NCBI RefSeq assembly: GCF_030285365.1
Contig: NZ_JASVDS010000001.1
Span: 1 to 64,000, forward strand
Length of the DNA: 64,000 nucleotides
From: Roseateles subflavus
GTDB lineage: Bacteria > Pseudomonadota > Gammaproteobacteria > Burkholderiales > Burkholderiaceae_C
Direction: 5' to 3'
Below the pieces are notes generated by a model, which did no database searches, was not told the origin of the DNA, and saw only the letters and a program-made list of their open reading frames with translations. Below, one piece after another: positions 1 to 64,000 of this stretch. The first letter of the stretch is position 1. Each line of letters opens with the position of its first letter. The position numbers and the translations under genes are program-made.

Positions 1-1
1 G

Positions 2-925
2 CTCAAGGGGGGCGAAGGCGCTGATCAGCTGCTGGGTGGCGAAGGTGACGACACGCTGATCGGTGGTGTCGGCAACGACACGCTGGACGGCGGTTTCGGC
101 AGCGACACCTTCGTGTTCGCATCAGGCTTCGGCCAGGACGTGCTGAACGAGAACGACTGGGGCGGCGGCCGAGTGGACGTGGTGAAGTTCACGGACCTGG
201 CCAGCACCGACGTCGAGTCGTTTGAGCGACGCGGATCGGATCTGGTGCTGACGTTCAAGTCCGGTGACAGCCTGACGCTGGCAAAGTACTTCTACGCCGA
301 CAATTTCCCCGAGTACAAGATCAATCAGATCCAGTTTACTGATGCGACCTGGACTCAGACTGATATCGTCCAGCGTGCGGTCTCGCATGTCGTTGGAGCG
401 CCTAGGGGTGAAGCGCTTGCTGCGATTCCTGGAACACGCAGTCAACTGCTCGGGCTCAATGGCAACGACACGTTGAACGGCAACGCTGCCAGCAACGTTC
501 TGGACGGGGGGGCTGGTGCTGATGCGCGGGCTGGGGGTGCCGGTAGCGACGCCTACGTTTTTGGCAAGGGCTATGGGATGGACTTCATCATCGAGCCGGA
601 CGAAACACAGGGTCCTGTGAATCGCAACTTGTTGAATGCAGGCCTCGCTCAGTCGGACCTCACGATTGTTTGCAGCGGCAACAACTTGATTGCAAACAGC
701 AGCAGCACGTCAGACAGTCTCGCCGTTGTGGGCCGGTACTTGGGCGATGCCCAGCAGGTCGAGAAGTTCCGCTTCGCAAACGACGATGGGCTGACAAACC
801 GGCAAGTGCAGTCGTTGGTGTCCGCAATGGCCGGATTCTCCGTGAGTGCTGTTCAGGCTGGCCCAGGCGAGTTGCCCTCGCAGCATCAGATGCCAATCCT
901 TGGAGTGTCCGCTGTGACTGCCTGA
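2..925 (+). CDS. RTX-type calcium-binding protein, C-terminal part (5' truncated)
   Basis: The reading frame is open from the window edge, so only the last 307 residues of a larger protein are visible. The first 40 residues contain nonapeptide repeats of the GGxGxDxLx type (for example GGEGDDTLIGGVGNDTLDGG), the Ca2+-binding parallel beta-roll of RTX proteins. Next comes a segment of the haemolysin-related HCBP type, with LTFKSGDSLTLAKYF followed by INQIQFTD. A second repeat block (LNGNDTLNGN, LDGGAGADARAGG) lies near residues 150-180. Such proteins are usually exported unfolded by type I secretion through an uncleaved C-terminal signal and fold outside the cell in Ca2+. The tail shows no enzymatic domain, so the function (adhesin, toxin or enzyme) depends on the missing N-terminus. 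No secretion genes are visible here. Confidence 0.85.
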   Translation, partial: LKGGEGADQLLGGEGDDTLIGGVGNDTLDGGFGSDTFVFASGFGQDVLNENDWGGGRVDVVKFTDLASTDVESFERRGSDLVLTFKSGDSLTLAKYFYADNFPEYKINQIQFTDATWTQTDIVQRAVSHVVGAPRGEALAAIPGTRSQLLGLNGNDTLNGNAASNVLDGGAGADARAGGAGSDAYVFGKGYGMDFIIEPDETQGPVNRNLLNAGLAQSDLTIVCSGNNLIANSSSTSDSLAVVGRYLGDAQQVEKFRFANDDGLTNRQVQSLVSAMAGFSVSAVQAGPGELPSQHQMPILGVSAVTA

Positions 926-1602
926 CATTGTCTTGGCCGCTGAAGCGCGACCGCTCGCAAGCCTGTTCTGCAGTTAAATGCCGGACATTGGGCCATGCGG
1001 GCGGCGCCACAGCGGTGGTTGTGTGGGCTTGAAGCCGCGAAAGCCAAAGCTCAAGCATTTGCTGGCCGAGGCGTATCAGGACATGCATCAGGACATTCTG
1101 GCGCTCACGGGCATTTTTCAGCGCAATGCACTAGCCGCGCAGGCCAGTCGCGAAGCAGCAGCCAGGACGCTCGTCCTGCATAACCTGCCTGAGCGACGTG
1201 CCTGCCGCCTAGCGGGACTCTTCAGGGATTTCAGACTGCCCACAGTCCACATTGGGGGACCGAATCCCCACCAGCCAAAGTCAGAACCTTTGCAAAAGAT
1301 GTCCGCAACACACACTGTTTAGTAAAAACAGGAGCTTGCCCACAAAAATATCCACAAACATTGCAAATCAAAGGCGGTCACGGGAGGTCGTAGTTGTGTT
1401 CCTTGGCAGCTACTAGCTCCCTGGCACGGAAGACTGCTTGAGGTCAGCCAGCGTGAATTCGCTCACGTCAAGCCACTGTCTGCAACCGCTGCTAACCTGC
1501 CTGTCCATGTGGAGGGCGGCACCAGGCTGGTCAGAGGCATTCGTGGTAAACGATTCGAGAGACCGCAGAGTCCGTTACCCGACATTCAATGGCAGAGCTA
1601 AG
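926..1602. other. Gap between RTX gene and giant reverse gene; no gene seen
   Basis: These 677 bases contain only short ORFs with no recognisable protein character. The stretch around 1315-1400 is conspicuously A-rich compared with the rest of the window. No clean hairpin followed by a T-run was found after either converging gene. It may be the scar of an insertion, but no transposase remnant, inverted terminal repeat or tRNA fragment could be identified. Confidence 0.5.
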
Positions 1603-4600
1603 TCATTTCTTGTCCGAAGCGGATGCCTGTACGTACCCCGCCGTGTATGCGGCAGCAAAGATGTCGCCCGCGACGGTTTGCGTTGGAAGGGCTGTCTGGA
1701 GGGTCGCCAGGAATTCGCTGCCAACTCGTGGGATGTTGTGCGCGATCCGGCCAGCGAGGGTTCCGAGTTCCCGAACAACTTGTTTCTCGATGTCCTGACT
1801 CATCGCGCGCTCTCCTACGCAGATCTGCACCGCCTGCTGGAGGATCGAAACGAGCCTGTTGCCGGCGTCCCGCGGCAGCCCCTGAAGCGCGAGCAATACC
1901 GGATAGCAAATCAGCGTCCAGCCCAGGCCATCGTTCTGCTGGAGAAACCGGACCCGACCGAACCAGCACGCCAGGACGGCGGCTACTGCATCCGGCTTGG
2001 TCTCTTCACCGAGCATCATCGAGCGCAAGAGGTTGCCCATGTGCGCGATCAGGTCGTTCGTGGACTTAGCGCTGTCCCAAATGGCTCGAACCAAGGTAAT
2101 GAAGGGTCTGTGGCCCATGAAGCGCTCGTATAGCTGGGCGGCGCCGCCAGAAAATCCAGCGGGCGTCGCACCTTCCAACGATGCAATCAGGTAGCGATCG
2201 GTGACGGAGATCCCGACGTTCCAGTCGACAAGGGCCGCCAACTTGAGGCTTACCTCGGAAGGCTCCAGTTCGCTTCGGTTGTCTAGGATCTCCATCGTCT
2301 GTAGCGAAGTGCAGAACCATACAGCTGCATCGTCCGAATAGATCATGGCCCTGAGGATTGCGTCATCGCAATACACCAGGTATTTCTTCTCCTTAGCAAG
2401 CTCAACGTACTCGCGCATCACATGTAAGGGCGTGAGCTCCCCACTCTTCGGCGCGCTCGAGGTACCAGGCTGATCAATCTTGGCCACCCAACGATTCACT
2501 TCCTTGAGGATGCGTGCTGCCGTCTCAGCACCGACGCCACTGGCGAGGACCCCATTTGCATGCTGGCTGATGTAGCCGACGGTTGCCTTTGAGATGGCGA
2601 TTCTTCTGAAAGCCGAGAACAGTTCATTGAACAAGCCCAGCGAGTCGACGACCAGCAGCGCGGTCAGGTCTAGCAAGGGGATGTCGCGCGTTGCGTCCGG
2701 GCTCTTTTCCTCTTTAGCCTGCGACAGGATGACCAGATGGAATTGACGGTCGCTGTAGCGCGAGGCTTTGGCGGCCTCCCAGAGCGTGAACGGGTCGCCG
2801 ATGTAGTGAAAGACAAAGCCCGGGCGCACGATGAACGGAACTGGTAGCTCGCCCGACTTGACCCGCCGCTCCCTGACTTCAAAGCCCTCCAGCCGCTCTC
2901 TCGAATTGCCGCCAATCGAATCGAAGACATCGTGCAGGTCGTCGATGTCTTCGAGGCCGTTTTCAGGCAATGACACTCGCCTGAAGAAGCGGGACTCGGG
3001 CCACCGAGAGCAGAATCTGTCGATTCGCGCCTTCGCCCATTCGACGAACTGGCCATCGGGCTGAGGCCCAGTGAGCGTGACTGCCATCACCAGGTTGATG
3101 AGGATGCCTTCTTCTTCCTCGTTGTCTTGATTCACCAGTTCGCCGAGGCCCTTAGCTGTTTCGTGGGCCTTGGCATGCTCGCTTTGCTTGAAGTAGACCA
3201 GCGCGCTGAGCCGTAGGAGCTCCAGCCGCTCCTTGGGGCCTGACTCGAGTTCAAGTAAGCGGTCGATGGCCTTACGAACAGAATCCGTACGCCCCAATCG
3301 CAACGCCAGGCCCATGAAATTGTGAACATTCGGGATGCGGCTAGTCCCCGCTTCGACCACCATTTCGAGCATCTGTATGGCCTTTCCCGTGTGCCCCATC
3401 ATTTCTTCGGCCACGGCAGCGGTAGCAAGCAGTCGCTCGTCACCTTTGAAACGCGCGAGGCCATCCGCCGCCACACCGGCTGCCTCTTGCCATTGGCTGA
3501 GCGTTGAATGGGCGGCCACCAGTCTCTGCGTGTCACCTAACGAAAGCAGCGCGCGGCCTTTGAGCTTCTTCGCGAGCTCTACTGCCTCCCGCGCCGGCTC
3601 AGGTTCATTGACGTTAAGGTTCAGAAACAGGTTAGCGACAAGCAACCAGGCATCAGGGTGGGTTTGAAGCCCCTCACGCAGTGCGTCCGTAGGTGAGGGC
3701 TCGGTGATCCCCAAGGTTCCCCTGCGCACGAACTCCGCGAACGGGACGAAGGACGCCCACTCAGGCTGCGCTGCCAGTACTTCATGGATCTCCCGGGCTT
3801 CGGCGTGTCGCCCAGCTTTGTGTGCAGCGGCGAAGCCAATGCTTAGTGCGAGAGGGCTGCTCTTGTGCTGTTCACCATCCCAGCGGGCAACCTTGAGCGC
3901 CACGGCGTGGCACTCATCGAAGCGACGAAGTTCGAACAGAAGGTTCGTCCGGCGGATAAGGACGTCCAGTTGCTCCGGCTGTCTGCGATTTGCGACAAGC
4001 GCGAGCTCCATCTCATTAGCACCGATGGCCAGCAACTCAAAGTCGCGCTGGAGATCGACGTACTCAGGCCGAGCCGCTGGTGCGTCCCCGAGCAGACGTA
4101 TCGCTTCGGCTTCCTTGCCCAGCAGACCCGCTACCCCACACAAGACCGGCGCTAGCACATCGGTATTCGGTGGCCATCCGGCTTCACGGAGCCCACTCAG
4201 GCACTTTTCCGCCATGGACCATGCCTTCTCAGCGAGATCTAGATCGGTCCCGATCGCGCCAGACAAGGGTAGCTCGCTCAGCTCGTTGAGCGGGGTGACG
4301 TTTTCCGTCGCTCCACTCCACGCCGCCCGGGCAGCAACCAGTTGCACGCTGGTCAAGTCAGCCCGAGACAATTCGGTGTCGAGTTCGGCGGCCATGGCAA
4401 ATTCAATCAACTCTTCGAACTTGCGCTGCCCAGCCAGCACAACCACCCTGGCCAGCGTCTGCTTGCGGTCAGTGATGCGCTGCAGGCAGCGTTCCGCTTC
4501 GTCGAGCTCCTGGATCGAGACATAACCACGGACGCGGAGCGACAAGCCCTCGTCAGAATCAGCACCCGATAGCATCGCCAAGGTGTCCCGAACGGCGGCC

Positions 4601-5556
4601 GTGTCGTTCCTATCCACGGCATGCAGGATCCTCAACTCGGCCAGCGGGAGAAGGTTTTCCTCGGTCTCATCAACGGCGTAGGCCTCTTCGAACTGAGCGA
4701 TCGCCTCGTCTCGCCGGCCTCGTTGCACCAATGTCTTGGCTCGCTGGCTGATGAACAACGCTCGAAGAAACGGTGTTGAGCCAAATCCTGCCTCACCAAG
4801 TTTGGACAGGGCTTGTTCTGCTTGAGCTGTGCAACCTGCGCGCAGCATCACCCGGATCTCGAGTGCTTCTGACGGCCAGGCCGCAGTACCGCCCAATTCA
4901 GCACCGAGAACGAACGTGGCGAGTTCGTCGGGGCGAGCTTGGGCTGCACTAAGCAACCGACCTAGAGCTAGATGTCGGCTCGAACCGCCGATGCGCTTGT
5001 TCTGCCGCAGGATCTCTTCCAAGCTCGCGGCCGTTTTTACCAGTTGTAGCCGTGCTTGCAAGTGAGGCTCGATGCGCACGTCCTCATGGAGGAGCTGGCC
5101 GACGGTCAGATGTACTGTCTGCGTCTCGGTGTCGGAGAGGTCAAGCTCGTGGGGGCCTCCGCGCTTCACCCGAAGCTGATCCGAGATCCATGCCCAATGA
5201 ATCGCACTCTCCGCCGGAACGGCCTTTCCCGATGAGCTGAGCTTGACCTCAGCGACGGCCAGCATGACGTCTTCCAGTGTGTTGGCATACAAATTTAAGG
5301 TCCGGCGTTTCATCCGGAACGCAATCTCGTTGCCGTCGTTCACCAGATCGAGCTTCTCGGTCCCTTTGAGCTGGATGAAGAAGGTGTGCTGAACGCCACC
5401 GTCGACGTCCACATACACCTGGAAATCGAAGCCGAAGTCGTTCTGGCCGCCGATGTCGTCGATGACCCAGCTGCCTGGACTAAAAGCGCCCAGCAGGACT
5501 TTTGAGGCCATGCTGATCCGCCTATTCCGGTCCACGATCGGAAAGTCTGCTGCCAC
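1603..5556 (-). CDS. Giant DUF4365 nuclease-like / helical repeat / PIN-like protein
   Basis: This is a 1317-residue protein. Residues about 16-125 match DUF4365, a PD-(D/E)XK-like fold: W30, then NDFGFD (acidic residue), then FFIQLKGT (the Q-x-K end of the nuclease motif). Residues about 190-850 are rich in TPR-like helical pairs. From about residue 963 comes a PIN-like domain: LDLTALL with its first Asp, YCDDAILRAM near 1062-1071 and SVTD near 1116-1119. The GTG start at 5556 is preceded by an AAGGGGG ribosome-binding site 6 bases away; an ATG at 5511 is the alternative. The gene is alone on its strand and less GC-rich than the flanks, suggesting transfer. Nuclease activity is inferred from motifs. 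A defence role is an inference from the architecture, not shown by neighbours. Confidence 0.75.
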   Translation of the reverse strand: MAADFPIVDRNRRISMASKVLLGAFSPGSWVIDDIGGQNDFGFDFQVYVDVDGGVQHTFFIQLKGTEKLDLVNDGNEIAFRMKRRTLNLYANTLEDVMLAVAEVKLSSSGKAVPAESAIHWAWISDQLRVKRGGPHELDLSDTETQTVHLTVGQLLHEDVRIEPHLQARLQLVKTAASLEEILRQNKRIGGSSRHLALGRLLSAAQARPDELATFVLGAELGGTAAWPSEALEIRVMLRAGCTAQAEQALSKLGEAGFGSTPFLRALFISQRAKTLVQRGRRDEAIAQFEEAYAVDETEENLLPLAELRILHAVDRNDTAAVRDTLAMLSGADSDEGLSLRVRGYVSIQELDEAERCLQRITDRKQTLARVVVLAGQRKFEELIEFAMAAELDTELSRADLTSVQLVAARAAWSGATENVTPLNELSELPLSGAIGTDLDLAEKAWSMAEKCLSGLREAGWPPNTDVLAPVLCGVAGLLGKEAEAIRLLGDAPAARPEYVDLQRDFELLAIGANEMELALVANRRQPEQLDVLIRRTNLLFELRRFDECHAVALKVARWDGEQHKSSPLALSIGFAAAHKAGRHAEAREIHEVLAAQPEWASFVPFAEFVRRGTLGITEPSPTDALREGLQTHPDAWLLVANLFLNLNVNEPEPAREAVELAKKLKGRALLSLGDTQRLVAAHSTLSQWQEAAGVAADGLARFKGDERLLATAAVAEEMMGHTGKAIQMLEMVVEAGTSRIPNVHNFMGLALRLGRTDSVRKAIDRLLELESGPKERLELLRLSALVYFKQSEHAKAHETAKGLGELVNQDNEEEEGILINLVMAVTLTGPQPDGQFVEWAKARIDRFCSRWPESRFFRRVSLPENGLEDIDDLHDVFDSIGGNSRERLEGFEVRERRVKSGELPVPFIVRPGFVFHYIGDPFTLWEAAKASRYSDRQFHLVILSQAKEEKSPDATRDIPLLDLTALLVVDSLGLFNELFSAFRRIAISKATVGYISQHANGVLASGVGAETAARILKEVNRWVAKIDQPGTSSAPKSGELTPLHVMREYVELAKEKKYLVYCDDAILRAMIYSDDAAVWFCTSLQTMEILDNRSELEPSEVSLKLAALVDWNVGISVTDRYLIASLEGATPAGFSGGAAQLYERFMGHRPFITLVRAIWDSAKSTNDLIAHMGNLLRSMMLGEETKPDAVAAVLACWFGRVRFLQQNDGLGWTLICYPVLLALQGLPRDAGNRLVSILQQAVQICVGERAMSQDIEKQVVRELGTLAGRIAHNIPRVGSEFLATLQTALPTQTVAGDIFAAAYTAGYVQASASDKK

Positions 5557-6335
5557 AGTTCACCCCCTTGCTCACGCACAGCACCCGTTGACGACTAACC
5601 AGCCCTGGCAACAGATCGTCAATGCAATCCTTCTGGAAGGCGATTGTCAGCGCGCAAGATCGTCCCCGACTAACCTGCCCTCCGGGACTACCCGATAGGG
5701 ACTGATCACGTACACCGGCAAATAGCGGAGTCCTGCCGTTCGGGCGAGCAAAGCGAATTGCAGCAATCGCTGCAGAACACTCAGCCGCGCCTCCAATGCA
5801 TGCCAGACAAATCTGCCACGCCCCAATCACGGAAGCCTGTGCAGATCCTCATCACCCGCAAGACCGCCGGCGTTACATGTCTTGGCTAGGTCGTCCCTCT
5901 CGCCAGTTCGCCTAGCTCGGGGCTGCGCTATGCCCGAGAAGTTGAAAACTGAGTGAACAAATTGCAGAACTCAATGAACTTCGACAGCAGGCTGGGCGTG
6001 AGAAATGTCGCCCAGGCGAAGCTCCCGGACGCGGCAATGCCAGAAGCTGCGGTATCTATTCCGGAAACGCATAGATGGTGCCGGACTGGGAGTTACGGCG
6101 TGATTACATTGCGGTGACAATCATTTCCCCACCTGCCGCGACCCGGCGGTGGCGACCCCGCCGGGCTCAGAACATGAGGCTCGGCAAGTGCCTGACATTG
6201 CGATGCAGACCGGCGATCCGGCTGTGTTCCAGAGCGGCATTGGGCCAGGCCCGGCCCGCGCTTCCCCTCGCCTTCCGCCAGGGGCCGCCGCCCGAGCCTG
6301 ACCCAATTCTGCTTTTCAACATCGAAGGACTTGCC
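5557..6335. other. Long intergenic region upstream of pckG
   Basis: This 779-base stretch separates the giant reverse gene from pckG. Base composition rises from mixed to the usual high GC at around 6130. It must hold the promoters of both divergent genes. The open frame extending upstream of pckG from 6075 (Arg- and Pro-rich) looks non-coding. No convincing -10/-35 pair, riboswitch or hairpin terminator was recognised. Confidence 0.5.
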
Positions 6336-8204
6336 ATGAACCAACCCGTGATGGAAGGGCTGCGCCTGAACGTGCCCGCCTACGTCAAGCACCAGCGCCT
6401 GATCGCCTGGGTGGCCGAGATCGCCGCCCTGACCCAGGCCCGCGACGTCTACTGGTGCGACGGCAGCCAGGAAGAGTACGACCGCCTCTGCCAGCAGCTG
6501 GTCGACGCCGGTACCTTCAAGAAACTCAATCCCGCCAAGCGCGCCAACAGCTACCTCGCCTGCAGCGACCCCAGCGACGTCGCCCGCGTGGAAGACCGCA
6601 CCTTCATCTGCTCGCAGAACAAGGAAGACGCCGGCCCCACCAACAACTGGATGGCCCCGGCCGAGATGCGCGTCCTGCTGCAGACCGGCGAGACCGCGCT
6701 GTTCAAGGGCGCCATGAAGGGCCGCACCCTGTACGTGGTGCCCTTCAGCATGGGTCCGATCGGCTCGCCCATCGCCCACATCGGCGTCGAGCTCTCCGAC
6801 AGCCCCTACGTGGCCGTCAACATGCGCATCATGACCCGCATGGGCCGTGCCGTCCTCGACGTGCTGGGTGACAACGGCGCCTTCGTGCCCTGCGTGCACA
6901 CCGTGGGCGCCCCGCTGGAAGCCGGCCAGGCCGACGTCAAGTGGCCCTGCAACAAGACCAAGTACATCGTCCACTACCCCGAGACCCGTGAGATCTGGTC
7001 CTACGGCTCGGGCTACGGCGGCAATGCCCTGCTGGGCAAGAAGTGCTTCGCGCTGCGCATCGCCTCGACCATGGGCCGTGACCAGGGCTGGCTGGCCGAG
7101 CACATGCTCATCCTCGGCCTGACCTCGCCCGAGGGCAAGAAGTACCACTTCGCCGCCGCCTTCCCCAGCGCCTGCGGCAAGACCAACTTCTCCATGCTGA
7201 TCCCGCCCAAGGCCTTCGACGGCTGGAAGGTGACCACGGTGGGTGACGACATCGCCTGGATCAAGCCCGGTGCCGACGGCCGCCTGTACGCGATCAACCC
7301 GGAAGCCGGCTACTTCGGCGTCGCTCCCGGCACGAACACGCTGACCAACTTCAACTGCATGGCCAGCCTGAACCGGGACGTCATCTTCACCAACGTCGCG
7401 CTGACCGACGATGGCGACGTCTGGTGGGAGTCCATGACGGACACCCCGCCGGCCCACCTGATCGACTGGCAGGGCAAGGACTGGACGCCCGCCATCGCCA
7501 AGGAGACCGGCGCCAAGGCCGCCCATCCGAATGCCCGCTTCACCGTGGCCGCGACCAACAACCCGGCCCTGGACCCCGACTGGAACAACCCGGCTGGCGT
7601 GCCCATCGACGGCTTCATCTTCGGCGGCCGCCGCTCGACGACCGTGCCCCTGGTGACCGAGGCCCGCGACTGGGTGGAAGGCGTCTACATGGCCGCGACC
7701 ATGGGCTCCGAGACCACCGCTGCGGCCGCCGGCCAGCAGGGCGTGGTGCGCCGCGACCCCTTCGCCATGCTGCCCTTCATGGGCTACAACATGGCCGACT
7801 ACTTCCAGCACTGGCTGGACCTCGGCAAGAAGCTGGCCGACAGCGGCGCCACGCTGCCCAAGATCTTCTGCGTGAACTGGTTCCGCAAGGGCGCCGACGG
7901 CAAGTTCGTGTGGCCTGGCTACGGCGAGAACATGCGCGTGCTGAAGTGGATGCTGGACCGCGTGACGGGCAGCCAGGCGGGCGAGGAGCACGTGTTCGGC
8001 GTGACCCCGCGCTACGAAGACCTGAACTGGGACGGCCTGAACTTCACCAAGGAGCAGTTCGAGGTGGCCACCCGCATCGACAAGGCCGACTGGGCCGCCG
8101 AGCTGAAGCTGCACGACGAGCTCTTCGCACAGCTGGCCTATCACCTGCCGGCCGAGCTGCCGGCCACCAAGGCCAAGATCGAGCAGCGCCTGGCCGCCGA
8201 GTGA
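6336..8204 (+). CDS. pckG: Phosphoenolpyruvate carboxykinase (GTP)
   Basis: This cytosolic enzyme converts oxaloacetate plus GTP to phosphoenolpyruvate, CO2 and GDP, the entry step of gluconeogenesis. The protein has 622 residues, the usual length of the GTP-dependent family. The diagnostic kinase-1 loop FPSACGKTN is at about 276-284 (C280 and K282). The upstream active-site stretch [15 protein letters not shown] and the nucleotide-binding NWFRKG near residue 515 are also present. The chosen ATG follows AAGGAC by five bases; the frame is open further upstream but that part is low-complexity and not protein-like. A strong intrinsic terminator follows at 8226. The gene stands alone, as is common in Burkholderiales. 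Confidence 0.97.
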
Positions 8205-8225
8205 TCCCCGACTGCATCCGCAGCC

Positions 8226-8250
8226 AAGCCCGCCTCGCGCGGGCTTTTTT
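8226..8250 (+). terminator. Intrinsic terminator of pckG
   Basis: An 8-bp perfect stem, AAGCCCGC pairing with GCGGGCTT, encloses a 5-base loop and runs into six T residues. It begins 22 bases after the pckG stop codon. Confidence 0.9.
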
Positions 8251-8320
8251 CATGGCCCCGCGCCCCGCTCAAGGCCGATGACGGCACTCCGGCGAGGTCG
8301 GCGCCAGGGCGCTGCAGACG

Positions 8321-8353
8321 AAAAAAAACCTGCCGGCTTCATCAGCGGGCAGG
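8321..8353 (-). terminator. Intrinsic terminator of the small reverse gene at 8394
   Basis: Read on the reverse strand, CCTGCC and GGCAGG form a stem followed by eight T residues (A8321-A8328 on the forward strand). It lies about 40 bases beyond the stop of the 79-residue gene. Confidence 0.85.
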
Positions 8354-8393
8354 CTCAACAGAGCAAGACGGCCCGAAGGCCGTTGCAGGAGAC

Positions 8394-8633
8394 TCAGTCC
8401 TTGCGGGCGTGGGCGGCGCGCAGTTCGGCAGCAAAGCTGGGCATGCTGTCTTCGTACTGGGCGGCCAGGGCCAGCAGTTCGCGCTCTTCGCGGGCCTTCT
8501 TCGCGGCGGCCAGGTGAGCCTGGACCTTGGCGATCAGGCTCAGCCACAGGCGGGCGCCGATGGCAGCGAAGGAACCCCCATGACGAACGGTGCGGTGCAG
8601 GGGCAGACCGAAGGTTTGGGTGGCGACGCTCAT
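8394..8633 (-). CDS. Small conserved-type hypothetical protein (79 aa)
   Basis: A short, Ala-rich, basic protein with a hydrophobic or amphipathic helix near residues 22-40 (GSFAAIGARLWLSLIAKV) and a helical charged tail ending PSFAAELRAAHARKD. The size and tail resemble anonymous small proteins common in Burkholderiales. It is transcribed divergently from the LysR gene at 8755 across a 121-base region with operator-like repeats, and it has its own terminator. Both facts support a real gene that the LysR protein may control. Function is unknown. Confidence 0.7.
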   Translation of the reverse strand: MSVATQTFGLPLHRTVRHGGSFAAIGARLWLSLIAKVQAHLAAAKKAREERELLALAAQYEDSMPSFAAELRAAHARKD

Positions 8634-8708
8634 GATGTGACTTCCTTGTGGGTGTTGCGGGCACCAGGGTGTGGTGCGATGGGATGAATTCTCGGGTAAA
8701 CCCTAGAC

Positions 8709-8735
8709 ATTCTCCAAATGAATTGTTTGCATTTG
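8709..8735. promoter_or_regulatory. Overlapping inverted repeats, probable LysR operator
   Basis: Two nested palindromes lie in the divergent promoter region: ATTC-N7-GAAT (8709-8723, which fits the T-N11-A LysR box) and a perfect CAAATG-N9-CATTTG (8715-8735). The second ends 19 bases before the LysR start codon, a position suited to autoregulation. Confidence 0.55.
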
Positions 8736-8754
8736 CTCTATAAACAGCGTTCAT

Positions 8755-9690
8755 ATGAGCTTCCGCAACCTGGACCTCAACCTGCTGCGCGTCTTCGATG
8801 CCGTCATGGCGGAGCGCAACCTCACCCGGGCCGCCGAGCGCCTGGCCATGACGCAGCCCGCGGTCAGCCATGCCTTGAAGCGTCTGCGCGAGGCGCTGGG
8901 CGAGGAACTGTTCGTCCGCCAGGCCTTCGGCATGAAGCCCACGTCCCGGGCCGAGGGGCTGTGGCCGGAGATCCGCCAGGCGCTCGACCGGCTGCGCGCC
9001 GTGCTGGACCCGGGCGACTACCAGCCCGCGACGGAGGACGCCACCTTCCAGATTGCCATGGCCGACGCCACCGCTGCGCTGGTGCTGCCGCCGCTCGTGG
9101 CCGACCTCGAATCGCTGCAGGCCCGCGCCCGTGTGCACGTGCTGCCCCTCACCACGCGCGACCCGCGCAGCCTGCTCGAACAGGGCGAGGCCGACTTCGC
9201 GCTGGGCTACTTCCCGCAGGCTGTCGCGGCGCTCCAGGGGCAGGGCCAGCTGGCCGCCATCCGCCATCACCGCCTGTACGAAAGCCAGTACGTCTGTGTG
9301 ATGCGCCGCGACCACCCGCTCGCGCAGGCGCCGCTGGACCTCGACACCTACTGCGCCGCCCACCACCTGCTGGTCAGTTTCTCGGGCCGGCCGCACGGCT
9401 TCGTCGACGAGTCCCTGGCGGCGCTGGGCCGCAGCCGCCGCATCGTGCTCACGGTGAACCAGTTCTTCACGGCGGGGCGGGTGGTCGCGCAATCGGACCT
9501 GCTGACGGTGCTCCCAGCCCGCTTCGTGAGCGCCACGGGCTACCGCAGCGGCCTCGTCGAGCGACCGCTGCCCCTGGCACTGGCGCCCGTTCACGTTGAC
9601 ATGCTCTGGCACATGCGCGACGAGGACCGGCCCTCGCTGCGCTGGATGCGCGAGCGGCTGCTCCTGGCCGCTGCGTTGGCGGCCGCCTGA
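8755..9690 (+). CDS. LysR-family transcriptional regulator
   Basis: A 311-residue DNA-binding regulator. The N-terminal winged helix-turn-helix spans about residues 5-65, with NLTRAAERLAMTQPAVSHAL as the recognition region. The rest is the periplasmic-binding-like effector domain. The N-terminus (FRNLDLNLLRVFDAVMAERN) is of the NodD/PcpR-like subgroup, which often responds to small aromatic or organic acids; the effector is unknown. It is divergent from the 79-residue gene at 8394, the most likely target besides itself. The next gene starts only 33 bases after its stop but has a different character. Confidence 0.9.
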   Translation: MSFRNLDLNLLRVFDAVMAERNLTRAAERLAMTQPAVSHALKRLREALGEELFVRQAFGMKPTSRAEGLWPEIRQALDRLRAVLDPGDYQPATEDATFQIAMADATAALVLPPLVADLESLQARARVHVLPLTTRDPRSLLEQGEADFALGYFPQAVAALQGQGQLAAIRHHRLYESQYVCVMRRDHPLAQAPLDLDTYCAAHHLLVSFSGRPHGFVDESLAALGRSRRIVLTVNQFFTAGRVVAQSDLLTVLPARFVSATGYRSGLVERPLPLALAPVHVDMLWHMRDEDRPSLRWMRERLLLAAALAAA

Positions 9691-9723
9691 CCTGGGCGGA
9701 TGGCGATCGGCGACAATCGCCCC

Positions 9724-10479
<756 letters not shown>

Positions 10480-10519
10480 GCGTCCCCCGGCGGCCCCGGC
10501 ACGGGGCTGCCTCGCGCCC

Positions 10520-11296
10520 ATGAAGCTGCAGATCCTCTCGGACCTCCACATGGAGACGGAGGCCTTCGAGCCCCAGCCCGCGCCCGAGGCCGAGCTGCTG
10601 GTGCTCGCGGGCGACGTCGACAGCACCTGGCGCGGCCTCGCCGCGTTCGTAGGCTGGCCCGTGCCCGTGCTCTTCGTGCCGGGCAATCACGAGTACGACC
10701 ACCGCGAGATCCGCGAGACCGGCGCCCACCTGCGCCGCGAGTGCGAGCGGCTGGGTCTGGACATGCTGGACGACGAGGAGCGCCTGCGCACGGGCGTCGA
10801 CGGCCGCCGCATCCGCTTCCTGGGCTCCACGCGCTGGAGCGACTTCGACGTCTTCGGCGCGGATCAGCGTGAGCGGGCGATGCGGGCGGCCGGCTACTTC
10901 CAGCGCGTCATGAATGCCCGTCTTGAGGGCCAGCCCTTCGATGCCGACGCCGTCCGCCGCCTTGGCCTCGAGAACCGGGCCTGGCTCGCGCAGGCCCTGG
11001 CCCAGGCGCCGGCCGAGCCGGTGGATGCCACCGTCGTCATCACCCACTTCGCGCCCAGCCTGAAGAGCGCCGACCCGCGCTACGGCAAGCAGCCGGGCAC
11101 GGCCAGCTTCTGCAACGACGACGAAGCACTGATGCCCGGCGTGGACCTCTGGATCCACGGCCATCTGCACTGCCGCCACGACTACCGCATCAGCCATGCG
11201 GCCGGCGGCAGCACCCGCGTCCTGTGCAACGCCCGCGGCCATGGCCGCAAGGGCGAGGCGCTGGGTTACCAGGCGCAGCGGGTCGTCGAGGTCTGA
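10520..11296 (+). CDS. Calcineurin-like metallophosphoesterase
   Basis: A 258-residue soluble enzyme with the complete metal-binding signature of the family: DLH (DxH) near residue 8, GDVD near 34, GNHEYD near 55, ITHFAP near 174, and the closing WIHGHLHCRHDYR near 211. Two metal ions (usually Mn, Fe or Zn) hydrolyse phosphomono- or diesters. The substrate cannot be read from sequence. It starts 40 bases after the UPF0149 gene on the same strand and may be cotranscribed with it. Confidence 0.9.
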   Translation: MKLQILSDLHMETEAFEPQPAPEAELLVLAGDVDSTWRGLAAFVGWPVPVLFVPGNHEYDHREIRETGAHLRRECERLGLDMLDDEERLRTGVDGRRIRFLGSTRWSDFDVFGADQRERAMRAAGYFQRVMNARLEGQPFDADAVRRLGLENRAWLAQALAQAPAEPVDATVVITHFAPSLKSADPRYGKQPGTASFCNDDEALMPGVDLWIHGHLHCRHDYRISHAAGGSTRVLCNARGHGRKGEALGYQAQRVVEV

Positions 11297-11436
11297 TCGA
11301 GGATCGCCCGGCTCGCGCCGGCAATGCCGGTCGGGCCGGCGCCGCTTGAGATTCGTCAATCCGGCAGGCGCGGCTTGTGCCAGACTTCATGCGCACCCAA
11401 CGGACATGACGCCACCTGATGGCGGGGAGAAATGGC

Positions 11437-11859
11437 ATGAAGATTCTGGTCGCCGTCGATGGCAGCTCCTATACCAAGCGCATGCTGGCCTACCTGGTCG
11501 CACACGACGAATGGCTGGGCAATGCGCACCAGTACACCATCCTGCACGCCGTGCCGGCCGTGCCGCCGCGCGCTGCCGCCGTGCTGGACAAGGCCGTGCT
11601 GAAGTCCTACTACGACGATGAGGCCGAGAAGGTGCTCAAGACCGTCCGCACGTTCTTCGAGAAGCAGAAGGTCCGCGCCGAGTTCGTGAGCAAGGTCGGC
11701 CCGGCGGCCGACGTCGTCGCGGCGGCGGCCAACAAGGGCAAGTTCGACCTGCTGCTGATGGGCTCGCACGGCCATGGCACGCTGGGCAACCTGGTGCTGG
11801 GCTCGGTGGCGACCAAGGTCATGAGCCAGACCGACGTGCCCGTCCTGCTGGTGCGTTGA
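11437..11859 (+). CDS. Universal stress protein, UspA family
   Basis: A 140-residue single-domain Usp with the nucleotide-binding signature G-2x-G-9x-G(S/T), seen as GSHGHGTLGNLVLGSVA near residues 109-125, and the usual ending VPVLLVR. The N-terminal KILVAVDGSSYT supplies the first beta strand and an acidic nucleotide contact. An upstream in-frame ATG at 11419 is rejected because GGGGAGA sits seven bases before 11437. These ATP-binding proteins accumulate in stasis and stress. The gene is monocistronic, with a stem at 11869 after it. Confidence 0.93.
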   Translation: MKILVAVDGSSYTKRMLAYLVAHDEWLGNAHQYTILHAVPAVPPRAAAVLDKAVLKSYYDDEAEKVLKTVRTFFEKQKVRAEFVSKVGPAADVVAAAANKGKFDLLLMGSHGHGTLGNLVLGSVATKVMSQTDVPVLLVR

Positions 11860-11868
11860 ACGCCGGAC

Positions 11869-11888
11869 GGCGCCTCAGCCGAGGCGCC
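11869..11888. terminator. Perfect 8-bp hairpin between converging genes
   Basis: GGCGCCTC-AGCC-GAGGCGCC is a perfect stem with a 4-base loop, ten bases beyond the usp stop and 23 bases beyond the stop of the small reverse gene. No T-run follows on either strand, so termination activity is likely weak or Rho-assisted. Confidence 0.45.
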
Positions 11889-11911
11889 CGAAGCCGGCGC
11901 CGGCGCCCTCG

Positions 11912-12139
11912 CTAGACCCGGCGGTGCAGCCAGGCGAGCGGCGACTCGCCCGCGCTGGGTGGCGGGCTTTCGGTGGACTCGAGGCGCTGGTAGTCGCTGG
12001 TGCGTCGAAATGAATCAGCCTCGTCCTCGAGCGTGACCTCGAGGCCGAAGGCCGTGCCCATGTCCGCCGGGTCCTGCACCGGGCGATTGCTGGGCTGACG
12101 GCGGAAGAATCGCAGTGCGGCGGCAGGGGCAAATCGCAT
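11912..12139 (-). CDS. Small hypothetical protein (75 aa)
   Basis: The best frame in this stretch gives MRFAPAAALRFFRRQPS at the start, then an acidic centre (GLEVTLEDEADSFRR) and a Pro/Ser-rich end. GAGG lies six bases before the ATG at 12139. An overlapping alternative frame (85 codons, very Arg- and Ser-rich) looks like a shadow. No family is recognised. The balanced composition and the ribosome-binding site make it plausible but unproven. Confidence 0.5.
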   Translation of the reverse strand: MRFAPAAALRFFRRQPSNRPVQDPADMGTAFGLEVTLEDEADSFRRTSDYQRLESTESPPPSAGESPLAWLHRRV

Positions 12140-12388
12140 GGTGGACCTCATCTGGCAGCTGGACATGAAACGGCCCGAAGGGCCGATTCCATCGCGTATC
12201 CCTCGCGTATTGCGCTGGATCACGCAGGGTTCCAGTGTGCTCGTCTGAGCGCCCGCAGATATCCCTAAATTGGGTGGAAAACGACAGGCAGTTGGCAAAA
12301 ACTCACGCGCTTGCAAAGTGATGCAAAGCCAAGTCTTTGTTGCCGATGCCATCGGTGCAATCCCTGTGCGAAATGCTATGGTTCCGGC

Positions 12389-12631
12389 ATGACTGTTCGC
12401 ACCTTCCTCGTGCTGAGCCGCGGCATGCTGTGCACCATTGCGCTGGCAGTGCTGGCCGTCTGCTGGCATGCCGCCCTGTCGGGGGACACCCGGCGCCATC
12501 CCGGCCCGCTGGCCCAGCGCCCTGCACTCGTCACAGGCGCGCTGCCCACGCTGTCCGGTCGTGCGCCTCAGCCCATGGCCCCCGCCTCCGCACCCGCGCG
12601 ACGCGTGGCCCTGGCCACGCAGGGCCTCTGA
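12389..12631 (+). CDS. Possible small exported or membrane protein (80 aa)
   Basis: The frame begins MTVRTFLVLSRGMLCTIAL, giving one hydrophobic segment at residues 5-31 that could be a signal peptide or anchor. A Pro/Arg/Ala-rich tail without family resemblance follows. The preceding region is unusually AT-rich for this window, which fits a promoter. It converges on the ArgP gene, with stops 29 bases apart. Coding status is uncertain. Confidence 0.4.
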   Translation: MTVRTFLVLSRGMLCTIALAVLAVCWHAALSGDTRRHPGPLAQRPALVTGALPTLSGRAPQPMAPASAPARRVALATQGL

Positions 12632-12659
12632 GCTTCCAGGCGCGCCGGCCCGGCGGCAC

Positions 12660-13637
12660 TCAGCCCTTCGCCGCCGTTGCGGGGCCCGCCGCCTTGCGTC
12701 GCCCGGGCAAGGCCTTGAGCGCGCCCCGGGCGCCTGTGCTGAGCGCCTGCCCCACCTGATCCAGCAGGGCCACCCGGCCCGGCGCCGGCGCGGCCTCGCT
12801 CACCAGCTTCCACTGGTGCCAGTACAGCGTCAGATCCACGCTGACGTCCGCACGCACGGGCAGCAGCTGGCGCTTGCGCACCAGCTCGCGCACCTGCAGC
12901 TCCGGCACCACCGCGATGCCCCAGCCCATGCAGGCCGCCCGCACGATGGCGTCGCTGGACGGCACATAGCGCTCCTTCAGCCGCGGATGCCGCACGCCGA
13001 AGGCCTGGCTGATCCACTGCACCTGGTTGTCGTCCTTGCGGTTGAAGACCAGGAAAGGTAGCTGCGGGAAGTTGGCCTCGTTGAGCCCGCCCGGCAGGTG
13101 TCGGGCCACGAAATCCGGGCTGGCGACGGCCACATAGGACATCACCCCGAGCGGCTGCACCACGCAGCCTCGCAGCGCCTGCTTCACCGTGCTGACGCAG
13201 CCCAGCACCTCGCCCTGTCGGAGCCAGTCGTGGGTGAAGTCCTGGTCATCGACGATCAACTCGAGCCCGAAGCCCTCGCGCAGGCCCTGCTGCACCAGGC
13301 CGTCCAGGGCTGGCAAGACCCAGGTGGCGAGGCTGTCGGCGTTGACGGCGATGGGCAGGCGCTCGTGGGGCGTCACCTGGCTGCCCAGCTCCCGCGCGAC
13401 GTCGGTGCGCAGCGCCTGCAGCTGGCGCGCAAAGCGCAGCAGGACCTTGCCGGGTTCCGTCAGCCGCAAGGGGCGGGAACGCACGACCAGCAGTTGACCG
13501 ACCTGAGCCTCCAGACTGCGCAGGCGCTGCGAGACGGCGCTCTGTGTGACGCTCAGGCGCTGGGCGGCGCGCTCGAAGCTGCGCTCATCGGCCAGGGCGG
13601 CCAGGCAGTCGAGGCCGGCGGAGTCGAGGTCTTTCAT
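12660..13637 (-). CDS. argP: LysR-family regulator ArgP (IciA)
   Basis: A 325-residue LysR protein whose N-terminus (LDCLAALADERSFERAAQRL, then SVTQSAVSQRLRSLE) is characteristic of ArgP. In other bacteria this regulator senses arginine and lysine and activates amino-acid exporters and other nitrogen-related genes. It is transcribed divergently from dadA across 192 bases of AT-rich DNA, suggesting control of amino-acid catabolism here, which is an inference. No argO/lysE exporter lies beside it. The C-terminal 25 residues are Ala/Lys/Arg-rich and probably disordered. Confidence 0.85.
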   Translation of the reverse strand: MKDLDSAGLDCLAALADERSFERAAQRLSVTQSAVSQRLRSLEAQVGQLLVVRSRPLRLTEPGKVLLRFARQLQALRTDVARELGSQVTPHERLPIAVNADSLATWVLPALDGLVQQGLREGFGLELIVDDQDFTHDWLRQGEVLGCVSTVKQALRGCVVQPLGVMSYVAVASPDFVARHLPGGLNEANFPQLPFLVFNRKDDNQVQWISQAFGVRHPRLKERYVPSSDAIVRAACMGWGIAVVPELQVRELVRKRQLLPVRADVSVDLTLYWHQWKLVSEAAPAPGRVALLDQVGQALSTGARGALKALPGRRKAAGPATAAKG

Positions 13638-13829
13638 AAGAACAATTAATGTATCGCGAGAAATATGAATGGCGCTTCTTGATTTGCATCAGGCTCCGGA
13701 CAATGCGCCAGCCGTGTCGCGTCTCACGCCTGCGGCGATTTCCCGCCCTCTTCCCCCTTCAATCCGGCCAAGCAAGCGCCGATCATTCCGGAATCCCGCC
13801 CACGGGCTTCCTTCGCAGGAGCAGTACAG

Positions 13830-15146
13830 ATGAAAGTCGTCGTTCTGGGTGCAGGCATCATCGGCGTCGCCACCGCCTGGTATCTGCTGGAGGAGGGCCA
13901 TGACGTGGTGGTGGTCGACCGCCAGGAAGACGCCGCCATGGAGACCAGCTTCGCCAACGGCGCGCAGATCTCCGTCAGCTTCTGCGAGCCCTGGGCCAAT
14001 GCCGGCGCGCCGTTCAAGGTCGCCAAGTGGCTGCTGCGCGACGACTCCCCTCTGCTGTTCCGCCCGCGCCTGGAAGTGGCGCAGTGGCGCTGGGGCCTGA
14101 GCTTCCTCACCCAGTGCACCAACGCCGCCTTCGAGCGCAACGTGGAGCAGCTGGTGCGCCTGGGCCGCTACAGCCATGAATCGCTGAAGTCGCTGGTGAC
14201 GCAGACGGGCATCGAGTACGAGCGCCTCGAGCGCGGCATCCTGCACTTCTTCTCCAGCCAGGCCGACTTCGACGCCGGCGCCGCCGGGGCCGAGGTCATG
14301 CGCGCCCACGGCGTGGACCGCCGCGTCCTGAACCGCGACGAGGTGCTCAAGGTCGAGCCGGCGCTGCGCGCCTTCGGCAACAACATCTTCGGCGGCACCT
14401 TCACGCCCAGCGACGAATCGGGCGACGCCCGCGTCTTCACGCAGAAGCTGGCACAGGCCTGCATCGCACGCGGCGCGACCTTCCTGTACGGCCATGACAT
14501 CCTGGCGCTGCAGCGCGAGGGCCAGGCCATCAGCGGCGCGCAGATCGCCAACGTGCGCACCGGCCAGAAGGCCGTGCTCAAGGGCGATGCCTTCGTCGCC
14601 GCCATGGCCTCCTACACGCCGCAGCTGCTCAAGCCGCTGGGCGAGTTCCTCAACATCTACCCCGCCAAGGGCTACTCGGCCACCCTGCGCCTGAAGAAGC
14701 CCGAGCAGGCCAGCGTCGTGAGCCTGCTGGACGACACCCGCAAGATCGCCATCTCCCGCCTGGGCGACTACGTGCGCATCGCCGGCACGGCCGAGCTGGT
14801 GGGCATGGACACGAGCCTCGACACGCCCACCTCGCGCGTGCGCTGCGACGCCCTGGTCAAGCGCTACGAGGAGCTCTTCCCCGGCGTGGCCGACCTCGGC
14901 GAGCGCAACTACTGGACCGGCCTGCGTCCCAGCACGCCGACGAACATCCCCTACATCGGCCGCTCGAAGAAGGCGTCCAACCTCTGGCTCAATGCCGGCC
15001 ATGGCACGCTGGGCTGGACGCATGGCGCCGGCTCGGGCCGTGCGGTGGCCGAGCTGCTGAGCGGCAAGCGCCCCGCGCTGGAAGGCTTCGGCTTCTACGG
15101 CGACGCCCTGCCCGCCACGCCGGCACGCCGCCTGGCCGCGGCCTGA
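13830..15146 (+). CDS. dadA: D-amino acid dehydrogenase, DadA type
   Basis: A 438-residue FAD-dependent enzyme that oxidises D-alanine and other D-amino acids to 2-oxo acids and ammonia, feeding electrons to the respiratory chain at the inner membrane face. The N-terminal Rossmann motif VVVLGAGIIGVATAWYL binds FAD. The ETSFANGAQISVS block and the C-terminal GLRPSTPTNIPYIG and GHGTLGWT motifs are typical of DadA, as is the length. An alanine racemase (dadX) is not next to it. The facing ArgP gene is a candidate regulator. Confidence 0.93.
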   Translation: MKVVVLGAGIIGVATAWYLLEEGHDVVVVDRQEDAAMETSFANGAQISVSFCEPWANAGAPFKVAKWLLRDDSPLLFRPRLEVAQWRWGLSFLTQCTNAAFERNVEQLVRLGRYSHESLKSLVTQTGIEYERLERGILHFFSSQADFDAGAAGAEVMRAHGVDRRVLNRDEVLKVEPALRAFGNNIFGGTFTPSDESGDARVFTQKLAQACIARGATFLYGHDILALQREGQAISGAQIANVRTGQKAVLKGDAFVAAMASYTPQLLKPLGEFLNIYPAKGYSATLRLKKPEQASVVSLLDDTRKIAISRLGDYVRIAGTAELVGMDTSLDTPTSRVRCDALVKRYEELFPGVADLGERNYWTGLRPSTPTNIPYIGRSKKASNLWLNAGHGTLGWTHGAGSGRAVAELLSGKRPALEGFGFYGDALPATPARRLAAA

Positions 15147-15158
15147 TCGCCCCGCTGC

Positions 15159-15194
15159 CAGGCGCCGCCCGGGGCCGGGCTCCACCGGCGCCTG
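15159..15194. terminator. Inverted repeat after dadA
   Basis: CAGGCGCC and GGCGCCTG form an 8-bp perfect outer stem around a GC-rich inner arm, starting 13 bases after the dadA stop. No T-run follows, so it could be a Rho-type or processing structure. Confidence 0.4.
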
Positions 15195-15246
15195 TCGGCC
15201 GGGATGACTACAATCCGCGCCCTTCCCCGCATTTCAGGGCGCCGCC

Positions 15247-16578
15247 ATGTCTTCCCTTTCCAGCGCCAATTCCCCCAGCGCCGCCAATTTCTGTGCCATC
15301 GACTTCGGCACGTCCAACTCGGCCGTCGCCATTCCCGACCCCGCGGGCGGCATGCGCCTGGTGGCGCTCGAGGGCAGCCGGGTCACCATGCCCACGGCGG
15401 TCTTCTACTTCACGGAAGGCCGCCATGACGCCGACGGCCCGCCCCGCGCCTTCGGCCGTGCCGCGCTGGCCGCCTATGTGGAAGGCACCGATGGCCGCCT
15501 GATGCGCTCGATGAAGAGCATCCTCGGCTCCAGCCTCATCGACCAGACCACCGACGCCGGCGGCGGCCGGGGCGTGAAGTACTTCGACATGCTGGCCGGC
15601 TACCTCAAGCGTCTGAAGGGCCAGGCCGAGGCCGCCGCGGGCCATGCGATCGACCGCGTGGTGCTGGGCCGCCCCGTCTTCTTCGTCGACGAGGACCCGG
15701 TGCGCGACGCCGCCGCGCAGGCCTCGCTGGCGTCCGCCGCCCACGCCGTGGGCTTCACCGACATCCATTTCCAGTTCGAACCCATCGCCGCGGCCTTCGA
15801 CTACGAGCGCCAGGCCCCGGCCGAGCAGCTCGTGCTGGTCGCCGACATCGGCGGCGGCACGTCCGACTTCTCCATCGTGCGCGTCGGCCCCGAGCGCATG
15901 GCGCGGCTGGACCGCCGCGAGGACATCCTCGCCAACCACGGCGTGCACATCGCCGGCACGGACTTCGACCGCCACGTCGAGCTGGCCGCCATCCTGCCGG
16001 AATTCGGCTACCGCAGCCTCGGTCCGGCCAAGCCCGGCCAGGTGCCGCGCGAGGTGCCCAGCGGCGTCTACTTCGACCTCGCGACCTGGCACCTGATCAA
16101 CACCGTCTACAGCCCGCAGCGCATGGCCGAGCTGCGCAGCATGCGCAGCTTCTACGGCGACACGCGCCACCACGACCGCCTGATGACGGTGGTGGAGGAC
16201 CGCCTCGGGCACGAGCTGGCCAGCCGCGCGGAGGACGCCAAGATCGCCGTGGCGGCGGGCGGCCAGGTGGAGGTGGACCTGGGCCTGATCGAGTCCGGAC
16301 TGTCGGTCCGCTTCGACGCCGACGGCGCCCACCAGGCCCTGGGCCGCGACATCGAGCGCATTGCCCAGGCCGGGCGCGAGACCGTGGCGCTGGCCGGCCT
16401 GACTCCAGATCGCATCGACGCCCTCTACTTCACCGGCGGCTCCACCGGCCTCGTCCCGCTGGCCGAGCGCATCGCAGCGGACTACCCGACGGCGCGCCGG
16501 GTCCAGGGCGACGCCTTCGCGTCGGTGGCAACCGGCCTCGGCCTGCACGCCGCCCGCCTGTTCCGCGCCCAGGCCTGA
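15247..16578 (+). CDS. Hsp70-family chaperone-like ATPase, YegD type
   Basis: A 443-residue actin/Hsp70-fold protein. It has the phosphate-1 motif FCAIDFGTSNSAVAI at the start, phosphate-2 VADIGGGTSDFSI near residue 200 and the adenosine motif YFTGGSTGLVPL near 397. It is essentially a nucleotide-binding domain plus an insertion, and it lacks the substrate-binding and lid domains of DnaK. This is as in E. coli YegD, whose clients are unknown. It is a single gene, with 133 bases before the next. Confidence 0.88.
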   Translation: MSSLSSANSPSAANFCAIDFGTSNSAVAIPDPAGGMRLVALEGSRVTMPTAVFYFTEGRHDADGPPRAFGRAALAAYVEGTDGRLMRSMKSILGSSLIDQTTDAGGGRGVKYFDMLAGYLKRLKGQAEAAAGHAIDRVVLGRPVFFVDEDPVRDAAAQASLASAAHAVGFTDIHFQFEPIAAAFDYERQAPAEQLVLVADIGGGTSDFSIVRVGPERMARLDRREDILANHGVHIAGTDFDRHVELAAILPEFGYRSLGPAKPGQVPREVPSGVYFDLATWHLINTVYSPQRMAELRSMRSFYGDTRHHDRLMTVVEDRLGHELASRAEDAKIAVAAGGQVEVDLGLIESGLSVRFDADGAHQALGRDIERIAQAGRETVALAGLTPDRIDALYFTGGSTGLVPLAERIAADYPTARRVQGDAFASVATGLGLHAARLFRAQA

Positions 16579-16711
16579 CGAAAGGCACGGGGGGCCGGCC
16601 CTGCTAGATTCCGGGGCTTCGCCTCCCGAGGCAGCCCCCTGACGCCATTCCCGCGCGGCCCGGATCGTCGGCACGATCGACCGGACCGCGGACCTTCCGG
16701 AGCTTGTCCCC

Positions 16712-19177
16712 ATGCCCAGCCGCCTGTCCCCCGCCCGCACCCCGCGCGCGCTCTGCATCGCCCTCAGCCTGGCCTTCGGCGCGCTGGCACCGCTGGCCGC
16801 CACGGCCCAGGCCCCCGCGGACGCGGCCTCTGCGGTGACCCGCTACCAGCAGCCCAGCGAGGCCATGCGGGCCGTGCTGGACGCGCCGGCCCTGCCCACG
16901 CACAGCCTTTCGCCCGACCAGAAGACCCTGGCCGTGATGCGCAGCCAGCGCTACCGGCAGGTGGCGGACCTGGCGCGGCCGGCCCTGAAGCTGGCCGGCA
17001 TGCGCATCGACCCCGCCGCCCACGCGCCCCTGCTGAGCACACCGTCGCTGGAGAGCCTCGTGCTGCGCCCGGTGGCCGGCGGCGCCGAGCGCACCGTGGC
17101 GCTGCCCGCCGGTGGCGGCTTCCATCACCTGCGCTGGTCGCCCGACAGCCGCCATGTCCTGCTCAACCGCCGCACGCCCACGGGCGTGGAGCTGTGGGTC
17201 GGCGACCCCGGCACCGGGGCGCTCAAGAAGGTCCAGGGCCTGAAGCTCAACACCCTCCTGGAAGCGGACGCGGTCTGGCAAGGCCCCGACGTGATGGTGG
17301 TGCTGGCGGTGCCCGCCAAGACCGGGCCGGCACCGCGTTTCGAGGCCCCGGACGGCCCGACGGTGCAGGAGTCCCTGGGCCGCCAGTCCCCGGAACGCAC
17401 CCTGCAGGACCTGCTGAAGAACGCGCAGGACGAGGCCGTGTTCGCGCATTACGTGCGCTCGCAGCTCACCCGCGTGAACCTGCGCACCGGCGCGCTGCAG
17501 GCCCTGGGCGAGCCCGGCCTCTTCTCGAGCCTCCAGGCCGCGGGCACGCAGGGTCAGGTCTTGACCGAACGCCTGCGCCCGCCCTTCAGCTACCAGGTCA
17601 CCTGGCAGGACTTCGCCCGCGACGTCGACCTGCGCGACGCCCAGGGCCGTGTGCTGCGCGCCCTCGCCCCCGTCGCGCTGAAGAAGGATGTGCCGGTGGA
17701 TGGTGTCATCACCGGCCCCCGCCACTACACCAGCTCGCCGGGCGCGGACGCGGCCGTGTACTGGCTCGAGGCCCTCGACGGCGGCGATCCGCGCCGCAAG
17801 GTCGAGCACCGCGACCGCCTCATGCGCCTGGCCGCGCCCTACACCGGCGAGCCGCAGGAAGTGCACCGCAGCATCGGCCGCGCGACCATGACCGAGTTCC
17901 TGGAGGGCGGCCAGCAGGCCGTGCAGGCCGATGTGGACCGCGAACGCCAGTGGATGCGCCTGAGCCTGCTGGACCTCGGCGCCCGCCCGGCCCCGGCCCG
18001 CGTGATCAGCGAGCGCTCGACGCGCGACCGCTACAAGGACATCGGCCAGCCCCTGCGCCGCATGCAGCCGAACGGCCGCCAGGCCATGCGGGTGGATGAC
18101 GGCGCCCTGTGGCTCGTCGGTGCCGGCGCCAGCCCCGAGGGCGAGCGTCCTTTCCTCGACCGCCTGCAGCTCTCGGATGGCAGCATCCGCCGCCTGTTCC
18201 GCGCCGGCAGCAGCCACTACGAGCGCCCGCTGGCCGTGCTGGACGCCCAGGGCAGCCAGGTCCTCCTGAGCCGCGAGAGCGCGAGCGAGGTGCCGCAGCT
18301 CGTGCTGCGCAGCGGTGCGGAGCTCTCGCAGGTCCAGGCCCTGACCCGCTACACCGACCCCGCCCCGCAGCTGCGCGACGTGCAGCGCGAGCTGGTCAAG
18401 TTCAAGCGGGCGGATGGCGTGGAGCTGTCGTTCTGGCTGTACAAGCCGCCCGGCTACCAGGCCGGCGAGCGTCGCCCGACCTTTGTGTGGGCCTACCCGC
18501 TGGAGTTCACCGACGCCTCGGTCGCCGGCCAGGTCAGCGGCTCCGGCAACCGCTTCACCAGCTTCGGCGGCACGAGCCCGCTGATGCTGCTGCTGGACGG
18601 CTACGTCGTGCTGATGGACGCCACGATGCCCGTGGTGGGCGACCCCAAGACGGTCAACGACAGCTTCATCGCGCAGATCACGAGCAACGCGCAGGCCATC
18701 ATCGACAAGGCCGTGGAGCTGAGCGTCAGCTCACGCGAGACCATGGTGGTGGGCGGTCACAGCTACGGCGCCTTCATGACGGCCAACCTGCTCGCGCACA
18801 CCGATCTGTTCAAGGCCGGCATCGCCCGCAGCGGCGCCTACAACCGCTCGCTGACGCCCTTCGGCTTCCAGAGCGAGCAGCGTACCTACTGGGAGGCGCA
18901 GGACGTCTACCAGCGCCTCTCGCCCTTCAACTACGCCGACAAGCTCAAGGAGCCGCTGCTGCTGATCCACGGCGACAGCGACGACAACCCGGGCACCTTC
19001 CCCATCCAGAGCCAGCGCTTCTACCAGGCGCTGTCCGGCACGGGCGGCCACGTGCGCTATGTCTCCCTGCCCTACGAGGGTCACGGCTACACGGCGCGTG
19101 AATCCATCGGCCACACGCTGTGGGAGATGCGCCAGTGGATGCAGCGCCAGGTCGGTGAGGGCAAGCCGCTGAACTGA
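16712..19177 (+). CDS. Secreted S9-family (prolyl oligopeptidase-like) serine peptidase
   Basis: An 821-residue exported peptidase. Residues 1-32 form a signal peptide ending ATAQA. A beta-propeller-like region with LRWSPDSRHVLLNRR repeats follows to about residue 540, then an alpha/beta-hydrolase domain. The triad is visible: S684 in GGHSYGAFM, D757 in HGDSDDNPG and H791 in YEGHGYT. The catalytic region resembles glutamyl endopeptidases of the CGEP type more than true prolyl oligopeptidases, so cleavage after Glu is possible. It probably acts in the periplasm or outside the cell on small peptides. A perfect 10-bp hairpin follows. Confidence 0.9.
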   Translation: MPSRLSPARTPRALCIALSLAFGALAPLAATAQAPADAASAVTRYQQPSEAMRAVLDAPALPTHSLSPDQKTLAVMRSQRYRQVADLARPALKLAGMRIDPAAHAPLLSTPSLESLVLRPVAGGAERTVALPAGGGFHHLRWSPDSRHVLLNRRTPTGVELWVGDPGTGALKKVQGLKLNTLLEADAVWQGPDVMVVLAVPAKTGPAPRFEAPDGPTVQESLGRQSPERTLQDLLKNAQDEAVFAHYVRSQLTRVNLRTGALQALGEPGLFSSLQAAGTQGQVLTERLRPPFSYQVTWQDFARDVDLRDAQGRVLRALAPVALKKDVPVDGVITGPRHYTSSPGADAAVYWLEALDGGDPRRKVEHRDRLMRLAAPYTGEPQEVHRSIGRATMTEFLEGGQQAVQADVDRERQWMRLSLLDLGARPAPARVISERSTRDRYKDIGQPLRRMQPNGRQAMRVDDGALWLVGAGASPEGERPFLDRLQLSDGSIRRLFRAGSSHYERPLAVLDAQGSQVLLSRESASEVPQLVLRSGAELSQVQALTRYTDPAPQLRDVQRELVKFKRADGVELSFWLYKPPGYQAGERRPTFVWAYPLEFTDASVAGQVSGSGNRFTSFGGTSPLMLLLDGYVVLMDATMPVVGDPKTVNDSFIAQITSNAQAIIDKAVELSVSSRETMVVGGHSYGAFMTANLLAHTDLFKAGIARSGAYNRSLTPFGFQSEQRTYWEAQDVYQRLSPFNYADKLKEPLLLIHGDSDDNPGTFPIQSQRFYQALSGTGGHVRYVSLPYEGHGYTARESIGHTLWEMRQWMQRQVGEGKPLN

Positions 19178-19195
19178 GCGGTGGCCTGAAACGAT

Positions 19196-19220
19196 CACGG
19201 GGCGCTCTGGGCGCCCCGTG
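19196..19220. terminator. Perfect 10-bp hairpin between converging genes
   Basis: CACGGGGCGC and GCGCCCCGTG pair around the loop TCTGG, 18 bases past the peptidase stop and 41 bases past the stop of the reverse UPF0149 gene. It lacks a T-run on both strands. Confidence 0.5.
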
Positions 19221-19261
19221 CCACGAGATGGCGATGCCGGCAGCGGTGCCGACGCGCCGGC

Positions 19262-20125
19262 TCAGTGCCGCCGCGGCGGGCCGCCTCGCCCGCCCGGCCC
19301 GGGTCGACGCGGGCCACCGGGCCGACCGGCAGGCTGCGTGCTCTTGAGCGGCCGCGTCACGTCGGCCAGCAGCAGGCTGGCACGCACGAGGCACTCGACA
19401 GCCTCGGCCACGTCCGTCGGCGGCTCCAGGGACTCGATCTCCTCGAGCAGCTCGTCGGCGTCCTCGAGGTCGTCCGGGTCCAGGTGCATGTACAGCTGCG
19501 CGAGCGGCTCCAGCAGCTCGGAGGCCTCTTCCGCCATCAGGTCCGGGAAATGCTCGGAGGCGAGCGCGAAGCCCGCCACCCAGGCATACACGACCTCCGC
19601 GGGCTCGGCGTCCTCGTCGAGCTCGAAGACCCAGGGGTCGAACCACTGGCGCTCGGCGATGGCGGTGTTCAGCTCGCGGTAGCGGCGGCGCACCAGGGCG
19701 AAGAGCGCCTCGCCGTCGTAGCCGCGCGGCGGCTGGCGGCCGTCGGGGTCGAGCACGAAGGGCGCCCAGTCCGCGAAGGGCACGGGCCGGGGCTGCAGCA
19801 GCACGCCCACGAGGTAGCCGTCCAGCATGCTGATGTCCAGGGGCTCCAGCGGGCCGGGGACGGCATCGAGCAGCGACTGCAGGCGCTCCATGTCCTGCTC
19901 AGACAACGGCTCGTCGGACCGTGCCTGCGAGACAGGGGCCGCGGCCGGTGCCGGGCGCCGGGCCGCGGCTGGCGCGGGTCGGGCGGCCGGTCCGGGCTGG
20001 CGGGCGCCGCCGCGCGGAGCGGCCGGCGACTGGGGGCCGCCTTCGGTGGGCCGACGGCTCCGCTGGCCTCCTCCGGACGCGGACGGGTGGGACGACGAGG
20101 GCTTGCGCGGCTTGGAGGTACTCAT
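19262..20125 (-). CDS. UPF0149 (YgfB/YecA) family protein with disordered basic arms
   Basis: A 287-residue paralogue of the protein at 9724. The central UPF0149 domain spans about residues 75-245 (ISMLDGYLVGVLLQPRPVPF, then VYAWVAGFALASEHFPD). It lacks the SEC-C motif. The N-terminal 65 residues are Ser/Pro/Arg/Ala-rich, and the last 25 are Gly/Arg/Pro-rich and resemble RNA-binding RGG tails. The ATG at 20125 (MSTSKPRKPSS) is preferred over an ATG 24 codons earlier because the conserved part starts later and the early part is low-complexity. Its role is unknown. Confidence 0.8.
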   Translation of the reverse strand: MSTSKPRKPSSSHPSASGGGQRSRRPTEGGPQSPAAPRGGARQPGPAARPAPAAARRPAPAAAPVSQARSDEPLSEQDMERLQSLLDAVPGPLEPLDISMLDGYLVGVLLQPRPVPFADWAPFVLDPDGRQPPRGYDGEALFALVRRRYRELNTAIAERQWFDPWVFELDEDAEPAEVVYAWVAGFALASEHFPDLMAEEASELLEPLAQLYMHLDPDDLEDADELLEEIESLEPPTDVAEAVECLVRASLLLADVTRPLKSTQPAGRPGGPRRPGPGGRGGPPRRH

Positions 20126-20238
20126 GCCCGCATTATCCGGCCCCAGCTCCTCGCGCAGGGCTTTTGACGGGGCGGCCCCTCCCGCCGGCGAAGGCACCGC
20201 ACAATCGGCACCGCCCCGCCTTCTGCCTCCCCCCTGCC

Positions 20239-20811
20239 ATGAGCGACACCCCGACGACCGCCCGCCGATTCCTGTTCCTCAACGCCAGCACCCGCGTGCC
20301 CGGCGTGATGGGCAATACCGAGGCCCTGGCCCGGACCGCGGCCGCCGCGCTGCCGTCAGGCATCGAGCAGCAATGGCTGCGCCTGGCCGACCATCCGCTG
20401 CCGCCCTTCGTCGATCACCGGCACGACATCGGCACCTATCCCCTGCCGGAAGGCGCTGGGCGGCTGCTGCTCGACGCCACGCTCGCGGCCACGGATCTCG
20501 TGCTGGTCGCCCCCGTCTACTGGTACAGCCTGCCGGCCTCCGTGAAGCTCTACCTGGACCACTTCAGCGCCTGGATGCGCGTGCCCGGCCTGGACTTCAA
20601 GGCCCGCATGGCCGGCCGGCGGCTGTGGCTGGTCACGACCAGCGGCGACCGCGCCAAGGCTCAGCCCATGATCGACAGCACGCGCCTGTGCGCCGAATTC
20701 CTGGGCATGCAGTGGCAGGGCGCCCTGTGGGGCAAGGGCGGCGCGCCCGAGGCGATCCGCGCGGACGAGACGGCCCTGACCGAGGCCACCCGCTGGTTTG
20801 AGGGGGTTTGA
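20239..20811 (+). CDS. NAD(P)H-dependent flavin oxidoreductase, flavodoxin-like
   Basis: A 190-residue flavodoxin-fold protein. FLFLNASTRVPGVMGNTEAL near the start is the FMN phosphate loop region, and APVYWYSLPASVKLYLDHF near residues 92-110 is the signature of NADPH:quinone/FMN reductases. Such enzymes carry out two-electron reduction of quinones, azo compounds or drugs in the cytosol. The ATG at 20239 replaces a longer upstream open frame that is Arg/Pro-rich. It diverges from the UPF0149 gene across about 113 bases. Confidence 0.85.
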   Translation: MSDTPTTARRFLFLNASTRVPGVMGNTEALARTAAAALPSGIEQQWLRLADHPLPPFVDHRHDIGTYPLPEGAGRLLLDATLAATDLVLVAPVYWYSLPASVKLYLDHFSAWMRVPGLDFKARMAGRRLWLVTTSGDRAKAQPMIDSTRLCAEFLGMQWQGALWGKGGAPEAIRADETALTEATRWFEGV

Positions 20812-20879
20812 AACATCTGCTTGCCAAAGACGCGGGTCATCCCACCAAGTAGGGATAGCGAGCCCCCCGGGCCAACCCT

Positions 20880-20981
20880 AGAGTTGCACCCATGCCGGCC
20901 GAGAGGCCAGCACGGATCCCAACGACGTCCTTACCCAAGGACTTATCCGCCCGAGCACGCAAGTGCTTGGGCGTTTTTTTT
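20880..20981 (+). ncRNA. Candidate small RNA with three hairpins and terminator
   Basis: The spacer after the oxidoreductase holds three consecutive stem-loops. The first is GGCC-GAGA-GGCC (20897-20908, extendable to 20894-20911). The second is GTCCTT-ACCC-AAGGAC (20927-20942). The third is a strong terminator ending in eight T residues. The 5' end is a guess and no clear promoter was seen. It may instead be the structured 3' UTR of the oxidoreductase mRNA. No known RNA family was recognised. Confidence 0.35.
20948..20981 (+). terminator. Strong intrinsic terminator
   Basis: CGCCC-GAGCAC pairs with GTGCTT-GGGCG around a GCAA tetraloop (11 bp with one G-U) and runs into eight T residues. It lies 136 bases after the oxidoreductase stop, unusually far for its own terminator. 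Confidence 0.92.
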
Positions 20982-21028
20982 GGCGGGTGCGGAAGGTCCG
21001 TCCGCGCGGCGTCGGGCGACCCGCGCGC

Positions 21029-22000
21029 TCAGTCGAAGCCGGCGCGCAGGCCCTGCCGCAGGTGATCCACCAGCAGACGCACGGGCTGCGGCGTGTGGCC
21101 GCTCCAGGGGTGGATGGCGTAGATGGCCTCGCCAAAGAAGTCGACGGGCCGCCATGCCGGCAGCACCGGCTCCAGCAGCCCTTGGCGAAGGGCCTCCCTC
21201 GCGCTGAAGTCGGGCAGCAGCGCCAGGCCGAGGCCCGCCAGCGCCGCCTCGCGCAGCACCTCGCTGTTCCCGGCCCGCAGCGGGCCCTGCACCGGCACCC
21301 GCACGCGCTCGACGGCCTCGCCCCGCCCGCGGGCGAAGAACCACTGCGCCGGCCCCGAGCGCAGGTACGGCAGGCAGGCATGCCCGGCCAGCTCGGCCGG
21401 ATGCTGCGGCCGCCCCGCGCGTGCGAGGTAGGCCGGGCTCCCCACCAGCAGGGCCTGGGACGCGCAGAGCTTGAAGGCCACATGGGTGTCCGGCGGCCGG
21501 CTGGTGTGGCGGATGGCCAGGTCGAAGCCCTCCTGCGCCAGCGCGACGAGGCGATCGGACAGGTCCAGCTCGATGCGGATCTCCGGGTAGCGCTCGAAGA
21601 AGGCCGGCAGCGCCGGGGCGATGTGCTGGCGCCCGAGCGCCACCGGCGCGGTGACGCGCAGCAGGCCGCGCGGCGTGCCGGCCGCCTCCAGCGCCTCGCT
21701 CAGGCTGCGGCTGAGCAGCTGAAGCCCCGGCTCCGCCTGCTCGACGAGACGCCGGCCGGCGTCGCTGAGCCGCACCGAGCGGGTGCTGCGCTGGACCAGC
21801 TGCTGCCCGAGGTGCCGCTCCAGCTCGGCAATCCGCTGGCTGATGGCGGCCTTGGAGAGCCCGAGCCGCTGCGCCGCCTGCGTGAAGCTGCCCAGGCGCG
21901 CCACGGCCACGAGGGCCTGGAGCTGCACCCAGAGCTGTTCCTCGCGGACGGCGGGACGGGGCGCTGGCGGCGCGGCAGGCGCAGGGGCAGAAGCGGTCAT
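21029..22000 (-). CDS. LysR-family transcriptional regulator next to mmsA
   Basis: A 323-residue regulator. After an Ala/Pro-rich N-terminal arm of about 20 residues, the winged helix-turn-helix runs to about residue 80 (SFTQAAQRLGLSKAAISQRI). The effector domain resembles the CrgA/AaeR subgroup (RGLLRVTAPVALGRQHIAPAL). It is divergent from mmsA, and the shared 137-base region carries a perfect inverted repeat at 22034. Control of mmsA is therefore likely. The inducer is unknown but could be an intermediate of valine or propionate degradation. Confidence 0.9.
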   Translation of the reverse strand: MTASAPAPAAPPAPRPAVREEQLWVQLQALVAVARLGSFTQAAQRLGLSKAAISQRIAELERHLGQQLVQRSTRSVRLSDAGRRLVEQAEPGLQLLSRSLSEALEAAGTPRGLLRVTAPVALGRQHIAPALPAFFERYPEIRIELDLSDRLVALAQEGFDLAIRHTSRPPDTHVAFKLCASQALLVGSPAYLARAGRPQHPAELAGHACLPYLRSGPAQWFFARGRGEAVERVRVPVQGPLRAGNSEVLREAALAGLGLALLPDFSAREALRQGLLEPVLPAWRPVDFFGEAIYAIHPWSGHTPQPVRLLVDHLRQGLRAGFD

Positions 22001-22033
22001 GGCGGGTCCGATCGGCGGGAGTCAGGCCTCTCG

Positions 22034-22055
22034 ATTGTTCATCAATCTGAACAAT
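22034..22055. promoter_or_regulatory. Perfect inverted repeat, probable LysR operator for mmsA
   Basis: ATTGTTCA-TCAATC-TGAACAAT is an 8-bp perfect dyad with a 6-base spacer in the AT-rich middle of the LysR-mmsA divergent promoter. It lies 34 bases from the LysR start and about 83 bases before the mmsA ATG. Confidence 0.65.
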
Positions 22056-22137
22056 GATGTCAGCCTCCCGGGCTAGGCAGGGCGGGCGGCGCTCCCTAGA
22101 CTGCCCTCATTCCCCAGCCTTCCCGAATCGAGTTCCC

Positions 22138-23655
22138 ATGAGCACCCTTGCCTATACCGATGCCCGCGACCTGGGCCACTACATCGCCGGCCAGCGCGTG
22201 GCCGCCAGCGGCGAGCGCCGCCAGCCCGTCTTCAACCCGGCGACCGGCGCCGTGGCGCGTCAGCTGCAGCTGGGCACCGTGGAGGATGTCCAGGCGGCCG
22301 TCGCCGCGGCCCAGGCCGCCTTCCCCGCCTGGGCGGACACCCCGCCCCTGCGCCGCGCCCGTGTGATGTTCAAGTTCCTCGAGCTGCTGCATGCGCACCG
22401 CGACACCCTGGCCGCCATGATCACCGCCGAGCACGGCAAGGTCTTCAGCGACGCCCAGGGCGAGGTCGCGCGGGGCATCGACGTGGTCGAGTTCGCCTGC
22501 GGGATTCCGCAGCTGCTCAAGGGCGACTACACCGAGCAGGTCTCGAACGGCATCGACAACTGGACCCTGCGCCAGCCCCTCGGCGTGGTCGCGGGCATCA
22601 CGCCCTTCAACTTCCCCTTCATGGTCCCGATGTGGATGGCGCCGGTGGCCCTCGCCTGCGGCAACACCTTCATCCTCAAGCCGAGCGAACGCGACCCCTC
22701 GCCGAGCCTGCTCGTCGCCGAGCTGCTGAAGGAGGCCGGCCTCCCGGACGGCGTCTTCAACGTGGTGCAGGGCGACAAGACCGTGGTCGACGCCCTGCTT
22801 CACCACCCGGACGTCAAGGCGCTCAGCTTCGTCGGCTCCACGCCCATCGCGCAGTACATCTACCAGACCGGCGCGTCGCAGGGCAAGCGCGTCCAGGCCC
22901 TGGGCGGCGCCAAGAACCACATGGTGGTGATGCCCGACGCCGACATCGATCAGGCCGTGGACGCCCTCATCGGCGCCGCCTACGGCTCGGCCGGCGAGCG
23001 TTGCATGGCCATCTCGGTCGCCGTGCTGGTCGGCGAGGCGGCGGACCGCCTGATGCCCAAGCTGGCCGAGCGCGCCCGCAGCCTGGTGATCCGCAATGGC
23101 ATGGACCCGGCCGCCGAGATGGGCCCCGTCGTGACCCGCGAGGCCCGCGAGCGCATCGAGAACTACATCGCCTTGGGCGTGGCCGAGGGCGCCGAGCTGG
23201 TGGTCGATGGCCGTGGCCATCAGGTCGCCGGACATGAGGGCGGCTTCTTCACGGGCGGCACGCTGTTCGACCGCGTCACCCCGGGCATGCGCATCTACCG
23301 CGAAGAGATTTTCGGCCCCGTGCTCGCCTGCGTGCGCGTCCCCGACTTCGCCACGGCCGTGGACCTCGTCAACGCCCACGAGTTCGGCAACGGCGTGGCC
23401 TGCTTCACCAGCGACGGCAACGTGGCCCGCGAATTCGCACGCCGCATCCAGGTGGGCATGGTGGGCATCAACGTGCCGATCCCCGTGCCCATGGCCTGGC
23501 ACGGCTTCGGGGGCTGGAAGAAGAGCCTGTTCGGCGACATGCACGCCTACGGCGAGGAGGGCGTGCGCTTCTACACCAAGCAGAAGAGCGTCATGCAGCG
23601 CTGGCCGGCCAGCATGGCCAAGGGCGCGGAGTTCATGATGCCCACGCACCGCTGA
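22138..23655 (+). CDS. mmsA: CoA-acylating methylmalonate-semialdehyde dehydrogenase
   Basis: A 505-residue aldehyde dehydrogenase converting methylmalonate semialdehyde (and malonate semialdehyde) with CoA and NAD+ to propionyl-CoA or acetyl-CoA and CO2. It acts in valine, beta-alanine and myo-inositol catabolism. The catalytic Cys is C289 in [24 protein letters not shown] near 160 and PSERDPSPS are typical of MmsA rather than general ALDHs. The ATG at 22138 is chosen over the upstream open frame, which is Arg/Ser-rich. mmsB and other valine genes are not adjacent. Confidence 0.94.
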
Positions 23656-24069
23656 GCACGCCGTCCGCCACGCGACCGGGGCGTTGGCGGGCCTCGAGCG
23701 GCGCCGCGTGGGTGATCGAGATCCGGCATGGCCGGGTCACGTGTCCGGGTCGCGTGTCGGGGTCACACGCCCGGGTCACGTGTCGGGGTCGCCTGCGGGT
23801 TTCGTGCGGCCGGGAAGCGGCTTCAGGCGCAGGGTCCGGGTCCGGGTCCGGTTCCGCGCAGCGAGCTTTGTCTTCTGCGTGACACTCGCGCCGCCGGGGG
23901 CGCTTGCGGTCCCGCCGCCGCCTGCAGTGACGGAATGGCGGTGGTGGCGCCCCGCGGTGCGCGGGACGGGCAGACGGGCCCGCAAACGTGATCTCAGCAC
24001 GCGGTCGGTCCCGAACTTTCGGCTACCCTTGCCGGCTTCGCTTCATTGCAGTTGAAGCCGACGCCGCCG
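23656..24069. repeat. Gene-free spacer with GGGTC-type repeats
   Basis: There is no credible gene in these 414 bases. From about 23731 to 23795 the unit GGGTCACGTGTC(C/G)GGGTCGC occurs twice, with degenerate versions between. At 23832-23851 GGGTCC is repeated three times in tandem. It starts 75 bases after mmsA. It could be a local repeat expansion or a structured 3' region. No terminator with a T-run was seen. Confidence 0.6.
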
Positions 24070-25707
24070 ATGCCCACCGTACTCACCGAACGTCTCACCG
24101 AACAGCTGACCCAGTGCCTGGCCGAGGCGCGCGATGCCCAGCATGAGGCCACGCTGGAGCTGGGTCTTGCCCGGGCGTCGGAAGCCTGGTCCCACGCCCG
24201 GCAGCTGGGATTCCTGGCCGAGCAGATCGAGGCGGGGCGGCTGCGTGTCTACTTCCATTACCGGCGCGGCGAGCTGCAGGAGATGCTGGAGCTCTCGCAG
24301 GAGGTCCAGGCGCTCATGCGGCCCCTGGGGCCCAGCGCCCAGCTGTGTGAACTGCTGCGCTGGACCAGCCTGGCGGCCTCCGAGCTGGGGGATTTCGAGA
24401 CCGGGCTCAACTGCGCCAACGAAGGCCACGAGCTGGCCCGGGCCCTGGGGGACAAGCGCGTGCTCGCCGCCGCCCTCAATGCGCTGGGTGCCTGCTTCGA
24501 GCGCATGGGCGACCCCTGGCAGGCCGAGCGACTGATGAACGAGGCCGCCGCCCTGGCCCGGGACGAGGCCACGGCCTACGAACGCGTCATCACCCTGAAC
24601 AACCTCTGCACGACGGCGCTGGGCGAGTACCACCTCATGCGCGACAGCGGCCACGAAAGCGCCTGCCAGGAGGCCCTGCAACGGGCGCTGCACTATGGGC
24701 GCGAGGTCCGCCCGCATGCGCGCCAGCTGGGCGAGCTCTATGCCCTGGCCCTGACGGACAGCAACCTCGGCGAGGTGCTCCTGCTGATGGGCGAGCTGGG
24801 CGAGGCCGAGCCTTATCTGCGTGCGGCGCTGGCCCAGGCCCAGGCGCGCCAGTTCGATGCCCTGGCCGGGCGTGTGCATTGCAACCTCGCCGAACTGGCG
24901 CTGGCCCAGGACGACCTTGCGCGGGCCTGGACCCATGTGCTGGCCGTGCAGGACGAAACCACCGTGCTGTTCAACAGCTACCAGGCCCTGCGCCTGCACC
25001 GCGTGGCCTACCGCTGCGCCAAGGCCGAGGGCAACCTCGACGAGGCCCTCCACCACCTCGAGGCCTTCCAGCGCCTGGAGCGCCGCCGCAGCGTGGCGCA
25101 GCTGATGGCGCAGTCGCGCTTCTTCGTCAGCCGCCTGGAGGCCGAGCAGGCCCGTGCCGCCGCGGACCAGGCCCACCAGAAGGTCAGCGTGCTCACCGCC
25201 CGCACCCAGGAGCTCGAGGCCCATGTCCAGCGCGACCCGCTGACCGGCCTGGGCAACCGCCGATTCCTCGAGGCCCGCATGCCGGCGCTGATCGTCGACT
25301 GCGAGCAGCAGCAGCGGGCGCTCACGCTGGCGCTGATCGACGCCGACCACTTCAAGCAGATCAACGACCAGCACGGCCACGCCATCGGCGATGCCGTGCT
25401 GCAGCAGCTGGCCCAGCTCCTGCGCGAGAACACGCGGGGCAGCGACCTGCTGCTGCGCTACGGTGGCGAGGAGTTCCTGGCGGTGCTGCCCGACACCGTC
25501 GCCGATCGCGCCTTCGAGGTCTGCGAGCGCCTGCGCCAGAGCGTGGAGACCCACCCCTGGCAAGACCTGGCCCCCGGCCTCGTGGTGACGCTGAGCATCG
25601 GCCTGGCCAGCGCCCCGCCCTACTCCACCGACCTGCTCATCAGCCGTGCCGATGCGGCCATGTACCGCGCCAAGCACCTCGGCCGCAATCGCGTCGCCCT
25701 GGCCTGA
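24070..25707 (+). CDS. TPR-type sensor diguanylate cyclase (GGDEF)
   Basis: A 545-residue soluble protein. Residues about 1-350 are TPR-like helical repeats (for example ARQLGELYALALTDSNLGEV) ending in a coiled coil. The GGDEF domain then runs from DPLTGLGNRRFLEARM to the end, with the catalytic GGEEF near residue 465. The inhibitory site RGSD lies five residues before it, so product-inhibited synthesis of cyclic di-GMP is expected. The absence of membrane segments suggests cytoplasmic input through protein contacts. The ATG at 24070 is used; TTG at 24046 is an alternative. It converges on two membrane GGDEF genes. Confidence 0.9.
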   Translation: MPTVLTERLTEQLTQCLAEARDAQHEATLELGLARASEAWSHARQLGFLAEQIEAGRLRVYFHYRRGELQEMLELSQEVQALMRPLGPSAQLCELLRWTSLAASELGDFETGLNCANEGHELARALGDKRVLAAALNALGACFERMGDPWQAERLMNEAAALARDEATAYERVITLNNLCTTALGEYHLMRDSGHESACQEALQRALHYGREVRPHARQLGELYALALTDSNLGEVLLLMGELGEAEPYLRAALAQAQARQFDALAGRVHCNLAELALAQDDLARAWTHVLAVQDETTVLFNSYQALRLHRVAYRCAKAEGNLDEALHHLEAFQRLERRRSVAQLMAQSRFFVSRLEAEQARAAADQAHQKVSVLTARTQELEAHVQRDPLTGLGNRRFLEARMPALIVDCEQQQRALTLALIDADHFKQINDQHGHAIGDAVLQQLAQLLRENTRGSDLLLRYGGEEFLAVLPDTVADRAFEVCERLRQSVETHPWQDLAPGLVVTLSIGLASAPPYSTDLLISRADAAMYRAKHLGRNRVALA

Positions 25708-25773
25708 TCGAGCGCCACGGCGACGCGGCCGAGCAGGCGTCACGGTCAGGCCTGAGCCGCACGGCGGCCCGGC

Positions 25774-26937
25774 TCAGCGTGGCGCCTGGACGAGGTTGCG
25801 CCCCTGCTGCTTGGCCCGGTAGAGGCCCTCGTCGGCGCGCAGCAGCACGGTCTCCGGGCTCGCATCCTGCCCTTCCACGGCCGCGACGCCGAAGCTGGCC
25901 GTGAGCGGGCGCTGGTCCGGCCCCCAGCGCAAGGGCAGGGCCTCCAGGTTTGCCCGCATGCGCTCCGCCACCAGTGCGGCGCCCGCGAGGTCCGTGTCGC
26001 AGAGCAGGATCACGAACTCCTCGCCGCCCCAGCGCCCCAGGGCATCGACATCCCGCACGCAGGGCCGCAGGGCGGAGACCAGGTCCTTGAGCGCCTGGTC
26101 GCCCGCGCCGTGGCCCATCACATCGTTGAGCGCCTTGAAGTGGTCCAGGTCCAGCAGCACCAGGGCGTAGGACTCCCCCCGCCGCCAGCGGGCGTGGGCC
26201 TGCTCCATCGCCTGACCCATGGCGCGGCGATTCAGGGCCTCGGTCAGCGGGTCGCACAGCGTGAGGCTGCGGATGTGCAGGATCAGCTTCGCCAGGACCA
26301 GGAAGGCCACGACCGCGTTGACCACCATGCCCAGCAGCAGGCCGGCCCACAGCCAGGCGACGTTGAAGCCGCTGCCGGCGCGCAGGTCCGGCGTGTTGCC
26401 GGGCCACAGCAGCGGCTCGACGGCGCGCACCACCAGCAGCAGCGTCAGCGCCCCCAGCGGCAGGCTCAGCGCCAGCGCGAAGGCCCGGCGCGTGTGGCGG
26501 CGCACCAGCCGGTAGGCATGCCAGGTCGCGAGCCCCAGCAGCGGCGCCTGCACGCCATAGAGCACCGTGGTGTGCAGGCGGAGCGGCCAGCCCAGGGGAA
26601 AGCCGGGCAGCAGGACGATGGCCAGGGCCATCAGGGCGGCCGGGGTGCGCCACGGCGGACGGCCCGCATCCATCCAGGCCGGGACCAGGCAGAGCAGGGC
26701 AAAGGAAGCCGTGCCGGCGAGGTCGGCCGCATAGACGGTCAGCCAGGGCTGCTGGAGCTCGCTCCGCAGGCCGCTGAGCAGCAGGGCGATCGCGAGGAAG
26801 ACATTGGCTCCCGCCATCGCCCGCGAAGCCTGCGGCTGCAGCTTCAGGCCATAGGCGAAGACGCCCCACAGCAGACTGGCGATCAGCAGGATCAGGACCG
26901 TGGCGGCCAGCAGGGTCTGGGCGCTGACGGTCAGCAT
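25774..26937 (-). CDS. Membrane-bound diguanylate cyclase (GGDEF)
   Basis: A 387-residue protein with six or seven hydrophobic segments over residues 1-215 and a C-terminal GGDEF domain with GGEEF near residue 307. RDVD five residues before it forms the inhibitory I-site, so the domain should make cyclic di-GMP. Its ATG (26937) lies within the stop of the upstream GGDEF gene (ATGCTGA overlap), and GGGGAG sits six bases before it, so the two are translationally coupled. The start 10 codons earlier is disfavoured for this reason. The membrane signal is unknown. Confidence 0.9.
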   Translation of the reverse strand: MLTVSAQTLLAATVLILLIASLLWGVFAYGLKLQPQASRAMAGANVFLAIALLLSGLRSELQQPWLTVYAADLAGTASFALLCLVPAWMDAGRPPWRTPAALMALAIVLLPGFPLGWPLRLHTTVLYGVQAPLLGLATWHAYRLVRRHTRRAFALALSLPLGALTLLLVVRAVEPLLWPGNTPDLRAGSGFNVAWLWAGLLLGMVVNAVVAFLVLAKLILHIRSLTLCDPLTEALNRRAMGQAMEQAHARWRRGESYALVLLDLDHFKALNDVMGHGAGDQALKDLVSALRPCVRDVDALGRWGGEEFVILLCDTDLAGAALVAERMRANLEALPLRWGPDQRPLTASFGVAAVEGQDASPETVLLRADEGLYRAKQQGRNLVQAPR

Positions 26938-28130
26938 GGCGCACTCCCCGGCAGCGGGGCCAGACACACCTGGTTGCGCCCCTTGCTCTTGGCCATGTAC
27001 ATCGCGCGATCGGCGGCATCGACCAGGGCCTCGCCCACGAGCAGCTCACTGGCGCTGGCGGGCGGCACCCGCCCCCGGGACGGCGGCGCCGCACTGGAGA
27101 GCGCCAGCCCGAAGCTCGCCGTCAGCGACCAGTGGCGGCCGTGCCAGCTCCACACGCTGGTGGCCAGCGCCTCGCGCAGGCGCTCCGCGAGAACCATCGC
27201 CCCCGCCAGCGTGGTGTCGGGCAGCAGCAGCGCAAACTCCTCGCCGCCATAGCGCGCCGGGCAGTCCTGCTCGCGCACGGCGGCGCGCAGCAGACGCGCC
27301 ACATGGCACAGCGCGGCATCGCCCGCGGCATGGCCCAGCTCGTCGTTGATCCGCTTGAAGTGGTCGAGGTCCAGCATCAGCAGCGCATGGACATGCCCCC
27401 GCTGCGCCCGCGCCTGCTGGCGGGCGAGCTGCTCGCGCAGCTCGCGCCGGTTGAAGAGCCCCGTCAGCGGGTCGTGCCTGGTGAGGGCCTCGATGCGCTG
27501 GATGAGCCGGCTCAGCACGAGCGCGACCAGCCCGCCGGAGATCGCCATCGCCAGCACCAGCCAGGCCGCCGCCAGGCCCGCATGCTGGCGTGGATCCTGC
27601 AACAGCCACTGCGGCGCCTGCTCAGGCTCCATCAGCGCGATGGCGCGCAGCATCAGGTAGGTCGTCATGGCCGCATACGGGGCGACGAGGCCCCCCCGCA
27701 GCCAGCCGTCGAGGCCGAGGCTGCCCAGCAGGAGGTCCCGCCCGGCCAGCAGGGCCAGCGCGGCCATGCACAGGGCGGTCAGCGCCATCGAGATCGGGGC
27801 CGGCAGGCCGGACAGCCGGGCCAGGTCGGCCAGCAGGCCGAGCGCCAGCAGACCCAGGAGGTCCAGCCGCTGCTGGCGCAGGCGCAGCAGCTGCCGCAGG
27901 CTCAGGCTGAGCAGCCCCAGCGCCACCAGCAGACAGATCCCGGACAGCTCGCGGAACGGCCCCGGGCCAGCCACCAGCGTGGGCAGCATCACCGTCTGCG
28001 CCATCGCCAGCAGGAGGCAGGCCCGCCGGGCAATGCGGAAGGGGAAGGCCAGCACCAACCAGACCCCCACGGCCAACACGCCAAACAGGGCGTTGACCAG
28101 GAGCAGGGTGCTGGAGTCCAGTTCGATCAT
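26931..28130 (-). CDS. Membrane-bound diguanylate cyclase (GGDEF), first of a coupled pair
   Basis: A 399-residue protein with six or seven hydrophobic segments (MIELDSSTLLLVNALFGVLA opening) and a C-terminal GGDEF domain. GGEEF is near residue 293, with the I-site REQD five residues before it. It is similar in layout and length to its downstream partner, suggesting tandem duplication and divergence. A start at 28235 would add 35 residues with no family character and is rejected. It is divergent from the SDR gene at 28235. Confidence 0.9.
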   Translation of the reverse strand: MIELDSSTLLLVNALFGVLAVGVWLVLAFPFRIARRACLLLAMAQTVMLPTLVAGPGPFRELSGICLLVALGLLSLSLRQLLRLRQQRLDLLGLLALGLLADLARLSGLPAPISMALTALCMAALALLAGRDLLLGSLGLDGWLRGGLVAPYAAMTTYLMLRAIALMEPEQAPQWLLQDPRQHAGLAAAWLVLAMAISGGLVALVLSRLIQRIEALTRHDPLTGLFNRRELREQLARQQARAQRGHVHALLMLDLDHFKRINDELGHAAGDAALCHVARLLRAAVREQDCPARYGGEEFALLLPDTTLAGAMVLAERLREALATSVWSWHGRHWSLTASFGLALSSAAPPSRGRVPPASASELLVGEALVDAADRAMYMAKSKGRNQVCLAPLPGSAPC

Positions 28131-28197
28131 GGGCGGCAAGTGAAAGGCCGGGCTGGCATTGGCTTGATGCGTGCCCATCTTCCCAGAGATTCGCCCC

Positions 28198-28212
28198 ACG
28201 GACCCAGTCCGT
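28198..28212. promoter_or_regulatory. Perfect short dyad in divergent GGDEF/SDR promoter region
   Basis: ACGGAC-CCA-GTCCGT is a 6-bp perfect inverted repeat, 22 bases before the SDR start and 68 bases before the GGDEF start. It could be an operator, though no regulator gene is adjacent. Confidence 0.35.
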
Positions 28213-28234
28213 TGGCATCGACTTTGACCCCACA

Positions 28235-28999
28235 ATGAGTGCCATGAAGAAGATCGTCCTGATCACCGGCGCCAGCCGCGGCATCGGCGCCGCCACTGCC
28301 GTGCGCTGCGCCCGCGAGGGCTACGACGTGGCGCTCAACTACCACCGGGATGCCGCCGCGGCGGCGCAGGTGGCGGCACAGGTGCGGGCGCTGGGCGCCC
28401 AGGCGACGCTGCTGCAGGCCGATGTGGCCGATACCGCACAGGTGCTCGGCCTGTTCGAACGGCTGGACGCCCAGCTCGGCCCGCAGGCCCGCCTCACGGG
28501 GCTGGTCAACAACGCCGGCATCGTCGCGCCGCGGGCCCGCGTCGAGGAGATGAGCCCGGAGCGCTGGCAACGCGTCTTCGCGGTCAACGTGATGGGCACG
28601 ATGCTGTGCGCCCGTGAGGCCGTGCGCCGCATGAGCCGCGCGCACGGCGGCTCGGGGGGCGCCATCGTCAACCTGTCCTCGCGCGCCGCGCTGCTGGGCT
28701 CGCCGGGGCTCTATGTGGACTACGCCGCGAGCAAGGCGGCGGTCGAGACCTTCACCGTCGGCCTGGCACGCGAGATCGCGACCGAGGGCGTCCGGGTGAA
28801 CGGCGTGCGCCCGGGCATCATCGAGACCGACATCCACGCCGACAGCGGCATGGGCGACGAGCTCGCCGCCGCCGCGGCCGGCATTCCCATGCAGCGCCTG
28901 GGTCGCGCCGAGGAGGTGGCCGAGGCCATCGTCTGGCTGCTCTCCGACGCCGCCAGCTACACCACGGGCGCCCTGCTGGACGTCACCGGCGGCCGCTGA
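28235..28999 (+). CDS. Short-chain dehydrogenase/reductase
   Basis: A 254-residue classical SDR. It has a TGASRGIGAA cofactor loop near residue 11, NNAG near 93, and the catalytic Ser (NLSSRAALLG) followed by Y-x3-K in DYAASKAAVE. An Asn or Tyr-rich loop after the first strand (LNYHRDAA) suggests NADPH preference. It resembles E. coli YgfF. The substrate is unknown. It ends eight bases before the stop of the convergent chemoreceptor gene. Confidence 0.92.
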   Translation: MSAMKKIVLITGASRGIGAATAVRCAREGYDVALNYHRDAAAAAQVAAQVRALGAQATLLQADVADTAQVLGLFERLDAQLGPQARLTGLVNNAGIVAPRARVEEMSPERWQRVFAVNVMGTMLCAREAVRRMSRAHGGSGGAIVNLSSRAALLGSPGLYVDYAASKAAVETFTVGLAREIATEGVRVNGVRPGIIETDIHADSGMGDELAAAAAGIPMQRLGRAEEVAEAIVWLLSDAASYTTGALLDVTGGR

Positions 29000-29006
29000 G
29001 ACGGCA

Positions 29007-30542
29007 TCACCCCAGGCGGAAGGAGTTCACGATGCCGGCCAGCGCCTGGGCCTGCTGAGCCAGGCTCGTCGCGGCGGCGGAGGACTCCTCCACCATGGCC
29101 GCGTTCTGCTGGGTGTTGGTGTCCAGCTGCGTGATGGCCGTGTTGACCTGCGCGATGCCGGCACTCTGCTCGCGCGTCGCGGTGGAGATGTTGCCCAGCA
29201 TCGCCGTCACCTGCTGCACCTGCGTGACCAGCTCGGCCATGGTGCGGCCGGCCTCGGCGGCCACGACCGCCCCGCTCTCGACATGCGCGACGCTGTCCCC
29301 GATGAGGGTCTTGATCTCGCGGGCGGCCTGCGCGCTGCGCTGGGCCAGCACCCGCACCTCGCCGGCCACCACCGCGAAACCGCGGCCCTGTTCACCAGCC
29401 CGCGCGGCCTCGACCGCAGCATTGAGGGCGAGGATGTTGGTCTGGAAGGCAATGCCGTCGATCACGCCGATGATGTCCGCGATCTTCTTGGAGCTGCTGT
29501 TGATCTGGTCCATGGTGCTGACCACCCGGCCGACGGCCTCGCCGCTGCGCTCGGCCGTTCCCGAGGCCTCATGCGCCAGCACATTGGCCTGCTCGGCGGA
29601 TGCGGCGTTGTTCTTCACGGCGGCAGCCATCTCGTCCATCGACGCGGCCGTCTGCTCCAGGGCCGAGGCCTGGATCTCGGTGCGGGCGCTGAGGTCGTGG
29701 CTGGCCTGCGAGATCTCGCCGGAGGCGTCCGAGACCGTGCCCGCGCTGCGGTGGATCTCGCGCACCGTCTGCGCCAGGCCCTCCTGCATCTCGCGCATGG
29801 CCTCCAGCAGCTGCCCGATCTCGTTGTGCTCCTGCAGCGCCGAGCGCTGGCTGAGGTCGCGCTCGCGAATGGCGTTGGCCAGGCGCAGCGCTTCCCGCAG
29901 CGGACGCATGATGGCCATGACCGTGCGCCAGGCCAGTGTCACCGCCGCCAGCACGGCGACGGCGAAGACCAGCAGCACGATCTGCACCGAGCGCCGGTAG
30001 GTGGCCTGACTCGTCGCGTACTCCGTCTCGGCCACGGCGAGCTGCTCGTCCACGAGCTCCGAGACGGCGCCGGTGAACGGGTCGATCGCGGGGTAGAGCT
30101 CCTTGGCGGCGAAGGCGTCGAGCGCCTCGCGGTCCTGGCGGGTCAGGATGTCCCGCAGCCGTCTCGCCGCGGCCTCGGCCGCCCCCTTCAGCGGCTTGGC
30201 CTTCGCCAGCAGCTCGGCCTCGTGCCCCTCGATCAGGGTCTCGTTGTAGGCCTTCCAGTACGTGGCGATGCTGCGCTCGGCCTCATCCAGCAGGCGCAGG
30301 CCCGCGGCCGTGTCCAGCGTGCCGGCGCGGACCTTGTGGGTGGTGTCCACGATGTTGACGGCGTAGGCGTCGGAGATCTGCTTCAGCTGCTTGAGCGGCA
30401 CCACGCGGTCGTTGTAGACCGTCTCCATGGCCGCGTTCACGCGCCCAAGGGCATGAAGGCTCCAGCCACCACTGATGCCCAGGAGGACGATCAGCAGGCC
30501 CGAGAACAGGACCAGACGACTCTTGATGCTTCCGAACCGCAT
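29007..30542 (-). CDS. Methyl-accepting chemotaxis protein
   Basis: A 511-residue transmembrane chemoreceptor. The first membrane helix is at about 7-27 ([19 protein letters not shown]). A periplasmic four-helix-bundle sensor (4HB_MCP type) spans about 30-185, and the second membrane helix about 190-212. A HAMP domain and the long cytoplasmic signalling hairpin follow. The highly conserved tip is present ([20 protein letters not shown], then [12 protein letters not shown]). The end (NSFRLG) lacks the NWETF pentapeptide used to tether CheR. The ATG at 30542 starts the usual basic N-terminus. The ligand is unknown. Confidence 0.93.
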
Positions 30543-30627
30543 AGGAAAGCTCCCGGGGCGATGCCTTGTGAGCCAACTGTAGCGCTGCGACCCTACGGGG
30601 AACAGGGTTTGCGTCACGCCATGTGCT

Positions 30628-31815
30628 TCAGCGTCGTTCCACGATCACAGGCGTGAGCGCCAGCGCCTGGCGCATGCGTTCGGCGGCGCTGCGGGCGTCC
30701 TCCCGGCTGGCGTAGGGCCCGGCCTGGAGGCGGTGGATCTGGGCCTCCTTGAAGATCGCCAGCAGCGGCGCCATCCAGTCCAGCTCCTGGCTGAGCTTCT
30801 GGCGGAAGGCCTCGGCGCCGTCCATGCGGGAGAAGGCCCCCAGCTGCACCCAGAAGCCCTTGCTGGCCGCCTTCGGGGCGGCACCGCCGTCGGGGATGCC
30901 GGGCGCGGCGCCGGTCTGGGCCAAGGGCGGATCGATGGCGGCGCGGGGGGCCGGAGGCGGGGTCAGGTCTTGCGGCAGGCCCGCGCCGCCCTGGACGACC
31001 GGCGGGAGCGCCGCCGCCGCGGGGGCCGGCGCGACAGGCGCGACGGGCGCAGCGGGCGCGGCCGCGCGGCCGTCGCGCGCCTGCGCCAGCCGCGTGGCGT
31101 CGTCCCGACGCTGCCAGGCACCGGTGCGGATGTCGTCGTAGGTGATGCGCTCGACCTCCACCGGCGTCACGCCGCGCAGCACGTCCAGCTTGAGCGCGGC
31201 GGTGTAGCTGAGATCGACGATGCGGCCGGGGTGGAAGGGCCCCCGGTCGTTGATGCGCACGATGACCTCCCGCCCGTTGGCCGGGTTGCGCACCCGCGCG
31301 TAGCTGGGGATGGGCATGGTGGCGTGGGCTGCCGTCATGGCGTACATGTTGTAGAGCTCGCCGCTGGAGGTCGGCCGGCCGTGGAACTTGCGGCCGTACC
31401 AGGACGCGAGGCCGCGCTCGGTCAGCGGGCTGTCGTCCGTCAGGGGCTCGTAGCGCTGGCCGGCCACCTCGTAGGGCTTGTTGGGGCCGCCCTTGCGGAT
31501 CGGCTCCAGGCGCGGTTCGGCATCCGGGACCTGGCCGAGGTTGGGCGGCACCTGCGCCTGCGGACCGTCGCGGTCCGCGCCCGGCGCTGGCGCGCGCGGG
31601 ACGCCCGGCCCAGGCGAGGGCAGCGGCGCGCGGCTCGCGCAGCCGCCCAGCAGGGCCAGCACGAGCAGCCCGGCGCTGGCGAGCGGCGTAAGCGGGTGCC
31701 GCCGGCCCTGCCCGGACGGCGGAGGGAACGGCAGCGAGAACGAGGCAGGCAGGGACGCGGGCCCAGCGGCCAGGCAGACCCGGGCGGCCGTCCGGAAAAG
31801 GGGCGGTCGTGACAT
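30628..31815 (-). CDS. rlpA: Septal ring lytic transglycosylase RlpA
   Basis: A 395-residue lipoprotein. The lipobox LGGC is near residue 59, after a long N-terminal extension. The double-psi beta-barrel domain spans about 130-230 ([32 protein letters not shown]). A Pro/Ala-rich linker follows, and a C-terminal SPOR domain runs from about 320 ([20 protein letters not shown]) and binds denuded glycan strands at the division septum. RlpA cleaves such strands to help daughter-cell separation. The true start may be an internal codon nearer the lipobox, since the first 40 residues are atypical. Confidence 0.92.
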
Positions 31816-31913
31816 GGGCGCAACCCTAAACCATGCCGGCGGTCACGCCAAGGGCTTCGCGCCGGGGACGGTGGGCTTGTATGCTGCGGGCTTCGCCGAA
31901 GCCGCCCTGCGCC

Positions 31914-32615
31914 ATGAACAGCGACTACATCTTCACGCCCCCCGAGCAGCCCAGCGCCGCCGTGCGCGGCACCGAGCGCCGCTACGCCGTCTCCCGCATC
32001 TTCTGCGTCGGCCGCAACTACGCCGCCCACGCCCGCGAAATGGGCGGAGACCCCAGCCGCGAGCCGCCCTTCTACTTCACCAAGCCGCCCTCCGCCCTCG
32101 TGCACAGCGGCGCCACCGTGCCCTACCCGCCCGGCACGCGGGACTACCACTACGAGATGGAGCTGGTGATCGCCCTGGGCGCGCCGGTGTTCAAGGTGAG
32201 CCCCGAGGTCGCGCGCGCCGCCATCTGGGGCTTCGCGCCCGGCCTGGACATGACCCGCCGCGACCTGCAGGCCGAGGCCAAGAAGGCCGGCCGGCCCTGG
32301 GACGTCGCCAAGGGGTTCGAGCAGTCCGCCGTGCTGGGCGAGCTGGTGCGCGTGGCCGAGTGCGGCCCCATGGACGCCGGCGCCATCACCCTGGCCGTCA
32401 ACGGCGTCCAGAAGCAGCGCGGCGACCTGGCGGACATGATCTGGAACGTGGCGGAGATCGTCGCCAACCTCTCCCAGTTCTATCACCTCAAGCCGGGCGA
32501 CCTGATCTACACCGGCACGCCCGATGGCGTGGGCCCGGTGCTGCCGGGCGACCGCCTCGAGGGCGAGATCGCCGGCCTGGGCGCCATCGCCCTGACAATC
32601 GGGCCTGCCGAATGA
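31914..32615 (+). CDS. Fumarylacetoacetate hydrolase-family protein
   Basis: A 233-residue enzyme of the FAH superfamily, whose members hydrolyse or decarboxylate C-C bonds of acylpyruvates and related 2-oxo acids using a divalent metal. FCVGRNYAAHAREMG near residue 29, the metal ligands in YEMELVIALG near 80 and the downstream acidic residue in GLDMTRRDLQ are seen, as is the GDLIYTGTPDGVGPV signature near 200. It resembles small fumarylpyruvate or acylpyruvate hydrolases. The ATG at 31914 is chosen over one 27 codons upstream that adds basic low-complexity sequence. nadC follows 48 bases later. Confidence 0.9.
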   Translation: MNSDYIFTPPEQPSAAVRGTERRYAVSRIFCVGRNYAAHAREMGGDPSREPPFYFTKPPSALVHSGATVPYPPGTRDYHYEMELVIALGAPVFKVSPEVARAAIWGFAPGLDMTRRDLQAEAKKAGRPWDVAKGFEQSAVLGELVRVAECGPMDAGAITLAVNGVQKQRGDLADMIWNVAEIVANLSQFYHLKPGDLIYTGTPDGVGPVLPGDRLEGEIAGLGAIALTIGPAE

Positions 32616-32663
32616 CTTCCGGGCGCCGTGGCGGCGCCCTGCACCGCTGTTCCTGATCCTGCC

Positions 32664-33542
32664 ATGTTCGACCACGACGAATCCCTGCAAGAGGCGCGCG
32701 AGCGCAACATCCGCGATGCCCTGTTCGAGGACATCGGCCGCTGCGACTGGACGGCGCAGCTGGTGCCCGCCGGGCGTGCCGTGAAGGCGCATGTGCGCGT
32801 CCGCGAGGACGCCGTGCTGTGCGGCCGGGACTGGTTCGAGGGCGTCTTCCGGGCGCTGGACCCGTCGAGCCGCATCGACTGGTGCTATGAGGAAGGCGCC
32901 CGCATGCAGGCGGACACGCTCGTGTGCCACCTCGTGGCGGACGGCCGCGCGCTGCTGAGCGCCGAGCGGCCGGCCCTGAACTTCCTGCAGCTGCTGTCGG
33001 CCACGGCCACGCTCACGCGCCAGCACGTCGATGCCATCGCCGGCGCCAGCCCGAACCCGCGCGGCTGCGCCGTACTGGACACCCGCAAGACGGTGCCCGG
33101 CCTGCGTCTGGCGCAGAAGTACGCCGTGCGCGTGGGCGGCGGCGCCAACCAGCGCCTGGCGCTCTACCACGGCATCCTGATCAAGGAGAACCACATCGCC
33201 GCGGCCGGCGGGGTGGGCGCGGCGCTCCGGGCCGCACAGGCCCTGGACGCGGGCGTGGACATCCAGATCGAGGTCGAATCCATCGCCGAGCTGCGCGAGG
33301 CCCTGGAGGCCGGCGCGCAAAGCGTGCTCCTGGACAACTTCACCGAAGCCATGATGCGCGAGGCCGTGGCGCTGAACGCCGGGCGGGCGCTGCTCGAAGT
33401 GTCCGGCGGCGTGGCCCTGGACCAGCTGCGCTGGATCGCGGCCACCGGCGTGGACCGCATCTCCATCGGCCGGCTCACGAAGGACGTGAAGGCCGTGGAC
33501 TACTCCATGCGCGTCGAAGGTCCGGCCGACAGACAGGGCTGA
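32664..33542 (+). CDS. nadC: Nicotinate-nucleotide pyrophosphorylase (carboxylating), QPRTase
   Basis: A 292-residue enzyme of de novo NAD synthesis: quinolinate plus PRPP gives nicotinate mononucleotide, CO2 and pyrophosphate. Typical motifs are RNIRDALFEDIG (start), ERPALNFLQLLSATATLT near 110, LDTRKTVPGLRLAQKYAV near 140, LIKENHIAAAGG near 170 and ISIGRLTKDVKAVDYSMR at the end. The ATG at 32664 is preferred to 32628, which adds a non-conserved stub. nadA and nadB are not adjacent. It may share a transcript with the FAH-family gene. Confidence 0.95.
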   Translation: MFDHDESLQEARERNIRDALFEDIGRCDWTAQLVPAGRAVKAHVRVREDAVLCGRDWFEGVFRALDPSSRIDWCYEEGARMQADTLVCHLVADGRALLSAERPALNFLQLLSATATLTRQHVDAIAGASPNPRGCAVLDTRKTVPGLRLAQKYAVRVGGGANQRLALYHGILIKENHIAAAGGVGAALRAAQALDAGVDIQIEVESIAELREALEAGAQSVLLDNFTEAMMREAVALNAGRALLEVSGGVALDQLRWIAATGVDRISIGRLTKDVKAVDYSMRVEGPADRQG

Positions 33543-33614
33543 CACCCGCCCCGCCTGCGTACACTCCCGGGGCTGCGCGGCCGGGGCATGAGGCTCCGGC
33601 GCTGAGGGAGTGAC

Positions 33615-35585
33615 ATGGATCCACGCTTCAAACCCAGGCCCAAGCTCTGGCCCGCCACGCTGCCGGTGCGGGTGCAGGCCTTCTGCATCGACGCCGCCCT
33701 GCTGGTCATGCTCGGCGCCCCCCTGCTGTGGGTGAGCCAGCATCGGCTGGTCAGCCGGCTGGACGACTTCAGCCCGGTCAGCCTCTTCGTCAACTGGCTG
33801 CTGCCGGCGCTGTACTTCATCGGTTTCTGGACCTGGCAGGGCGCCAGCTTCGGCATGCTGTTCAGCGGCATCCGGGTGGTGGACTTCTACACCGGCGAGA
33901 AGCCGACGCTGAAGCAGACCGCGCTGCGCTGGATCGGGGCCGTGGTGTCCCTGCTGCCGCTGGGGCTCGGCCTGTGGTGGGCCGCGGCGGATGCGCGCGG
34001 CCAGAGCTGGCATGACCGCCTGGCCGGCACCCAGGTCGTGTGGCGCCGCGCGCGGGTCGAAGGTGAACCCGAGGAGATGGGCTACCTCCAGCGCCACTGG
34101 CTGGGCGAGCAGAGCCTGGTGCAGAGCTTCTGGATCAACAACCTGCTGCTGTCCACGCCCATGGCCATGCTCATCACCGGGCTGATGAGCTGGATCGGCG
34201 CCAAGGGCGAGCACCTGCAGGCCGGCGCCATCGCCGTGATGCTCGGCTGGCCCCTGATGCTGGCCCTGCACACCTGGTGCGTGGTGGGCGCCTGGCGCTC
34301 CGCGGGCCGCTACCTGGACCGCAACGGCTCCGCGCTGTGGGGCTACGGCGCCCGCCTGCTGATGGGCCTGGGCATGCTGCAGATCGCGGCGTCGCTGCTC
34401 GTGGGCTTCCTGCCGCAGCTGGGCGAGTACTGGCAGATGGCCCGCGGCATCGACCCGATCGGCCGCACCGAGTTCCACGTGGCCGAGGACGGCAGCACCG
34501 TGCGCCTGGAAGGGCCCATCGGCATGGGCGACGCCACGCGCCTGGACGCCATCCTGAAGGCGCAGCCGCAGCTGCAGCGCTTCGAGCTGCAGTCGCCCGG
34601 CGGGCGGGTCTACGAGGCCGAGCGCATGGCGGAGATGATCGCCGGCCGCTCCGGCGCCAGCACCACGGTGGTCGAGCATTGCGAGAGCGCCTGCACGATC
34701 CTCTTCCTGGCGGCGCCCAAGCGCCAGCTGATGCCCGATGCCCGGCTCGGCTTCCACCGCGCCTCCACCGGCACCTACAACCCCGTCTTCGAGGAGCTGG
34801 CCAACAAGGAGCTCGAGAAGACCTACCGCAACCTGAACCTGCCGGAGCACTTCATCACCCGCACGCTGAAGACGCCGTCCCGCAGCATGTGGTACCCGAC
34901 GATGGACGAGCTGATCAGCCACGCGCTGATCCCCGAGCCGCCCAAGACCCTCGACATCTTCCTGCCCATGGGCACCGACAGCCCGGTGCGGGCCTATGTC
35001 GAGGCCCTGAACGCGAACCCGGCCTGGTATGCCCTCGAGGGCCGCACGACCGGCAGCATCGAGCAGGCGGCCCAGCGCATGCAGGCGGCCCGCCAGGCCG
35101 GCCTGCCCGACGACGCCGTCCAGACGGCCGGCTACATGGTGGTCGCCGAGCAGATGGCGACGATGATCCACGAGCTGCGGCCCGTGCAGCGGCACAAGCT
35201 GGTGCAGCAGGTCGAGGCCGAGCTGAAGGCCGCCAAGGCCCAGAGCCCCGAGGCCTGCCAGGGCCTGCTCGCCGGCCAGCTGATCCTGCGCCGGCTCCTG
35301 CCGCTGGAGCTGCAGGTGGGCAGCAGCAGCTGGCTGCAGGAGGCCGTCAACGCGCCCAAGGAGCGCCGTGCCAGCAATCAGCCCACGGCCGTCGAGCTGG
35401 AGGTCGTGCGACGCAGCCTGGGCGGCCTGGCGCCCGGCATGCTGGCGCACTGGTGGGGCCCGCAGCCCGGCGCCGCGGCCGCCCCGCGCTGCGACCAGGT
35501 CCTGCAGTTGCTGCGCCAGAGCGGTGCCTTGCGCACCCCCCAGCGCGAGCTGGCCGAGCGGCTGATGTTCCAGGTGCCGGGCTGA
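33615..35585 (+). CDS. RDD membrane protein fused to a ClpP-like serine protease domain
   Basis: A 656-residue protein. Residues about 10-145 form an RDD membrane domain (VQAFCIDAALLVMLGAPLL, SFGMLFSGIRVVDFYTGEKP), followed by three more hydrophobic segments to about 275. Residues about 290-430 look like a COG3904/ClpP-crotonase fold: LQSPGGRVYEAERMAEMI, then HCESACTILFLAAPKRQLMP with the likely nucleophilic Ser, then ARLGFHRAST with a candidate catalytic His. The remaining 220 residues are helical and unassigned. Topology suggests a membrane-tethered protease facing one side of the inner membrane. Substrate and pathway are unknown. Confidence 0.8.
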   Translation: MDPRFKPRPKLWPATLPVRVQAFCIDAALLVMLGAPLLWVSQHRLVSRLDDFSPVSLFVNWLLPALYFIGFWTWQGASFGMLFSGIRVVDFYTGEKPTLKQTALRWIGAVVSLLPLGLGLWWAAADARGQSWHDRLAGTQVVWRRARVEGEPEEMGYLQRHWLGEQSLVQSFWINNLLLSTPMAMLITGLMSWIGAKGEHLQAGAIAVMLGWPLMLALHTWCVVGAWRSAGRYLDRNGSALWGYGARLLMGLGMLQIAASLLVGFLPQLGEYWQMARGIDPIGRTEFHVAEDGSTVRLEGPIGMGDATRLDAILKAQPQLQRFELQSPGGRVYEAERMAEMIAGRSGASTTVVEHCESACTILFLAAPKRQLMPDARLGFHRASTGTYNPVFEELANKELEKTYRNLNLPEHFITRTLKTPSRSMWYPTMDELISHALIPEPPKTLDIFLPMGTDSPVRAYVEALNANPAWYALEGRTTGSIEQAAQRMQAARQAGLPDDAVQTAGYMVVAEQMATMIHELRPVQRHKLVQQVEAELKAAKAQSPEACQGLLAGQLILRRLLPLELQVGSSSWLQEAVNAPKERRASNQPTAVELEVVRRSLGGLAPGMLAHWWGPQPGAAAAPRCDQVLQLLRQSGALRTPQRELAERLMFQVPG

Positions 35586-35624
35586 GCGCCCGGACGCTGC
35601 GGCGGAGGCCTGCCCCGGTGGTGC

Positions 35625-36356
35625 TCAGCGGAACCAGTCCTCGTCGGGCAGGCGGGCGAACACCCGCCGCAGCCCCTCCCCCCAGCCGCGACGCAGCCGG
35701 TTGAAGTAGGGGTCGTCCCCGTCCACGCGGTGCGGTTGGGCCGGCGCCAGACTGTCCGTGCGATACAGCAGCAGGTCCAGCGGCAGGCCCACCGAGAGGT
35801 TGGAGCGGATCGTCGAGTCGAAGGAGATCAGCGTGCACTTCGTGGCCTCGGTGAGGCTGGAGTCGAAGTCGATCACGCGGTCGATGATGGGCTTGCCGTA
35901 CTTGGACTCGCCGATCTGGAAATACGGTGTGTCCTCGGTCGCCTCGATGAAGTTGCCTTGCGGATAGACGTGGAAGAGGCGCGGCGGCTCGCCGCGGATC
36001 TGCCCGCCCACGAGAAAGTTCGCCCCGAAGTCCACGCCCTGGCTGAGCGTGCCGCTGCCGGCGTCGCGCTCGACCACCTCGCGCAGCGTGCGCCCCAGCA
36101 GCTCGGCCGCCTGGTACATCGAGGGCACGTTCAGCAGGTGCGGCCCGTCCTGGTGCAGGCGCTGGCGCAGCAGGCTCAGCACGCTCTGCGTGGTGGCCAG
36201 GTTGCCGGCATTGAGCAGGGTGATGAGCCGTTCGCCCGGCGTCTCGAAGATGCTCATCTTGCGGAAGGTGGCGATGTGGTCCACCCCGGCATTGGTGCGG
36301 GAGTCCGATGCGAAGAGCAGGCCGGCCCGCAGGCGCATGGCAACACAGTAGGTCAT
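35625..36356 (-). CDS. Anbu-type proteasome-like peptidase
   Basis: A 243-residue Ntn-hydrolase of the Anbu (ancestral beta subunit) group. The start MTYCVAMRL, with Thr2 as presumptive nucleophile after Met removal, and LLFASDSRTNAGVDHI are hallmarks that separate it from HslV. Anbu proteins assemble into open helical or ring-like oligomers; their substrates are not settled. It is the last gene of a four-gene unit with a transglutaminase, an alpha-E protein and an ATP-grasp protein, a conserved association thought to make or process an unknown peptide or amide-linked compound. Confidence 0.93.
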   Translation of the reverse strand: MTYCVAMRLRAGLLFASDSRTNAGVDHIATFRKMSIFETPGERLITLLNAGNLATTQSVLSLLRQRLHQDGPHLLNVPSMYQAAELLGRTLREVVERDAGSGTLSQGVDFGANFLVGGQIRGEPPRLFHVYPQGNFIEATEDTPYFQIGESKYGKPIIDRVIDFDSSLTEATKCTLISFDSTIRSNLSVGLPLDLLLYRTDSLAPAQPHRVDGDDPYFNRLRRGWGEGLRRVFARLPDEDWFR

Positions 36357-36426
36357 GGCAGCAGCTTAGCGCGAAGTGCAGCGCCCCCTGGCGGCCGGGC
36401 CACGGGGAACAGGGATCGGGGCCCGC

Positions 36427-37242
36427 TCATTGCTGGGCCGCCGCCTGCTGCACCGCCACCTGGGTGCGCAGCGCCTCCGCGCCGCCGCCCAGACGCATCC
36501 CGCGCACGGGGCAGGCATCGAGGTAGTCCAGGCCCACGGCCAGCCGGACATGGCGGCCATTGGCCAGACACTGGTTGGACACATCGAAACCCAGCCAGCC
36601 GACCTCCGCCCCGCGCTGCAGGCGCACCTCGGCCCAGGCATGGCTGGCCACGTGGGCGGCGTCGGTGGCGAGGTAGCCACTGACGTAGCGCGCCGGCAGC
36701 CCGAGCAGACGGGCGAGCGAGACGAAGACCTGCGCATGGTCCTGGCACACGCCATGGCCGCTGGCGAAGGCCTCCGTCGCGGCGGTGGCGACATCGGTGG
36801 CGCCCGGCGTGTAGGGCATGCGGCCCGCCAAGGCCCCCATGAGCTGCGCCAGGCCCTCCACGGCATCGGCCTGCACGGCGGCGGCATGCGCGGCGGCGAA
36901 ATCCCGCATGGCCTCGTCCGCGCGGGTCAGCGCGCTCTCGCGCAGGAAGACGGGCGGCGGCAGCGCATCGTCGCTGAGGTCCGGCCGGGGCGCCTCGTCC
37001 AGCGTCTCGACCTCGCCCTCGGCCACGAGATGGATCTCATGCCGCGGGCCGTCCAGCGTCAGCACATGCAGCACGTTGCCGTAGGCGTCGCGCGTGACGC
37101 TCGCCGGGGCCGGCAGGCGCAGCTGCCAGCGCCGCACCTGCAGGCCCATGCCGGGACGGGGCGTCAGGCGCAGGTACTGCGTGGAGCGGGCAAGCGGCCG
37201 CTCGTACTGGTAGACCGTCTCATGGGCGATGTGCAGGTGCAT
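36427..37242 (-). CDS. Transglutaminase-like cysteine protease family protein
   Basis: A 271-residue protein with an N-terminal beta-sandwich typical of bacterial transglutaminase-like proteins (HETVYQYERPLARSTQYLRL). The transglutaminase core follows with a complete triad: C166 in GHGVCQDHA, H201 in SHAWAEV and D220 in GFDVSN. It could form or cleave amide bonds. The start at 37242 (MHLHIAHE) is used because the longer frame is Arg/Gly-rich and overlaps the upstream gene. It is 17 bases downstream of the alpha-E gene and 70 bases upstream of Anbu. Confidence 0.92.
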   Translation of the reverse strand: MHLHIAHETVYQYERPLARSTQYLRLTPRPGMGLQVRRWQLRLPAPASVTRDAYGNVLHVLTLDGPRHEIHLVAEGEVETLDEAPRPDLSDDALPPPVFLRESALTRADEAMRDFAAAHAAAVQADAVEGLAQLMGALAGRMPYTPGATDVATAATEAFASGHGVCQDHAQVFVSLARLLGLPARYVSGYLATDAAHVASHAWAEVRLQRGAEVGWLGFDVSNQCLANGRHVRLAVGLDYLDACPVRGMRLGGGAEALRTQVAVQQAAAQQ

Positions 37243-37259
37243 GGCTGGCTCCGGCCCGG

Positions 37260-38228
37260 TCAGTGGGCCTCGAAGTAGGCGCGCCGGATGGCATCCCCCA
37301 GGCGGGCCGACTCCGCCAGGAAACCCGTCAGCCAGCGGTGCAGCCCCTCGGAGAGGATCTCGTCGACGGCGCCGTACTGCAGCTGCAGCGCCAGCTGCCC
37401 GGCCCACTGCTTGACCTCGCGACCGGCGTCGCCGGCGCCGTCCAGCGATTCGATCAGGGGCAGCAGCGCACAGACCTCGTCGCAGCAGGCCCGCAGCGAA
37501 CGCGGCACGTCCGGGCGCAGGATCAGCAGCTCCGTCACGCGGCGCGCGTCGAGCGCATCGCGGTAGGCCGCATGGTAGGCCTCGAACGCGGAGAGCGAGC
37601 GCAGCAGCGCGCTCCAGGCGTAGAAGTCCGGCGCGCTGTCACTCGGCGCATCGACGGGCGAGAGGCTGGCCACGGCGGGCTCGATCAGCTGGCTCTTGAC
37701 GTCCAGCAGCCGCGCCGTGTTGTCCGCCCGCTCGATGAAGGTGCCCAGGCGGATGAAGCAGTAGGCGTCGTTGCGCTGCAGCGTGCCGTAGGTCGCCCCG
37801 CGGAACAGGTGCGAGCGCTCCTTCACCCAGTCGAAGAAGGCCGAGACGCTGGGCAGCCCCGTCGGGGGCAGCTTGCGGGCCTCCAGCCAGGTGCTGTTGA
37901 TGGCCTCCCACATCTCCGCGGTGATCTGCCCGCGCACGGCATGCGCGTTCTCGCGCGCCTCGCGCAGGCAGGACAGCACCGAGGCCGGGTTCTCGAGGTC
38001 CAGGGCCATGAAGCGGAAGAGCCGGTCGGCCTGCAGCTCGCCATAGCGCTGGCCGTAGAGCTCCAGCGTGCCGGTCACGGCCAGCGGTGCGGCCAGCTCG
38101 GTCATGCCGCCGCGCGACTGCGGCAGCAGCGACAGCGAGTGCGTCACGTCCAGCATGCGCACGAGGTTCTCCGCGCGTTCCAGGTAGCGACTCATCCAGT
38201 AGAGCTGCGAGGCGGTGCGAGACAGCAT
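37260..38228 (-). CDS. Alpha-E domain protein (DUF403)
   Basis: A 322-residue all-helical protein opening MLSRTASQLYWMSRYLERAENLVRM, the standard start of alpha-E proteins. The family is named for conserved Glu residues in helices and nearly always sits beside circularly permuted ATP-grasp and transglutaminase genes. It may act with the ATP-grasp enzyme in building a peptide-like product. Only 12 bases separate it from the upstream ATP-grasp gene. Biochemical function is unproven. Confidence 0.92.
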   Translation of the reverse strand: MLSRTASQLYWMSRYLERAENLVRMLDVTHSLSLLPQSRGGMTELAAPLAVTGTLELYGQRYGELQADRLFRFMALDLENPASVLSCLREARENAHAVRGQITAEMWEAINSTWLEARKLPPTGLPSVSAFFDWVKERSHLFRGATYGTLQRNDAYCFIRLGTFIERADNTARLLDVKSQLIEPAVASLSPVDAPSDSAPDFYAWSALLRSLSAFEAYHAAYRDALDARRVTELLILRPDVPRSLRACCDEVCALLPLIESLDGAGDAGREVKQWAGQLALQLQYGAVDEILSEGLHRWLTGFLAESARLGDAIRRAYFEAH

Positions 38229-38240
38229 GGGGGGCTCCGG

Positions 38241-39668
38241 TCAGTTTTCGAGAATCCAGGTGTCCTTGGTGCCACCACCCTGGCTGCTGTTCACCACCAG
38301 CGAGCCCTGCTTGAGCGCCACGCGCGTGAGCCCGCCCGCCACGAGGCTGATCTCGCGGCCGCTCAGCACGAAGGGCCGCAGGTCGATGTGGCGCGGCGCG
38401 ATGCCGGCCTCGACGAAGGTGGGGCAGCTCGAGAGGCACAGCGTGGGCTGCGCGATGTAGTTCGCCGGGTTGGCCTTCACCCGCGCGCGGAAGTCGTCCA
38501 CCTCCGCCGCGGTGGAGGCCGGCCCCACCAGCATGCCGTAGCCGCCCGCGCCGTGGACCTCCTTCACCACCAGGTCCTGCATGTGGCTCAGCACGTGATC
38601 CAGGTCCTGCGGCTTGCGGCACTGCCAGGTCGGCACGTTGTGCAGGATGGGCTCCTCGCCGAGGTAGAAGCGGATCATGTCCGGCACGTAGGGGTAGATG
38701 GACTTGTCGTCCGCCACGCCGGTGCCGATGGCATTGGCGAGGATCACATGCCCCTGCTTGTAGACGGACAGCAGCCCGGGCACGCCGAGCATGGAATCGG
38801 CGCGGAAGGCCAGCGGGTCGAGGAAGGCGTCGTCGATCCGGCGGTAGATCACGTCCACGCGCTTGGGCCCGACGGTCGTGCGCATGTAGAGGAACTCGTC
38901 CTTCACGAAGAGGTCCTGCCCCTCGACCAGCTCCACCCCCATCTGCTGCGCGAGGAAGGCATGCTCGAAATAGGCGCTGTTGAAGGGCCCCGGCGTGAGC
39001 ACCACCACCGTCGGGTTCTCCGCGAGGCTCGCGTGGCGCAGCGTGTTGAGCAGCAGCGTCGGGTAGTGGGCGACCGGCGCGATGGGGTAGCGCGCGAAGA
39101 GCTCCGGGAAGAGCCGCATCATCATCTTGCGGTTCTCCAGCATGTAGCTCACGCCGCTGGGCACGCGCAGGTTGTCCTCCAGCACGTAGTAGCCGCCGTC
39201 CGCATGGCGGATGAGATCGACGCCGGTGATGTGGGCGTAGATCCCGTGCGGCAGGTCCAGGCCCTGCATGGCGCTCTGGTACTGCGCATTCGCGAAGACC
39301 TGCTCGGCCGGGATCAGCCCGGCCTTGACGATCTCATGGTCGTGGTAGATGTCCCAGAGAAAGCGGTTCAGCGCCGTCACGCGCTGGCGCAGGCCGCGCT
39401 CCAGCAGCTGCCAGTCCGCGGCCGGCACGATGCGGGGCACGGTGTCGAAGGGGATGAGCCGCTCGGCCCCCGCCTCGTCGCCGTAGACCGCGAAGGTGAT
39501 GCCCACCTTGTGGAACAGCAGGTCCGCCTCGGCCCGCTTGTGGGCCAGGTCCTGCGGCGTGCGGGCCTGCAGCCAGTGGGCGAAGGCCTGGTAGTGCGGC
39601 CGGATGGCGCCGCTCTCGAGCAGCATCTCGTCGTAGTGGCCCGGCGGGGGCAGGGTCAGCGCATGCAT
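38241..39668 (-). CDS. Circularly permuted type 2 ATP-grasp protein
   Basis: A 475-residue protein of the DUF404/DUF407 family. It has the typical N-terminal HYDEMLLESGAIRPHYQAFA, then DLIRHADGGYYVLEDNLRVP near residue 155, and the ATP-grasp tail with VVKEVHGAGGYGMLVGP near 385. Such enzymes join a carboxylate to an amine with ATP through an acylphosphate. This is the first gene of the Anbu unit, so its promoter should lie in 39669-40017. A perfect palindrome is present 28 bases upstream of the start codon. Confidence 0.93.
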   Translation of the reverse strand: MHALTLPPPGHYDEMLLESGAIRPHYQAFAHWLQARTPQDLAHKRAEADLLFHKVGITFAVYGDEAGAERLIPFDTVPRIVPAADWQLLERGLRQRVTALNRFLWDIYHDHEIVKAGLIPAEQVFANAQYQSAMQGLDLPHGIYAHITGVDLIRHADGGYYVLEDNLRVPSGVSYMLENRKMMMRLFPELFARYPIAPVAHYPTLLLNTLRHASLAENPTVVVLTPGPFNSAYFEHAFLAQQMGVELVEGQDLFVKDEFLYMRTTVGPKRVDVIYRRIDDAFLDPLAFRADSMLGVPGLLSVYKQGHVILANAIGTGVADDKSIYPYVPDMIRFYLGEEPILHNVPTWQCRKPQDLDHVLSHMQDLVVKEVHGAGGYGMLVGPASTAAEVDDFRARVKANPANYIAQPTLCLSSCPTFVEAGIAPRHIDLRPFVLSGREISLVAGGLTRVALKQGSLVVNSSQGGGTKDTWILEN

Positions 39669-40017
39669 GGGGACTCCAGAAGCCTCTGCTCACAGACCTT
39701 GCAAGGTGCATGCCCAGACCTTGACTGGCGCCAGGCCGTCCGGTGCACGAGTCGGGTGCGTGAAAACCCTGAAGCCCGTGCATGACGCCACCTGCTGGTG
39801 CGGCGCCGCACCACCTCGCTTCATGAAACGCGCGTGAAACTCTGTGGAATACGTCGCCTTGCGCGAAATTAGGGCGCGCAGCCCATCACTTCTGCGCGCT
39901 TTCCCCGAGACGCGCCGGGCGCCGGCTTGCATAGCATGCGGGAACGCCAGAGGCCGTGTCGTTCCGTAACACCGAGAACGTCAAAGCCCGCGATTCACAG
40001 AACGTCGAAGGGAATCC
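39669..40017. promoter_or_regulatory. Divergent promoter region, Anbu operon / binding protein
   Basis: These 349 bases carry no gene. A perfect 12-bp palindrome ACCTTGCAAGGT lies at 39696-39707, close to the Anbu-operon start. Near the other end, AGAACGTCAAAG (39975) and AGAACGTCGAAG (39999) form a direct repeat with 24-base periodicity just before the binding-protein gene. GAAGGG ahead of the ATG at 40018 serves as ribosome-binding site. Confidence 0.5.
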
Positions 40018-41004
40018 ATGCTGAACCACACACCCGCTCATCCGGCACGCCCGCTCGTCGCCGCACTGCTGGGTCTGGCCCTGGCCGCATCCGGCCTCGC
40101 ACAGGCGCAGGGCCTCAGCGTGGGCGCCATCCTCCCGGAATCCTGGCCCAGCGCCGCGCAGGCCGAGGACATGCGCGACGGCATGACCCTGGCCCTCAAG
40201 ACCAGCTCCCTGCAGCCCGCACCGAAGCTCGTCATCAAGGACAGCGGCTGCGACGCCAAGAAGGCGCAAGCCGCGGCGCAGGGCTATGTGGCCGCCAAGG
40301 TGGACCTCGTCATCGGCGGCTTCTGCGTGCTGGGCGAGGTGCCCGCCACGCTCAAGGCGGCCAACATCCCCATGGTCTCGGCCAACGCCGAGCGCCTCAA
40401 GAGCCATGACGGCCTGATCCAGCTGGGCCGCGTCGGTGCCGGCGCCGCCGAGGAGATTGCGGCCAAGCTGCGCTCCCAGACCGGCCTGCGCGTCACCGCC
40501 TCCAGCGCCTGCTGGATCGACTTCGAGACCCCCGTCTCCGACAAGTACGACGCCGGCCTGTGCCCCACGCTGCCGGTGGACAAGTCCCGCTGGAGCGAGG
40601 TGGCCGCCGCCTACGAGGCGGCCTTCCGCAAGCCCTTCAGCGTCTCCGCCGCGCGCGGTCACGCCGCCATGGAGGTGGCGCTGGCCTACCTCAAGAAGCA
40701 GCGCACGGCCTCGCGCGCCGCTGCCGCCGGTGAGGCGCTGAACGCCCGCACCGTGCTCGGCCAGCCCCTGGCCAAGGACAGCATCGTGCCGGAAGACGCG
40801 CTGCAGCTGAGCTTCGCGAACCGCACCGTCAAGCCCGGCAGCCGCGATGCCCAGGTCATGGACCAGCTCGTCAAGGCCAAGAGCTGCGACTGCAAGTCCG
40901 GCCCGGACTGCGGCAAGGGCACGCCCTGGGCCGGCATGCCCTTCACCGTCGTGCCGCCCGGCAAGCAGCCGGCCGCCTGCCCGCAGGTGCTGGCCAGCCG
41001 CTGA
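40018..41004 (+). CDS. Type-1 periplasmic substrate-binding protein (Leu/Ile/Val-binding-like)
   Basis: A 328-residue secreted binding protein. Residues 1-30 are a signal peptide ending GLAQAQ, followed by LSVGAILPESWP and a shortened type-1 periplasmic fold. It is shorter than UrtA and has no permease or ATPase partner. Unusual for the family are about eight cysteines, including a CDC and CGKG cluster near residues 287-297. It precedes ureD by 56 bases, so it may belong to the urea module or sense another ligand. The ligand is unknown. Confidence 0.75.
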   Translation: MLNHTPAHPARPLVAALLGLALAASGLAQAQGLSVGAILPESWPSAAQAEDMRDGMTLALKTSSLQPAPKLVIKDSGCDAKKAQAAAQGYVAAKVDLVIGGFCVLGEVPATLKAANIPMVSANAERLKSHDGLIQLGRVGAGAAEEIAAKLRSQTGLRVTASSACWIDFETPVSDKYDAGLCPTLPVDKSRWSEVAAAYEAAFRKPFSVSAARGHAAMEVALAYLKKQRTASRAAAAGEALNARTVLGQPLAKDSIVPEDALQLSFANRTVKPGSRDAQVMDQLVKAKSCDCKSGPDCGKGTPWAGMPFTVVPPGKQPAACPQVLASR

Positions 41005-41033
41005 TCCCGGCCCGGCGGAGGGCGCCGGCCGCT

Positions 41034-41056
41034 GGCAGGCTTCTTGCAAACCTGCC
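41034..41056. promoter_or_regulatory. Inverted repeat immediately upstream of ureD
   Basis: GGCAGG-N11-CCTGCC is a perfect 6-bp dyad ending four bases before the ureD ATG. Its position over the translation start could sequester the ribosome-binding region or act as an operator. It has no T-run to act as a terminator. Confidence 0.4.
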
Positions 41057-41060
41057 GCGC

Positions 41061-41972
41061 ATGCCCTCCTCTGCCTGCCCTGATCCCGACGTTTCCGTGG
41101 CGCCCGGCGGCCCGGCCCCCGGCGCCGGCTGGCTGGCCCGACTGCAGCTGCAGGCGCAACGCGAGGGCGAACGCACCGTCACCCGCAGCCGCCATCACGG
41201 CCCGCTGCGCGTGCTCCGCCACCTCTATCCCGAAGGCCCGCGCATCGCCCACGAGGTGCTGGTCCACCCGCCCAGCGGCCTGGTGGGCGGCGACCGGCTC
41301 GAGATCGGGCTGGACCTCGACGCCGGCAGCCATGTGCTGATGAGCACGCCCGGCAGCACCCGCTTCTACCGCAGCAACGGCCCCTGGGCCGCGCAGCGCG
41401 TCGAGGCCCGGCTCGGCGAGGGCGCGCGCCTGGAATGGCTGCCGCTGGAGACCATCGCCCACCCCGGCTGCCGCGCCCGCAACGAGGTCCGGGTCGAGAT
41501 GGCGCCGGGCGCCGAGCTGTTCTGGTCGGAGGTGCTGTGCCTGGGCCTGCCGGCCAGCCGGCTGGCCTTCGACCACGGCTGCTTCGAGCAGTCCCTCGAC
41601 ATCGTGGGGCAGTGGCGCGAGCGCGCCCTGCTGGACGGCACCGACGCGCTGCTGCTGGACAGCGGCCCGGGCCTGGCCGGCCGACGCTGCCTGGGCACGC
41701 TGCTGATGGTGCGGGCCGAGCCCTGGCAGCGCACGGACCTCACGGACTGGTGCGAGGCCAGCCATGCGCTGATCGAGACGCATGAGGCCCGCGTGTCGCC
41801 CGCCCTGGGCCTGCGCGCGGGTGTCACCGCGCCCGGCCCGCAGGTGCTGCTCCTGCGCGTGCTGGCGCAGCAGGCCGAGCCCGTCCAGGCGCTGCTGCGG
41901 GCCACGTGGGCCCTGTGGCGCGCGCGGGCCTGGGGCCTCACGCCTTTGCCGCCGCGGACCTGGTCCTTCTGA
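41061..41972 (+). CDS. ureD: Urease accessory protein UreD (UreH)
   Basis: A 303-residue scaffold protein that binds apo-urease and, with UreF and UreG, delivers nickel to the active site in the cytosol. Recognisable blocks are GPLRVLRHLYPEGPRIAHEV near 50, GLVGGDRLEIGLDL near 75, STPGSTRFYRSNG near 96 and LEWLPLETIAHPGC near 125. It is separated from the rest of the ure genes by the reverse-oriented urt/kinase block, so it needs its own promoter or readthrough from the binding-protein gene. The 25-base space to the converging urtE stop contains no clear terminator. Confidence 0.95.
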   Translation: MPSSACPDPDVSVAPGGPAPGAGWLARLQLQAQREGERTVTRSRHHGPLRVLRHLYPEGPRIAHEVLVHPPSGLVGGDRLEIGLDLDAGSHVLMSTPGSTRFYRSNGPWAAQRVEARLGEGARLEWLPLETIAHPGCRARNEVRVEMAPGAELFWSEVLCLGLPASRLAFDHGCFEQSLDIVGQWRERALLDGTDALLLDSGPGLAGRRCLGTLLMVRAEPWQRTDLTDWCEASHALIETHEARVSPALGLRAGVTAPGPQVLLLRVLAQQAEPVQALLRATWALWRARAWGLTPLPPRTWSF

Positions 41973-41997
41973 GCCCCGCCCCGGCCGGCTCTGGCGG

Positions 41998-42711
41998 CTA
42001 CAGCGCCATCATCTCGCGCACGCCGCGCTCGGCGAGCAGATGGGCGGGTCCGCAGGACAAGACCTGACCCCGCTCCAGCAGCAGGTAGTCGTCGGCCAGG
42101 GCGGCCGCGAAGTCGTAGTACTGCTCGCACAGCAGCACGGCCATGGGCTGGCCGTCCAGGCCCTCGCCGGCCAGGCGCCTCAGCACGCGGCCGATGTCCT
42201 GGATGATGTTGGGCTGGATGCCCTCGGTGGGCTCGTCCAGCACCAGCAGCCGGGGCCCCGGCGCCAGCGCCCGGGCGATGGCGAGCTGCTGCTGCTGCCC
42301 GCCCGAGAGATCGCCGCCGCGACGCCCGCGCATCTGCGCCAGCACCGGGAAGAGCTCGTACAGCGCCTCGGGCACGGGCGTGCGGCCGGGACGGCTCGCG
42401 AGGCCCATGCGCAGGTTCTCCTCCACCGTCAGCCGCGAGAAGATCTCCCGCCCCTGCGGCACGTAGCCGATGCCGCGCCGCACCCGCTGGTGGGTGGGCA
42501 GCTTGGTGATGTCCTCGCCGGCGTAGCGCAGCGTGCCGGCACGCACCGGCAGCAGGCCCATCAGCACCTTGAGCAGCGTCGTCTTGCCGACGCCGTTGCG
42601 GCCGAGCAGCGTGGTGATGCGGCCGACCTCGCAGCGCAGGGAGACCTCGCGCAGGATGTGCGAGCCGCCGTAGAACTGGTGCAGGCCGGAGGCCTCGAGC
42701 AGGGGGGTCAT
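41998..42711 (-). CDS. urtE: Urea ABC transporter ATP-binding protein UrtE
   Basis: A 237-residue ABC ATPase with Walker A GRNGVGKTTLLK near 36, signature LSGGQQQQLAIARAL near 136, Walker B LLVLDEPTEGIQPNI and the switch His region. With UrtD it powers urea import through UrtBC. QQQQLA in the signature and EGIQPNIIQDIGRVLR are typical of UrtE compared with LivF. It is the last gene of urtABCDE, 31 bases after urtD. Confidence 0.95.
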   Translation of the reverse strand: MTPLLEASGLHQFYGGSHILREVSLRCEVGRITTLLGRNGVGKTTLLKVLMGLLPVRAGTLRYAGEDITKLPTHQRVRRGIGYVPQGREIFSRLTVEENLRMGLASRPGRTPVPEALYELFPVLAQMRGRRGGDLSGGQQQQLAIARALAPGPRLLVLDEPTEGIQPNIIQDIGRVLRRLAGEGLDGQPMAVLLCEQYYDFAAALADDYLLLERGQVLSCGPAHLLAERGVREMMAL

Positions 42712-42742
42712 GCGTGCGTCCTTCGCAGCCTCGGTGGCGGGC

Positions 42743-43579
42743 TCAGCGGCCCAGATAGACCTCGATCACCCGCTCGTCGGCCTGCACCTGCGGGAGCGTG
42801 CCTTCGGCCAGCACGCGCCCTTCGCAGAGCACCGTCACCTTCTCGGCGATGCGGGCGATGAAGCTCATGTCATGCTCGACGACGACCAGCGAGTGCCGGC
42901 CCCGCAGGCTCAGGAAGAGCTCCGCGGTGCGCTCGGTCTCCTGGTCCGTCATGCCGGCCACGGGTTCATCGAGCAGCAGCAGCTGCGGGTCCTGCGCGAG
43001 CAGCATGCCGATCTCCAGCCACTGCTTCTGCCCGTGGCTCAGCAGCCCGGCGAGGCGCTCCGGGCAGTCGCGCAGGCGCACGAGCTGCAGCAGCTCGTCG
43101 ATGCGGTCGCGCTGCTCGCCGCTCAGGGGCCGCCACAGCGCCGCGCCCACCCGCCGCGAGCCCCGCACCGCGAGGCTGAGGTTGTCCCAGACGCTGAGCG
43201 CCTCGAACACACTGGGCTTCTGGAACTTGCGCCCCAGGCCCAGGCTCGCGATCTCGGACTCCTGGTACTGCAGCAGGTCCAGCGTCGCGCCGAACCAGAC
43301 CTGGCCGCTGTCCGGGCGGGTCTTGCCGGTGATGACGTCCATCATCGTCGTCTTGCCCGCGCCATTGGGGCCGATGATGCAGCGCAGCTCGCCAGGCGCG
43401 ATGTCCAGGCTGAGCCGGTCCAGCGCCTGGAAGCCGTCGAAGCTCACGCTGACCTCGTCGAGGTACAGGATGCGGCCGTGCCGCAGGTCCACCGCGCCGG
43501 GCGACAGCACGGCGCCCGGCCGGGCCGCCCGCGCACCGGCCAGGCGCGCGGCGCCCGCTTCCAGCAGCTCGGGATTCAT
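42743..43579 (-). CDS. urtD: Urea ABC transporter ATP-binding protein UrtD
   Basis: A 278-residue ABC ATPase with Walker A GPNGAGKTTMMD, the signature LSHGQKQWLEIGMLL (characteristic of UrtD) and Walker B LLLLDEPVAGMTDQE. The ATG at 43579 overlaps the urtC stop as ATGA, which fixes this start over a longer Arg-rich frame. A short Ala-rich N-terminal arm of about 35 residues precedes the domain. It works as a heterodimer with UrtE. Confidence 0.95.
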   Translation of the reverse strand: MNPELLEAGAARLAGARAARPGAVLSPGAVDLRHGRILYLDEVSVSFDGFQALDRLSLDIAPGELRCIIGPNGAGKTTMMDVITGKTRPDSGQVWFGATLDLLQYQESEIASLGLGRKFQKPSVFEALSVWDNLSLAVRGSRRVGAALWRPLSGEQRDRIDELLQLVRLRDCPERLAGLLSHGQKQWLEIGMLLAQDPQLLLLDEPVAGMTDQETERTAELFLSLRGRHSLVVVEHDMSFIARIAEKVTVLCEGRVLAEGTLPQVQADERVIEVYLGR

Positions 43580-44748
43580 GGCGTGCCCCCTTCGTCGCCG
43601 GGACCGGGAGGCGTGCGGGCCGGGCGCCGCCGCCCGGCCATCGCGCGGCCCAGCAGGCCGGCCAGCCCCTGGGGCAGGAACAGCGTCACCGCCACGAAGA
43701 GCGCCCCCAGCAGGTACAGCCACATGTCAGGCGCGAGCACCGTCAGCCAGCTCTTCGTGCCATTCACCGCGAAGGCGCCGAGCATCGGCCCCCACAGGCT
43801 GCCGCGCCCGCCCACGGCGGCCCACACGGCGATCTCGATGCTGTTGGCCACGCTCATCTCGCTCGGGTTGATGATGCCCACCTGCGGCACGTACAGCGCG
43901 CCGGCCACGCCGCACAGCATGGCCGAGAGCGTCCACAGGAAGAGCTTGTAGGACAGGGGCTGGTAGCCCATGAAGCGCAGACGCGGCTCGGCATCGCGCA
44001 GCGCGAGCAGCACCCGGCCGAAGCGGCCCCGCGTCAGCCAGCGTGCGCCAAGAAAGGCCAGCAGCAGCGCCCCGGCGCTCAGCCCGCAGAGCACGGCACG
44101 CATGCCCGGGGTGGCCAGCGGCAGGCCCAGCAGACGCTTGAAGTCCGTGAAGCCGTTGTTGCCGCCGAAGCCGGTCTCATTGCGGAAGAAGAGCAGCATG
44201 GCCGCGTAGGTCAGCGCCTGCGTGATGATCGAGAAGTACACGCCCTGGATGCGCGAGCGGAAGGCGAAGAAGCCGAAGACCAGCGCCAGCACGCCGGGCA
44301 CCAGCGGCACCAGCAGCAGCGTGGCGAGGAAGCTGTCGCTGAGCTGCCAGTGCCAGGGCAGCGTCTTCCAGTCCAGGAAGACCATGAAGTCGGGCAGCTC
44401 GCTCTGGTACTGCCCGTCACGGCCGATCTGCCGCATCAGGTGCATGCCCATCACGTAGCCGCCCAGCGCGAAGAACAGACCGTGGCCGAGCGAGAGGATG
44501 CCCGCGAAGCCCCAGATCAGGTCCATGGCCAGGGCGCACAGGGCGTAGCAGCAGAACTTGCCGACGAGCGAGACGCCATACGCGCCGAGATGCAGCGCGT
44601 GCGTCGGCGGCACCAGGCCGTGCAGCACGGGCACGCCGATGACCGCCAGCAGGAACAGCGCAGCCCACAGCGCCCAGGCCGGCCGGGACAGCAGCGCCGG
44701 CGGGGCCGGCAGGGGCGACAGGGAATCAGCAGGCGTGGCGGCCTTCAT
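43576..44748 (-). CDS. urtC: Urea ABC transporter permease UrtC
   Basis: A 390-residue LivM-type inner-membrane permease with about ten hydrophobic segments. MDLIWGFAGILSLGHGLFFA near residue 76 and the C-terminal IEIAVWAAVGGRGSLWGPML are hallmarks of UrtC. It pairs with UrtB to form the urea channel. Its start overlaps the urtB stop by four bases, and its stop overlaps urtD, so the three are translationally coupled. Confidence 0.95.
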   Translation of the reverse strand: MKAATPADSLSPLPAPPALLSRPAWALWAALFLLAVIGVPVLHGLVPPTHALHLGAYGVSLVGKFCCYALCALAMDLIWGFAGILSLGHGLFFALGGYVMGMHLMRQIGRDGQYQSELPDFMVFLDWKTLPWHWQLSDSFLATLLLVPLVPGVLALVFGFFAFRSRIQGVYFSIITQALTYAAMLLFFRNETGFGGNNGFTDFKRLLGLPLATPGMRAVLCGLSAGALLLAFLGARWLTRGRFGRVLLALRDAEPRLRFMGYQPLSYKLFLWTLSAMLCGVAGALYVPQVGIINPSEMSVANSIEIAVWAAVGGRGSLWGPMLGAFAVNGTKSWLTVLAPDMWLYLLGALFVAVTLFLPQGLAGLLGRAMAGRRRPARTPPGPGDEGGTP

Positions 44749-46367
44749 TCAGCACGTCCTTTCATGGCGAACAGGCCCTGCGGCCGCTTCTGGATCACGG
44801 CGATGAGGATCACGAGCAGGGCGATCTTGGCGAGCACGGCGCCGAGGCCGGCTTCCAGCGCCTTGGCCGCCAGGCCCAGCCCCAGGGCCGCATACACGGT
44901 GCCGGCCAGCTGCCCCACCCCGCCGAGCACGACGACCATGAAGGCATCGACGATGTAGGACTGGCCGAGGTCGGGCCCCACATTGCCGATCTGGCTCAGC
45001 GCGCAGCCGGCGAGGCCGGCGAGGCCCGACCCCAGCGCGAAGGCGTAGGTGTCGACCCGCGCGGTGGCCACGCCCACGCAGCTCGCCATGCGGCGGTTCT
45101 GCGTGACGGCGCGCACGAAGAGCCCGAGGCGCGTGCGCTGCAGCAGGAAGGCCATGCCCAGCAGCACGACGGCCGCGAAGCCGACGATCAGCAGGCGATT
45201 GAAGGGCAGGCTCAGCGAGGGCATCAGCTGCCATCCCCCGCTCATCCAGGCCGGGTTCTCGACGCTCACGTTCTGCGCGCCAAAGAGGCTGCGCACCGTC
45301 TGCATCAGCACGAGGCTCAGGCCCCAGGTCGCCAGCAGCGTCTCGAGCGGCCGGCCGTAGAGCCAGCGCAGCACGAGGCGCTCCATCAGCGCGCCGACGG
45401 CCGCGGCGGCCAGGAAGGCCACGGGCAGCGCGGCCAGCAGGTAGTAGTCGAAGGCGCCCACGGGCAGCCACTGACGGAAGGCCCCCTGCACGCCCCAGGT
45501 GGCGTAGGCGCCGATCATCATCAGCTCGCCGTGCGCCATGTTGATCACGCCCATCAGCCCGTAGGTGATGGCCAGACCCAGGGCCACCAGCAGCAGCACC
45601 GAGCCGAGGCTGAGGCCGGTGAAGAGCTGGGCCGCGCGCTCGCCCCAGGCCAGGCGGTCCTGCAGGGCCTTGAGCGACCCCTGCAGCGCGCCGCGCACCG
45701 CGGGGTCGGTCTCGGTCGCGAGCTGCTCGCGCAGCACGGGCTCCAGGGCGGGGTCATCGGCCTGCCCGAGCGCGCGGGCCGCCCGCAGGCGCTCGGCGGC
45801 CTCGGGGCTCGCCAGGCGGGCGGCGGCCAGCGTGCGCTGCAGCAGTGCACGCACGGCCGGCACCGGCTCCTGCGCCCAGGCCGCCTCCATCGGGGCGACC
45901 CAGGCCAGATCCGGCGCCTCGCTGAGCACGCGCGCGGCCTGCAGGCGCTGGGCCGGGTCGGACGACGGCAGCCGCCGCAGCGCCAGCGCGCGCTCCAGCC
46001 GGGCCCGCAGGCGGTTGTTGAGCGGCGGCTCCTGCAGATCCGCCGGACAGGCACCGGCGGCCGCCGGACCGGGCAGCGGCTGGCATTGCGTGGGGGACCG
46101 CGCCTGCCACAGCCGACCGTCCGCGCCCACGCGCAGCTGCTCGGCGCCCCAGGCCTCCAGCAGCGCCAGGCTGGCCGGCCCCGGGTCGCGGGCCAGGCGC
46201 TCGATGAGCGCGAGGCGCGGCTCCGGGTCCTCGTCCAGCAGGGTCTGGGCGTCGGCGCCCGCGTCCGGCTGGGCCGCCGCGGGCAGGCTGAGCAGCAGGG
46301 CCAGCACCAGCAGAGGCAGGCGGTGCCAGCGCAGCGTCCGGAGCATCGACAGGATCGGCAGGGGCAT
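44745..46367 (-). CDS. urtB: Urea ABC transporter permease UrtB
   Basis: A 540-residue permease. Residues 1-32 are a signal peptide (LLLSLPAAAQ), then a periplasmic helical region of about 200 residues that is peculiar to UrtB. The LivH-like membrane domain begins at about 240 (GLAITYGLMGVINMAHGELM). The extracytoplasmic insert is present at the usual length. It lies 34 bases after urtA and overlaps urtC by ATGA. Confidence 0.94.
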   Translation of the reverse strand: MPLPILSMLRTLRWHRLPLLVLALLLSLPAAAQPDAGADAQTLLDEDPEPRLALIERLARDPGPASLALLEAWGAEQLRVGADGRLWQARSPTQCQPLPGPAAAGACPADLQEPPLNNRLRARLERALALRRLPSSDPAQRLQAARVLSEAPDLAWVAPMEAAWAQEPVPAVRALLQRTLAAARLASPEAAERLRAARALGQADDPALEPVLREQLATETDPAVRGALQGSLKALQDRLAWGERAAQLFTGLSLGSVLLLVALGLAITYGLMGVINMAHGELMMIGAYATWGVQGAFRQWLPVGAFDYYLLAALPVAFLAAAAVGALMERLVLRWLYGRPLETLLATWGLSLVLMQTVRSLFGAQNVSVENPAWMSGGWQLMPSLSLPFNRLLIVGFAAVVLLGMAFLLQRTRLGLFVRAVTQNRRMASCVGVATARVDTYAFALGSGLAGLAGCALSQIGNVGPDLGQSYIVDAFMVVVLGGVGQLAGTVYAALGLGLAAKALEAGLGAVLAKIALLVILIAVIQKRPQGLFAMKGRAE

Positions 46368-46401
46368 GGTGGCGTCCGTTCAGCGCTTCACAGGCTCAGG
46401 C

Positions 46402-47694
46402 TCACTTCTTGGCGGGCTCGTCGGGCTTCTTGTCGTTGCCCTCGATGTAGGGGCTCCAGGGCTTGGCCTTGACCGGGGCGGGCGTCTTCCAGACCACGCT
46501 GAATTGGCCGTCGGCCTTGATCTCGCCGATGAACACCGACTTGTGCAGGTGGTGGTTCTTCTCGTCCATCTTGGAGACGATGCCCGAGGGCGCCGTGAAG
46601 GTCTGGCCCGCCATCGCGGCGATGACCTTGTCCACGTCGGTCGTCTTGGCCTTCTCGACCGCCTGCTTCCACAGGTGGATGCCGATGTAGGTGGCCTCCA
46701 TCGGGTCATTGGTCAGCGGCTTGTCCTTGTGGCCGGCCAGGCCCTTGGCCTTGGCGTAGTCGCTCCACTTCTTGATGAACTCGGTGTTGGCCGGGTTCTT
46801 GATGGACATGAAGTAGTTCCAGGCCGCCAGGTGGCCGACCAGCGGCTTGGTGTCCACGCCGCGCAGCTCCTCCTCGCCGACCGAGAAGGCCACCACCGGC
46901 ACGTCCTTGGCCTTCAGGCCGGCATTGCCCAGCTCCTTGTAGAAGGGCACGTTGGAATCGCCGTTGATGGTGGACACCACCGCCGTCTTGCCGCCGGCCG
47001 AGAACTTCTTGATGTCCGCGACGAGGGTCTGGTAGTCGCTGTGGCCGAAGGGGGTGTACTTCTCGTCGATGTCGCTGTCCTTCACGCCCTTGCTCTTGAG
47101 GTAGGCGCGCAGGATCTTGTTGGTGGTGCGCGGGTAGACGTAGTCGGTGCCCAGCAGCACCCAGCGCTTGGCCCCGCCGCCGTCCTTGCTCATTAGGTAG
47201 TCGACCGCCGGGATGGCCTGCTGGTTGGGCGCGGCGCCCGTGTAGAACACATTCTTGGACAGCTCCTCGCCCTCGTACTGCACGGGGTAGAAGAGCAGGC
47301 CGTTGAGTTCCTCGACCACCGGCAGCACGGACTTGCGCGACACCGAGGTCCAGCAGCCAAAGATCACGGCGACCTTGTCCTGCGTGAGCAGCTGCTTGGT
47401 CTTCTCGGCGAAGAGCGGCCAGTTGGAGGCCGGGTCCACGACGACGGGCTCGAGCTTCTTGCCCAGCACGCCGCCCTTGGCGTTGATCTCGTCGATGGCC
47501 ATCAGCACGGTGTCCTTGAGCACCGTCTCGGAGATGGCCATGGTGCCCGAGAGGCTGTGCAGCACGCCGACCTTGATGGTGTCGGCCGCCCAGGCGGGCA
47601 CGCTGACGCCGAAGGCCAGGGCGCTGGCCGCGGCGAGGGTGCGCAGCGCGTGGCGGCGCGAGGACACGATGGGCAGGGGGCGGTCGAGGGACAT
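46402..47694 (-). CDS. urtA: Urea ABC transporter substrate-binding protein UrtA
   Basis: A 430-residue periplasmic binding protein with a signal peptide of about 36 residues (AASALAFGVSVPAWA). TIKVGVLHSLSGTMAISET and the PASNWPLFAEKTKQLL block, which identify UrtA among branched-chain-type binders, follow. It captures urea at low concentration and hands it to UrtBC. It is the first gene of urtABCDE. The 121-base leader contains a TCCGCC dyad at 47772 that may be the response-regulator site. Confidence 0.95.
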   Translation of the reverse strand: MSLDRPLPIVSSRRHALRTLAAASALAFGVSVPAWAADTIKVGVLHSLSGTMAISETVLKDTVLMAIDEINAKGGVLGKKLEPVVVDPASNWPLFAEKTKQLLTQDKVAVIFGCWTSVSRKSVLPVVEELNGLLFYPVQYEGEELSKNVFYTGAAPNQQAIPAVDYLMSKDGGGAKRWVLLGTDYVYPRTTNKILRAYLKSKGVKDSDIDEKYTPFGHSDYQTLVADIKKFSAGGKTAVVSTINGDSNVPFYKELGNAGLKAKDVPVVAFSVGEEELRGVDTKPLVGHLAAWNYFMSIKNPANTEFIKKWSDYAKAKGLAGHKDKPLTNDPMEATYIGIHLWKQAVEKAKTTDVDKVIAAMAGQTFTAPSGIVSKMDEKNHHLHKSVFIGEIKADGQFSVVWKTPAPVKAKPWSPYIEGNDKKPDEPAKK

Positions 47695-47771
47695 GCGGGG
47701 CTCCTTGGGTGGATGGAGGTCCGGCGCCTCAGTGGCACCGGCTGAAGCCCATGCTAGGGAGCGCCCCCCGT

Positions 47772-47788
47772 TCCGCCCATACGGCGGA
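47772..47788. promoter_or_regulatory. Inverted repeat upstream of urtA
   Basis: TCCGCC-CATAC-GGCGGA is a 6-bp perfect dyad, 78 bases before the urtA ATG and just after the response-regulator stop. LuxR-type regulators bind such short dyads, so it is a candidate site for the product of the gene at 47816. Confidence 0.5.
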
Positions 47789-47815
47789 TGGCGTACATCG
47801 GGCCCCGGGCGCCGC

Positions 47816-48838
47816 TCAGAGCGCGGCCTGCGGATGCTGCTGGCGCAAGCGGCCGAGTGCCAGCGCGGCGGCCGCGGTGCGCGTCTCGACGCCCAGCTTG
47901 GCGTGGATACGCTCCAGGTGCTTCTTCACCGTGGCCGGGCTCGCACCGAGGATGTCCGCAATGTCGCGGTTGATCTTGCCCTGGGCGACCCAGAAGAGCA
48001 CCTCGGCCTCGCGCTGCGTCAGGCGGAAGCTGCTGACGAGCGTCTGGATCAGCGCGGCGTCGGAGCGTTCCTGCATCACGAGCAGCCATTCGCTGGTGCC
48101 CTCCGCGCCGGCCGCCGGTTCGTCGCTGACGCACTGGTGGACACGCAGGGTCAGGCGTTGCCCGTCCGTGTCGAGGTGCAGGGGGTGCACGTCCTGGCCC
48201 TGGACGGCGGCCTGGGCCTGCAGCAGCAGCCACTGGCGCAGGCCCGGCGCCACGTGGTCCGCGCCGAGGGCGTCGTAGCGGGCCATCAGCGCCCGCGCCA
48301 GCGGCGTGGCCCACAGCAGGCGGCCGTCGGGCAGACGCACGGTGGCGCTGGCATAGCCGAAGGCATCGAGCGCGCGGCGGGCATGGCCCGCACCGCGGCT
48401 GGCCTGTGCGCCCCGCAGCTGCGCCTGCATGCGCGCGAGCACTTCGCGGGGCTTGAGGGGCTTGGTGACGTAGTCGCAGGCGCCGCACGCCAGCGCGGCC
48501 TCCAGATGCTCCGTCTCGGTGAGGCCCGTCATGAAGATGAGCGGGATGTCCTGCGTGGTCACCTGCGCCTTCAGCCGACGCGCCACCTCGAAGCCGTCCA
48601 TGCCGGGCATCACGGCGTCCAGCAGGATGATGTCCGGCTGCCCGGCCTCGGCGCTGCGCAGGGCCTGCGCGCCGTCGAGCGCGACCAGCACCGTGTAGCC
48701 CCACTCCTCCAGCGCCTCGTGCAGCAGGGCGAGGTTGTCGGGCACGTCGTCCACGATGAGGACCAGCTCACCGCGGCGACGCGCCGACTCGACGACGGCC
48801 AGCGGCGCCGGGAGCGCGGGGGGTGAGTGGCTGCTCAT
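47816..48838 (-). CDS. LuxR-type response regulator, probably controlling urea genes
   Basis: A 340-residue regulator. The receiver domain spans about 25-140, with acidic pocket VLIVDD, phosphoacceptor Asp in [15 protein letters not shown] and the conserved Lys in [12 protein letters not shown]-like middle spans about 155-255. The C-terminal LuxR/NarL helix-turn-helix starts at about 265 ([20 protein letters not shown], then [18 protein letters not shown]). Its ATG overlaps the kinase stop (ATGA), so the pair is coupled, and urtABCDE follows on the same strand. Control of urt and ure genes is inferred from position. Confidence 0.92.
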
Positions 48839-51800
48839 GTCGCGGCGTGGCCGGTGGGGGTCAGGTCTTGCGGCATGGGCGCCTCCTGCAGCGTCTGGAG
48901 CTGCGCACGCAGCGCGGTCAGCTGCAGGCCGCTCGCCAGCGACTGCAGCCGGACCAGTGCGTCGGCCGGCCAGCAGGACGCCTGCCGCAGCGCGGCCAGG
49001 GCCTCCTGCACGCCGCGCACATAGCCCAGGTCCAGGGCCTGCTGCAGCGAGGCCAGCGCCTCGGCATGGCGGATCGCATCGGGCGCCGCGGCGGCGGGGG
49101 CGTCGTCGGCGGGCCGCGGCCCGTCGCCGGTCAGCGGGCGGGCCTGCAGCTGCCCGCCGAGCCAGGCGAGCAGCTCAGGGTGGCGCACGGGCTTGGTGAA
49201 GAAGGCCCCGGCAGGCACGCCAGGCGGACGCGGCTGGTCCTTCTCGAAGGCGTTGGCCGACACGATGGCGTGGGGCGGCAGCGGCGCCTCGCCCCACAGC
49301 GCCTGGGCGCGGCGCAGGGTCTCCCAGCCGTCGATGCCCGGCATGGCCAGGTCCACCAGCAGCACCGCGGGGCGCAGGCCGGTGGCGAGCAGATCCAGCG
49401 CGTCGTGGCCGTTGGCCGCCTCGCGCACGTCGAAGCCCATGGGTTCCAGCAGGTCGCGCAGCAGCTGGCGGTCGGCCGCCTCGTTGTCCACGAGCAGCAC
49501 GAGCTGCCCGGCCCCCGAGACCGCGGGCGGCAGGGTCCAGGCGCCCGGATCCGTGGCCCCGTCCAGGGCCGCCCCGGCCTGCGGGCTCAGCGCCGGCAGA
49601 TGCAGGCGCAGCGTGAAGGCCGCGCCGCCCTCGGGCCGGTTGGAGGCCCGCAGATCACCGCCCATCAGCTGCGCCAGCATGCGCGAGATCGTGAGCCCCA
49701 GGCCCGCGCCCGGCGCCTCGCTGCCGGCGCCACGATCGAAGGGCTCGAAGACGTGTTCCAGCGCATCGGCCGGCAGCCCCGGGCCGCTGTCCAGCACGCA
49801 CAGGGTGGCCAGGTCGCGGCTGTGCTGCACCTGCAGGGTGACCTCGCCCTGCGCCGTGAACTTCACGGCATTGCCGAGCAGGTTCAGCAGCACCTGCCGC
49901 AAGCGGCGCGCATCCCCGCGCACCCACTCGGGCAGGACCGGCGGGCGGTAGTGGAAGGCCAGCCCGCGCGAAGCCGCCTGCAGCCGCACCATGTCGGCCA
50001 CCTCGTCCAGCAGCAGGTCCAGGCGGAAGGGCTCGCGGGCCAGCACGAGGCGCCCGGCCTCGATGCGGGCGAGGTCCAGGCTGGCGTCGATCAGCGTGAG
50101 CAGGTGCTCGCCGCTGCGCCGGATGACCTGCACGGCCTGCCGTCGGCGTGGCGGCAGCTCCGCATCCTCACCCATCAGCTGCGCATAGCCCAGCAGGCTG
50201 TTGAGCGGGGTGCGCAGCTCGTGGCTCAGGCTGCTCACGTAGCGGCTCTTGGCCTGGTTGGCGGCCTCCGCCGCGGCGCGCGCCTCCTCGGCCTCCTGGC
50301 GCGCCTGCTGCAGCGCGGCGTCGGTGCGCTGGTGCGAGGCGATCTCCTGCATCAGGGCCTCGGTCTGGCGCTGCGACTCCTCGCGCGCCACCGTGCGGCT
50401 CTGCAGGGCCAGCACGCCCCACCACACCGCGATGCCCAGCACCAGGACCAGCAGCAGCCCCGCCTTGCTCAGCGTCGAGCGCAGCAGGGCCTCCAGCGTC
50501 CCGGCACGGTCCGCGTCCGCCGTGGCGACCCAGGCGGCCCACTCGTGCTGGTAGACCATCAGCAGCAGGCCGATCGCCAGCGGCAGCAGCAGGCTCATGG
50601 CCAGCAGCGCCTGCGCGGCGCCGTGCTGCAGCCAGGGCCAGGCGGCGCGGGGCAGCAGCGCCTGCCAGAAGGCGTGCCACTGCGCACTGAGCCGGGCCTG
50701 CGGCTTGCACAGGTCCCCGCAGCGCGCGTCCAGGGTGCAGCACAGGCTGCAGATCTGCCCCTGGTAGGCGGGGCACTGCGCCAGGTCCGGCGCCTCATAG
50801 CGCTGCGCGCAGATGACGCACACGCCCGGCCGCAGGCGCGCGTAGTCACCCTCGCCCGCCACCGGCGTCCGGGCCAGCTGGAAGCGCCCGCCCGTCCACC
50901 ACGCGATCAGCGGCGCGCTCACCAGCGCGGTCAGCATGGCGATCACGGCCGACCACGCCTGCGCGAGCGGCCCGAACAGGCCCAGGTGCGCCGCCACCGA
51001 CAGCAGCGAGGCCAGGCCCATCGCGCCCACGCCGACCGGGTTGATGTCCCAGAGGTAGGCGCGCTTGAACTCGATCCCCGGCGGCGACAGGCCCAGGGGC
51101 TTGTTGATGACGAGGTCCGCCACCACCGCCATCATCCAGGCGATGGCCACGTTGGCATAGAGACCCAGCACCGCGCCCAGCGCCTCGAACAGGTTCATCT
51201 CCATCAGCAGGAAGGCGATGCCCGTGTTGAACACCACCCACACCACGCGACCGGGATGGCTGTGCGTGAGGCGCGAGAAGAAGTTGCTCCAGGCGAGCGA
51301 GCCCGCATAGGCATTGGTGACGTTGATCTTGACCTGGCTGAGCACCACGAACAGCGCCGTGGCCGCCACCGCCCAGCCATAGCTCGGGCTGAAGGTCTCC
51401 CACAGGCCGAGGTACATCTGGTTCGGGTCCACCGCGCGATCGGGCGGCACCATGCGCGAGACGGCCAGCCAGGCGAGCAGCGCGCCGGCCAGCATCTTGG
51501 CCATGCCCAGCAGCACCCAGCCCGGGCCGCCGAGCAGCAGCGCGCCCCACCAGCGCCAGCCGCGCCCGCCACTGCGATCGGCCGCGGGCATGAAGCGCAG
51601 GTAGTCGGCCTGCTCGCCCATCTGCGTGATGAGGGCCACCCCCACCGTCAGTGCCGCACCAAAGCCGAGCGGGTCCCACCCGGCGCTGTGCGTGCGCGCG
51701 CCGGCGTGGTGCACGACGCCCGCAAAGAGTCCGTGCTGGTGCCCCAGCACCCACAGGAAGGGCCCGAGCAGGAGCAGCAGCCACAGCGCCTGCGTCCAGA

Positions 51801-52410
51801 CCTGCAGCCGGCTGATCGCAGCAAAGCCGTGGGTGACGAGCGGCAGCACCACCAGCGCGCAGATCAGATAGCCCCAGCGCGGCGGGAGGTCGAAGGCGAG
51901 GTCCAGCGCGTAGGCCATCACCGCGGCCTCGAGCGCGAAGAAGATGAAGGTGAAGCAGGCGTAGATGAGCGAGGTCAGCGTCGAGCCCAGGTAGCCGAAG
52001 CCGGCCCCGCGCGTGAGCAGGTCCATGTCCACGCCATGGCGCGCCGCGTGGTAGCTGATGGGCAGGCCGGCCAGGAAGATGATGAGCCCGGCGGCGAGGA
52101 TCGCGGTCCAGGCATTCGTCCAGCCGTACTGCAGCAGCAGCGTCGCGCCCACCGCCTCCAGGATCAGGAAGGAGGCCGCGCCGAAGGCCGTCTGCGCCAC
52201 GCGGCCCAGGCTCCAGCGCCGTGCGCGCAGGGGGGTGTAGCGCAGGGCGTAGTCCTCCAGCGTCTCGCTGGCGACCCAGGCGTTGTAGTCCCGGCGGATC
52301 TTGATGACCCGCAGCCGCGCGCTCGCCGGCGGCGGCGAGGCGGCGGCGGGCAGGGACTCCGGCGGGGCGCTCATGGCCCGAGGGAATGCAGGTTCCGTAC
52401 CCGGCGACAT
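48835..52410 (-). CDS. Hybrid histidine kinase fused to NCS1-family permease
   Basis: A 1191-residue protein. Residues about 65-505 are a full NCS1 nucleobase/allantoin-type permease of about 12 helices, with the family motif [13 protein letters not shown] at 263-275. A Cys-rich, zinc-ribbon-like stretch of eight Cys spans 531-568. Two more membrane helices lie at about 600-620 and 651-668, then a coiled coil. The HisKA domain has H730 in SHELRTP, and the HATPase domain has an N-box ([11 protein letters not shown]) and G-boxes. The receiver domain has D1020. GTG/ATG choice: the ATG at 52410 has AAGGG seven bases upstream; 52374 is an alternative. The position between urt and ure suggests it senses urea or a purine-derived nitrogen source. 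Confidence 0.88.
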
Positions 52411-52461
52411 GGCACGGCCCTTGCGATGGTCCCCTCATCGACGCGCCACCTGCCCGCTGCC

Positions 52462-52764
52462 ATGGAACTCTCGCCCCGCGACAAGGACAAGCTCCTGATC
52501 TTCACCGCCGCACTCCTGGCCGAGCGGCGCCGTGCGCGTGGCCTCAAGCTCAACTACCCCGAGGCCGTGGCCTTCCTCAGCGCCGCCGTGATGGAGGGCG
52601 CCCGCGACGGCCGCACCGTCGCCGAGCTGATGGCCGAGGGCCAGACCTGGCTGCGCCGCGAGGACGTCATGGAGGGCGTGCCCGAGATGATTCCCGACAT
52701 CCAGGTCGAAGCCACCTTCCCGGACGGCACCAAGCTCGTGACCGTCCACCAGCCCATTGCCTGA
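52462..52764 (+). CDS. ureA: Urease gamma subunit UreA
   Basis: A 100-residue structural subunit of urease (urea amidohydrolase, giving two ammonia plus CO2). [40 protein letters not shown] and the ending [14 protein letters not shown] are invariant features. It starts the ureAJBCEFG run, 51 bases from the divergent kinase start, so both promoters share a very short region. It forms a (UreABC)3 complex in the cytosol. Confidence 0.97.
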
Positions 52765-52796
52765 TGGCCCCGTCCGACCCTTCGCCGAGGACTCCC

Positions 52797-53402
52797 ATGA
52801 CCCACCGCCTGCGCCCCTTCCTGATCAGATCCGCCGTCGCCCTGACCGCCGCCCTGCCCTTGCTCGTGCAGGCGCACGGCACGGATGCCGCGCATGCCCA
52901 TGGCGGGATGCAGAGCCTCGTCGCCGGGATCGTCCACCCCTTCACCGGCGCCGACCACCTGCTGGCCATGTTCAGCGTGGGCCTGTGGAGCGGCCTGTGC
53001 CTCGCCCGGCGCTGGCTGGCCCCGCTCGTGTTCGTGGCACTGCTGGTGCTGGGCGCGCTGACCGCCTCGTCGTCCTCCCTGCTCCTCGGCCTCCAGGAGC
53101 CCCTGATCGCCGCGAGCGTGCTGGCGCTGGGCCTGCTGGTGGCGCTGCGCTGGTCGTGGCCGCCCGCAGCGGTGGCGGCCCTGGTCGGCCTCTTTGCCTG
53201 GAGCCACGGCCTCGCGCACGGCCAGGAGCTGGGCGGCGCCCCGTTGGCCCTGCTGGGCATGGCCGCCGGGACCGCCCTGCTGCACGGCGCCGGTCTCATC
53301 CTGGGCGCCTGGCTGCGGGCGCGTCACCGCTGGGCCCCGCGCGTGCTGGGCGGCAGCATCGCCCTGACCGGCCTCGCGCTGACCGTCGGGACGCTCGCAT
53401 GA
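52797..53402 (+). CDS. ureJ: HupE/UreJ-family membrane protein
   Basis: A 201-residue membrane protein. The signal-like N-terminus ends LLVQAHG, followed by a His-rich [11 protein letters not shown] stretch and [20 protein letters not shown], the signature of HupE/UreJ proteins thought to admit nickel across the inner membrane. About six hydrophobic segments follow. It lies between ureA and ureB, and its stop overlaps the ureB start as ATGA. A supply of Ni2+ for urease is the likely role. Confidence 0.92.
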
Positions 53403-53715
53403 GCGCGGGCGCCCTCATCCCCGGCGAGCTGCTGGCCGAGCCCGGCGAGCATGCGCTGAACCCCGGCCGTCGCACGCTGGCGCTCGTCGTGCACAACCGC
53501 GGCGACCGGCCCATCCAGGTCGGCTCGCACTACCACTTCGCCGAGACCAACGCCGCGCTGGACTTCGACCGCGCGGCCGCACGCGGCATGCGCCTGAACA
53601 TCGCCTCGGGCCTGGCCATCCGCTTCGAGCCCGGCCAGCAGCGCACGGTGGAGCTGGTGGACTACGCCGGCGCCCGCGTGGTGCACGGCTTCCGCGGCCT
53701 CGTGGGAGGCGCGCT

Positions 53716-53719
<4 letters not shown>
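53399..53719 (+). CDS. ureB: Urease beta subunit UreB
   Basis: A 106-residue subunit with [20 protein letters not shown] at the start, [20 protein letters not shown] near 40 and [20 protein letters not shown] near 68. The ATG lies inside the ureJ stop (ATGA), and its own stop overlaps the ureC GTG start (GTGA), giving tight translational coupling and equal subunit supply. Confidence 0.97.
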
Positions 53720-55437
<1,718 letters not shown>

Positions 55438-55441
55438 ACCG

Positions 55442-56059
55442 ATGAGCGCCCCAGCCGTCCTTCCGACCGCCCCGATCACCGTGGACCGCGTCCTGACGCG
55501 CGGCGAGGGCCTGGCCGCCCCGCTGCTGCGCCGCGCCGCGCGGGTCTCCCTCGACTGGGACACCCGCCAGCGCAGCCGCTTCCAGGCCCGCGACCACCTT
55601 GGGCGCGCGCTCGCCGTCTTCCTGCCCCGGGGTCAGGTCGTGCGCGGCGGTGATGTGCTGGTGGCGCAGGACGGCAGCCTGATCGTCGTGGAGGCGGCCC
55701 CGGAGTCGCTGCTGCGCATCACCGTGCGCCCGGACGGCGGCCGCCCCTTCGACCTGCTGCGGGCGGCCTACCACCTGGGCAACCGCCATGTGCCGATGGA
55801 GCTGCAGGAGACCCTGCTGCAGATCGAGCCGGACCATGTGCTGGCCGAGATGCTGGTGGCGATGGGCCTGCACGTCACCGCCGTGGAGGCCGGCTTCGAG
55901 CCCGAGGGCGGCGCCTACGGCAGCGGCCATGGCGGTGGGCACGGGCACTCGCACGGGCACTCGCACGGACATTCACACGGCCATTCGCACGGCCATGGCC
56001 ACGATCACCACGACCCGGCGCACGGGCCTCACGGCCATTCCCCCGGAGCCGCGGCATGA
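55442..56059 (+). CDS. ureE: Urease accessory protein UreE with His-rich tail
   Basis: A 205-residue nickel metallochaperone. The peptide-binding and metal-binding domains cover residues 1-150 (NRHVPMELQETLLQIEPDHV with the conserved metal-binding His). The tail from about 160 holds roughly 17 His, mostly in HGHS repeats, for nickel storage as in Klebsiella UreE. It delivers Ni2+ to UreG. The gene starts four bases after ureC and overlaps ureF by ATGA. Confidence 0.96.
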   Translation: MSAPAVLPTAPITVDRVLTRGEGLAAPLLRRAARVSLDWDTRQRSRFQARDHLGRALAVFLPRGQVVRGGDVLVAQDGSLIVVEAAPESLLRITVRPDGGRPFDLLRAAYHLGNRHVPMELQETLLQIEPDHVLAEMLVAMGLHVTAVEAGFEPEGGAYGSGHGGGHGHSHGHSHGHSHGHSHGHGHDHHDPAHGPHGHSPGAAA

Positions 56060-56750
56060 GCGGGACCGGCGCCGGCGACCGTGCCCTGCTGCGCCTGCTG
56101 TGCCTCGCCTCGCCGGCCCTGCCGGTGGGCGGCTTCTCCTACTCCGAGGGCCTGGAGGCTGCGGTGGAGGCAGGCGAGGTGCGCGACGAGGCAAGCGCAC
56201 GCGACTGGCTGCTGGCGCAGTGCCGCCTGGGCCCCTGCCGTGCGGAACTGCCGCTCACGCTGCAGGCCTGGCGCGCCTGGGCACGGCAGGACGCCGGCGC
56301 TCTGCAAGCCCTGAACACCCACGCGAGCCTGACCCGCGAGAGCGCCGAGTTCCGGCTCCAGGGCGAGCAGATGGCCCATTCGCTGCTGCTGTGGCTGCGC
56401 GATGCGCCGCTGCGGGACCCCGCCCTGCCGGCCCTGCTCGGCGATGCCGTGCCGCAGCTCCCGCTCGTCTGGGGGCTCGCGCTGCATGACAGCGGGGCCG
56501 ACGAGCGCGCGGGCATCCTCGCCGTCGCGATGGCCTGGACCGAGAACCAGGTGCAGGCCGCGATGAAGGCCGTGCCGCTCGGCCAGCGGGCCGGCCAGCG
56601 ACTGCTTCAGGCCCTGTGCGACGCCCTCGCGGACACCATCGACGAACTGCTCGCCCGCGCCGACGCCCCGACGCCACCGACCGTCTTCACCCCGATGCTG
56701 GCCGTGCTGTCGGCCCGCCACGAACACCAATACTCCCGCCTCTTCCGATC

Positions 56751-56754
<4 letters not shown>
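56056..56754 (+). CDS. ureF: Urease accessory protein UreF
   Basis: A 232-residue all-helical protein that bridges UreD-urease and UreG and acts on UreG GTPase during nickel insertion. [20 protein letters not shown] near residue 14 and the C-terminal [14 protein letters not shown] are typical. It is coupled to ureE and ureG through ATGA overlaps. The length is normal. Confidence 0.96.
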
Positions 56755-57404
<650 letters not shown>

Positions 57405-57451
57405 GGTCCCGGGCGGGGCTCAAGGCCTCCCGGCCCCATGGCCCCATGGCC

Positions 57452-58048
57452 TCAGGGCGGCGGGTCGGCGGCGAGCGCGGCCCGCATGGCGTCGCGCTGC
57501 TCGGCGATGCGACGCAGCTTCTCCTCGCCCTTGGCGATGCCGTCGGGTGACAGCCCTTGCTCGCGCGCCTGGTCCAGCAGGCGGCGCAGCGCGGGCAGCT
57601 CGCGGTCGGCGGCCTCGACGAAGGCCTGTTGCACGGCCCGGTGCTCCTGCGCCTCCCGCGCCAGGTAGGCCGTGGGGTCATCCAGCTGCCAGCGCGGGAC
57701 GATCGGTGCCTGGGGCGCGCGCACGAGAGGCGGCGCCCGCTCGTCGCCCATCACGCGGGTGTCCGCCAGATGCCAGTGCGCCGGCTCCGGGACCGGCGCC
57801 GAGGCGGCTCCGACGGCAGGCCCGAGGTCCGCGGCAGGTGCCGCGGCCAGGGCTTGCGGCTCGCGGGCCGACGCGGACGGGCTCGGCGCAGCCCGCGCGG
57901 GCGTTTCCTGGGCCAGCGGACGCGCGACCGCCGGGTCCGGCGAGGGCCAGCCGGCCAGCCAGGCCGCGCCCAGGCCCAGCAACAGCACCGCCAGAAGGGA
58001 CAGCAGCGGCCAGACCCAGAGCCGGCGGGCGGTGACGGTCTCAGTCAT
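57452..58048 (-). CDS. Membrane-anchored hypothetical protein, last of a three-gene unit
   Basis: A 198-residue protein with one membrane helix at about 11-33 (LWVWPLLSLLAVLLLGLGAA). A Pro/Ala-rich linker to about 90 follows, then a helical C-terminal domain (AYLAREAQEHRAVQQAFVEA, REQGLSPDGIAKGEEKLRRI). It is presumably inner-membrane with the bulk in the periplasm. It overlaps the stop of the SurA-like gene by eight bases and so is coupled to it. No family is recognised. It may help export or folding of the phospholipase-like protein encoded upstream. Confidence 0.75.
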   Translation of the reverse strand: MTETVTARRLWVWPLLSLLAVLLLGLGAAWLAGWPSPDPAVARPLAQETPARAAPSPSASAREPQALAAAPAADLGPAVGAASAPVPEPAHWHLADTRVMGDERAPPLVRAPQAPIVPRWQLDDPTAYLAREAQEHRAVQQAFVEAADRELPALRRLLDQAREQGLSPDGIAKGEEKLRRIAEQRDAMRAALAADPPP

Positions 58049-59489
58049 GGGTGTGCCCTCCCCCGGCGGCCTCCAGCCCCAGCAGCGGGCTCAGCGAAGG
58101 CGCCGCCAGATCCGGCGCCCACTGCAGCTGCGCGCCGGCCAGCAGCCGCTCCTGACGCTCGCGCCAGGCGGCCTGTCGGCGCTGCTGCATCAGGGCCTGC
58201 GTCGCGCCGTAGCGCACCGTCTCGCTGGCGAGCGGCTGCAGGCGCTCCTCGCGGCGCTGCACCTGCACCCACTCCCAGCCCTGGGCCTGCACGCCCGGAT
58301 GACGCAGGGCCGGGCTCGGCGCGCCGACCGGCGTCGCGGCCATCAGCGCCAGGGACCAGTCGTCGAGTGCCCGATCGCCTGATTCAGGCGTGGCCACCGG
58401 CGCTTCCTCGTCGGACCACTGCACCGCGCGCACGCTCAGCCCGGGCACGCGCAAGGCCTGCAGGGGCGCGAGCTCGGCCCGCTGCCGCAGCAGCGGCTCG
58501 ACGGCGTCCCGGCAGGCGGCGTCGGCACAACGCGCCCGCCAGCCCTGGAGGTGGCTGAGGCGCCGGAACTCCTCAGGGTGCTCGCGCCAGTAGCGCTCCA
58601 GGTCCGCCTCGGTGAGGGCCGGGATGCTCAGGCGGCTGGCCGCATCGGCCTCCGCGCCTGCCGCCGCCCCGTGGGCGTCCCCGTCCAGCCCCTCCCACCG
58701 CAGCAGTGCCTGCCAGCGCACGCGGGCCCACAGGAGCTCCTGCAGCGCCTGGACGCCGTCCGCCTCCCAGCGGCCGGGCTGGGCCGCCCAGGCCCGTGTG
58801 AAGCGGTCCTGCAGCCAGCGACGCGCCTGCAGCCGGGCGAAGTCGCGATCGCCCCCGAGGATCTGCGTGCGCCCCTGGACATTGAGGGACGGCCAGACCT
58901 GGGCCAGCGTCACCTCGGCCGGCGTGCGGCACGCCGCGGTGTCGCACCAGCGCAGGAGCACGACCTGTGCGGCGCCCGGCGGCCCCGCCAAGGCCTGCGG
59001 AGCCGGCAGCAGCCGGGCGCCCGCCGCCCGCGGCAGGACGCGCTGCCAGGCGGTGGCCGACGCGGGCGCCGTCACGCGGGCCTGCTGCTGCCAGCGCGCC
59101 CAGTCCTGCGCCAAGGCCTCCGGCCAGCGCTGCCAGGCCATCGACTGCCACTGGCGCTCCACCATCGCCGCGGGGTCGAAGGCGACGCGGCGGGACGCGA
59201 AGAGTCGCTCGTCGCCCACGCGCCGGCGCGCGTCCTCGCCCAGCAGCCACTCCAGCGCCAGGCGCTGCAGCAGGTCCGGCAGCGCCACGTCCGGCCGTTC
59301 ACGGCGGGCGAGCAGCAGCAGGTCCTCGGCCAGTCGGCGGGGAATGGGCTGGCCATCGACCCGCAAGGCCGCGGTGGTCGCTGTCGAGGCGAGCGCCCCG
59401 CCGGACAGCGACGCCAGCAGCGCCGCGCCGGCCAGCAGGAGTGCCCGCCAGGACTTCACGAGGCACTTCTCGACGCACTTCTCGATCAC
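58041..59489 (-). CDS. SurA/PPIase-like periplasmic protein
   Basis: A 482-residue protein. Its GTG start overlaps the stop of the phospholipase-like gene (GTGA), with GGAG five bases before. Residues 10-35 are a signal peptide (RALLLAGAALLASLSGGALA). The following LRVDGQPIPRRLAEDLLLLA region resembles the N-terminal chaperone part of SurA/PpiD. ALTEADLERYWREHPEEFRR near 300 resembles the lead-in to a parvulin PPIase domain, but the catalytic parvulin motifs are not clear, so it may be a chaperone without isomerase activity. It is probably dedicated to the coexpressed secreted protein. Confidence 0.65.
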   Translation of the reverse strand: MIEKCVEKCLVKSWRALLLAGAALLASLSGGALASTATTAALRVDGQPIPRRLAEDLLLLARRERPDVALPDLLQRLALEWLLGEDARRRVGDERLFASRRVAFDPAAMVERQWQSMAWQRWPEALAQDWARWQQQARVTAPASATAWQRVLPRAAGARLLPAPQALAGPPGAAQVVLLRWCDTAACRTPAEVTLAQVWPSLNVQGRTQILGGDRDFARLQARRWLQDRFTRAWAAQPGRWEADGVQALQELLWARVRWQALLRWEGLDGDAHGAAAGAEADAASRLSIPALTEADLERYWREHPEEFRRLSHLQGWRARCADAACRDAVEPLLRQRAELAPLQALRVPGLSVRAVQWSDEEAPVATPESGDRALDDWSLALMAATPVGAPSPALRHPGVQAQGWEWVQVQRREERLQPLASETVRYGATQALMQQRRQAAWRERQERLLAGAQLQWAPDLAAPSLSPLLGLEAAGGGHTHD

Positions 59490-60526
59490 AGCCGCTCCGC
59501 CGCCCGGTTGAGCAGGTGCACGACCATCGCGATGGCATGCGGCACCACGATGCGGCCGACCGTGCGCCGGTCGTTGTGGTCCGTGCTGGACAGCACCACG
59601 CCGCCGCGGGCATACGAAAGCGCGCCGCCCTGGCGCAGCAGGGGGCGGATGTCGGTGGCGGTCGGCGCGAGCGGCGTGAAGCTGGCCAGCGCGGCGCCCA
59701 CGAGCGCGTCGTCGTTGAGCGCCTCGCGGTCGTAGTAGTCCTTCACCCAGGTCTCCCAGCCGGTGTGGTTGAGCGCCGAGGTGGTCCAGGTGTGATGCGG
59801 CTGCAGCAGGTCCGTCGTGTGCATCACGAAGCCCAGCGTCTGCACGCTCGGACGCGCCAGGAACTGGCTCCACCAGTACTGGCCGAGGTTGTCGATGGGC
59901 TGGAAGGGGATCTTCTCGAAGTCGGCGTACTGCGAGGGGCTGGAGCTGCCGCCCTGGCGGTAGTTGCGCTCGGTGAGGCCGTAGCTGTCGTACTTGCTGC
60001 CGTCGCTGAACAGGCCCTTCATGCCGCCCTTGCCGTCGTCCAGGTGGTCGCCGACGAGCCAGGCCGCGGCGAGCTTGTCGATGTCGCCGGACACAGTGAG
60101 CTTGCTGTAGTTGTAGCCGCCATAGGGGTTGCCGTGCACGTCCGGACCCTGCGTGTGGTTCTGGAAGTGCCAGTACGACGTGTAGTTGACGAGGCCCTTG
60201 CCCAGGCCCCACACGGGCGCCAGCTGGCAGTCGCCGGTGATGGCGCCGCAGAGGTAGGTGTCGGCGAAGTCGTCGACGTCATAGGCGCCCTGGCCCAGCT
60301 GCTCGGCGAACTGCTCCAGCGTGTAGCCTGCGCGGGCCAGCCCGGCCTGCAGCTTCGCAAAGTTGGTGGTGCCGGCATGGCGCTGCATGTAGCGCACCGC
60401 ATCGATGGCGATGCGCTTGTGCGTCTCCTGGTTGAAGGCCTGGGCGCCGCTGGCCAGGGTCAGGGCACCGACGAGGATCAGGGTGGCTTTCATGGGCATG
60501 GGGAGGCGGAAGTGGAAAGCCCGCAT
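59486..60526 (-). CDS. Secreted zinc-dependent phospholipase C / S1-P1 nuclease-fold protein
   Basis: About 346 residues; the start is uncertain (60526, or 60499 for MPMKAT). A signal peptide ends ASGAQA, followed by FNQETHKRIAIDAV, the helix opening typical of the phospholipase C/S1-P1 nuclease fold. Metal-ligand-like segments include YWHFQNHTQGPD near 115 and HTTDLLQPHHTWTTS near 230, with DDFADTY between. Such enzymes use a trinuclear zinc cluster to cut phosphodiester bonds of phospholipids or nucleic acids; sequence alone does not decide which. It is first in a coupled trio with the SurA-like and membrane proteins. Confidence 0.7.
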   Translation of the reverse strand: MRAFHFRLPMPMKATLILVGALTLASGAQAFNQETHKRIAIDAVRYMQRHAGTTNFAKLQAGLARAGYTLEQFAEQLGQGAYDVDDFADTYLCGAITGDCQLAPVWGLGKGLVNYTSYWHFQNHTQGPDVHGNPYGGYNYSKLTVSGDIDKLAAAWLVGDHLDDGKGGMKGLFSDGSKYDSYGLTERNYRQGGSSSPSQYADFEKIPFQPIDNLGQYWWSQFLARPSVQTLGFVMHTTDLLQPHHTWTTSALNHTGWETWVKDYYDREALNDDALVGAALASFTPLAPTATDIRPLLRQGGALSYARGGVVLSSTDHNDRRTVGRIVVPHAIAMVVHLLNRAAERL

Positions 60527-60640
60527 GCTCGCCATTGCATGTGACGATGCCTTGACCACCGGCCGGGACCTGCAAGAGCTGGCAGCGCCGCCCGGGGCAT
60601 GGCGCCCGTCACGCGGGCGTCACAGGGGGGCGTGCGCCGT

Positions 60641-61699
60641 TCAGTCCCGAGGCCCGCGCACCTGCCGCAGCACCAGCATCGCCGCCAGCAGGGTCAGCAC
60701 GGTGATCAGCGCCAGCATGATCCAGAAGCCGTGGCCATGGTCCGCCAGCGGGATGCCGCCCACGTTCATGCCCAGCAGACCCGAGACGAGGTTGATGGGC
60801 AGGGCCAGCACCGTGACGACCGTCAGCGTGAAGAGGCTGCGGTTGTTCTCCTCCGCCTGGCGCGCAGCGGTCTCGTCCTGCATGAGCTTGATGCGCTCCT
60901 GCAGCGCGGCGGCGTCGCGCAGCACGAGGGAGAACTCCTCGCTGGCGCGCTGCAGCTGGGCGCGGTCGTCGTCGGTCACCCAGCCCGGCGGGTGGCTCAG
61001 CATGCGAGCCAGCGCGCCGGGCTCGGGCGCGAGCAGGCGCTGCAGGCGCACCAGCACCCGGCGCAGGTGCGCGACCTCGGCCGCATGGCGCGCATGGCGG
61101 CCCTTGAGCAGCTCGTCCTCGATGTCGTCGATGCGGTCGGCCGTGCGACGCACGATGACCTGCAGCTCGTCGGCCTGGTCCTGCAGCAGGTGGTCCAGCA
61201 GCGCCACGGGCGAGCCGAGGCGCTCCCCGCGCTTCACGGCCATGCGCAGGCGGTCGATGGAACGCAGCGGCTGCCGGCGGGCCGTCAGCACGCAGCCCGG
61301 GCGCACATGGACCCACAAGGTGGCGATGTCGTCGGGGTCGAAGCTGAAGTCGAAGGTGACGTCGTTGACCACCGCGAACAGGGACTCGCCCAGTCGCTCG
61401 ATGCGGGTGGCGCGCGAGCCCTGCTGCATAGCGCCGAGCAGGTCCTCGTCGAGGGCGCCGGCCCGGCGCAGCGTCTCGAGCGAACCGGCATGGCTCAGGT
61501 TGATGTGCAGCCAGACGAAGCCGGCCCCCTCGCCCGGCACCGGTGGCAGGCGCTCGTCCCCCAGGGCCTGCGCCACGCCCGTCGCATCGAAGCGGTAGGC
61601 GCAGATCACACCATGGGCATTGGCGCCGTAGGGAGCGCCCGGCCCCGGTTCCGGCGGCGACGGCATGGGGGATGGATGGGCGGCGGCAGGATCGGGCAT
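60641..61699 (-). CDS. CorA/ZntB-family divalent cation transporter
   Basis: A 352-residue 2-TM-GxN protein. It has a long cytoplasmic N-terminal funnel with FVWLHINLSHAGSLETLRR near 60 and coiled helices. The two membrane helices near the C-terminus (about 288-310 and 322-342) are joined by the selectivity motif GMNVGGIPL. The extension after GMN is as in ZntB rather than classic CorA (GMNFE). Zn2+ transport, perhaps proton-coupled import, is therefore likelier than Mg2+. It is a single gene, about 115 bases from the phospholipase-like start. Confidence 0.88.
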   Translation of the reverse strand: MPDPAAAHPSPMPSPPEPGPGAPYGANAHGVICAYRFDATGVAQALGDERLPPVPGEGAGFVWLHINLSHAGSLETLRRAGALDEDLLGAMQQGSRATRIERLGESLFAVVNDVTFDFSFDPDDIATLWVHVRPGCVLTARRQPLRSIDRLRMAVKRGERLGSPVALLDHLLQDQADELQVIVRRTADRIDDIEDELLKGRHARHAAEVAHLRRVLVRLQRLLAPEPGALARMLSHPPGWVTDDDRAQLQRASEEFSLVLRDAAALQERIKLMQDETAARQAEENNRSLFTLTVVTVLALPINLVSGLLGMNVGGIPLADHGHGFWIMLALITVLTLLAAMLVLRQVRGPRD

Positions 61700-61767
61700 G
61701 CGGGCAGGCTAGCAGCGCCCCGTGACGCGGCCATGACCCGCGGCCCGGCCGCCGGCCGCCCGCCGCC

Positions 61768-62769
61768 TCAGCCCAGCCAGGCCTTCGCGGCCGCCTGGTA
61801 CAGCGGAATGCCCAGCAGCAGATTGAACGGGAATGTCACGCCCAGCGAGAGGCCGATGTAGACGGCCGGACGCGCTTCCGGCACCGCATGGCGCAGCACG
61901 GCCGGCACGGCGATGTAGGACGCGCTCGCCGCCAGCACGGCCAGCAGCGTGGCGTCGGCGACGGGCAGCTCGGTGAGGCTCGCCAGCAGCAGCGCCAGGG
62001 CCGCGTGCAGCAGCGGCATGCCCAGGGCATAGGCGAACAGCGAGGCCGGCAGGCCACGCAGGGCGGGCAGCTGCCGGGCCGTCAGCAGGCCCATGTCCAG
62101 CAGGAAGAAGGCGAGCAGGCCCTTGAAGATCTCGCCGGTGAAGGGCTTCATGGCGGCAGCGCCGGCGGGCCCCGTGATCCAGCCGATGGCCAGGGCGCCG
62201 AGCAGCAGCAGCGTGCCGCCCTCGGTCAGTGCCTCGCGCCAGTGCCCGCCGCCCGGGGCCGACGGCGCCTGGCCGCCCAGGGCCAGCGTGCCGCCACCGA
62301 CGCTCACCGCCCCGCCCGCGGTGGCGCCGCGGGCCCGCTGGCTCAGCATCAGCGCCAGGATGATGGCCGGCGATTCCATCAGCGCCATGGCCGCCGCCAT
62401 GTGCCCGCCGGCGGGCGTGCCCTGCACCTCGAGCAGGTGGTTGGCCGTGACGAAGGTGACGGCGCTGACGCTGCCGTAGGTGGCGGCCACGGCCAGGGCA
62501 TCGAAGGGCGGCAGCCAGCGCCGCAGCAGAGGCAGGTCCAGCAGCGGCACCAGCACCGCCAGCAGCATGGCGCAGCCGAGACCGGCCACCACGGTGGTGC
62601 TCAGGCCCGTCTGGTGCAGGGCGAAGCCTCCCTTGAGCCCGAGGGCCATCAGCAGGTAGAGCGAGAGGAAGCGCGACAGCGGCGCCGGCACCTCCAGGTT
62701 GGATCGCAGCACCCCGGCGAGCAGGCCGAGGACGAAGAACAGCAGGGCGGGATCAAGCAGGGCATTCAT
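61768..62769 (-). CDS. sbtA: SbtA-type sodium-dependent bicarbonate permease
   Basis: A 333-residue inner-membrane protein with about ten hydrophobic segments in two inverted halves. ATYGSVSAVTFVTANHLLEV near 97 and ASYIAVPAVLRHAVPEARPA near 285 are the paired unwound-helix signatures of SbtA. The family takes up HCO3- with Na+; in heterotrophic proteobacteria it may supply carboxylation reactions. A cytoplasmic loop at about 145-180 is Gly-rich. No SbtB (PII-like) gene is adjacent. It is divergent from a LysR gene, the usual arrangement. Confidence 0.9.
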   Translation of the reverse strand: MNALLDPALLFFVLGLLAGVLRSNLEVPAPLSRFLSLYLLMALGLKGGFALHQTGLSTTVVAGLGCAMLLAVLVPLLDLPLLRRWLPPFDALAVAATYGSVSAVTFVTANHLLEVQGTPAGGHMAAAMALMESPAIILALMLSQRARGATAGGAVSVGGGTLALGGQAPSAPGGGHWREALTEGGTLLLLGALAIGWITGPAGAAAMKPFTGEIFKGLLAFFLLDMGLLTARQLPALRGLPASLFAYALGMPLLHAALALLLASLTELPVADATLLAVLAASASYIAVPAVLRHAVPEARPAVYIGLSLGVTFPFNLLLGIPLYQAAAKAWLG

Positions 62770-62800
62770 GAGTCCGGAATGCTAGAGATTCCGGTCAATC

Positions 62801-62831
62801 ATGGAAAATCAATTGTCCTGATGATTTCCAT
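62801..62831. promoter_or_regulatory. Dyad in sbtA/LysR promoter region, probable LysR operator
   Basis: TCA-ATTGTCC-TGA (62809-62821) is a perfect T-N11-A LysR box. It sits inside a larger near-palindrome from ATGGAAAATCA (62801) to TGATTTCCAT (62822-62831). This lies in the 68-base gap between the two start codons. Confidence 0.65.
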
Positions 62832-62837
62832 CGAGGT

Positions 62838-63749
62838 ATGTCGATGCATGCCACCTTTCGCCAGCTGAAGCTGCTGCTGGCCCTGGCCGAGACCGGCTCC
62901 ATCACCGGTGCGGCGCGCGCCTGCCACGTGACGCAGCCCACGGTCTCCATGCAGCTCAAGGAACTGGCCGACGCCGCCGGGATGCCGCTCTACGAGCAGT
63001 TCGGCAAGCGCCTCCAGCTGACGGAGGCGGGCGAGGCGGTGCTCGTCACCGCCCGCGCGCTGCAGGCCGAGTGGGAGGCCCTGGAGCAGCGCCTGGCCGG
63101 ACTGCGCGGCCTGCAGCACGGGCGACTGCGCATCGCGCTGGCAAGCACCGCCAAGTATTTCGTGCCGCGCATGCTCGGCACCTTCTGCGCACAGCACCCG
63201 CAGGTGGACATCGCCCTGCAGGTGCTCAACCGCGACGGCGTGCTGCAGCGCATGCGCGCGCACCAGGACGATCTGTACGTCCTGTCCATCCCGCCCCGGG
63301 GCGTGCCCCATGAGCGGGCCCACCTGCTGGACAACCCGCTGGTGTTGATCGCCCCGCTGCAGCACCCGCTGGCCGGCCGCGCGCGCATCCGGCCCCCGCG
63401 GCTGCAGGACGAGCCCTTCATCCTGCGCGAGGCGGGTTCGGGCACGCGGCTCGCCGGGGACGCGCACTTCGAGCAGCTGGGCCTGAACCCGCGCGTGCGG
63501 CTGGAGCTCGGCAGCAACGAGGCCGTGAAGCAGTCTGTGGCGGCGGGCATGGGGTTGGGCCTGGTCTCGCGCCATGCCCTCGCGGCGGACCCGGCCAGCG
63601 AGGGCCTGGCCGTGCTGCGAGCCGACCACTTCCCGGTCCGTTCGGCCTGGTCCGTGATGTGGCTGCCGGGCCAGCGGCTGAGCCCCCTGGCCCAGGCCTT
63701 CCTGCACCATCTCCAGGGGCTCGCGGGGTCGTGGGAGACCCATTCCTGA
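62838..63749 (+). CDS. LysR-family regulator, CbbR/CmpR-like, partner of sbtA
   Basis: A 303-residue regulator with the N-terminal helix-turn-helix (GSITGAARACHVTQPTVSMQ) and an effector domain that has the CbbR/CmpR look (RLRIALASTAKYFVPRMLGT; LGSNEAVKQSVAAGMGLGLV). That group senses carbon metabolites such as 2-phosphoglycolate or RuBP and controls inorganic-carbon genes. Divergence from sbtA and the intervening T-N11-A box make it the likely sbtA regulator. Confidence 0.92.
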   Translation: MSMHATFRQLKLLLALAETGSITGAARACHVTQPTVSMQLKELADAAGMPLYEQFGKRLQLTEAGEAVLVTARALQAEWEALEQRLAGLRGLQHGRLRIALASTAKYFVPRMLGTFCAQHPQVDIALQVLNRDGVLQRMRAHQDDLYVLSIPPRGVPHERAHLLDNPLVLIAPLQHPLAGRARIRPPRLQDEPFILREAGSGTRLAGDAHFEQLGLNPRVRLELGSNEAVKQSVAAGMGLGLVSRHALAADPASEGLAVLRADHFPVRSAWSVMWLPGQRLSPLAQAFLHHLQGLAGSWETHS

Positions 63750-63824
63750 GCGGCGGATGCCCGAGTGCCGGCACGGGCATCCGACCTGCCCTAGCATCCG
63801 CACCCTGTGCTGATGGAGGTCCTC

Positions 63825-64000
63825 ATGCGTTCGCTGATCGCCGCTCTGTTGTTCCTGCCGGTCCTGGGCCTGGGGCCGACGTCCGTCGCCCACGCCGAGG
63901 ATGCGCCGCTGCCCACCGTGGCGCAGGTGGACCTGACGCGCTACACCGGGCGCTGGTACGAGATCGCGCTGCTGCCCAACCGCTTCCAGCGCCAGTGCGT
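63825..64000 (+). CDS. blc: Lipocalin (Blc-type), 5' part cut by window end
   Basis: Only the first 58 residues are visible. A signal peptide ends SVAHA (no lipobox Cys, so probably periplasmic or processed by signal peptidase I). The lipocalin N-terminal signature VDLTRYTGRWYEIALLPNRF follows, continuing FQRQC. GGAGGT lies four bases before the chosen ATG; an in-frame ATG at 63813 is an alternative. Bacterial lipocalins bind lysophospholipids or fatty acids and help envelope repair. Confidence 0.88.
   Translation, partial: MRSLIAALLFLPVLGLGPTSVAHAEDAPLPTVAQVDLTRYTGRWYEIALLPNRFQRQC

Follow-up and report, generated by a model that had tools for sequence, protein, structure and literature searches.

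A predicted DREN-TPR-PIN protein of Roseateles subflavus as a candidate single-gene counterpart of SPARDA

DREN is the collateral nuclease of SPARDA, where it has been used for nucleic-acid detection, and its activator in the parts of the SPARDA work available is an Argonaute (PMC12205087, PMC10810196); the nucleases listed for SPARDA are DREN, SMEK, MRR or HNH (PMC12205087). For the toxin EAT16, which carries the same type of domain (DUF4365), toxicity needed three of the four motif residues (PMC11297309). A fusion of TPR and PIN is not described in the excerpts of the DUF4365 literature examined (PMC12205087, PMC10810196, and PMC11297309 among it). Here, a stretch of 64,000 nucleotides from Roseateles subflavus (henceforth called the window) was analysed, one gene of which is predicted to join a DREN domain to TPR and PIN regions. 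Judging from sequence comparison and modelled folds, we consider it fairly probable that this gene encodes a stand-alone defence protein, which would work like SPARDA without an Argonaute. The gene and the segments around it are as follows:

1603..5556, minus strand: DREN-TPR-PIN protein, 1317 aa, single open frame with GTG start; same architecture in homologues
1524..5655, minus strand: stretch common to the window and its 87% homologue L054, i.e., the gene plus 79 and 99 bp (blastn 85.6%, 4137 columns)
1..6005, strand not given: segment without alignment to the 15–18 kb fetched from G028 and G154, two other genomes of this genus, to which the window aligns from 6006 onwards

An earlier note on this DNA had described a single chain of 1317 residues on less GC-rich DNA, and both were recovered: the frame is uninterrupted, with GGGGGTGA directly ahead of its GTG start, and GC is about 0.55–0.62 across the gene vs 0.63–0.72 at 6–12 kb. 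Relatives were searched with a single conserved pattern in one genome per species (84,980 species), yielding at least 23 loci, 12 of them in Pseudomonas. The alignment comprised 27 members, namely the window copy, 22 of the 23 loci, and four plasmid copies; six of the ten matching plasmid records were left out, as was L075 from a Pseudomonas syringae pv. cilantro genome, a copy without an intact long frame that was likewise excluded from the Pseudomonas count. The closest member, in one metagenome-assembled genome (L054), is 87% identical to the window protein, all other aligned members 16–25%, and dN/dS between the window copy and L054 is 0.13. Homologues at these identities in other genera together with this ratio exclude a chance frame. 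The N-terminus is missing in three of the 27 (L068, which lies at a contig end, L069, and L004). The gene was absent from both other genomes of the genus, and full-length DREN-type members besides the window's own were found in 1/200 genomes of the family, 1/369 of the class, and 2/399 of the order. With a six-row profile applied class-wide, 33/369 genomes gave matches, of which only the window's own and G799 were full-length; the others were partial, mostly across the TPR part. Two further candidates were dropped, as G161 matched in the TPR part alone and G213 was a signalling protein by sequence.

The N-terminal and middle regions of the protein were resolved into the following parts:

5050..5526, minus strand: predicted DREN (DUF4365) nuclease domain, approximately residues 11–169
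5425..5439, minus strand: DxGxD, putative active-site part (D40-G42-D44), kept in 24/24 aligned members having the N-terminus
5365..5373, minus strand: QxK, putative active-site part (Q62 and K64), kept in 24/24 aligned members having the N-terminus
3007..4989, minus strand: TPR-like helical repeat region, approximately residues 190–850 (limits approximate), several sub-cut-off TPR matches

When scanned alone, the N-terminal part matched PF14280 (DUF4365) at an E-value of 1.6e-6 (28.7 bits against a cut-off of 24.3), a match not listed when the full-length protein was scanned; 21/21 aligned N-termini matched the family at E ≤ 0.01. Structure prediction returned the DREN fold, and Q62/K64 of the window protein correspond to Q60/K62 of NbaDREN and Q62/K64 of TmuRE in the published parts available. 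Together, fold and motifs strongly support a DREN/DUF4365 effector, i.e., a predicted nuclease, at the N-terminus. The Pfam scan of the full-length protein gave several TPR-family matches at residues 270–750, all below their cut-offs.

The C-terminal part was divided as follows:

2260..2712, minus strand: PIN domain, approximately residues 949–1099
2668..2670, minus strand: PIN motif I acid D963, kept (D in 24/27, E in 3/27), just past strand 131–133 of the model
2572..2574, minus strand: PIN motif II, position 995, Tyr for Glu (E in 20/27; Y in the window and L054)
2362..2367, minus strand: PIN motif III, D1064-D1065, kept in 27/27
2299..2301, minus strand: PIN motif IV, position 1086, Gln for Asp (D in 22/27; Q in the window, E in L054, N in three)
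1609..2214, minus strand: C-terminal helical repeat, approximately residues 1115–1316 (AF2 helices 291–487 of the model)

PF20698 was matched at residues 961–1072 (E-value 1.5e-9, 38.7 bits against a cut-off of 27.8), and structure prediction gave a PIN fold, the closest being the RNA-processing PINs of SMG6 and Utp24. Searched by sequence against solved structures, the whole protein had no match at E ≤ 1 and two domain alignments reached E-values of 0.19 and 0.45 at best, so that nothing convincing was found and the end domains match by fold only. The acidic positions of the PIN site, canonically D, E, D, and D for motifs I to IV, bear on a reading of the protein as a dual-nuclease effector, in which DREN would cut mainly DNA and PIN would cut RNA. 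The motif I and III acids are kept in 27/27 members (motif I as D, or as E in three), and all four acids in 20/27, including all 11 intact Pseudomonas loci, within a clear PIN fold. Against this, the window copy lacks the four-acid set of an active PIN ribonuclease, having D963 and D1064/D1065 but Y995 and Q1086 in place of acids, L054 has Tyr and Glu, and in three copies from Enterobacter motif II reads R or N and motif IV N; a four-acid site is therefore not general in the family, and we regard the dual-nuclease reading as rather unlikely. The PIN site of the window copy is partly lost and is under purifying selection. As two of its four canonical acids are absent, a role as regulator or nucleic-acid sensor is, judged from its residues, more likely for this PIN than one as a second effector. 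The C-terminal helical repeat had the highest or second-highest dN/dS of the five parts in six of seven pairs, the exception being the window/L054 pair. The N-terminal DUF4365, TPR-like middle, and C-terminal PIN of the earlier note were thus all found, and both a PD-(D/E)XK and a PIN fold were predicted around the helical repeat, the arrangement on which its reading had hinged; of the paired nucleases it had proposed, the DREN member stood with its intact site, whereas the PIN member of the window lacks two acids and the two domains are unequal.

Above its cut-off, PF20698 was found in 10/398 genomes of the phylum and 7/399 of the order (the window's genome counted in each), and 12 PF20698 proteins not of the DREN type were fetched for comparison. 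Nine of these have an Mrr-like nuclease N-terminus (by alignment and a QCK motif, once QCR; weakly also by Pfam in L052), L053 starts with an alpha/beta hydrolase (weak match, E-value 0.002), L051 matched none of the named effector types, and no nuclease was recognised in L098. The nine Mrr-like and the one hydrolase-like N-termini, set against DREN, point to a constant scaffold and PIN with a swapped N-terminal effector. In L053 (8605–13155), PF24407 (HTH upstream of double PIN) lies ahead of the PF20698 domain. A GreAB-C block is present in 10 of the 12, although Pfam itself calls it in L052 only, and an HMM built from these 10 relatives found none in the 27 DREN-type members at E ≤ 1 with filters off. 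The name TPR-GreAB-C-PIN reportedly comes from a paper in the Journal of Bacteriology of 2020; no mention of GreAB-C, PF20698, or the system name was found in the literature searched. The protein could instead be an enzyme of cellular RNA processing or stress with no part in defence; the GreA/GreB-like domain of the relatives could provide a link to RNA polymerase, and the likeness to SMG6 and Utp24 fits such a role. This is most improbable given that the 27 members have no GreAB-C, that the distribution is patchy, and that gene-sized transfer and nearby defence genes in Pseudomonas (see below) accompany the family.

Transfer was traced by comparing the surroundings of related copies. The genes upstream of L054 match the window elsewhere, at 31.1–33.5 kb (70–79%), which places the window and L054 copies at different positions. 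Six copies, from Denitromonas, Chitinilyticum, Zoogloea, Comamonadaceae, Dechloromonas, and one unclassified proteobacterium, are mutually 84–94% identical, and this identity spans 4.0–4.5 kb in 14 of 15 pairs, i.e., little beyond the gene; L059 and L063 have 5.2 kb in common, including an upstream gene. Little more than the DREN-TPR-PIN gene was thus transferred. Inspected by eye, the transferred segment showed neither attC-like sites nor repeats at its ends. The copies are patchily distributed and horizontally moved; they are not restricted to housekeeping contexts, a restriction that the earlier note had named as refuting its reading. In G028 and G154, a type VI secretion cluster read from the sequences (TssM-, TagF-, OmpA-, and TssA-like members) lies left of the PEP-carboxykinase-like gene and is missing in the window; the TssA-like protein had no match in the window's genome in a search run without a positive control. 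As the window begins at the contig end, the other border of the non-aligning segment is out of view.

The gene might also belong to mobile elements, which would use it to fend off rival plasmids or phages or to maintain themselves, and not be a chromosomal immune gene. Ten plasmid records from Enterobacter and Pseudomonas match over 23–76% of the query, six of them typed conjugative, with the proteins named just DUF4365 domain-containing or hypothetical, and the lone E. coli genome (1/5426) with a near copy of an Enterobacter form has it on a plasmid. A tyrosine recombinase lies directly 3′ of the gene in three Enterobacter plasmids (L005:15953–17014, L006:6419–7465, L007:10935–11924), and a recombinase unit is present in L004, L066, and L067. 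On the other hand, at least the P. fragi and P. wayambapalatensis copies are in records titled chromosome, the window's contig is 1.28 Mb long, no phage-borne form was found in the phages and viral contigs searched, and no antitoxin was seen by eye among recurrent neighbours. We consider this reading, the mechanism of which overlaps with that of a SPARDA-like defence protein, unlikely. The L004 copy (9106–14709), which is without DREN, is carried by a P. aeruginosa plasmid that also has macrolide-resistance genes, and an IS66 element lies immediately upstream of this copy.

The neighbourhood of the gene was examined by calling genes near 22 loci, removing 16 near-duplicate neighbours as well as genes shorter than 120 aa or beyond 4.7 kb, and scanning the remaining 118 against PADLOC; chosen genes, picked by eye, were then typed singly. 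Among the matches listed, a known or candidate defence gene lay within about 5 kb at 7/11 intact Pseudomonas loci: PifA (L055), Hachiman HamA (L056), a PrrC-like AAA protein and, on the opposite flank, a HEPN protein (L062), Lamassu LmuA and LmuB (L064), a weak KwaB at E 2.4e-9 (L066), HEC-08/DUF3644 (L074), and a reverse transcriptase-protease by Pfam and PADLOC family (L076). PD-T7-1 and HerA were matched in the neighbour scan outside these per-locus counts. The controls, a small set of 11 windows from seven of the same Pseudomonas genomes (72 genes), held a type I restriction system as at least one clear defence locus among the matches listed, where weaker ones are possible; the listings covered the best 25 of 163 and the best 25 of 113 families. 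With genes picked by eye from listed matches, a one-sided Fisher test gave p = 0.012 (7 vs 1) and p = 0.03 (6 vs 1, E < 1e-40 only). At the 11 non-Pseudomonas loci, the matches listed were weak, with a helicase at L069 (4.7e-14) and a match at L073 (3.3e-6). In the window, the two adjoining genes are an RTX-like gene and, by sequence reading, a PEP-carboxykinase-like gene, and no defence gene adjoins the 1317-aa gene, as had been noted before; as to whether homologues sit in defence islands, a check proposed in the earlier note, defence genes were nearby at the 7/11 Pseudomonas loci and the matches assigned elsewhere were weak. The RTX-like gene product (window 113–925, near the contig end) is a BapA-prefix-like calcium-binding protein, possibly part of a larger gene. 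L054 adjoins a fumarylacetoacetate-hydrolase-like gene. PADLOC 2023 models gave no good match to the 1317-aa protein itself (best PDC-M02A, E-value 0.027).

At 8/11 Pseudomonas loci, a gene 255–278 bp away encodes a divergent SMC/AAA ATPase, which is about 958 aa long and LmuB-like (E-value 1.6e-24; e.g., L056:6790–9666). This ATPase was rejected as an obligate partner, being full-length in 8/11 genomes (in one with an internal TAG) and absent from two, while in P. fragi the intact main gene stands beside short ATPase fragments only. Large ResIII/DEAD-type helicases follow the gene in L066 (14280–17246), L067 (14211–17186), and L004 (15023–17998); in L069, where the main gene is without the DREN part, such a helicase (6057–9344) lies ahead of it.

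Computed here were the domain identities, the intact DREN site, the partly lost PIN site, the near gene-sized transfer, and the Pseudomonas defence genes nearby; the non-defence neighbours in the window, the weak non-Pseudomonas matches, the L054 neighbour, and the lack of a good PADLOC model were counted against a defence role. In the SPARDA-like defence reading, the DREN effector, a PD-(D/E)XK nuclease for non-specific cleavage, would be idle within the TPR scaffold until activated. The scaffold and the C-terminal PIN/helical part would sense an infection signal, plausibly nucleic acid or nucleoprotein, upon which DREN domains would be brought together, probably by oligomerisation, much as SPARDA achieves by forming filaments in which DREN tetramerises (a D2 tetramer in NbaSPARDA). 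Cleavage of presumably DNA or RNA would then put an end to the infection and probably kill the cell, as in abortive infection. Direct restriction of foreign nucleic acid that spares the host, in the manner of type IV restriction enzymes and with modified DNA recognised through the repeat and PIN parts, appears very unlikely. A more specific form of the SPARDA-like reading is tentative and less than probable as a whole: in this lineage, the PIN would have lost some or all of its catalytic activity yet keep binding RNA or another ligand as a sensor, and would gate oligomerisation of the DREN collateral nuclease via the TPR solenoid; the protein would then be a single-polypeptide counterpart of SPARDA needing neither Argonaute nor guide, moved in near gene-sized units and belonging to a family with an exchanged effector (DREN, Mrr-type, hydrolase-like). 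If true, a one-protein DREN with another sensor would offer guide-free control of such a nuclease and a compact system to try out against phages, and would give a function to proteins that plasmid records label just DUF4365 domain-containing or hypothetical. The PIN sites of the family range naturally from four acids to two, which opens the role of PIN to direct test.

Among known systems, DS-3 and DS-5 of DefensePredictor are alike in having PIN domains in proteins shown to be anti-phage, a comparison limited to PIN systems, with the PIN of DS-3 split between the termini and DS-5 being a two-gene system (PMC13092281, as far as available). EAT16, a toxin delivered by injection whose N-terminus is a DUF4365 domain, has the same DxGxD...QxK motif and differs as a two-domain protein of an injection system (PMC11297309, in part). 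TPR-GreAB-C-PIN proteins (PF20698, about 1100–1550 aa) have a TPR middle and the same PIN family in the same relative place; they differ in the GreAB-C block between TPR and PIN and, in 9 of the 12 relatives fetched, in an Mrr-type nuclease where the DREN-type family has its DREN effector. SPARDA itself is a short prokaryotic Argonaute with DREN-APAZ, whereas the window protein has TPR and PIN in the regulatory place. In the Pfam scan of the 1317-aa protein, APAZ, MID, and PIWI were all absent, and no Argonaute is encoded by the two adjoining genes, so by its domain content the DREN-TPR-PIN protein is not a SPARDA member, though it is proposed to work like one. With NbaSPARDA (PMC12205087) and TmuRE-Ago (PMC10810196), in the parts available, it has in common the predicted DREN/DUF4365 fold, the D, Q, and K catalytic positions, and the placement of DREN at the N-terminus, ahead of the regulatory region.
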